From IMG/VR virus record IMGVR_UViG_3300037071_002900, positions 1 through 31,175 of that record: a stretch of 31,175 nucleotides of DNA. One strand, given 5' to 3'. A program made the position numbers and the translations under genes. Of the stretch, positions 1 to 31,175 are shown piece after piece. The DNA is from a virus. Every line of letters begins with the position of its first letter. Positions within the stretch are counted from its first letter, which is position 1. The notes below the pieces were generated by a model. It worked only from the letters and a program-made list of their open reading frames with translations, searched no databases and was not told the DNA's origin.

Positions 1-380
1 AATGGCGCAAGGGCTTGCGTTAACACCTCTGAAGGGCTAATAACATGTGCCAACATATCAGCGTTGGCAAGCCCTGGCACAACGTCGGCGGAGGTGCTAA
101 AAAGTAGGTTTACATACTCTGCGTGTATAGCGTTTTGGTATTGTACGTGCGCCAGGTATGCAGTGTATTGGGCCTTTACTTGCGCAGGGCAATAAATGGC
201 GTATTTATTAGTGGTAAGGTGCACTTTGTTTAATGCGCAGAAGTGCGGTGTTTTGGTGCGCACAACGCCAACGTTTAGTTGGTATTGTGCGCCGATGCGT
301 GCGTTGCGTGTGCGTTTATACGCTCCGCATTGCGTTATAACATGCATGGTTTTTACCTTTCGTGGTACGTGCGTGTTGGT

Positions 381-467
381 ACTACTTATGCGTTTATAAG
401 TAGTTTTAAGCTCTGCGTTGGCGCACAGATCGGCGCAACGTCGGTGCGCAGAGCTTAAAACTACTTA
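381..467. repeat. Three-armed inverted repeat (8-bp and 21-bp perfect arms)
   Basis: Positions 397-417 and 447-467 are perfect reverse complements (21 bp, 29-base spacer). The outer 8 bases, ACTACTTA/TAAGTAGT, occur a third time at 381-388. TAAGTAGT at 397-404 can therefore pair either backward with 381-388 (8-base loop) or forward with 460-467. The two hairpins exclude each other, as in attenuators or switchable cruciforms. No gene follows on either strand, so a regulatory role is only inferred. Confidence 0.8.
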
Positions 468-638
468 CACACGCTCCGCCAGGGCTATAGTTTTATGTGC
501 AAGCCCTGGCGGTGTGTATAAATAGGCAAACCATATAGCGTATAAACACACCTATAAATTAAGCGTTGCGTTGTACCGTTTAGTACCCTCATATGTCTTA
601 CCATATACAACGCAAGCGTAAAAAGCCCTGCGTTGGCA

Positions 639-662
639 AAATGCGCCGACGTTGGCGCATTT
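639..662. repeat. Short inverted repeat, 9-bp arms
   Basis: AAATGCGCC (639-647) and GGCGCATTT (654-662) are perfect reverse complements around the 6-base centre GACGTT. The palindrome is made of the same TGCGCC/GGCGCA words that fill the tract. Confidence 0.6.
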
Positions 663-2071
663 AATGGCGGTGTTACACCTCCGCATAGTACCCTTATATA
701 CAAGGTATGTTACCGCACGCTAATTGCGCAGAGTGCGTATAGGGCTTTTGCTTACGTTGGCCCTGGCGCAATGTGCGGAGGTGCGCATTGCAGGGCTTGC
801 TTTGGCTGATATACGTTTACTGCATACAAGGTAAAAACGTGCTAAACAATTGCGGTGTTAGCGTTTACTGTACATATTGTTTGGTTTTAATGGCTTTGTT
901 TGGTTTGCCTTTTACACTTCAGCGTTGGCCCTGCGTTATAGCTTTTTACATATGCAGGGCTTGCGCCGATGTGCCGACGTGCACTTTTTAACGGTGCGTT
1001 GCGTTGGCCCTTACCACACCTCCGCACACGTCGGCGGAGCGTATAGGTGCGGTGTGCGTGTTACGTCGGCACACCGCCAGGGCCAAAAGGCAAAGTTTAT
1101 AAACTACTTCTAAACTTGTGCACTTTACTAAAATATAGGGCTGAAGTTTTACCTTCAGCGTTTATATGCTTTTGTTAACGTGCCAGTGTTTACCCTTTTG
1201 AGGTGCACACCTACGTGTGCGCACGTATGCGCATAAGCTAATAACCAAACATACCTACACGCAGAGCTTGTAATATCAGCCCTTTTGTGCTTTTGGTGTG
1301 CGTGCCAGTATGCGCCGACGTTTACCAACGTTGGCGCATAACACTATGCAGTTTTGGCGGAGCGTTGGCCCTGGCGCACATACTGCGTGCGGTGCGGTGC
1401 GTTGGCTCTGCCTACCTGCGTGTTACCTTAATGTACGTTACAACTACATACAAGCTAACATAGCAGAGCGTATATGCAAAACTATATAACGCAGTATGCG
1501 CCATTATACGCATGGTTAATGTAAGGGTGTTGCGGTGTGGCTTTTTATAGGGCTTTTGAGGTGTATATAGGTGTGGCGGTGTTGCAACGTCGGCGGTGTT
1601 ACGGCACACACACCAACGCAGAGTGTACGCAAAAGGTGCGCAAAAGGGCTTTTTATAGTACGCATGTGCTAAAAAAGGGCTTAAAACGTAGGGTAAACGT
1701 AGGGTTATAGTATAGCAGTAGTATACTAATTTGGCGGTGCGTGCCAAAAAATGTTAGTGTTAGGCTAACATTTTCGGGCCTTTTTTGGGGCTTTTTTGGC
1801 CCTGGCGGAGCGTGCACTAATGCGGTGTTACGGCACACACCACACACCGCCGACGTTGGCCCTGCAAGCCCTTCAGCGTGCGCCAGGGCTTGCGTTAACA
1901 CGGTGCAGAGGTGCAAGGTATTAAGGTGTTGCAAAAGGGCTGAAGTGCGTATGCCTTGCGTCGGCGCACACCTCCGCATAAGGTGTTGCAAGGTATTAAG
2001 GTATAGGTATGTATATGTAGGGCTATAAAAAAGTAAAAAAAGGGGTATATACGTATAGCGTACAATTGCGG

Positions 2072-2127
2072 TGCACAATACCTTTGCCTTAAAAAAGGGC
2101 TTTTTACACCTATTAAGGTATTGTGCA
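2072..2127. repeat. Inverted repeat with 13-bp perfect arms and inner A/T hairpin
   Basis: TGCACAATACCTT (2072-2084) and AAGGTATTGTGCA (2115-2127) are perfect reverse complements with a 30-base spacer. The spacer itself contains an AAAAAGGGCTTTTT-like self-complementary segment, so a two-tier hairpin is possible. The arms carry GCACAA and TTGTGC, the half-sites of the palindromes at 3825-3842 and 19215-19232, but in the reverse arrangement. Confidence 0.65.
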
Positions 2128-2170
2128 TTTTTGGCTTTTTTTGGGCCTTTTTTATTAGGGTGTTGCAATG

Positions 2171-2244
2171 CCTTAATACCTTAATACCTTACGGCACATC
2201 GGCGCATATGTGCCGACGTAATACCTTAATACCTTAATACCTTA
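2171..2244. repeat. 8-bp tandem repeat (CCTTAATA) in two blocks around a palindrome
   Basis: The octamer CCTTAATA repeats about 2.6 times at 2171-2191 and the same unit about 3 times at 2219-2244. Between them, CGGCACAT (2192-2199) and ATGTGCCG (2208-2215) form a perfect 8-bp inverted repeat with an 8-base loop. The reverse-complement unit occurs upstream at 1990-2004, giving a possible 15-bp long-range pairing with 2222-2236. Confidence 0.75.
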
Positions 2245-2311
2245 TGGCGGTGTTGGCCCTTGCAAAACGTGTGCCGATGCGCAGATCGGCGCAACGTCGG
2301 CGCACCTCTGC

Positions 2312-2392
2312 GTTGGCCCTGGCGCATTTTTGCGTTGGTGTTGGCGCACCTCTGCGTTGGCGGAGCGTTGCGCCAGGGCCAACACCAACGCA
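2312..2392. repeat. Overlapping alternative inverted repeats (15-bp and 14-bp arms)
   Basis: GTTGGCCCTGGCGCA (2312-2326) is the exact reverse complement of 2369-2383. TGCGTTGGTGTTGG (2331-2344) is the exact reverse complement of 2379-2392. The right-hand arms overlap at 2379-2383, so the two stems compete. This again gives a choice between two mutually exclusive hairpins. Confidence 0.7.
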
Positions 2393-2534
2393 CGTTTAGC
2401 TATAGCTAACATCGGCGCAAAACGTGCACTTCAGCGTACCGCCAACGTCGGCGCATCGGCGCACCTCCGCATAAAATTTTGCTAAGTACTTGCGGCATTG
2501 CGAAAGATGTTGCCTCCGCCAGGTAGCGATCCAA

Positions 2535-2618
2535 TCAACTTCCGATACAACGACCATTTTTCCCGATTTTGAATCTTATCGTTAAGTACCTTCTTTTGAA
2601 AATTAAAATTTTTGCCAT
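2535..2618 (-). CDS. Possible 27-residue basic peptide (doubtful)
   Basis: A short frame begins MAKILIFKRRYL and ends at a TGA just inside the composition boundary. It lies directly downstream of the GIY-YIG gene. A GAGGA motif lies upstream but at poor spacing. The peptide is Lys/Arg-rich with no known motif. It may be chance; it is listed because no better explanation was found for 2481-2642, which otherwise holds only A/T-rich sequence. Confidence 0.15.
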   Translation of the reverse strand: MAKILIFKRRYLTIRFKIGKNGRCIGS

Positions 2619-2642
2619 TTTTTGCTCAAAAGTCCTCTTCGA

Positions 2643-3062
2643 TTACTCAAATTTCCTCAAAATACCGTCTAGAATCATCTTTTCAGCCTGGGTAAGCTCA
2701 TTTTCCTTAAATCGTCCTTTCCTGACAATAACTTCTATCCTCTCCAGGAAAGTTCCATCGTAAAATTCTCCCTTCCGATAAATTTCTGGAGCTGTCCTCT
2801 CCTGTCTTACTTCCTCGTTAATCTTATTCAGTAAATCGTGTCCTAACAGATACAGCGTCCTAATCAGTTCCTTCTCTGCTGCCGCTGCTTCTTCCCTATC
2901 ATATCCAAATACACGATACGTTTGATACAGAAGTCCGTTCTTCTCTACATCATATAGATGTGCTGTTCTTCTCTGCTCAGGATTCTGTGTGCATCCCACG
3001 TATCTTATCACTCTGTCTTCGTCTAATAATACATAAACTTCATAACGCCTACGCAACCCCAT
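2643..3062 (-). CDS. GIY-YIG family endonuclease, free-standing
   Basis: This 139-residue protein carries the core of the GIY-YIG nuclease fold in its first half. EVY (8-10) stands for GIY and YVG (21-23) for YIG. They are followed by Arg31/Arg32 and His35, a later acidic residue in AEKELI (Glu63 or Glu65), and Asn79 in LLNK, the usual order of catalytic residues. Such enzymes cut one or both DNA strands; phage copies are often homing endonucleases or repair-like nucleases. The start at 3062 is chosen because AAAGGGGG sits just upstream and the motif follows at once; an in-frame start at 3113 would add 17 unconvincing residues. No DNA-binding tail of the homing type is evident. It is the last solid gene before the word-built tract. 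Confidence 0.8.
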   Translation of the reverse strand: MGLRRRYEVYVLLDEDRVIRYVGCTQNPEQRRTAHLYDVEKNGLLYQTYRVFGYDREEAAAAEKELIRTLYLLGHDLLNKINEEVRQERTAPEIYRKGEFYDGTFLERIEVIVRKGRFKENELTQAEKMILDGILRKFE

Positions 3063-3136
3063 TTTTAGCCCCCTTTGCAAAATTATATAGCAAACTACCC
3101 GCACGCACCCCAACCGAAAAATTTACCGCACAGCAA

Positions 3137-3171
3137 GGGCGCACAAAGCCAAACTAAGGCATTGTGCGCCC
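3137..3171 (-). promoter_or_regulatory. Strong hairpin between zinc-module gene and GIY-YIG gene
   Basis: GGGCGCACAA (3137-3146) and TTGTGCGCCC (3162-3171) pair perfectly. After one A-A mismatch, GCC and GGC extend the stem around a 7-base loop (3151-3157). Read leftward it is not followed by a T run, so it is a poor intrinsic terminator. It contains the half-sites GCACAA and TTGTGC, so it may be an operator or an RNA processing/stability hairpin in the leader of the GIY-YIG gene. Confidence 0.55.
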
Positions 3172-3206
3172 ACCGCTAACCGCCCAAACTAACACCCCCT
3201 ATTTAA

Positions 3207-3770
3207 CTATCCTGTGTGCTGGCCGGAACCGCCGCACTCATCACAAACCACACCACCTTCCGTATCCCCATCCTTCCATCCTGTTCCTCCGCACTCACCA
3301 CAGACCTCAACATCCTCTCGTTTGGATGGTTGGCCGTGTCCGAAGGCCGCCTTCGCTCGTTCACGTCTCTTCATCTTCTCATCCTCTGACATCACTCTTT
3401 TCCTGCGAAATGATACTTGATTGGCTTCCACAAGATATTCCCTTCCAATCCCGTCATCACGCACTACCGCTGGCATCCCCATCCTTTCCAGCTTCGCAAT
3501 CATAACGGGGTCATCTGTATATATCTTCCACGTCCCACGATCATCTGCACTTTGCATGATGGCCGTTTCCCGTTCTTCCAATGTAAGATCTCTCATCTTA
3601 ACCTTCGTCATCTTTACTGTGCCTTTCCCCATCAACTCATCTCTCACCACTTCATCATGAGGAAGAGTACCATAATGATCAGGATCATAATAATATACTT
3701 CCCGCCCAATTCCCACAATATCCCTAGCCAGAATCCACGCCAGAATCCAGTTATGAAGTCTTTCGTCCAC
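3207..3770 (-). CDS. Protein with DnaJ-type CxxCxGxG zinc module, no J domain
   Basis: This 187-residue protein ends in two CxxCxGxG repeats, CGECGGTG and CDECGGSG, separated by about 13 residues. This is the zinc-binding pattern of DnaJ and of many small phage proteins. There is no J domain (no HPD motif). The middle is charged, with a basic stretch (FRRKR, KMKRRERAK) before the zinc module that could bind nucleic acid or a partner. The start is GTG at 3770, supported by GAGGAACG just upstream. The function is unknown. The gene sits alone between an operator-like palindrome (3824-3843) and a hairpin (3137-3171). Its coding strand is unusually purine-rich, like the small genes up to about 4470, and unlike the endolysin gene. 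Confidence 0.65.
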   Translation of the reverse strand: MDERLHNWILAWILARDIVGIGREVYYYDPDHYGTLPHDEVVRDELMGKGTVKMTKVKMRDLTLEERETAIMQSADDRGTWKIYTDDPVMIAKLERMGMPAVVRDDGIGREYLVEANQVSFRRKRVMSEDEKMKRRERAKAAFGHGQPSKREDVEVCGECGGTGWKDGDTEGGVVCDECGGSGQHTG

Positions 3771-3823
3771 CGTTCCTCATCCTCCCTCACGAAGATTTGT
3801 CCTCCCTGCCGTAAGAGGCGTCA

Positions 3824-3843
3824 TTTGTGCAAAATTGCACAAA
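3824..3843. promoter_or_regulatory. Palindrome TTGTGC-N6-GCACAA, operator candidate A
   Basis: TTTGTGCA and TGCACAAA are perfect 8-bp arms around AAAT, in the 90-base gap upstream of the zinc-module gene. The core TTGTGC-N6-GCACAA (3825-3842) is repeated with the same spacing at 19215-19232. No T run follows on the minus strand, so a terminator is less likely than a protein-binding site. Confidence 0.5.
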
Positions 3844-3860
3844 ATGGTTTCTGGTCATCC

Positions 3861-4088
3861 TCATCCACCTCGTCCCGACCCGCCCATCTTGATCTTCTTT
3901 TCCAGTATCATCTCCCGTAACTTCTCCACTAAGAAGTACATCTCCCGTCTCTCCAGTTCATACTCATCCCTCATCTCACAAGCCAGGGGAATCGCATCCA
4001 AATAGTAATCTCCTGGCATCTCTCTCCCAAATTTCCCTGATATGCGTTCATCGCTCCACAGTGGATCTAATCTTATCTTTTCGCTCAT
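3861..4088 (-). CDS. Small charged protein of unknown function
   Basis: The product is 75 residues, rich in Glu, Arg and Lys, with a predicted helical segment (ELERREMYFLVEKLREMILEKK) and a Gly-rich tail. No family is recognised. The ATG at 4088 lies two bases after the stop of the membrane-protein gene at 4090, which suggests coupled translation. It shares the purine-rich coding strand of its neighbours. Confidence 0.55.
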   Translation of the reverse strand: MSEKIRLDPLWSDERISGKFGREMPGDYYLDAIPLACEMRDEYELERREMYFLVEKLREMILEKKIKMGGSGRGG

Positions 4089-4089
4089 C

Positions 4090-4266
4090 TTAACTAAATG
4101 CTCCTATGATCCACATCACCACTACAATCATACACAATAACATCCCCATCCATACTATGCCTCTTATCCACCATACTACACCCCACACATCCCCCATCCA
4201 GTCAATCCACAATGATAGGAGGGCTGCCGTAAGAAACACTCCTATCACGAAGACTGCTCCCATCAT
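4090..4266 (-). CDS. 58-residue, two-helix membrane protein, candidate holin
   Basis: From the ATG at 4266 the product is almost all hydrophobic. It has one helix (AVFVIGVFLTAALLSLW), a short polar turn (IDWMGD), and a second Trp/Met/Val-rich helix ending in GAFS. GGAGAG sits six bases upstream of this ATG, which makes it better than the in-frame start at 4356. Small two-helix proteins near an endolysin are often holins, which form the membrane hole that releases the lysin. No polar charged tail typical of many holins is present, so the role is inferred from size, topology and place. It overlaps the next upstream gene by 65 bases in another frame. Confidence 0.5.
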   Translation of the reverse strand: MMGAVFVIGVFLTAALLSLWIDWMGDVWGVVWWIRGIVWMGMLLCMIVVVMWIIGAFS

Positions 4267-4471
4267 ATCTCTCTCCATTATCTGGTCCCAGATCGTAGTA
4301 TTCCCATCCATAAAATAAATCCTCCCAGATCGCAACTTCCTCCCTTTCCCACTCAATCCTCTTCCGCCAATAGATCTCCGTCATCAAACACAGAAACGCT
4401 ATGATGCTAAAGATTCCCATTCCTACCCAGAACTCGCCTGGGTAGGATTGCATTCTTCCTGCTGTGATCAT
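4202..4471 (-). CDS. Small single-pass membrane protein of unknown function
   Basis: The 89-residue product has one N-terminal membrane segment (about residues 14-36, FWVGMGIFSIIAFLCLM within it), then a basic patch (WRKRIEW) and an acidic, aromatic-rich soluble tail. This suggests an N-out/C-in or reverse anchor. A start at residue 7 (4453), with AGGA just before it, is also possible. It begins just after the stop of the gene at 4473 and ends inside the candidate holin gene. A lysis helper (antiholin or spanin-like) is one guess; no family is recognised. Confidence 0.5.
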   Translation of the reverse strand: MITAGRMQSYPGEFWVGMGIFSIIAFLCLMTEIYWRKRIEWEREEVAIWEDLFYGWEYYDLGPDNGERYDGSSLRDRSVSYGSPPIIVD

Positions 4472-4472
4472 A

Positions 4473-4745
4473 TCATCTATTTCCCACTTCCTTTAAAATC
4501 TCTATCATGCGCTTCGCTTCATCGCGATCACTTTCTTTCTCGCTTTCCGGTAGCTCGTAGTAGGATAGCTTCATCTGTCTCGTCCAACGTTCTACCGCCC
4601 AGGAAGGCATCGTGTATGTACCATCATCATTGAGCGTACCTTTTTGGAACATATACTTCATCCATCCAGACCACGCATCATGGGCATATTGCGCCAGAGC
4701 TTCCTGTAGCTCTATTTCCTGCATGGGTTCAAAGGGCTTCGTCAT
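4473..4745 (-). CDS. Conserved phage-type small protein (function unknown)
   Basis: The 90-residue product contains the run ALAQYAHDAWSGWMKYMF, then NDDGTYTMPSWAVERW and ELPESEKESDRDEA. I recall this pattern from many small hypothetical phage proteins of unknown role; that match is from memory, not a search. No catalytic motif is evident; it looks helical and soluble. Its ATG overlaps the endolysin stop by four bases (ATGA-type coupling), with AAAGGA upstream. This places it in the lysis operon. Confidence 0.65.
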   Translation of the reverse strand: MTKPFEPMQEIELQEALAQYAHDAWSGWMKYMFQKGTLNDDGTYTMPSWAVERWTRQMKLSYYELPESEKESDRDEAKRMIEILKEVGNR

Positions 4746-6634
4746 AGTTTCAAATTCCTTTCGGCAAAGAAGGTCTGTGGATCTATACGGCCCTTTCCCA
4801 TAGGCGTCACTGTAAGATATTCTCCTCCATGATTCATCAACCGCACTTCCAAATGTAGATGTACTCCGGTACTGTTTCCTGTAGTTCCTAACTTCCCCAA
4901 TTCTGCTCCTGGTTCTACTACCTGTCCGGCCACCACACTAATGGAATCTAAATGGGCGAAGAATGTGTAGCATCTCATCCATCCCTCTTGATGTCTCACC
5001 CGTACATAGTTCCCATAGGCTGCATCTACCCCTACGAAGGCTACCACACCTTTTGCGATGTTCAGTACGGGTGTTCGAGAGGGCTTGCCGCCGAAGTCTG
5101 TACCATTGTGACCTGGCATCCCAAATTGTGCGTAGTTAGCGGGATTCTGATAGAAGTGCTGTGTGATTACAGCACCCCGCAGCGGATGACATAGATCTTC
5201 GGGTACAGGTTCTACGATGGGTGGTCGCTCTGGGATTGTACGACTTTCTGTCCATTCCCACGTAATCCATGTTGAAGTATGCTCCTTAGGATTGCCGTCC
5301 TTTCCCATCCCAATCCCCGATACTTTATCGGAGGGGCCATCTAATACTCTAATCGAGTATTCATTCAAGGAAGCTCCCATAGGATAATCATAATTGTAGC
5401 TGGCAGAGGCTTCATCTGCTTTACTTGTGACCTGTGTGCTACCGGAAGGCCACATCACTTCTAACTTGACGCCAGGTACTTCTTCATGATTTCGCAGCAC
5501 TCGTCCTAGAATGTGATGATCTGGTCCTACGGTCGCTGCCGCTCGTTCCAACCATTGTGCGTTGGTGATTTTCCAATACCATATTCCGTTGGGTGGTGTG
5601 GCATATTCAAATCGTACGCCTCTCGCCAGCAACTTAGGATCTATTTCCCTATCTTCTGCGGGCGGCGGTGTGGGTGGGGATGGTGGGGTAGGGGTCGGTG
5701 TGGGTGGATCTGGGGGACGGGGGGTGGGGATATTTGTAGCGGGAACACGATGACCTGCTTGGACAGCTTCCTTAAAGTCAGCAATCACACCCTGCTTATG
5801 GGTGAACGACCATTGATCATCTTCGTTGCTACGGTACAGACATAGTGCATGAATCTTCTGTCTGTTGTTGTGATTCCAGTAGTCTATCTCATTGTAGGCT
5901 TCTTGCACCCATCCACTGTTTACATCTGCCCAGGGGATTACTTGATCAGTTTCCGTGATGTATACAGGTAGATGTTGATATTTCTGGGGAATTACCTTCA
6001 TGTAGTCTTGATAAGCCATGAAGTGATAGTAGTAATCATCGAAGGGCCAATCCATTTGCCCCATATCGGTGATGAGCTGTGGGCCTACACCGTGTGTATA
6101 GGTGTGGATGGTGATGGCATCGCATCTTTCAATAGCATCTAGCGTATCACTGAAGTATTGGATCCAATCCCCTCTATCATTGCCAGGATACTTGGTGGTA
6201 TCATCCCAGGGTGCGCTGCCAGCGATGGCTACTTGTATATCCCGATTAACATTGTGGATGCTTTGATAGCACAGATCAAAACACTTGGCGTACTGTGTGG
6301 GGATGATGGGTTGATTGTGAGGTTGTTCATTCTTGTGATTGGGTTCGTTGCCGATGATAGCTACGGTGATATTGGGTGTGGCCGCAACGAAGTTCGCACA
6401 TCGTCGGGCGAAGTCTTCATATTCATTGGGTTGCGGTATCGTACCTACGGGATGATAGCCATTGTTCAGGCGTGCTATCACCGAGAAGCCCAACTGCGTC
6501 CATTGTGTATAGTTCCCACCTGCGGTATCATTGGGATTAGAACCCAGGGCTTCAGTAGCCACCAACCATCCTGGTTTATTGAGCATGTGGACATGACCAT
6601 CTAAATCGTGTGTACCGTGTATGAATTGGGTCAT
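4742..6634 (-). CDS. Bifunctional endolysin: glycoside hydrolase plus M23 peptidase
   Basis: The 630-residue protein has three parts. Residues 1-300 resemble a TIM-barrel glycoside hydrolase, with GNEPN (95-99) as the likely acid/base site and YITETD (225-230) carrying the likely nucleophile Glu228. A Pro/Thr linker (about 303-325) leads to a middle region with a beta-rich look (about 340-470). Residues 479-630 are a lysostaphin-type M23 metallopeptidase with HNGTD (His509, Asp513), His561 and HLHLE (His592, His594). Together they could cut both glycan and peptide parts of the cell wall. No signal peptide is seen, so export through a holin or use as a virion enzyme is expected. AGAGGAG precedes the ATG. 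It could instead be a tail-associated lysin, but its place with small membrane proteins favours lysis. Confidence 0.85.
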   Translation of the reverse strand: MTQFIHGTHDLDGHVHMLNKPGWLVATEALGSNPNDTAGGNYTQWTQLGFSVIARLNNGYHPVGTIPQPNEYEDFARRCANFVAATPNITVAIIGNEPNHKNEQPHNQPIIPTQYAKCFDLCYQSIHNVNRDIQVAIAGSAPWDDTTKYPGNDRGDWIQYFSDTLDAIERCDAITIHTYTHGVGPQLITDMGQMDWPFDDYYYHFMAYQDYMKVIPQKYQHLPVYITETDQVIPWADVNSGWVQEAYNEIDYWNHNNRQKIHALCLYRSNEDDQWSFTHKQGVIADFKEAVQAGHRVPATNIPTPRPPDPPTPTPTPPSPPTPPPAEDREIDPKLLARGVRFEYATPPNGIWYWKITNAQWLERAAATVGPDHHILGRVLRNHEEVPGVKLEVMWPSGSTQVTSKADEASASYNYDYPMGASLNEYSIRVLDGPSDKVSGIGMGKDGNPKEHTSTWITWEWTESRTIPERPPIVEPVPEDLCHPLRGAVITQHFYQNPANYAQFGMPGHNGTDFGGKPSRTPVLNIAKGVVAFVGVDAAYGNYVRVRHQEGWMRCYTFFAHLDSISVVAGQVVEPGAELGKLGTTGNSTGVHLHLEVRLMNHGGEYLTVTPMGKGRIDPQTFFAERNLKL

Positions 6635-6635
6635 C

Positions 6636-6827
6636 TTATCTGTTCTCCTCTATTTGCTGTAGGACTTCTAAGAATATATCTTTACCAGCCAGTAAGATTG
6701 CTTTGACTTGCACAATAGGATCACTATGCCGGCTGACCTGGAGCTTTTGCAGGATGCTTACATACAGCATCCTGAATTCAAGGTCAGACATCTTGTTAAT
6801 GCGGTCAGTGATAGCAAGATCTACCAT
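6636..6827 (-). CDS. Small helical protein of unknown function
   Basis: From the ATG at 6827 (begins MVDLAITDRINKM) the product is 63 residues and mostly helical, with no recognised family. This start follows the primase stop by four bases. An alternative ATG at 6923, preceded by AGGAG, would give 95 residues and a 92-base overlap with the primase gene. Which is used cannot be settled here. The stop lies one base before the endolysin start region, so translation of the lysin may be coupled to it. Confidence 0.55.
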   Translation of the reverse strand: MVDLAITDRINKMSDLEFRMLYVSILQKLQVSRHSDPIVQVKAILLAGKDIFLEVLQQIEENR

Positions 6828-6831
6828 GATG

Positions 6832-9477
6832 TTACTCTGCTTCGCCTCTATCCAATGGGATGGTATATCCTGATTCTTTATCACTCTGGCTGCTAGTTCC
6901 TCGTTGTTCGGTTCCACTACCATAGTTTACCATCTCCTGTGAGAATCTAAACTTCTTAGGTGCATTGTTGGTTGCCGCTATCACTTCCATACCGAAGTTC
7001 CTAATCAGGTTGGGTTCTAAGGCTTGGATGTGTTTACTTAAACTCTGACCACTTTCCCATATCCACGTGTGATGTAGACGTACAGCAATTTGTTGGAAGA
7101 TTCCGTTGAGTTCTGCTGCCGTATGCCACTTGGCACTTTCCACCCCACCTGGCCCTCTACCTAATTTATCTCCCAATTCTCTATCTTCACGTAACCATAA
7201 ATCCAATACGGCAACCATTGGGCTAGATTCATGTAATAGTAGCTTTTGACGATTGGTCATCATTTCTAAGCCCTTTATCAGAAGGTCACCGTTGATGATG
7301 CCTTCGCTGCCGTTGGGCATTCCTCGTATACGGTTACAGAATACAGTGAAGTCGGCTAGTCGGCTTTCGGTAGGAGCAGGGGCGGTTGTGACTTCTCTGA
7401 GTTGGCGTACTGTGGTGTTGAGCATACCCATGATGCCCATCCATATACCATCGATGTTGTGGAGGATCTTATTCTGCATGGAGTATTCTGGCGTGGGTTT
7501 TTGGATCGCAGCAAGTTCGATTGGTAGTAATCTGGTGAATAAACTTTCCTCTGCAAAAGGTAGGGATGTAGCTGTTAGGATAACAAAACAATCAGGTAGT
7601 ATTCTCTGAATTTCGTTGGTGGTGTGCAACTTCCTTAACTCAATGTGGGTTCCTGTACTAATCCTGTTAAGCAGGTCTACTAACCAATAGCTCTTGTTCT
7701 TTTCTAAGTTATCTAGCACAATGAACTTATGTGCGCCCATCGATGCTCTTAGACTATCTGGCTTATCTGCCACTACCCCGTTCACGTTACTATGTGGGCC
7801 TTCCAGCACATATAGAAATCTACGTGCTGCGGTAGTCTTACCCGCACCTGGATCAGCTATAATGGTGAGTAGAGGACGGGTGGGCATAATATCGGGAAAG
7901 AAGGTGCTAAGGAACCATGCCTTCATTAGTTCCTTTTGCTGTCCTGGGGAAACACCTGTAGCTCCGATACCGAAGTTAAGATCATTGATTAAATAGCTCC
8001 AGGGATTTAGAGGTCTTGTCCCTTTTTCTTTCGCCTGGTCTAGATCTATATGTAAGCTACTATCTCGGTTACGAAAGATAATATCTTCCTCACCATTAAG
8101 ATGCTTATTACCCCATACATCCTTATAATCAGTTTCCCCAGTTAGCACATAGTTATAGGCTGTCCCCAGATTAAGGTACAGCTTATCTCCTGACCAATAG
8201 CTACGATTATACGCTTTAATCTTAAAGGCACTTTCCCTTGCGCTGTGATACACACCCCTTGCTGTACTGGTTCCGAAGGAATCGGCTGTGTTCAAGCCAA
8301 AGGTATTGTAGAGGATGCTATCCCAATAGCTATCTTCCATGCTATGTAGGTGATGACTAGTTTTATCTAGCCAGAATAGCTTTTCGGTAGCTATATCTAT
8401 GACTACTCTACCCTTTTCCTTTAGGAAGGAAAGTACGGTGTTGGCCGCACTTCTGCTCTTTAGATAAGTTGGGCCTTTGGATAAGCGTATCCTATCTATA
8501 AGCGTCATGATGGGTGTGACGTTCTGTTTGGCGATTGCATCGGCTAAACGACGGATAACACTTCCTGGCAATCTATCGGTTAGTGCCTGGATTCCTAGGA
8601 TTTGCTGGCCGTCCCTGTACTTATCATAGGTATCATGCACGCATTGCAGTTGGTTGCTAAGATCCCCTCCAGCTACACCTTGAAGAAGTTCTACAACTTC
8701 TACGGCATCTTCCTCTTCCCATCCAGATGTCGCTAACCAGCCGGATAGGAATAATGAAAGGTCATGCCGCTGGCCTTCCAGCCAGTAGCCAGATAATGTC
8801 TGCACAATAACTTCTTTGGGGTTCTCGTGGTCCGAAAGAACGCTGGCAAGTTGTTCTAGCGTAGCTGTCTTGTCCAGAGCTAGGAGGGGATCTACTTCAT
8901 CTCCTTCTTCCCAACCCCCGAAGGGAGTGATGAACTTACTGCGTACCTTAGTTACTGGATGCAAGCCTAACGGTACTTTAACCAGATTCCCCAGGGTATT
9001 GCTTTCTGTGAGTCTATCTTGCTTAGGGAACACCTCAATATGTGGATCTCCTGTGATCTTGCCACCTATCTGCTCTCGCACTTCGTTAGCTAAGGCACGC
9101 ACGTTCTCCGCAGGAACAGGTTTTGCGAAGAACACCCAAACATGATAGCCCTTGCTGCCGCTAAATTCTATAGTGTGAGGAACTTCTTGTAGGAAGTTAC
9201 TGAGCTTCAGCGTAAGATCTTTTGCAGCTTGCAGATCACTACCATCTACATCAAAACACATCCATAAGATAGTGTTGTCTGGCCGGAGTGTGTATGCACC
9301 GATGGTATGTTCCCCTGTAAGGTGTTTTTCCACCAATCTTGCATTGGGCGGTTGGATCACAGGGTTATAGATTGTTTCTTCTTTGCCGCTGCTGTTGGTG
9401 CGTTTACTTCCTATGGCATAGTGATGATTGCCTGTGAAAAACCTTTTAAGGATTAGGTCAGCCAAACTCGGCATCAT
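6832..9477 (-). CDS. AEP-type primase fused to AAA/SF3-like helicase
   Basis: The 881-residue protein joins two replication activities. The N-terminal part matches the archaeo-eukaryotic primase fold of the type seen in TOTE conflict systems and some phages: FDVDG with metal-binding Asp76 and Asp78, FSGSKGYHVW (105-114, His112), an EVFPKQ strand and GNLVKVPLG. The C-terminal part is a P-loop ATPase with Walker A ADPGAGKTT (541-549) and Walker B FIVLDNLE (585-592), followed by an ILTAT sensor-like strand. It is expected to open the duplex and lay down primers at the fork. The ATG (doubled, 9477 or 9474) overlaps the polymerase stop and follows GAGGTGG. The neighbouring polymerase would extend its primers. 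Confidence 0.85.
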   Translation of the reverse strand: MMPSLADLILKRFFTGNHHYAIGSKRTNSSGKEETIYNPVIQPPNARLVEKHLTGEHTIGAYTLRPDNTILWMCFDVDGSDLQAAKDLTLKLSNFLQEVPHTIEFSGSKGYHVWVFFAKPVPAENVRALANEVREQIGGKITGDPHIEVFPKQDRLTESNTLGNLVKVPLGLHPVTKVRSKFITPFGGWEEGDEVDPLLALDKTATLEQLASVLSDHENPKEVIVQTLSGYWLEGQRHDLSLFLSGWLATSGWEEEDAVEVVELLQGVAGGDLSNQLQCVHDTYDKYRDGQQILGIQALTDRLPGSVIRRLADAIAKQNVTPIMTLIDRIRLSKGPTYLKSRSAANTVLSFLKEKGRVVIDIATEKLFWLDKTSHHLHSMEDSYWDSILYNTFGLNTADSFGTSTARGVYHSARESAFKIKAYNRSYWSGDKLYLNLGTAYNYVLTGETDYKDVWGNKHLNGEEDIIFRNRDSSLHIDLDQAKEKGTRPLNPWSYLINDLNFGIGATGVSPGQQKELMKAWFLSTFFPDIMPTRPLLTIIADPGAGKTTAARRFLYVLEGPHSNVNGVVADKPDSLRASMGAHKFIVLDNLEKNKSYWLVDLLNRISTGTHIELRKLHTTNEIQRILPDCFVILTATSLPFAEESLFTRLLPIELAAIQKPTPEYSMQNKILHNIDGIWMGIMGMLNTTVRQLREVTTAPAPTESRLADFTVFCNRIRGMPNGSEGIINGDLLIKGLEMMTNRQKLLLHESSPMVAVLDLWLREDRELGDKLGRGPGGVESAKWHTAAELNGIFQQIAVRLHHTWIWESGQSLSKHIQALEPNLIRNFGMEVIAATNNAPKKFRFSQEMVNYGSGTEQRGTSSQSDKESGYTIPLDRGEAE

Positions 9478-11504
9478 GCCACCTCAAGGATTCGGCTTTG
9501 CTTCTCGGTATTATATGCCTTCCAATCTATGCTTGCAACGTCAATTTCGATGGGGAGCTTCTGCAACGTACCATAGCTATCTCCTACTTTGGCTTCTGCA
9601 TGGAAAGGTAGGTTAAAGATATCTTCAACTTCCATTACACGTAGTAGAACGGGTACGGCAATATCTAAACAATCCTCACGTATTTCAAATATAGCTTCAT
9701 CGTGGATAATGCTGAGTACGCCACCCCAATCTTGAAAGGTAACAATCTTATCGGCACGTACAATGGCGAGTGACATAATTCCTGCTGCGCCCCCTTGAAT
9801 CTGTGCGTTTGCGCCTTTGTAGACCTTCATAGGGTCATTTTCACGCCAGATACGGCCATCCCAATAACGGATGTAGCCTTGCCGTGTACCCTTTTTGATG
9901 ACCTCATTCAGCCAGGGCTGGATGCGTGGAAATGTGTTCCAGTATTGCTGTGCTATGTTCTGAGCTTCTTCGCTGGTCTTGTTGAGGCGGTACTGGAGGG
10001 AACCTGTGGTCATGCCGTAAATGAGGCCGAAGCCAATAGCTTTAGACCATTCACGATGGAGTTCGTTTAATTCATCACCGCAATCACCCCATACGCTGAG
10101 AGCTACTCGCATGTGAATATCCTCTCTGTTTTTGAGGGCTTCCATCATGACAGGTTCCTGTGCTAGAATGCCAAACATACGCATTTCTTGTTGTCGGTGA
10201 TCAATAGACACCAATTTATATCCAGGCTTTGCGATAATAGATTGGCGTAGGTTGTACTCACCTGTCCTCGTTCCCCCGCCGCTAAAGACGCCAGTATTTG
10301 CTCTAGCTCTGTGAGATGAGGGGATATTTTGGAGATTAGGTCGGCTGGCCGATAATCGCCCAGTTCTCGTTCCAGTGATATTGAAAGTTCCGTGCATAAT
10401 GTGATCATCATCAGCCAGCTCCTTGTAGTTGTCGAGGAAGTCTACTAGCTTGGCACATTCACGCATTTCCAACACCAGAGGGCCAAGTGGATGCGCTCCT
10501 TTTTCCATAAGAATAAATGAAGATGTACGGTATTTGTTGTATCTGTTGACGTGGGCCATGCGGGATCTATCCACACCATCAGACTCAGCAAAGGGATTCT
10601 CGGGCATGGGAATGCCCATATCTTGATATAGGGCTTTGGAGAGTTGTGCGCCGCTTTTCCAGTTGAATTCTTTGCCGCAAGCGTCAAATAGATCCCGTTC
10701 CAAGTGAGCTAGATGATCTTCCAGTAGTTTACGGGATTCTTTCATGTAGCGGTAATCTAGCAACATACCCCGCCGTTCCATTTTCTGCAATACCCGTAGG
10801 AACTTCATCTGCAAGCTGAGAAGGCTCTTGAGCTTGAGCTTTTCCATCTGCGGCATCAATAACTCAAAAAGTTGATAGGTCACTACACAATCGTTGGAAC
10901 AGTAGGCGGCTAGGTTTTCTAGGGACCAGTTCCAGGGAAGTAATTTCCCTTCGCCTTTACCTAGCTCTACATAGCCCCGTTTGCTCTTGGTATCTAGGAA
11001 GTATTCTTCCGACTTCTCTAGGCTCTTTTTTAGGCGGCTATCGTACAGATGTACAAGTACGGTGGTATCCATAATGCTACACGGCAACTCATACAGCAGA
11101 AGATCAAGGAAGTGTGCGTCAAACTTTAGGTTGTGACCTATTAGGAGGGTATTGGGATCATTAGCCATGTATAGAACAGCAGCTTTGGCTTCCTCTACTA
11201 AATCTTCATCTGGTATAGCTGTGAGGCGGGTCTTTCGTGTAATTACATATTCATACACTTTGCTGCCGATGCTGCTCCTGCTGTAGTCGCGGCGTCCGAG
11301 CCACATCTTCTTCTTGGTGGGTGTGCCGTATGCTACCTGTCCGTAGGTGCATGTTGGAAGATAGCCCGATATGCCGAGTTCCTCACAATGTATGCCTACT
11401 CCGATGATGCTTTCACGCCACCAAGCTAATCCTGTCGTCTCTGTGTCGATGACGACTGTATGACCTCTACAGGAACGTATTTGTTCCAGCGTTAGGTATT
11501 GCAT
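9474..11504 (-). CDS. Family A DNA polymerase with 3'-5' proofreading domain
   Basis: The 676-residue enzyme copies the phage genome. The proofreading domain shows DTETTGL (20-26), GHNLKFDAHFLD and YCSNDCVVTYQL, the three Exo motifs. The polymerase domain shows TGTRTGRLSASRPNLQNIPS, motif A SIDHRQQEMRM, motif B REWSKAIGFGLIYG and motif C IIHDEAIFEI. There is no 5'-3' exonuclease domain, as is common for phage Pol I relatives. Motif A begins with Asp-His rather than the usual Asp-Tyr, a small deviation. AGGAGG sits seven bases before the ATG, one of the strongest ribosome sites of the block. The gene couples directly to the primase-helicase. Confidence 0.95.
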   Translation of the reverse strand: MQYLTLEQIRSCRGHTVVIDTETTGLAWWRESIIGVGIHCEELGISGYLPTCTYGQVAYGTPTKKKMWLGRRDYSRSSIGSKVYEYVITRKTRLTAIPDEDLVEEAKAAVLYMANDPNTLLIGHNLKFDAHFLDLLLYELPCSIMDTTVLVHLYDSRLKKSLEKSEEYFLDTKSKRGYVELGKGEGKLLPWNWSLENLAAYCSNDCVVTYQLFELLMPQMEKLKLKSLLSLQMKFLRVLQKMERRGMLLDYRYMKESRKLLEDHLAHLERDLFDACGKEFNWKSGAQLSKALYQDMGIPMPENPFAESDGVDRSRMAHVNRYNKYRTSSFILMEKGAHPLGPLVLEMRECAKLVDFLDNYKELADDDHIMHGTFNITGTRTGRLSASRPNLQNIPSSHRARANTGVFSGGGTRTGEYNLRQSIIAKPGYKLVSIDHRQQEMRMFGILAQEPVMMEALKNREDIHMRVALSVWGDCGDELNELHREWSKAIGFGLIYGMTTGSLQYRLNKTSEEAQNIAQQYWNTFPRIQPWLNEVIKKGTRQGYIRYWDGRIWRENDPMKVYKGANAQIQGGAAGIMSLAIVRADKIVTFQDWGGVLSIIHDEAIFEIREDCLDIAVPVLLRVMEVEDIFNLPFHAEAKVGDSYGTLQKLPIEIDVASIDWKAYNTEKQSRILEVA

Positions 11505-11512
11505 TGTTCCTC

Positions 11513-11794
11513 CTAATTTCTTTGGTGACCCATCTGTAAGTAACTTGTTTCCTCGATTATATAGTCAATATCTTGAGGGGTAACATCTACTTCAAGGTTT
11601 TCATCTATACGAGAAAATACATATAAGCTCATTAGCAACTTATTTCCCCATAGCACTTCACCTTCGGTTAGTTCCCCCACCCTACGGTTTTCCCGTAGGG
11701 TGATGTTGACTTCTTCCGCTATTCTATTAACTTCTTCTGCCGTAAGCTGCTGGTTTTTGCTATGCAGATCAAGCAAAAATCGTAGGCTTAACAT
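11513..11794 (-). CDS. Small acidic helical protein of unknown function
   Basis: The 93-residue product is rich in Glu and Leu, begins MLSLRFLLDLHSKNQQL and has no motif I recognise. It begins right after the ThyX stop (TGAG-ATG) and ends eight bases before the polymerase start, so it is translated in the same operon. Position between ThyX and polymerase suggests a link to replication, but nothing in the sequence proves it. Confidence 0.6.
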   Translation of the reverse strand: MLSLRFLLDLHSKNQQLTAEEVNRIAEEVNITLRENRRVGELTEGEVLWGNKLLMSLYVFSRIDENLEVDVTPQDIDYIIEETSYLQMGHQRN

Positions 11795-11795
11795 C

Positions 11796-12686
11796 TCACT
11801 TATCTACCCTTGAGCTTTTGAAGACACGATTCTCCTCTAAAGCCCACTCGAACGTACACTGACCTTCCACACGTTCCCATCCCTGATATGTACATCTATG
11901 AGGAAGACCATTGATGCCTGGGCCGGTCTTTTCGCAACTTATTTTCAAGTGAGGCTCTATCCAGGGACACTTCTGGACTAAGGCTTGTTTCATCAATCCA
12001 AATAGAGCTACCGTTTCAGGATAGAACATTTGACAAGCCCGATAGGAATAGGTGGCAATGAACTCGCTTAGTGGATACTCGCATATGATGTAAGTTTCCG
12101 TTCCTATGGGGCAAACTGTCCTTGCATCCTGCATAGGGATACCGTGATCTGCTAACCAAGCATAGGCTTCTCTGGCCGTATCGATAGCTGCTAACCAGAT
12201 TTCAGCAGGTGTATCTAGATCACCAATATCGTAGAGGTGTGGGTATCTGCTTGGTACACGGATGGGATCTATAATCTTGCTATCTGCTATGGCTACAGGC
12301 ATCCTGGCATTAAAGCTCCCCATATCGGCGTAGCGCATACTCTGTTGAGCGAAACTGGCCTTGCGAGTACGCACCAATTGATGTGTGACTCCCCTGCTCA
12401 CGCCACTACATTCAAAGGCTACGGTGAACCATTCTAAGGCTTGATTCAAGCCACCCCTGAACATATCTTGTACGCTACGTTCATCTACTTCATCCTCACC
12501 TACGATGCTGCCTTTAACGGCGACGCTGGCTTTGCTCAACACTTTCTTTACGACTTCTTCTTCCGGCCACAAAATACAATCTACTTGTAGATTGGCGTAA
12601 CCTACGTCGGTACGTCCAATTTGACCAGGGGCTTTGTTTTCCCCCTCTGTGTGGGTCTTTCGAGACGCCATTGTGCTAGTCATCAT
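11796..12686 (-). CDS. thyX: FAD-dependent thymidylate synthase ThyX
   Basis: The 296-residue protein carries the ThyX signature RTRKASFAQQSMRY (106-119), a variant of RHRxxSxNxxSxR that binds FAD and dUMP. ThyX makes dTMP from dUMP using methylene-tetrahydrofolate and NADPH, independently of ThyA. It is longer than many ThyX proteins (about 220-250 residues), with extra N-terminal residues; starts at 12686 or 12683 are both possible after GAGGG. It overlaps the DUF1599-like gene by four bases. The phage thus raises its own thymidylate supply next to its polymerase. Confidence 0.9.
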   Translation of the reverse strand: MMTSTMASRKTHTEGENKAPGQIGRTDVGYANLQVDCILWPEEEVVKKVLSKASVAVKGSIVGEDEVDERSVQDMFRGGLNQALEWFTVAFECSGVSRGVTHQLVRTRKASFAQQSMRYADMGSFNARMPVAIADSKIIDPIRVPSRYPHLYDIGDLDTPAEIWLAAIDTAREAYAWLADHGIPMQDARTVCPIGTETYIICEYPLSEFIATYSYRACQMFYPETVALFGLMKQALVQKCPWIEPHLKISCEKTGPGINGLPHRCTYQGWERVEGQCTFEWALEENRVFKSSRVDK

Positions 12687-13051
12687 TTACCCTCATAGTT
12701 ATCTTGCTTAATCATCATTAAACTAATAAGTGCTTGATTAACCACATCTTCCAACTTGTCAATAATTTGCTCTTTATATTGCCTACCATGATCTGGCTCA
12801 TTAACAATCATATTCTTAAGGCGGTAGGTATCTCCGATTAAGGTAATGACTGTACCGATAAGCCCAAGATGCTCAAAGGTATTCTTGTAGATCTTATTAC
12901 GATCTAGGAAGATATTCCGGCACTCCTGAAATTCCTTGTCATAGTTTTTGATAGTAGCTTCCATACGCTCTTGTTCTGCCGGAGTCAAGCCTGTTACGGT
13001 CTTCACTAAATCACGCATGGCGTCAAGTGTATCCTTTTCTCTATCAGGCAT
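12683..13051 (-). CDS. DUF1599-like (nucleotide-modification-associated) protein
   Basis: The 122-residue protein has the pattern FLDRNKIYKNTFEHLGLIG, then DTYRLKNMI, and KLEDVVNQALISLMMI near the end. This matches my recollection of DUF1599/Nmad1, a helical family found with modified-nucleotide genes and distantly like MazG enzymes. The start at 13051 is chosen because TGGAGC lies six bases before it and it overlaps the upstream stop by only eight bases; a start at 13114 would overlap by 71 bases. It lies between ThyX and an NTP-PPase/HAD fusion, so a nucleotide role is likely. The substrate is unknown. Confidence 0.6.
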   Translation of the reverse strand: MPDREKDTLDAMRDLVKTVTGLTPAEQERMEATIKNYDKEFQECRNIFLDRNKIYKNTFEHLGLIGTVITLIGDTYRLKNMIVNEPDHGRQYKEQIIDKLEDVVNQALISLMMIKQDNYEGK

Positions 13052-14015
13052 TGAAAGCTCCAGTTTCAATTGTGTTGTGGACGGCATTGGATATATCCCA
13101 GTGTTCTTGTTCATCTTGTATTAGCCTTATGTAGTTAGTGTCTAGGAAGATGTTCTGATTGTACGGTTGTGGGCATAGGAGGACGGGAATGTTGCATCCT
13201 ACATAACGCTTGATGAGTGTAGGATCATCCTCTAGGGCTACGACATGGTTCTCTTCTTTGTACTTGCTGGCCGCAATCACCCGCTCATCATAGCCGAAGT
13301 GCAATTCATCTGCTTCGATATCATGAGTCTTGAGCCACAGCCAAGTGTCACTCCAGATGCGCTTGTAAGTACGATAAGGTCTGGCGGTATATACGATGAT
13401 GTACCAACCGACTCTGTGGAGGGCATTGACACACTTCTTGATGCGTGTAATGGAAGGGAGAGTTCCATAACCACCATTACGCTCAAATTCCATCTTTGCT
13501 TGGTGATAACTATGATAGTTCCATCCATTGTTGATGTCCATGTGTAAGCCTATATCACGCTCATCCAGCGTGAGTACATCTTTCCAGGGTGTTCCATTCA
13601 GCCATTGCATAAAGCCTTCACGGAAATTAGCAATTACACCATCTAAATCTAGCATTAGGATGTTGCGCTCTTGTAGTTGTGGTCGTGTATCTTGGTACAT
13701 TAACTGTTGCAGAATCTCATGCTTGCTGTGCATAGCATCTAGCATATCTTGTTCAGTATAGCCCATTTCTTGCCACATAGAGAATACGAACTTTGTGATA
13801 TCTGCCAGCTCTTCCTCTATGTTGGGGCCGTTACGATTAACTTCTTCAATGCTGTGCGTCTTCCAGTTAGTTTGATCTAGTAACTCACTTAACTGGCGAT
13901 GTGTACCTAGTATGTAGTTGATGAGCCATTCTGCATTGCTGCGTTCTTGTAGCTTCTTGATCTTACTATTATATTCTTGCTGTTCATCCCATACTTGAGC
14001 AAGGGTCTTTCTCAT
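13044..14015 (-). CDS. Fusion of NTP-pyrophosphatase-like domain and HAD phosphatase
   Basis: The 323-residue protein has two parts. Residues 1-110 are helical, with HRQLSELLDQTNW (39-51) and NIEEELADITKF (65-76), resembling the metal-binding helices of all-alpha NTP pyrophosphatases (MazG/dimeric dUTPase type). Residues 118-320 are a HAD phosphatase with MLDLDGVIANF (Asp123, Asp125), YTARP for the threonine motif, and ALEDDP for the last acidic motif. It resembles 5'(3')-deoxyribonucleotidases. Together the two could turn a dNTP into dNMP and then nucleoside, cleaning or redirecting the nucleotide pool. The ATG overlaps the FAD-protein stop by four bases. The fusion is unusual; the substrate is unknown. 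Confidence 0.75.
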   Translation of the reverse strand: MRKTLAQVWDEQQEYNSKIKKLQERSNAEWLINYILGTHRQLSELLDQTNWKTHSIEEVNRNGPNIEEELADITKFVFSMWQEMGYTEQDMLDAMHSKHEILQQLMYQDTRPQLQERNILMLDLDGVIANFREGFMQWLNGTPWKDVLTLDERDIGLHMDINNGWNYHSYHQAKMEFERNGGYGTLPSITRIKKCVNALHRVGWYIIVYTARPYRTYKRIWSDTWLWLKTHDIEADELHFGYDERVIAASKYKEENHVVALEDDPTLIKRYVGCNIPVLLCPQPYNQNIFLDTNYIRLIQDEQEHWDISNAVHNTIETGAFNA

Positions 14016-14824
14016 AGTTCCCCCAGAAAGCGTGCAGTATCACGACGGGCTTCATGGGATAGGTAGCCAGGTTTGAAGATAGCTAATCTACCCACACGCA
14101 GTAGGTTATCTTCCTTACGTTCATGCCAGGATAGCGGTGGTGTATTGGGCATGAGGTCAGGGGCAAAGTGGATGTTCCCATCCCCATTGCCTCTATTTTC
14201 TTCGTACTGTGTGATGGTGGGGCCGTGTATATGCGTAGGATACTCTGTGTAGATGTGACCAGGTACGATGGTTTGCCGTATCCAAGGGATTGTGTTCAAG
14301 CCATTGTATAGTACCACATGCTTATCTGTGTTGATCTGGCTAATGTGAATAGGGAAGTTAAGAAGATAGCCCTTTTCTGCATAGCCCTGTTTGTAGGTAG
14401 CATTGGGAAAGGTACAGATCACAGCCTTGCGTTGTTTCTTAAGATCATCTAAATCAGTTTGGCTGACAGGATGACTGTAATGCAATCCAGGGATTTGTCC
14501 CCACAATACGCTTGCCATTTCCTCGTAGATGTATAAGCTATCACTGACAATCTTATATTGTGCGAATCGTGTGTGTGCGCTGGTCTGTACGATTTTCTGC
14601 CATTGATTCATGGAGTATACATCTGCTGTGCCTAATAGAATGCTGGTGATAGGAGTTGAGGGCCAGGGAATCGGACTCTCGTACATGAAGATAGCACCGA
14701 TAGGAAGTGCGAACTTGCTGGCAAGCACTTCGATTTGGCTATGTTCATAACCAGCATCTATACATCCCCAGTAAGCGTAGATGGCACTTAATCCCCCACC
14801 GATGATTGTTATTTCAGGATCCAT
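14012..14824 (-). CDS. FAD/NAD(P)-binding Rossmann-fold protein
   Basis: The 270-residue product starts MDPEITIIGGGLSAIYA, the beta-alpha-beta dinucleotide-binding signature with the GxGxxA-type glycine run at 9-14. The rest has no motif that fixes a substrate; it lacks clear second-cofactor or catalytic motifs I can name. The start at 14824 puts the Rossmann strand at the very N-terminus, as is normal; an in-frame ATG at 14887 would add 21 residues inside the RuvC gene. It overlaps the RuvC-like stop by 11 bases. Beside ThyX and nucleotide-pool genes, a redox step on a nucleotide or base is a fair guess but unproven. Confidence 0.7.
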   Translation of the reverse strand: MDPEITIIGGGLSAIYAYWGCIDAGYEHSQIEVLASKFALPIGAIFMYESPIPWPSTPITSILLGTADVYSMNQWQKIVQTSAHTRFAQYKIVSDSLYIYEEMASVLWGQIPGLHYSHPVSQTDLDDLKKQRKAVICTFPNATYKQGYAEKGYLLNFPIHISQINTDKHVVLYNGLNTIPWIRQTIVPGHIYTEYPTHIHGPTITQYEENRGNGDGNIHFAPDLMPNTPPLSWHERKEDNLLRVGRLAIFKPGYLSHEARRDTARFLGEL

Positions 14825-15212
14825 GCTTGGCCTCAATTCGGTATTGCATCTTTGCCATATCAGTTGCATCACGGATATGAGTTGCATCTAGCTTGCTGCG
14901 TTCTATTAACTTCTTCCATTGACCAGGGTTCATTTCCACGACATTGTATCCTGCTGTACGATAGCACTTGCACAATGTAGTGAAGATATGGAACTGATCT
15001 TGGTTGAAGAAGAGCGTATTGTTGGGTGGGCTTTCGATAACGATTGTGGTAGGTTGGCTCATCTTAGTAAGCGAGAAGATGAACTGTTCGCTATCGAATG
15101 CGGGAGGACGGCACAGCATCCCCCATACAAATTCACCATTAGCGATGTACGCTATGCCTGTATCCTCACCAGGATCAAAGGCTAGGATTCTACTTGTGTT
15201 GCCGTTCACCAT
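14814..15212 (-). CDS. RuvC-like Holliday junction nuclease
   Basis: The 132-residue protein has the RNase H-like layout of RuvC: first Asp in AFDPGEDTG (Asp13), Glu60 in TIVIESPP, and a last acidic pair in HIRDATDMA (Asp115, Asp118). Such enzymes cut four-way junctions and branched DNA before packaging. The start at 15212 is chosen because GGGAG lies nine bases upstream; the in-frame ATG at 15227 would place translation start within four bases of the terminator hairpin. It is the first gene after that terminator, so its expression may depend on read-through or another promoter. Confidence 0.8.
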   Translation of the reverse strand: MVNGNTSRILAFDPGEDTGIAYIANGEFVWGMLCRPPAFDSEQFIFSLTKMSQPTTIVIESPPNNTLFFNQDQFHIFTTLCKCYRTAGYNVVEMNPGQWKKLIERSKLDATHIRDATDMAKMQYRIEAKHGS

Positions 15213-15230
15213 TTCTTGGTCTCCCATAGA

Positions 15231-15258
15231 AAAGGGGGAGTATTTCTACTCCCCCTTT
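15231..15258 (-). terminator. Rho-independent terminator after the ssDNA-binding gene
   Basis: AAAGGGGGAGTA (15231-15242) and TACTCCCCCTTT (15247-15258) pair perfectly over 12 bp around a 4-base loop, which reads GAAA on the minus strand and is followed there by TTTTC. It starts eight bases after the ssDNA-binding stop. This would lower transcription into the RuvC-like gene and the genes beyond it. Confidence 0.75.
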
Positions 15259-15265
15259 GCGATTA

Positions 15266-15781
15266 TTAGAAGCGTGAATCTTCGGTTAGCTCATCGGGTA
15301 CGGCAACCACTGGGGAATCATCATCATCATCCCAGCTCTCAATATCATCCTCATTGAACCCTTTGTTCTCAGGTTCATCACCTAGCTCTAAGTTAAAGAC
15401 GTTATTGATGGTCTCAGGATCTTTACCGGCTTGTTCTGGAGTTAGGTAATCTACCACAACGTTCTTGGTTTTACCTTGATAGCTATCCTTGCCAAGTTTG
15501 GCCCAGAACACCTTACCTTTGAAGATACGTGAATTCACCGTACCTGTGGGAGGTGCGCCAATGGCATCCAGAAACTTACCAACCATGAACTTTGCTTTGG
15601 GCGTCATGGTTAATGTGTTCCAGACGGTTGTGCCTGTGCTACGGCCATTCTCATCCAGTACATCACAGGTGAGGTTGACGTATGGATTGCCAGCGGCACT
15701 TGTGCGATCCTCGGTGTCAGTGACACGGATCTTGTAAATGCCATCAGGAATAAGAGAAGCTCGTTCTAATTCAACTTTCAT
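15266..15781 (-). CDS. Single-stranded DNA-binding protein, DUF669-like
   Basis: The 171-residue protein has a beta-rich N-terminal half (IPDGIYKIRVTDTE, NPYVNLTCDVLD) and a very acidic tail with WDDDDD followed by a short end in DSRF. This is the plan of phage SSBs of the DUF669 type, whose acidic tails recruit replication partners. It is expected to coat single-stranded DNA at forks and during recombination. It overlaps the Sak4-like gene by four bases, a common pairing in phages, and is followed by a strong terminator. Confidence 0.75.
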   Translation of the reverse strand: MKVELERASLIPDGIYKIRVTDTEDRTSAAGNPYVNLTCDVLDENGRSTGTTVWNTLTMTPKAKFMVGKFLDAIGAPPTGTVNSRIFKGKVFWAKLGKDSYQGKTKNVVVDYLTPEQAGKDPETINNVFNLELGDEPENKGFNEDDIESWDDDDDSPVVAVPDELTEDSRF

Positions 15782-16563
15782 GATTCTTTCCCCTTGTTAA
15801 CTATACTCATCATTGACTCGTAGGTATTGCGAACTGGTCTACTTAACTTCCCTGTCCTGTCTTTGGCTATATAGGCAGGAGTATCCCCAAATGCTATAAG
15901 ATGCTCAACGGGTTGATCTTTCGCCGCTTGCTTGGTATAGCAATAGCCGATTTGTTCAATAATACGCCTTACATCCGGCCCAGTCTTCTTGCCCAGGAAC
16001 AGCGGCAAGAGCTTATCTTCTGCAAACTCACGTTCCTTTGCACCTGCAATGAAGATGATATTGTAGGGTAACTTGATGAATAGCCGTACCAGAGTTTGCA
16101 TATCTCTGGCGAGCTTGCCATAGTCCCCTTGCGTTGGCTGATCATCGTAAATGCGTTGGGTTTGCGTGGTGCGGATACTGTTCTCTAGCACAAGAATTTG
16201 CAGTTCATTCAAACTATCTATGACGATAGTTTTGAATGGGGCATCTTCGGGCTTAATCTTCTTCACAATTTGGTAGAAAGCTTTCACCTCATCCAAAGTT
16301 GTGATCTGTTGGGCCGGACTCTTAGGGTATCTCTTGATATTCCGTTTTAGCGGAAGTAAGGATCGCATACCATCTTCTAAATCAAGGAATAGCGGGTCGG
16401 GGAAAGTTCCGGCAAAGTAGGTCTTGCCGCTACCACTGTCTCCGTATACAAGAATCTTCCAGCCTTTATCTTCGACTGTGGATTCTTCCCAACTACCGAA
16501 CTGGACATCCTTGGTTGGAGAAGTTGGCTGTATGATCCGCTCTGTGGAATCTATTGTAGCCAT
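15778..16563 (-). CDS. Sak4-like RecA-fold ATPase
   Basis: The 261-residue protein has Walker A GDSGSGKT (41-48), an acidic strand FLDLEDG (about 60), and Walker B TIVIDSLNEL. This matches the AAA_24/Sak4 family, short RecA relatives that act in single-strand annealing with the phage SSB. The adjacent DUF669-like SSB supports that reading. AGGAG lies close upstream of the ATG at 16563. A general phage ATPase of another role cannot be excluded. Confidence 0.8.
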   Translation of the reverse strand: MATIDSTERIIQPTSPTKDVQFGSWEESTVEDKGWKILVYGDSGSGKTYFAGTFPDPLFLDLEDGMRSLLPLKRNIKRYPKSPAQQITTLDEVKAFYQIVKKIKPEDAPFKTIVIDSLNELQILVLENSIRTTQTQRIYDDQPTQGDYGKLARDMQTLVRLFIKLPYNIIFIAGAKEREFAEDKLLPLFLGKKTGPDVRRIIEQIGYCYTKQAAKDQPVEHLIAFGDTPAYIAKDRTGKLSRPVRNTYESMMSIVNKGKES

Positions 16564-16596
16564 TGTGTATCTCCTGTGCTTTCTAGTGAAACGAGT

Positions 16597-16644
16597 TTAT
16601 GCAATAACTGTTGTTTTTATTGGCGGAGATCTAACGCCATACAT
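16597..16644 (-). CDS. Possible 15-residue micro-ORF with strong ribosome site
   Basis: AGGAGGAACC sits directly before an ATG at 16644, giving MYGVRSPPIKTTVIA and a TAA. It lies in the 89-base gap between the 132-residue protein gene and the Sak4-like gene. The strong ribosome site with no longer frame behind it suggests a leader peptide or a relic. Nothing is recognised in the peptide. Confidence 0.25.
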   Translation of the reverse strand: MYGVRSPPIKTTVIA

Positions 16645-16652
16645 GGTTCCTC

Positions 16653-17051
16653 CTAACCTAATCTGAGAATATCTCGCGGATAAAAGCGATAGAACTGATA
16701 ATCTTCCTCGCTCACCACTTGATCATACTTTGTTACTTCCTTTTGGAAAAAGGCAACTGCGATAGATTCTTTAGGGAACCTATTCGACAGATAGTAACCG
16801 ATTAAGATGTTGACGATGCCCGTACCTGTTAGGATTAAGCAATCTGTCTGCGGGTTATAATCGTGCATGGATTCAGCAATCTGTTCAGCCAGATGGTTAA
16901 TCTCGGTAGAAAATCCATCGGTAACAAATTCCAGCTTTTTGCAATAGGGTTTGAGTGCATTGTAACGCAAGCCAGGACGAGCGCAATAGGCTCTCTGGAA
17001 CTGAGGATCATACAGTTTTGTAACGGCACTTGTCATCTCTTGTATTTTCAT
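16653..17051 (-). CDS. Protein of unknown function, 132 residues
   Basis: No family is recognised. The sequence has a nucleotide-handling-like strand-turn (DCLILTGTGIVNILIGYYL) that could be part of an alpha/beta fold, and several Tyr/Phe near the end. The ATG overlaps the HNH gene stop by four bases. It lies between an HNH endonuclease and the Sak4-like ATPase. Confidence 0.6.
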   Translation of the reverse strand: MKIQEMTSAVTKLYDPQFQRAYCARPGLRYNALKPYCKKLEFVTDGFSTEINHLAEQIAESMHDYNPQTDCLILTGTGIVNILIGYYLSNRFPKESIAVAFFQKEVTKYDQVVSEEDYQFYRFYPRDILRLG

Positions 17052-17482
17052 TTAAGTATATCCTTATACCATTGCTTCAATGATTCCGATATTTTCTTGC
17101 GGGTTTCTTCAGAAATTACTTTTCCTGGAACACCCACAGAGCTACTTCTTCTCTTGTCGATCATGTCATACATGTTATCTTTGTGCGTTCCCAGAAATAG
17201 ATGAAGAGGATTGCAGCATCTAGGTTCATCGCAAGTATGGAGACAGTGTAGCCCTTTAGGGATTGGGCCTACATAGAGAAGATAGCTAAATCGGTGGGAT
17301 TTTATTCTGGTCGATTTTCCATTCTCATCTCGAAAAAGAAAAATTCTCCCATAGCTCATGTCTACACTTCCATGCCACAGCCAACAATCGTCAGGGAAAT
17401 CTGAGATTAAAGTAATATTTCTCGTTAGTATATGCTCTTTACTTCTTAATAGCTCTATGTCTTCTTCAGGTGAATAGCTCAT
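17048..17482 (-). CDS. HNH homing-type endonuclease
   Basis: The 144-residue protein has CWLWHG, a YGRIF segment, HRFSYLLYVG, and the core LHTCDEPRCCNPLHLFLGT with the HNH His/Asn/His set and two Cys that likely bind zinc. A C-terminal SEETRKKISESLKQW resembles a NUMOD-type DNA-binding helix. Such enzymes spread by cutting sites that lack them and are often free-standing between phage genes. It is tightly packed, overlapping the helicase stop by four bases and the next gene by four, so it is translated with the operon, unusual for a recent insertion. Confidence 0.85.
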   Translation of the reverse strand: MSYSPEEDIELLRSKEHILTRNITLISDFPDDCWLWHGSVDMSYGRIFLFRDENGKSTRIKSHRFSYLLYVGPIPKGLHCLHTCDEPRCCNPLHLFLGTHKDNMYDMIDKRRSSSVGVPGKVISEETRKKISESLKQWYKDILK

Positions 17483-19185
17483 TTTAATATATCTTTTAGC
17501 ATTCCGGTGGTAAGATCTCGTATCATGGATACCCTGTAGTCTAGTAGGGAATTAACCAGATGGTCGATGGTAGGTTTTCCGTCTTGATACACTGAGCGTA
17601 AATGAACTACATTCGGGGATTGTGTTGTACCAATGCGACGGAATCTGTGAAGGCTTTGAAAATAATTAGAATTGTAATTACGTTCAGGGTAAAAGGCTGT
17701 CCTGGCCGCAGTTAAAGTATGCCCAAACGAGCCAGTTTCCATGTTGAGAATAAGGATCTTGGTTTCACCTTCTTGGAATTTACGTATCCAGTTGTTTCGT
17801 TCTTCTGTATCAGTAGCTCCGATAATCTTACCGATACGCTGGTCTACCTTGCGTGCTAGGAATTCTTCCAGATAGAAGGCAGTACGTGTGAAGCTCACCC
17901 ATACGAGCCACGGACCATCGTAGATTTCCATCAGTTCCGGCAAAGCATCCCACTTACCGCTTTCGTTTGTGCCGTCTAGTAGCATGGGGTTGCTGGCTAG
18001 TTGGATAAGGCGTACTACTTTGCTAAGATGGTTTTCTACTGTGACCTTAGTGCTGGCCGTGATGTTGCCATTTTCATCCTCTTGGTTTAAGGTAGTGACT
18101 AAATCCACAGCCATCTCATGATAAGCCTTTTGCTGCTTAGGCTTCATGGGTATATCTATCTCAGTGAATAACCATTCTGGGATATCTAACACTTCGCTCT
18201 GACTACGGGCAAAGTATATATCTTGAAAACGTTTTTTGATAACTTCCTCAGCGTTCATCTTGTTGGCTATTACTTGATTTCCCCAGGGTGTTGGGTTCAC
18301 CATACAGTATTCCTGACAAAAACGCCAATAGGAACTGTAGGCTTTTGGTTTGAGAATATTGAACTGGCTCCATATATCGTCTACCATACGATTAGCAGGT
18401 GCGCCTGTAAGTTCCCAAACCATTGGGATGCCTTTGGCTAATCTTGCTACACCTTTGGTGCGCTGTGATGTACGGCTTTTGTACAGGATGCTTTCATCCA
18501 GTATAAGCAGGTCAAACTTCTTGGTCAGTAGGGTAGGAACCATCTTAATGGCTGTTTCAGGGTTGGTGATAAACCAAGTGATACGGCCAGGAACCTTATC
18601 GTCTAAACCTTGTAGTGTAGCTTTCTTGCCGTGATAGATAATGATGTTATAATCATGTAGGCTAGAAGCCCACTTTTCTATTTCGCTTTTCCACATATAT
18701 AGTAAGGATAAAGGTGCTATGACTAGTACCTTTTCTACTTTGGGATATAGGATATTTGCTGCCGTAATGCTACAGATTGTTTTACCTAATCCTGGGGATA
18801 GGCTTAACATTGCACGAGGACGTTCAGTTAGGAAACCAACGGCTTCTTGCTGAAATGGGAAAAGTGGGAGATTACGTATGGGAGGTATGGGATGAACTTC
18901 ACTGGCGTCACGACGCCATCGTCCAACAGTGGGTGCAAGGAGCAACGGCCCCAACGTATCACGCAGCCAATGTAGAGCTTCCAGTGAAGTAGTGGCACGA
19001 TAGCACAATCCTAAAGTATCATTATTGGCTATAAACCACATACTGCCTTCCAGCAGCTTCAACGATGGATTAATCTTTTTGGGGACGAAGAACAAAAAAT
19101 CCTGCGCTGTTTCAGGCAGGAACGTAATTCTTCCAACATCGGGTGCAATTTCTACGTCGGGTACGGGTTGCTTTTGTAGCGTCAT
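17479..19185 (-). CDS. SNF2-type superfamily 2 DNA helicase/translocase
   Basis: The 568-residue protein begins its ATPase core near residue 108 with FPFQQEAVGFL, then Walker A LSPGLGKT (129-136), Walker B LILDES, motif III ELTGAP, and motifs V-VI in LNMETGSFGHTL and SLHRFRRIG. This is the SNF2/DEAD-like order. Phage copies act in replication restart or recombination. It is the first gene of the leftward block; AAAGG lies before its ATG, just downstream of the predicted promoter and operator. Confidence 0.85.
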   Translation of the reverse strand: MTLQKQPVPDVEIAPDVGRITFLPETAQDFLFFVPKKINPSLKLLEGSMWFIANNDTLGLCYRATTSLEALHWLRDTLGPLLLAPTVGRWRRDASEVHPIPPIRNLPLFPFQQEAVGFLTERPRAMLSLSPGLGKTICSITAANILYPKVEKVLVIAPLSLLYMWKSEIEKWASSLHDYNIIIYHGKKATLQGLDDKVPGRITWFITNPETAIKMVPTLLTKKFDLLILDESILYKSRTSQRTKGVARLAKGIPMVWELTGAPANRMVDDIWSQFNILKPKAYSSYWRFCQEYCMVNPTPWGNQVIANKMNAEEVIKKRFQDIYFARSQSEVLDIPEWLFTEIDIPMKPKQQKAYHEMAVDLVTTLNQEDENGNITASTKVTVENHLSKVVRLIQLASNPMLLDGTNESGKWDALPELMEIYDGPWLVWVSFTRTAFYLEEFLARKVDQRIGKIIGATDTEERNNWIRKFQEGETKILILNMETGSFGHTLTAARTAFYPERNYNSNYFQSLHRFRRIGTTQSPNVVHLRSVYQDGKPTIDHLVNSLLDYRVSMIRDLTTGMLKDILK

Positions 19186-19214
19186 TTCTTGTGCCTTTCC
19201 TGGCGTTTATTTTA

Positions 19215-19232
19215 TTGTGCTTGGGCGCACAA
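19215..19232. promoter_or_regulatory. Palindrome TTGTGC-N6-GCACAA, operator candidate B
   Basis: TTGTGC (19215-19220) and GCACAA (19227-19232) frame a 6-base spacer TTGGGC. The site lies a few bases downstream of where the leftward promoter would start transcription, a classic place for a repressor. The same half-sites with the same spacing occur at 3825-3842. Confidence 0.5.
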
Positions 19233-19242
19233 CGTATTTAGT

Positions 19243-19271
19243 AGTATAACACAGTCGGCTGAGGGGCGCAA
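19243..19271 (-). promoter_or_regulatory. Predicted leftward promoter (extended -10)
   Basis: On the minus strand TTGCGC is followed by 17 bases and then TATACT, with TG one base before it (TGTTATACT). The -10 fits the sigma-70 consensus well and has the extended TGn element; the -35 matches only its first three bases. It would start transcription of the helicase and the replication block. Confidence 0.5.
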
Positions 19272-19283
19272 ATTGGCTGTACG

Positions 19284-19329
19284 CCACAATATACGGTTAT
19301 TGCTGCTTTACAACTCGCTTATATTGTGG
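19284..19329. promoter_or_regulatory. 10-bp inverted repeat in the divergent control region
   Basis: CCACAATATA (19284-19293) and TATATTGTGG (19320-19329) are perfect reverse complements with 26 bases between. The pair flanks the likely promoter zone for the terminase side, where TATATT at 19320 could serve as a -10, though no good -35 is seen at 17 bases. Two binding sites of one regulator that loops or covers the promoter is a plausible reading. Confidence 0.45.
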
Positions 19330-19367
19330 TAAGGTTGCGTAAATGTTCTATCTTAGATAAGGTTAAG

Positions 19368-19841
19368 ATGACTAAGCAAGCTGATTATCTGGAAGAAAGT
19401 ATCGTAATCCTTGCAATTAGAAGCCAGATGGGGAATGTTGCGCTGGCCGCAAGGGAACTTGGACTTAGCAGAGGTGAGCTTACAGATTATATGGTACGTC
19501 ATCCCGCCGTTATGGAAGCTAAGATACAGGTAAAGGAAGCTGTAAAAGATAGAGCAGAAGACATTTTGATTTCCCAAATGGAAGTAGAGCCAAGTCTTTT
19601 GATGTTCTTCCTGAGAACGCAAGCAAAAGATAGAGGCTATGATACCTCAAAGAATTTAACAACGAACAACAATGTACAAGTAAATGTAGATGCTCGCAGT
19701 TTAATCGCCGCAATGCGGAACGGGACAAAAGAACTTGGCGTCCAAGAAAATGACGTTGCTGAAGAAGGCGAGCTTTTCACAATCCCCAAGCTACTCGATG
19801 ACTACGATGGAAGCAGAGGAACTGGGGAAGTGCTACAATAG
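19368..19841 (+). CDS. terS: Terminase small subunit
   Basis: The 157-residue protein has a helix-turn-helix in its N-terminal third (GNVALAARELGLSRGELTDY), then an amphipathic segment and FFLRTQAKDRGY, all usual for small terminases that recognise the phage packaging site. The ATG at 19368 is preferred over an in-frame GTG at 19326 because AAGG precedes it. It is the first gene of the rightward block and overlaps the large subunit by 44 bases. The packaging site itself (cos or pac) is not identified. Confidence 0.8.
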   Translation: MTKQADYLEESIVILAIRSQMGNVALAARELGLSRGELTDYMVRHPAVMEAKIQVKEAVKDRAEDILISQMEVEPSLLMFFLRTQAKDRGYDTSKNLTTNNNVQVNVDARSLIAAMRNGTKELGVQENDVAEEGELFTIPKLLDDYDGSRGTGEVLQ

Positions 19842-21369
19842 TCCTGCTTATTTTATTAGGACTTACTGCTACATCTACGATACTGTGGATGCTGGTTGGG
19901 TTCCCTTTGAACTCTGGCCCGCACAGATGGCTGCGCTTGACATCATCCACAACAATCAGCTATCCATCGTACTCAAGGCAAGGCAGATTGGTCTCACCTG
20001 GCTTGTTCTTGCTTACGCTTTATGGTGCATGATTTTCAGGCCGATAGCATCTATATTGATATTTAGTAAGCGGGATATAGATGCTATCTACCTTCTCTCC
20101 GAGGACCGTTTACGGGGGATGTATGACCGCTTGCCGGAATGGATGAAGGGCGGTCATACCGTCTTCACGGACAATGCCCATGAGTGGAGTATGGAAAATG
20201 AAAGCACAGCCCGAAGTTTTCCTACTTCTGCTGGGGATTCTTATACTGCAACTCTGGCTATTGTTGATGAGGCTGATCTCTCTCCTGACTTAAACTCGCT
20301 TCTTCGAGCAGTTAAACCTACCATCGCAAATGGTGGCAAGATGATACTGCTATCTCGTGCCGATAAAGACAAGCCAATCTCTGACTTCAAAAAGATCTAC
20401 ATCGATGCTAAAGCTGGAAAGACGGCTTGGGCGCACATCTTCTTGCCCTGGTACGTCCATCCCCGAAGGACCCCCGAATGGTATGAGAAGGAGAAGGTGG
20501 ATATTGAATCTCGTACAGGTAGCCTTGACGACCTGTACGAGCAATATCCAGCGACTGATTCTGAGGCATTAAAGCCACGTTCGATGGATAAGAGAATCCC
20601 ATATGAATGGCTCGCAGATGTTTACGAGGAGCTCGAAGGGGATGATAATATTGGGCTTCCTGGTCTTACTGTGTTTAAGCGACCTGAAGATGGGCACATC
20701 TACGTCATTGGGGCGGATCCTGCAGAAGGAAATCCTAACTCAGATGATAGCTCTGCAACTGTTATGGATGTGGCTACTGGTGAGGAAGTAGCACTCTTGG
20801 CTGAACGGCTGCAACCGAACACCTTCTCAGATTATTTGGAGAAGTTAGCTGGCTTCTATAATGAAGCTAGTGTGTTGGTGGAACGTAATAATCACGGTCA
20901 TGCTGTGCTGCTCAAGCTGGCAGAGGATGGCTTTGAAGGTACGATGAATGGCATGGATGGCCGTCCTGGTTGGTTAAACACAACTAAGGGAAAAGCCATA
21001 ATGTATACACATTGTACAAAGGTTATACAAGAGAAAGACGCGATTGTACATGCTTTTTCGACCTATCAACAATTAGCCTCTATAGTCGGTAGCACGTTAA
21101 AAGCCCCTGAACATGAGCATGACGATAGAGCAACGAGCTTTGCGTTGGCTCAATGCGCTAGGATCATCATTCTCGGTGGGGACGTAATGATGGCATCTGC
21201 TCAGGTTGAGGGGCGACGTGCTATGCCAATGGAAGAAGTGACTATGGATGAATTACCTGTGGGGGCCGTTACGAGTAATCGGCGGGGACAAAGTAACTTC
21301 GTGCGTACTGTGCGGGTGATCAGAACATCAACGAGGGCTGTCCATGCGCCTACATCAAATTTGGGATAG
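19798..21369 (+). CDS. terL: Terminase large subunit (packaging ATPase-nuclease)
   Basis: The motor that pumps DNA into the prohead. The Walker A is KARQIGLTW (about 60-68), a deviant form common in large terminases. Walker B is AIVDEAD with the catalytic Glu. The RNase H-like nuclease shows YVIGADPAEG, VLVERNNHG and a final HDDRATSFALA. The start is uncertain: ATG at 19798 gives 523 residues, 19807 is possible, and TTG at 19735 would overlap the small subunit further; none has a clear ribosome site, so translation is probably coupled to terS. Confidence 0.9.
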   Translation: MTTMEAEELGKCYNSPAYFIRTYCYIYDTVDAGWVPFELWPAQMAALDIIHNNQLSIVLKARQIGLTWLVLAYALWCMIFRPIASILIFSKRDIDAIYLLSEDRLRGMYDRLPEWMKGGHTVFTDNAHEWSMENESTARSFPTSAGDSYTATLAIVDEADLSPDLNSLLRAVKPTIANGGKMILLSRADKDKPISDFKKIYIDAKAGKTAWAHIFLPWYVHPRRTPEWYEKEKVDIESRTGSLDDLYEQYPATDSEALKPRSMDKRIPYEWLADVYEELEGDDNIGLPGLTVFKRPEDGHIYVIGADPAEGNPNSDDSSATVMDVATGEEVALLAERLQPNTFSDYLEKLAGFYNEASVLVERNNHGHAVLLKLAEDGFEGTMNGMDGRPGWLNTTKGKAIMYTHCTKVIQEKDAIVHAFSTYQQLASIVGSTLKAPEHEHDDRATSFALAQCARIIILGGDVMMASAQVEGRRAMPMEEVTMDELPVGAVTSNRRGQSNFVRTVRVIRTSTRAVHAPTSNLG

Positions 21370-22840
21370 ATTCTATGAGATCTTTGCTGATGTCTCCCGT
21401 GATCTGGGACGTAGCTTCAGCCTTATCGTTAGACGGAGTAGCACGATATGGCGTACTCCTACCTATAGTTGGGGACGTAGTGACTACGACTTCTGGACTA
21501 GAGCTTACTACTGTAAGGTGGCCGGACTCGAAGTCTCCGGTCTCTTTATCAGACCTATCGTGCATAAGATACCCGCATGGGTGTTGGGGAGCCTTCCCGT
21601 GTTCCTGCTTAAGAGCAAGCGAACACAAAAAAGATTAGATGAATGGTTTGCCCTACACCATGAGGATGTGATGCGTGCTTATGAAGGATCGCTGAAGCAT
21701 GGTGACGCCTTCTTCGTAATCAACGCAGATAGATCAGTGACCCTTGTGCCGCCTAACTGTGTCGATCCCATCGTAGCTCCCGATGATTACGGCAAGCGGA
21801 TAGGTTGGCGCATAAGACAAGTGTTCGCTCATCCTGAAGATGGCTCTCTCAAAATGACCGTAACGGATGAATACTATATAGATCGTAGAGTGCATAGAGA
21901 AGAGTTTTCCAACGGCACAATCCGAACGAAAACTTATCCCAATCTTATAGGAATCATTCCCGTAGTTCATGTTGCGAACCATCCAGGGGAAGGTGAGCAG
22001 TTCGGGCATCCTGAAGCTGAAGCTCTTCTTGATTTGCTACATCGTTACGGACAGATCTTGGAAGCTTCAGTGGAGGGGAACATCTTACAGGGTAGACCAA
22101 CTCCTGTGATCTCCTTTAACACGGTGCAAGATCTTAACGCCTTCTGGCGTCGCTACGGCAGCAAGACTGCTACAAAGCTTCCTGACGGATCAACCAGGGA
22201 AGCTGAGAGTATATCAATAGATATGTCAGATGTCTTGACGCTCAGTGGTGCTACGATGGACTACAAGAGTCCAGGCAGTTTTGCTGACGATGCTGTAAGA
22301 ATCTTAGGATTGTTGTTTTATTTGATCATTGAACATTTGGAAGTGCCAGAATTCGTATTTGGTAACGCAATCGAGGGCAGCAAGGCTTCTGCCGAAACGC
22401 AAATGCCAGTGTTTGAAGTCTTCATTACGGCAAGGCAGAAAAGCTGTACACCCTGGATACTAGAGGTGTGCCGTATTGTACAGGGATATGAACAAATTAT
22501 ATCACCTGAACGGCGGGAAGATCCTATACTACAGTGGAATAAACTCACGCAGAATGGCCGTATGGTATTGGATGCTGTGAATTGGGCTTTCGGAGAAGGC
22601 TTGCTGGACGAGAAGACTGCGCTAACCCTTCTTCCAATTGATATTGAAAATCCTGATGAAGTGTTGAAGCAAGCTAAGAAGGATGCGGAGAAGCGGCAAG
22701 TGTTGGAAGAAGCCAAGATGGAACGCACTATTAAGATGGAAAAGGAGAACGCACCAGATCCTGGCCCAACACCCAACGGAGGGAAGAAGCTAGGGGAAAT
22801 GGACGAAGCTCTGAAGAAAGCATTGGAATTATTAGTTTAG
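21344..22840 (+). CDS. Portal protein
   Basis: The 498-residue protein follows the terminase and has portal features: an N-terminal basic, Trp-rich region, KIPAWVLGSLP, the stretch SLKHGDAFFVINADRSVTLVPP, a WRIRQV strand, and a long charged helix at the end (KQAKKDAEKRQVLEEAKMERT). Portals form the 12-fold ring at one head vertex through which DNA passes. Size and order fit SPP1 gp6-like portals. GAGGG precedes the ATG; it overlaps the terminase by 26 bases. Confidence 0.85.
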   Translation: MRLHQIWDRFYEIFADVSRDLGRSFSLIVRRSSTIWRTPTYSWGRSDYDFWTRAYYCKVAGLEVSGLFIRPIVHKIPAWVLGSLPVFLLKSKRTQKRLDEWFALHHEDVMRAYEGSLKHGDAFFVINADRSVTLVPPNCVDPIVAPDDYGKRIGWRIRQVFAHPEDGSLKMTVTDEYYIDRRVHREEFSNGTIRTKTYPNLIGIIPVVHVANHPGEGEQFGHPEAEALLDLLHRYGQILEASVEGNILQGRPTPVISFNTVQDLNAFWRRYGSKTATKLPDGSTREAESISIDMSDVLTLSGATMDYKSPGSFADDAVRILGLLFYLIIEHLEVPEFVFGNAIEGSKASAETQMPVFEVFITARQKSCTPWILEVCRIVQGYEQIISPERREDPILQWNKLTQNGRMVLDAVNWAFGEGLLDEKTALTLLPIDIENPDEVLKQAKKDAEKRQVLEEAKMERTIKMEKENAPDPGPTPNGGKKLGEMDEALKKALELLV

Positions 22841-22855
22841 GGAGGAAGAAAGAAA

Positions 22856-23326
22856 ATGGCAGTTTCAAAAGAGAACGTAAGATTAGAACAGCGGTTGGTA
22901 AGGATTCAAAATAGAGTTGCAGAACTTATTGCAAAGGTAGATGCGCTTTTGGGTGATCGCAAGAAAGATGTTGTGTTGCCGAAGCCTGAACCTGAGCCGG
23001 AAGTTTCTTCTGCACCACCCTATACGGTGAAGCCAGAGCATGAGAATCCAGAAAGCACCTCAGAAGTGCCAGTGGTTCCAGCAGAAGGTAAGACTCCGGC
23101 CCAAGCAGAAGCGGAAGCAGCGGCTCCACCTGTAGATCCTAGCACTTCTACTGTGCCTGTGACGCCTGTGCCGGAAGATCCAAATAATCCCAAGACAGAA
23201 GAACAGAAGCAGAAGGAAGCACAGGAAAAATCTGATGCGGAAGCGGCTTCTGCGGAAGGTACAACAGAAACAACTCGTAGACAACCACCTTCTGTACCGC
23301 CACGTCCAACGACTCGACCTGCATAG
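22856..23326 (+). CDS. Pro/Glu/Ala-rich protein with N-terminal coiled coil
   Basis: The 156-residue product begins with a heptad-like helix (about 5-40: ENVRLEQRLVRIQNRVAEL) and continues as low-complexity Pro, Glu, Ala and Thr, ending in PPRPTTRPA. It looks disordered after residue 45. It lies between portal and protease, where minor head or scaffold-helper proteins occur. GGGAGG lies before the ATG. No family is recognised, so a head role is inferred from place only. Confidence 0.65.
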   Translation: MAVSKENVRLEQRLVRIQNRVAELIAKVDALLGDRKKDVVLPKPEPEPEVSSAPPYTVKPEHENPESTSEVPVVPAEGKTPAQAEAEAAAPPVDPSTSTVPVTPVPEDPNNPKTEEQKQKEAQEKSDAEAASAEGTTETTRRQPPSVPPRPTTRPA

Positions 23327-23338
23327 GGGGAACTGGCT

Positions 23339-24469
23339 ATGGAAGATGGAGAAGAAATCAAGGGTCATTTTCAAGATATTCTACTTATCACAGAATTTCA
23401 GGGGATGATGCCGGATGTCCCAGTCTTCAAGGATGTTGATCTACAGGAACTTACTTCGGGAGAAGCGAATCCTATCTTCGTTACGCTGCCGATTGGCAAG
23501 GCGAATTCTAAATCGGGAAATCAGCGATACTACGATGAGGCGTTTCTGGTTGAGCTTGAGAAGCAAGTACAGAGCAATAAGCCCATTGGATTGATGGGGC
23601 ATCTTCCTGAAGATCAGCGTGCTTTTGCCTTCCCGACAGAAGCGGTGCATTGGGTGGGAACGGTACGCATTAAAGAGTATCTTCTCGGCAAGGGCTATGT
23701 GCCGGAAGGGGATGCACGCAAGCGTTTGCAGAGGTATCGTGCTACGCAGAAGAAAATCGCCACCAGCATTGACTTTCGTGCAGATGGCGTTTGGAGTGAG
23801 CAGTTGGGAGCTTATAAGATGCTGGCTCCCAGTCTGGTATTGAATCAGATTGATATTGCTCCGGCTGATCGTGCGGGGATTGGTGATCTGTCTGCCGTAC
23901 CGCTGCTCACGAAGGAAATGATAAGTTGGGATACGGGTACTATTACGGTCAGGAAAATCGTAGAGGAGAAGAAGAAAGTGACTGAGGAAGAAAAGAAACA
24001 AGCCATGTTGGAGATGACGGCAGCAGATGCTAGTGTGTTGCCGGATTCGGTACGAACTGCTATCATCCAGGAATATAGTAAGGAAATCAAGGAGGCACTT
24101 GGTTTGACGGATGGTAACATCTTGGATGCGGTGAAAAAGATCCAGCAGCGTGATGAGGAACGGGAAAAGACCGCCGTCACCAATCGCATTACGGAGATGG
24201 CAACTACGGGTGACAAGGCCATCAAGATTGAAGCTGTGCGGGAAATGGTCATTGACATGGTGGAAGCCAAGAATCCAAAGTCAGTGGCAGAGGCAGAAGC
24301 CGCTTATGCTGAAATCTTGGAAAAGCCTTCCGTGAAGAAAGCTCTGGAAATGGCTTTGCAGGATAGCATGGGGCCATCACAGACTACTGGTCAGCAACCG
24401 CAGTCCGGCCAGAAGGCTGACGATAAGATGAAGGGCAAGTGGTTTGTTCTGACGCCACAGCAGTCATAG
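23339..24469 (+). CDS. Prohead protease with scaffold-like C-terminal domain
   Basis: The 376-residue protein seems to join two roles. The N-terminal 200 residues fit a prohead protease: SKSGNQRYYDEAFLVEL, a His in GLMGHLPEDQ, and ATSIDFRADG before APSLVLNQIDIAPADRAG. The C-terminal part (from about 210) is a charged, helical, Gln/Glu-rich region like a scaffold, ending KWFVLTPQQS. Such fusions fold the capsid and then cut the scaffold away. Exact catalytic residues are not certain; His plus a Ser is typical. It sits directly before the decoration and capsid genes. Confidence 0.7.
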   Translation: MEDGEEIKGHFQDILLITEFQGMMPDVPVFKDVDLQELTSGEANPIFVTLPIGKANSKSGNQRYYDEAFLVELEKQVQSNKPIGLMGHLPEDQRAFAFPTEAVHWVGTVRIKEYLLGKGYVPEGDARKRLQRYRATQKKIATSIDFRADGVWSEQLGAYKMLAPSLVLNQIDIAPADRAGIGDLSAVPLLTKEMISWDTGTITVRKIVEEKKKVTEEEKKQAMLEMTAADASVLPDSVRTAIIQEYSKEIKEALGLTDGNILDAVKKIQQRDEEREKTAVTNRITEMATTGDKAIKIEAVREMVIDMVEAKNPKSVAEAEAAYAEILEKPSVKKALEMALQDSMGPSQTTGQQPQSGQKADDKMKGKWFVLTPQQS

Positions 24470-24511
24470 GAAGAATTGGTTCACTGATCTTACAAGGATA
24501 AGGGGAGAAAA

Positions 24512-24892
24512 ATGTCCGGATTACTTTCGTACTTTGACAATGATGGCAAGGCTGTCAACGTCACCCTCACCGCTGCGGTGGCGAAGGGACAAGTCGTGGT
24601 CGCACAGGGATGGGTAGGCATTGCAGAAAGCAATGGCGCAATTGGTGATACGATTGCTCTTGCCATTGATGACAGGGCTTATCAGATTACTGTTCCTGCC
24701 GCACTTTCGGTGACGAAGGGTGCAATCGTATATCTTACGCTGGCGTCGGTCACTGGTCATACACCACAGGATGCAGCCTATGTTCTTGCACCTGCTGCCG
24801 GAACAGTGGCATTCTTTAAGGCGATGGAAGCCAAAGATGCCAACAATGTTGTGATTGGTAGATTGCTCGCTGCCAACGCATTAGCTTCGTAG
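24512..24892 (+). CDS. Head decoration (capsid cement) protein, DUF2190-like
   Basis: The 126-residue protein is Ala/Val/Gly-rich and beta-strand-like, with VAKGQVVVAQGWVGIAES, IALAIDDRAYQITVPA and VTKGAIVYLT. This resembles the DUF2190 group that binds capsid surfaces and strengthens them. AAGGGGAGA lies before the ATG. Its place immediately before the major capsid gene supports the call. Confidence 0.7.
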   Translation: MSGLLSYFDNDGKAVNVTLTAAVAKGQVVVAQGWVGIAESNGAIGDTIALAIDDRAYQITVPAALSVTKGAIVYLTLASVTGHTPQDAAYVLAPAAGTVAFFKAMEAKDANNVVIGRLLAANALAS

Positions 24893-24936
24893 TTCGCAAC
24901 TCACTCATTCACAATAGCTTTATAGGAGAGGAAGAA

Positions 24937-25947
24937 ATGGGCGTATATTATAACGGAACTGCTGTCAAGAAAGAGCTTCCGTACTATCAATTTGCACCTG
25001 GTTTTGACCTGGCTCGCAGCTTGAAAGAAGTACGGGTCAACGGTCAGACAGCCTATGAGTTCATTGGCTCTGATGACTTTGCTGCCGATTGGTATACACG
25101 GGTCACGTATGAAGTTAATGCAGGACGTCAACGTGTGCCTACCGTCTACGAACCTATCTATGATATTATCATAGATGGGGGCTTGCCGGAAACCATGAAC
25201 ATTAAGAATTGGGGGCCAGGTGGCTTCATCCTAGATGAGATCTTTGAAGGTGGTGAAGTTAAGTTTGGTCACATCGTTTCGGCGGAAGTGTCGGTTTCAC
25301 AACGTCAATTCGGTGTAGGTCTGGAGTATTCGAAGAAGCTGGTGATGTTCAATCAGCTTTGGCAGATTGCTCGTATTGAGCGTGCCGTTGGTGAAGCGCA
25401 TAATGCGCTGCTCAACCATCTGCATCTTCAACCGATTCTAAACTTCACCTATACGGCAGCGAATCAAACAGCCGCCGTCACAACGGGTGTCACCACTACC
25501 GAAGATTGGTTCCTTACACTGGAAAGTGCGATTGTCTCTGCACAGTCAGATACAACTAATCCTCGTCCTGGCCCGTATGTGTTGCTCTGCCATCCAGCTC
25601 AAATGTTCATGGTGCAACGTATGTTGAACCGTGTACCCCAAGAAGGCTTTTCTTTGGATTCCAACGCATCACAGCAGGTTAGTACGGTGATTGGTTATTC
25701 TGGCTGGTCTGGTACAAGAGGCAAGAAGACTATTACCTATCCTGGTGTAACTTTGGGAAAAGCGTATCTCATCAGCACAACCTATCGTGACGATGATTTT
25801 GTTTCTTTGGTGAAGCAACCGTTGGAATCGGCGCAAGGTAACGCAGATGTTTCACGCTTCATCTTGGATCAAGTCGTATGGGATGTGTGGTTGGGGATCT
25901 ATGCCAATCCTGCTCGTTCCGTTGAAGAGATCACCTGGCCTACTTAG
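24937..25947 (+). CDS. Major capsid protein
   Basis: The 336-residue product is the expected size for an HK97-fold coat protein, is preceded by protease and decoration genes, and has a strong ribosome site (AGGAGAGG). Features include ELPYYQFAPGFDL near the start, VYEPIYDII, VSVSQRQFGVGLEYSKKLV and a C-terminal FILDQVVWDVWLGIY. The family is called from context and size more than from a unique motif. Confidence 0.8.
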   Translation: MGVYYNGTAVKKELPYYQFAPGFDLARSLKEVRVNGQTAYEFIGSDDFAADWYTRVTYEVNAGRQRVPTVYEPIYDIIIDGGLPETMNIKNWGPGGFILDEIFEGGEVKFGHIVSAEVSVSQRQFGVGLEYSKKLVMFNQLWQIARIERAVGEAHNALLNHLHLQPILNFTYTAANQTAAVTTGVTTTEDWFLTLESAIVSAQSDTTNPRPGPYVLLCHPAQMFMVQRMLNRVPQEGFSLDSNASQQVSTVIGYSGWSGTRGKKTITYPGVTLGKAYLISTTYRDDDFVSLVKQPLESAQGNADVSRFILDQVVWDVWLGIYANPARSVEEITWPT

Positions 25948-25956
25948 TGAGGATGT

Positions 25957-26340
25957 ATGGCTACAGAACTTGAACGCCAGCGACTTAGGATGGATGTAGG
26001 TTTTCTGGCAGATGATGTTCTTTCCCTGCCGGATGCTGCTGTGGACGCTATCTTCGTGGAAGCAGGGGAAAGATTCTCGGATCCTGCTTCTATTGAGATC
26101 AGTACCAGGGTCATCACTCTACGCAGAATGGTGATGCAAGCGGCAAATGAAGTTGATTACACGCAGAACAACACAACTGAGAAAGCGTCCCAGCGATATG
26201 ATCATCTAGTTAGGGAACTGCGTAGATGGGAGAATCTACTAGGAGATGCTATCTCAGCAGAAGCGGGTGCTGTTCGTAGCGGCAAGCCCATGCAGAATCC
26301 TCCGAGAGTGAAAGAATATCCTGAGGGGTTTAGATGGTAG
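25957..26340 (+). CDS. Head-tail connector protein
   Basis: The 127-residue protein is mostly helical: RLRMDVGFLADDVLSLPDAAVDAIF, then a second helix set ending RYDHLVRELRRWENLL. This fits small helical adaptor proteins that sit under the portal. GAGGATGT lies before the ATG. Place right after the capsid gene supports the role. Confidence 0.65.
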   Translation: MATELERQRLRMDVGFLADDVLSLPDAAVDAIFVEAGERFSDPASIEISTRVITLRRMVMQAANEVDYTQNNTTEKASQRYDHLVRELRRWENLLGDAISAEAGAVRSGKPMQNPPRVKEYPEGFRW

Positions 26341-26717
26341 ATCTTAAGGTGTGGACAAGTAAAATTGTTAAGACTCCACAAGAACGCCTCCTCAATGAGC
26401 AGCAACGAGCTTCCGAAGCTCTGCGAAGGATCGGCATCAAACCAACTGCGGTTGTGTTCCGTACCCCCAACGGTACTCGCTTGGCAGCACAGAACATACG
26501 TCTGGAATCAGACAACTCAGCAACACCAGGCGAGAGTACGGCGGGAAGCGCACCTGTACGCAAGCTCATCGCATACGGCATCAAGAACCATGCGACGGAA
26601 CCTGACACGAACATGAAGGAAGGTTATGTCTTCGTATTTGAAGGGGATGAATACAAGTGTGTAGATGTGATTGTTACGTTGGGTGAAATACAGGGTATCT
26701 GGGAAGCTACTGGATAA
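26334..26717 (+). CDS. Head closure (stopper-like) protein
   Basis: The 127-residue protein is beta-strand rich after a basic helical start: VWTSKIVKTPQERLL, then RLAAQNIRLESDNS, YVFVFEGDEYKCVDV and LGEIQGIWEATG. Small beta proteins in this place commonly close the connector and bind the tail. TGAGGGG lies before the ATG, which overlaps the connector gene by seven bases. No family signature is certain. Confidence 0.6.
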   Translation: MVDLKVWTSKIVKTPQERLLNEQQRASEALRRIGIKPTAVVFRTPNGTRLAAQNIRLESDNSATPGESTAGSAPVRKLIAYGIKNHATEPDTNMKEGYVFVFEGDEYKCVDVIVTLGEIQGIWEATG

Positions 26718-26890
26718 TGGATAAGAGACATAAGATAGTAATCTTGGTAGAGAGTGAAGATCTAGAGGTTATCCGAAATAAGATTTTCCGGGACTATGGC
26801 TTTGTAGTAACGGATGAATATATCAAAGATCTTATTGCTTTCGTACAAGATATGATGGATCAAGCAGATGATAGAAACCTTGACATCTAG
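26717..26890 (+). CDS. 57-residue protein of unknown function
   Basis: The frame starts at an ATG overlapping the previous stop by one base (TAATG) and ends inside the next gene with a 23-base overlap. The product begins MDKRHKIVILVESEDLEVI and is charged and alpha/beta-like, with a strand (KIVILV) and helices. Tight coupling on both sides argues it is real. Nothing in it is recognised. It may be a connector or tail helper. Confidence 0.5.
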   Translation: MDKRHKIVILVESEDLEVIRNKIFRDYGFVVTDEYIKDLIAFVQDMMDQADDRNLDI

Positions 26891-27362
26891 AGAAGCTCCG
26901 GCTCCAGCCATTGCAATTGAAGAGATGTTTGTAATACGTCTGCAAGAAGATGTTGCGCTGGAAGCCGTTGCGTTGGGGGGAATCTACGCTTATACATCAT
27001 TAGGGCATCAAGGTGTGCATCGTGATGCTACGCCAGAAGCCTATGATACAGATGGCTATTTGCTGCCGATCATTATATGCAAAGCCCGTTCGCCAATCCC
27101 TAGTCCAGCTATCTATGATCCTATAGAACGAGTGGTGGGACAGAGCAGGGTAGTAGAATTTTGGATGTATCAATGGGTAGGTTATGACATCATTGAAGTC
27201 ATGGATAACTACATCTTTACCATCATGCAAAGTTATGCGTTTCCTAACTACTATCCTAATCAATGGATGTACACGACAGGGCTTCTGGTAGATCCAGGTT
27301 CGTTGAACGGTGCATCCATGATGCGCTCTGACTATCTTACACGAAAGTTGCGCCGTCCATGA
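26868..27362 (+). CDS. Tail-terminator-like protein
   Basis: The 164-residue protein lies where tail terminators are found, between the stopper and the major tail genes. It shows IAIEEMFVIRLQEDVALEAVALGG, LLPIIICKARSP and FWMYQWVGYDIIEVMDNYIF, an alpha/beta look compatible with that role, but no decisive motif. It overlaps the 57-residue gene by 23 bases and the glycosyltransferase ATG by four (ATGA). Confidence 0.5.
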   Translation: MIETLTSREAPAPAIAIEEMFVIRLQEDVALEAVALGGIYAYTSLGHQGVHRDATPEAYDTDGYLLPIIICKARSPIPSPAIYDPIERVVGQSRVVEFWMYQWVGYDIIEVMDNYIFTIMQSYAFPNYYPNQWMYTTGLLVDPGSLNGASMMRSDYLTRKLRRP

Positions 27363-28513
27363 GAGTGAATTGGGTGAGCTATTATATACAGTATGATGGC
27401 TATGGTAGGCTGTCCAGTAGGATAGCAAGAGCAATGCAGGAATTTGGATTGGACTTGCTGCCGTTACACTACGAAGATACTACTCGCCCACAATGGATGT
27501 TGGATCAAATGGGTATCAATTGGGATGATCTTACTATATCTTGTATGCCCTTCTTTTGCGTAGACAAGATCCCAGGGAACGGCAAACACTGGCTCTATTC
27601 TATGTGCGAGAGCAGTTTGTTGGCTAAACGATCAGCAAAAATGGTAAAAGATGCTGGCGTTGAGCGTATGATTGTACCCTGTGAGCATAATAAGAAGGCT
27701 TTTCAAGATAGCGGTATTAAGATTCCTATTGATGTGTTGCCGTTAGGTACAGATCCAGATGAATTTCCATTGGTTGTGCCGGATTATAAACGTCCCTATA
27801 CCTTTCTTACGTTGGCTGATCGAGGATTCCGTAAAGGCTGGCAGGAAGTATATGAAGCCTTCTACTTAGCCTTCGGCAGCAAGAGTACGGGAGATAAGGA
27901 TGTAAGACTTGTCATAAAGTCTATTCCCAAAGGTAATCCTCTTTTGGATCTTATAGGGAGGGCTGAAGATATGGATCCTCGTATCAGCATAGATATATCT
28001 ATTTATCCCAATGTAGCTGACTTCTATCGGCAAGGGGATTGTCTTGCTCTTCCGAGTCGTTGCGAAGGATGGGGGATGCCGCATAGGGAAGCTGCTATGA
28101 TGGGATTACCTGTGATTACGCAGAGGTATTCTGGCTTAGATGACGGCCACACAGAAGAATGGTCACTCGTTGTGGGAGGTGGTAAGCTCGCACAGATGCC
28201 CAAGATCAGAGGTCATGAGCAGGGAGAATGGTTAATTCCTAATAAATATCGTCTTGCAGATGCTATGCGTTTCTGTTACGATGAACCTGATAAAGCAGAA
28301 CATATTGGCAAGAACGCAAGAAGTTGGCTTTCTTCTCATCAGACCTGGCAGGATGCTGCTGCCGGAATGATTGAGTTGATACATGATAAAGGAGGGCTAG
28401 ATGCCAGTAGTGAACGGCGTAGAGCTAACAGGTACACCGTTGACCAAACTTGGGGAACAAACGGAAAAGTATTTGTTCGCAGTCTTCCAGTCGGGGAGAT
28501 TCAAAGCGATTGA
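27359..28513 (+). CDS. GT-B fold glycosyltransferase inside the tail operon
   Basis: The 384-residue protein resembles GT4-type glycosyltransferases: an N-terminal domain starting MRVNWVSYYIQYDGYGRLS, a linker EHNKKAF with PIDVLPLGTDPDEF, then the sugar-nucleotide half with FLTLADRGFRKGWQEVYEAF and the typical RCEGWGMPHREAAMMGLPVI, which carries the EX7E-like motif that binds the donor. It probably adds a sugar to a virion protein or to phage or host surface. The last 38 residues, from GLDASS on, lie in a 113-base overlap with the next gene, whose strong ribosome site (AAAGGAGG) is inside this gene. The overlapping tail looks unstructured. Confidence 0.85.
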   Translation: MRVNWVSYYIQYDGYGRLSSRIARAMQEFGLDLLPLHYEDTTRPQWMLDQMGINWDDLTISCMPFFCVDKIPGNGKHWLYSMCESSLLAKRSAKMVKDAGVERMIVPCEHNKKAFQDSGIKIPIDVLPLGTDPDEFPLVVPDYKRPYTFLTLADRGFRKGWQEVYEAFYLAFGSKSTGDKDVRLVIKSIPKGNPLLDLIGRAEDMDPRISIDISIYPNVADFYRQGDCLALPSRCEGWGMPHREAAMMGLPVITQRYSGLDDGHTEEWSLVVGGGKLAQMPKIRGHEQGEWLIPNKYRLADAMRFCYDEPDKAEHIGKNARSWLSSHQTWQDAAAGMIELIHDKGGLDASSERRRANRYTVDQTWGTNGKVFVRSLPVGEIQSD

Positions 28514-28808
28514 ACAAGCTGCGGAGATGGAAGCCTGGGCAAAGGAAAATGCACCCTGGACTGATAGAACAAAGAGAGCAAGGGACGGTCTACGGGGTTG
28601 GGTTGATCCTACTGGTGGGCCGATAGGTACAATAATCCTGGAACATGATCCAGATTTAGATTATACAATTTGGTTGGAACTTGCGTATCAAGGGAAGTGG
28701 GCAATCCTCACTCCGGCCAGAGATTATTGGGGGCCGAGGATACGTAACACGATGCAGAAACTTGTGAACTTGAAACATGCCACATTTGGAGAGGAAGGAC
28801 CACGATAA
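28401..28808 (+). CDS. Neck/tail completion protein, HK97 gp10-like
   Basis: The 135-residue protein begins MPVVNGVELTGTPL and has EMEAWAKENAPWTDRTKRARDGL followed by WLELAYQGKWAIL, the pattern of small neck proteins of the gp10 type. AAAGGAGGG stands right before its ATG, among the best ribosome sites of the block. It overlaps the glycosyltransferase end by 113 bases, and its stop overlaps the major tail ATG (TAATG). Confidence 0.7.
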   Translation: MPVVNGVELTGTPLTKLGEQTEKYLFAVFQSGRFKAIEQAAEMEAWAKENAPWTDRTKRARDGLRGWVDPTGGPIGTIILEHDPDLDYTIWLELAYQGKWAILTPARDYWGPRIRNTMQKLVNLKHATFGEEGPR

Positions 28809-29380
28809 TGCCGTTCGATCAGGGATCACCACAATTTGGTCTTAACGATGGGAAAATCGCAACTTGGAGTGCTGGAAGTCCTCCTACCTATGCACCTACA
28901 GGTGGAACAGACATCATGTCCATTCAGATGGGTAACGTTGCGATGGAAGTTATCTCTGCAATTTTAACTGGAGATGATACGCAAACTGCAATCTCTGCTG
29001 CTTCTATCGGTGGTACATTGCAATTGCGATGGGGTGGTTTGAATTTGGATATGCTTGCTGTCTTGACGGGACGTCCTATAACTTCCGGCACAAGCAGCAT
29101 CAAGAGTATTCGGATTGCGGGTGGTCAGAAGATGCCGTATGTGGGAATCATCCTCAAGGCACTTTCTGCTGAGACAGGTGATACTTGGCTGTTCTTGCCT
29201 AAAACCAAGATTACTTCTGGCTTCACGTTGGCGCAGATGGAATACGGTGCGTTTACGATTCCTGAAGTTACGATGCAAATTGTAGATGATGCCAGTTGGG
29301 GTGCGATTAACATTATTACACATCCTGTAGATGTACCTATCACAGCCTTCCCGCCTCCAGGATTGGTGGCAAATCCCTAA
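28808..29380 (+). CDS. Major tail protein
   Basis: The 190-residue protein is beta-rich with Gly/Thr/Ser and few charges: FGLNDGKIATWSAGSPP, the strand set GTLQLRWGGLNLDML, and AFTIPEVTMQIVDD. Size, composition and place just before the tail chaperone and tape measure fit the protein that forms the tail tube. It is called from context; no unique motif is known to me. Confidence 0.75.
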   Translation: MPFDQGSPQFGLNDGKIATWSAGSPPTYAPTGGTDIMSIQMGNVAMEVISAILTGDDTQTAISAASIGGTLQLRWGGLNLDMLAVLTGRPITSGTSSIKSIRIAGGQKMPYVGIILKALSAETGDTWLFLPKTKITSGFTLAQMEYGAFTIPEVTMQIVDDASWGAINIITHPVDVPITAFPPPGLVANP

Positions 29381-29382
29381 TC

Positions 29383-29871
29383 ATGGACGAGAACGAACTG
29401 CCCGTGAGTTCTGGATTAGAGTGGCGTAAGAAGCGTGAACGGGGGGAGTTAATCCAACTCCCCTACGGTGGTCATATTGTTAGGATTCGCACAGTAAGAC
29501 CAGACCAGCTTCTAAAATTGGGTAAGATACCGCAGGTCTTAACAACCTTGCTTCTAGAAGAAATCTACGGTAAGGGCGAAGATGATAAGTTTGAAAAGTT
29601 TCTTTCGGATACTGAAACGCCAGAGGAAGCAATGGCGATGCTGGAATCCCTGCGTGTAGTGTGTGTGGCCGGAATGGTGGAACCTAAGATAGTTGAGAAT
29701 CCTACAAAGGATAATGAAATTACAATTGACGATATAGATCTAAGTGATAGAGCCTATATCTTCCGGCTGGTGTTCGCACCTTCCGAAGCATTGTCCAGGT
29801 TTCGTTACGAACCGCCGTCAGATGTGGACATTGTGGCAGACGGTGCAGCAGACCCACAGCCGGCCATCTAA
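29383..29871 (+). CDS. Tail assembly chaperone, short (pre-frameshift) form
   Basis: The 162-residue protein sits between tail tube and tape measure, where most siphophages make a short and a frameshifted long chaperone (lambda G and GT). It is acidic and mostly helical after WRKKRERGELIQLPYG. The short form ends at TAA 29869-29871. A second frame, open from 29744, continues to 30178 and begins its conserved-looking part at RPSKLL, just where this frame ends. It is expected to bind the tape measure during tail building. Confidence 0.75.
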   Translation: MDENELPVSSGLEWRKKRERGELIQLPYGGHIVRIRTVRPDQLLKLGKIPQVLTTLLLEEIYGKGEDDKFEKFLSDTETPEEAMAMLESLRVVCVAGMVEPKIVENPTKDNEITIDDIDLSDRAYIFRLVFAPSEALSRFRYEPPSDVDIVADGAADPQPAI

Positions 29872-30178
29872 ATTATTATGCGTAAAAGATCCCCTGGTTG
29901 CTTATCTATTTGATGCTGCCGTAGTGACATTTGGCAACATCATAGAAAATGCTATACATGAACGCATAGAAGTTGGCTTTGGCGATAAGCAGGAATGGAA
30001 GAATAAATATACACTTGATCAACTTCTAGATACCAAGTTTAAGCTACCTACTGATAAAGAAGAGATAGCTAAAGGTAAGAGTAATGATCCCTTTGCTGGA
30101 GGCGGTCTTGCTATGATATTAGAACTTGCTGAACAACAGGGGAGCAAGATCAAGAAGTGGGAGTATAAGCCAAACTAA
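29744..30178 (+). CDS. Frameshift extension of the tail assembly chaperone
   Basis: This frame has no good start near its useful part. The only initiator is a GTG at 29744, inside the chaperone gene, right after a TAA at 29741-29743. The coding-like part, RPSKLLCVKDPLVAYLFDAAV onward (about 100 residues), resembles the second half of many frameshifted chaperones. It lies one base forward of the first frame, so expression needs a +1 or -2 shift, not lambda's -1. The shift must happen between 29744 and 29871. One candidate is TTT-CGT at 29800-29805, where a Phe tRNA could slip to TTC. Another is the GAC-CCA region at 29851-29856. The stop overlaps the tape-measure ATG (TAATG). Confidence 0.65.
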   Translation: MIEPISSGWCSHLPKHCPGFVTNRRQMWTLWQTVQQTHSRPSKLLCVKDPLVAYLFDAAVVTFGNIIENAIHERIEVGFGDKQEWKNKYTLDQLLDTKFKLPTDKEEIAKGKSNDPFAGGGLAMILELAEQQGSKIKKWEYKPN

Positions 30179-31175
30179 TGAGCGATGATCTTGGTAGTGG
30201 CGAAAACCCAAAAATCAAATTTATAATCGATACCTCTGATTCCAAGCAAGCCATCATCGACATGACGCAGCTTGGAAGCAGCGTTAAGAAGAGCATGGCT
30301 GATGCTGATGCTTCTGTGAAGTTGGTATCGAAGAGTTTGTCAGTGATGATTGCGAGCTTCAGAACACAACTGGAGCAAGCTAAAGCAATCACAGCCAAAG
30401 CACAAGCTGACGCTAAAACTCGTATTCTTAGAGCAGAAACTACAAAAGGTGTAGATATTGCTCAGGCGAGAGCCGATGCTAAAGTCTTAATCAATAACTC
30501 TGAACAGCTTTTAGTGAAGCTAGAACAGCATCAGCGACGTCTTACTCAGACTAGCAAAGCTAATAACTCGATAAGAGTATCCAATACGATTACTGCTAAC
30601 AAGCAAATCTTGCAAAGCAGTATGATTGTGCATCAGCAACAGATGCAAGCATCCAAGGCTTCGCAAGCGGCACACACAGCCAATGCGAAGGTCGCAGTAG
30701 CGACGCAGAAGCAAATCCAAGCTGCGATTACTTCTTCGGGTAAAGTACAATCAGCGATCATAAGCTCCAATAGTAAAGCGGCTCAAGCGGCTTCAGCAGC
30801 GAACTTGTCATCCCAGAATCATCAGCAAAGAATTGCTTTAGCAACCTTCCAGCAACAGAATCGTATGGCATTGCTGCAACAGCGACAGGCGCAACGTACA
30901 GCAAGGCAAGGTGGAGGTCAAGGCGGTTGGGGTGCGGCATGGGGTACAAGTGGCTTATTGCAAGGGCTAGGGACGCTCGGCAAAGCCTTTGCGGGTGGTG
31001 GAGCATCGGGTTTATTAGGTGGCTTGGCCGGACTCGGTATCGGTGGCTTCGCAGGAGGGGCGATTGTAGGGCAGATCACGGCTCTGGTTAAGAACTTCGC
31101 TGATGCGGCGGCTGCGGCAGATGCCCTGGTTGCCGCCTATGATCGCCAGAATATTGCGGCACGTAGTCTAGCAGC
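30178..31175 (+). CDS. Tape-measure protein, N-terminal part (cut by window end)
   Basis: The frame from the ATG at 30178 stays open to the end of the window (332 codons, no stop). It starts MSDDLGSGENPKIKFIIDTSD, then a long Ala/Gln/Lys/Ser-rich coiled-coil stretch, followed by a Gly-rich hydrophobic part (GGGASGLLGGLAGLGIGG). This is the usual build of tape-measure proteins, which set tail length and may pass into the host membrane. The C-terminal part lies outside the window. Confidence 0.8.
   Translation, partial: MSDDLGSGENPKIKFIIDTSDSKQAIIDMTQLGSSVKKSMADADASVKLVSKSLSVMIASFRTQLEQAKAITAKAQADAKTRILRAETTKGVDIAQARADAKVLINNSEQLLVKLEQHQRRLTQTSKANNSIRVSNTITANKQILQSSMIVHQQQMQASKASQAAHTANAKVAVATQKQIQAAITSSGKVQSAIISSNSKAAQAASAANLSSQNHQQRIALATFQQQNRMALLQQRQAQRTARQGGGQGGWGAAWGTSGLLQGLGTLGKAFAGGGASGLLGGLAGLGIGGFAGGAIVGQITALVKNFADAAAAADALVAAYDRQNIAARSLA

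Follow-up and report, generated by a model that had tools for sequence, protein, structure and literature searches.

A bounded zone with GA/TC steps at or near zero beside a conserved border in a clade of uncultured soil-type phages

In a family of uncultured soil-type phages, the double-stranded DNA step GA/TC is missing or almost missing from a bounded zone beside a conserved border, whether the sequence there is coding or not. The window (the whole stretch analysed, a 31,175-base record of an uncultured virus) contains one part of this zone. A dinucleotide at zero over nearly 5 kb, coding sequence included, in several related phages is the footprint of very strong selection. There is close to an even chance that a DNA-reading agent new to science, with a two-base core GA/TC and context exceptions, makes these steps nearly lethal in the zone, the phages responding with a GA-free dialect and with proteins lacking Asp and Glu. 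Identifying the agent would bring to light either a novel type of defence or a principle of phage replication not described so far. Searches in part of the literature returned no report of a zone like this, and we know of no system that punishes GA/TC in one genome zone.

The zone in the window

The zone and its border are given below by coordinates of the window.

1-2470, no strand assigned: GA/TC-depleted dialect zone, left non-coding part; rho 0.21, word reuse, complexity ratio 0.55; homologous zones in five relatives; runs past the end of the record.
1915-2243, no strand assigned: cluster of AAGGTA/TACCTT words, possible protein-binding iterons; common to all zones near the border.
2483-2555, minus strand: conserved left border element, ATCGG...GGATCG ... 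GCAATGCCGCAAGTACYTA; the same element lies beside the zone in G001, G002, G005 and G007 and partly in G006.

The preliminary description had called GA/TC several-fold rarer in 1-2480 than in an even mix and abundant nearby. The effect is stronger than was stated: symmetrised GA/TC rho is 0.21 in 1-2480 versus 1.05 in 2481-31175, and GA+TC counts per 500 bp are 10-16 inside the tract versus 44-90 in the remainder of the window. The edge of the zone lies at about 2470-2490, at the conserved border element. The surviving TC steps are followed by G at +2 in 58 of 64 cases and by C at +3 in 53 of 64 (counted from C); the context GCNGA/TCNGC holds 54 of the 65 residual GA/TC. The same description had called the tract free of genes. 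This stands for the visible fragment, which has only chance-type ORFs, but the window cuts the zone, the other half of which is coding in relatives. The tract gave no match to tRNA or Rfam families, nor by blastn to plasmids and phages; a GC-rich word pattern scanned in genome and viral contigs gave chance matches only.

The early genes of the window phage (minus strand) include those for a SNF2-type helicase, an HNH endonuclease, a Sak4-like protein, ThyX, PolA, an AEP primase, an M23 peptidase and a zinc-ribbon-like protein; the late genes (plus strand) include terminase and capsid genes (Pfam, PHROGs). The following features are referred to below.

2643-3113, minus strand: GIY-YIG-type endonuclease gene; Pfam GIY-YIG, E 1.8e-4, slightly below the gathering score.
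3114-3206, no strand assigned: GA/TC-poor spacer; 1 GA/TC in 93 bp; counterparts in L258 (about 18541-18720) and L257.
3207-3770, minus strand: left-flank early gene with a zinc-ribbon-like C-terminus; phrog_1709, PHROG E 3.4e-10; coding strand GA-rich.
6832-9477, minus strand: archaeo-eukaryotic-type primase; AEP-TOTE E 4e-29; PHROG DNA primase.
9474-11504, minus strand: family A DNA polymerase (PolA); DNA_pol_A E 3.9e-68; query for finding relatives.
19186-19325, no strand assigned: divergent early/late promoter region, a weaker GA/TC-poor spot; 5 GA/TC in 140 bp.

The GIY-YIG gene appears to be inserted, with the GA-poor spacer on one side and the zone border on the other; in G001 and G002, the spacer directly abuts the border region. 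The divergent promoter region is also poor in GA/TC in G004, G002 and G005 (observed/expected 4/18, 6/22 and 8/26, i.e. about 0.2-0.3).

The zone in related phages

Relatives were retrieved via terminase and PolA. The zone (2-5 kb) occupies the same place in them, between the conserved left border and the second early operon. It is spanned entirely by single contigs in G001 (IMGVR_UViG_3300011443_000026) and G005 (3300025941_000058); G002, G004 and G006 hold parts of it. GA/TC is absent from 4670 bp in G005 (583.7 expected) and from 4740 bp in G006 (591.4 expected). Three copies are found in 4592 bp of G001 and one in 2150 bp of G004; for G002, the count (one) concerns a stretch of 510 bp only. 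Of the fetched loci, about 240 of them unrelated, only those of this clade have 800-bp windows in which GA/TC falls below 0.2 of expectation. A simple composition test could find similar zones in other genomes.

Several contigs break within the zone, and the contigs have no common terminus there. Misassembly is rejected: in G001 and G005 one contig each runs across the entire zone and into phage genes at either end, and the zone recurs in several independent samples.

From left to right, the conserved border (ATCGGRGATGGGTCGGATCG ... AATGCCGCAAGTACYTA) comes first; a half without coding sequence, in which AAGGTA/TACCTT words cluster, leads on to at most three conserved genes, and beyond a repeat-rich right edge lies the second early operon. 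The AAGGTA/TACCTT words lie within 800 bp of the border for 10 of 15 sites in the window zone and 31 of 42 over all zones. Their clustering near the border is suggestive; the word was chosen after the fact and is not significant as the best of all 7-mers. A search with the border pattern returned the known relatives and three unrelated contigs. At the right edge, where GA/TC returns, repeated operator-like words are found (L271 5400-5500, L275 2150-2320, L276 10860-10990): ACAAATCTCG in two phages and CCAGATCAGA in another.

Word reuse and dialects

The reuse of short words on both strands, noted previously from the window, is confirmed against control sequences. Words of 8-14 nt recur far above Markov controls of orders 1-3: on either strand of the tract, 172 12-mers recur versus 2.2, 3.0 and 12.3, and 76 14-mers versus 0.2, 0.4 and 2.0. 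The reuse exceeds order-4 controls too. Inverted repeats do arise from the same words, as had been proposed; the longest exact repeat of the tract is 21 nt, and direct and inverted repeats are nearly equal in number (24/25). Per zone, the longest exact repeat is 21-33 nt, and spacing is near uniform with a modest local excess below 50 bp. Copy-choice expansion, one of the origins suggested earlier, is a side process at most, the repeats being short and mostly scattered. A tandem, satellite or CRISPR-type array was rejected: there are no periodic or long units, only two short TRF arrays lie inside the zone and no exact repeat exceeds 33 nt. A structured RNA, also suggested earlier, is not supported: Rfam gave no match and most of the zone has no sequence conservation across phages.

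The zones of different phages are not alignable; what they have in common is limited to gene A (see below) and a few short stretches, whereas the flanks align over kilobases. G001 and G002 have PolA proteins that are 96% identical, yet the overlapping parts of their zones give no blastn match. Each zone has its own dialect, uniform within the zone, while the other genes of these phages share one k-mer profile. Tetranucleotide cosines are 0.49-0.82 between zones of the clade, 0.92-0.95 between halves of one zone and 0.95-0.98 between coding samples.

The dialects differ also in restriction-site words. Outside the zones, 6-bp palindromes are strongly avoided, and mostly CGCG too (4/81 in the window); this avoidance resembles that of type II restriction sites. 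Inside some zones, the same words are common: CGCG 21 in the G004 zone versus 2/62 in the rest; TGCGCA 29, 10 and 9 in three zones versus 1 across all the rest (G005: 29 versus 0/7); GTGCAC 7 in the window zone versus 0 in all the rest (window 0/6). The additional banned tetramers and palindromes of the zones differ per phage: CCCGGG (0/18) and GCCGGC (0/16.5) in G001; CTGCAG (0/10) and GTGCAC (0/10.7) in G005.

Flanks of the zone

The two sides of the zone differ. On the right, synonymous-corrected GA+TC within 1.5 kb is 0.62-0.68 in three phages and 0.89 in G005, and returns to about 1.0 beyond 3 kb. On the coding strand of this flank, TC is at 0.58 and GA at 0.86 of synonymous expectation. 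Genes of the left flank show no avoidance of GA/TC at synonymous sites; GA on their coding strand is about 1.3-fold (1.32) above synonymous expectation (window 2600-5500, G001, G002, G005, G006 and G007).

Codon use in the near right flank is as follows (near flank given first): Val GTC, 0.02 versus 0.19; Val GTA, 0.57 versus 0.32, GTT being unchanged; Ile ATA, 0.33 versus 0.12. Third-position T preceding codons that start with C falls to 12.7% versus 36.4% (p=7.5e-11); T elsewhere is unchanged. Kinship of the four phages inflates these counts, the direction being identical in each. Since NTC is replaced by NTA rather than NTT, and T falls only before C, the pattern indicates avoidance and not C-to-T mutation. 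Avoidance of GA/TC sites, one of several causes listed in the preliminary description, was thus the right direction: it is seen at synonymous sites and codon boundaries.

Genes of the zone

Four phages carry gene A, with 49-62% identity to the first sequence; gene B, which is less conserved, likewise occurs in four and gene C in two. None of their proteins contains Asp or Glu, because the zone genes, too, are nearly or wholly free of GA; the zone yields natural proteins wholly without acidic residues. The three genes had no credible match in Pfam or PHROGs, gene A had none among named phages, and low-confidence structure models of the products of genes A and C gave no credible fold match. Codons follow the local dialect (Ala: GCC 25/32 in G001, GCA 29/45 in G005), unlike those of terminase and PolA, which are alike between G001 and G005. 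G001 and G004 both retain a lone GA within identical words, ACCAAGAAAGGT; the G004 copy lies just upstream of the start codon of gene A, as the ribosome-binding site.

Origin of the zone

The zone itself, the ban with its boundary and gradient, the signature of avoidance and the differences in dialect are regarded as shown; the agent, its timing and what the zone proteins do are inferred. The preferred reading, held tentatively, is that the zone was shaped by an early host attack that reads DNA at GA/TC. Two features led to this choice: to keep a step out altogether, selection has to be strong at each single site, and the zone is sharp on one side and graded on the other. The zone would be the part of the genome exposed to the attack before the phage shuts it down. 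The attack would be nuclease-like, with a recognition core GA/TC plus context; a single GA/TC in the zone would be nearly lethal, and DNA exposed later, including the remaining early genes, would be safe. The small proteins of the zone would be candidate early protective factors, and differing reading rules of hosts would give phage-specific dialects and fast turnover. This is supported by the complete absence of GA/TC in the G005 and G006 zones and its near absence in G001, G002 and G004, by a ban that makes no distinction between strands or between coding and other DNA and leaves conserved proteins free of Asp and Glu, by the synonymous-site avoidance that weakens with distance on the right, and by dialects that vary from phage to phage while staying uniform inside each zone. 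A gradual right side and an abrupt left one would fit an early-entry (leading) region. The GA kept in ACCAAGAAAGGT as the G004 ribosome-binding site is as expected of a trade-off, and the GCNGA exception in the window suggests a reader that behaves like an enzyme. Several points count against an early attack: to our knowledge, no enzyme reading GA/TC in this way is known; some zones are rich in type II palindromes avoided elsewhere, the reverse of expectation for the DNA most exposed to classical restriction; word reuse beyond order-4 controls is not accounted for by banning a few short words; the left-flank GA excess is not accounted for; the contigs have no common end in the zone, which would have to enter or be exposed first.

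Known early-entering regions are devoid of particular restriction sites or carry anti-restriction genes. The likeness is that one end of a mobile element is specially exposed early, the order of entry being, for the zone, a supposition; the difference is that no dinucleotide-free vocabulary is known from them. They carry early protective genes, e.g. the T7 gene 0.3 (Ocr) region and the leading regions of conjugative plasmids (PMC12707154, PMC11602122). The zone proteins differ from Ocr, a DNA mimic, in lacking acidic residues altogether.

From the AAGGTA/TACCTT clusters near the conserved border, the zone is possibly an origin. In a less likely, rather doubtful alternative to the early attack, replication would start at the border and the phage primase would prime at TC-containing sites of the template; the zone would remain unprimed on both strands and stay single-stranded or leading-strand-only. 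Genes for an AEP-type primase and for PolA are present in the phage itself, the ban is one-sided and the iteron-like clusters lie near the border. Known primases recognise sites of two or three bases, e.g. GTC for T7. With the border as origin, TC of the lagging template would be depleted on the right and enriched on the left (TC 0.58 and GA 0.86; left GA 1.32). The two-base size and the strand asymmetry of the flanks would both be accounted for. However, the ban is equal on both strands inside the zone, selection per site from one extra primer seems weak, phage-specific dialects are left over and much of the flank asymmetry follows from GA in fixed Asp/Glu codons. Likeness to iteron origins and sequence-specific primases concerns the conserved border, the repeated words and the very short sites read; we know of no origin within a region of 4-5 kb from which both strands have lost a dinucleotide. 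Neither this replication start nor the early attack accounts for all of the word reuse.

DNA modification by the 7-deazaguanine/DpdA system has a two-base GA motif. The zone resembles it in this recognition, but the rest of the phage genome is full of GA; no genes for GA-motif modification were found among the proteins scanned, which were part of the gene set (Pfam, PHROGs).

It is improbable that CRISPR targeting focused on the zone, GA/TC being the core of a PAM-like targeting motif. The dinucleotide size of the avoided motif, its strand symmetry and indifference to coding, the rapid turnover and the differences per phage speak for it, but GA/TC steps outside the zone, in their thousands, would still be targets, and word reuse is left over.

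Classical avoidance of many restriction sites is quite improbable and, for shared type II enzymes, largely refuted. Like the zone, restriction-site avoidance in phages and plasmids removes short, host-dependent words symmetrically on both strands, and the banned tetramers and palindromes do differ per phage (CCCGGG and GCCGGC in G001; CTGCAG and GTGCAC in G005). The zone, however, bans a two-base step in one bounded place. Ordinary type II avoidance is opposed by CGCG, TGCGCA and GTGCAC, which are rare outside and frequent in some zones, GA/TC being distributed in the opposite way; nor would lists of sites demand the loss of every GA.

A local mutator that turns TC to TT is very doubtful. Deaminases such as DddA and APOBEC3 classically act on TC, and a zone purged by such a deaminase or by an error-prone polymerase would be stable. 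The flank codons change from NTC to NTA and not to NTT, and the footprint of a TC deaminase was not found; most zones show no excess of TT/AA over TA, there is no drop in GC content and no deaminase was found among the proteins scanned.

It is extremely improbable that the zone is an artefact, a piece of host DNA or a commonplace stretch of low complexity or repeats: several contigs break in the zone, but two span it, several independent samples show it, its genes are homologous and its border conserved, and no such window occurs in the about 240 unrelated loci.

Other vocabulary-poor regions

The loci L371 and L378 were rejected as zones, their low complexity coming from repeat proteins. In L371 (19700-21150), from an unrelated phage, a long Ala/Glu-type coiled-coil repeat gene, which is ordinary, gives the low k-mer complexity. 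A milder zone of poor vocabulary occurs in G009 and G010, which are deeper relatives (PolA 44-46%); it lies close to where the early operon ends, has no GA ban and encodes a MoxR-like AAA ATPase, a CobT-like VWA protein or both. Vocabulary-poor zones of deeper relatives, with MoxR-AAA/CobT-like VWA genes, lie at 9250-15400 in L377 and 1-2450 in L375; the latter has a patch of GATCCCTTGATCCC repeats at the side of the early operon.
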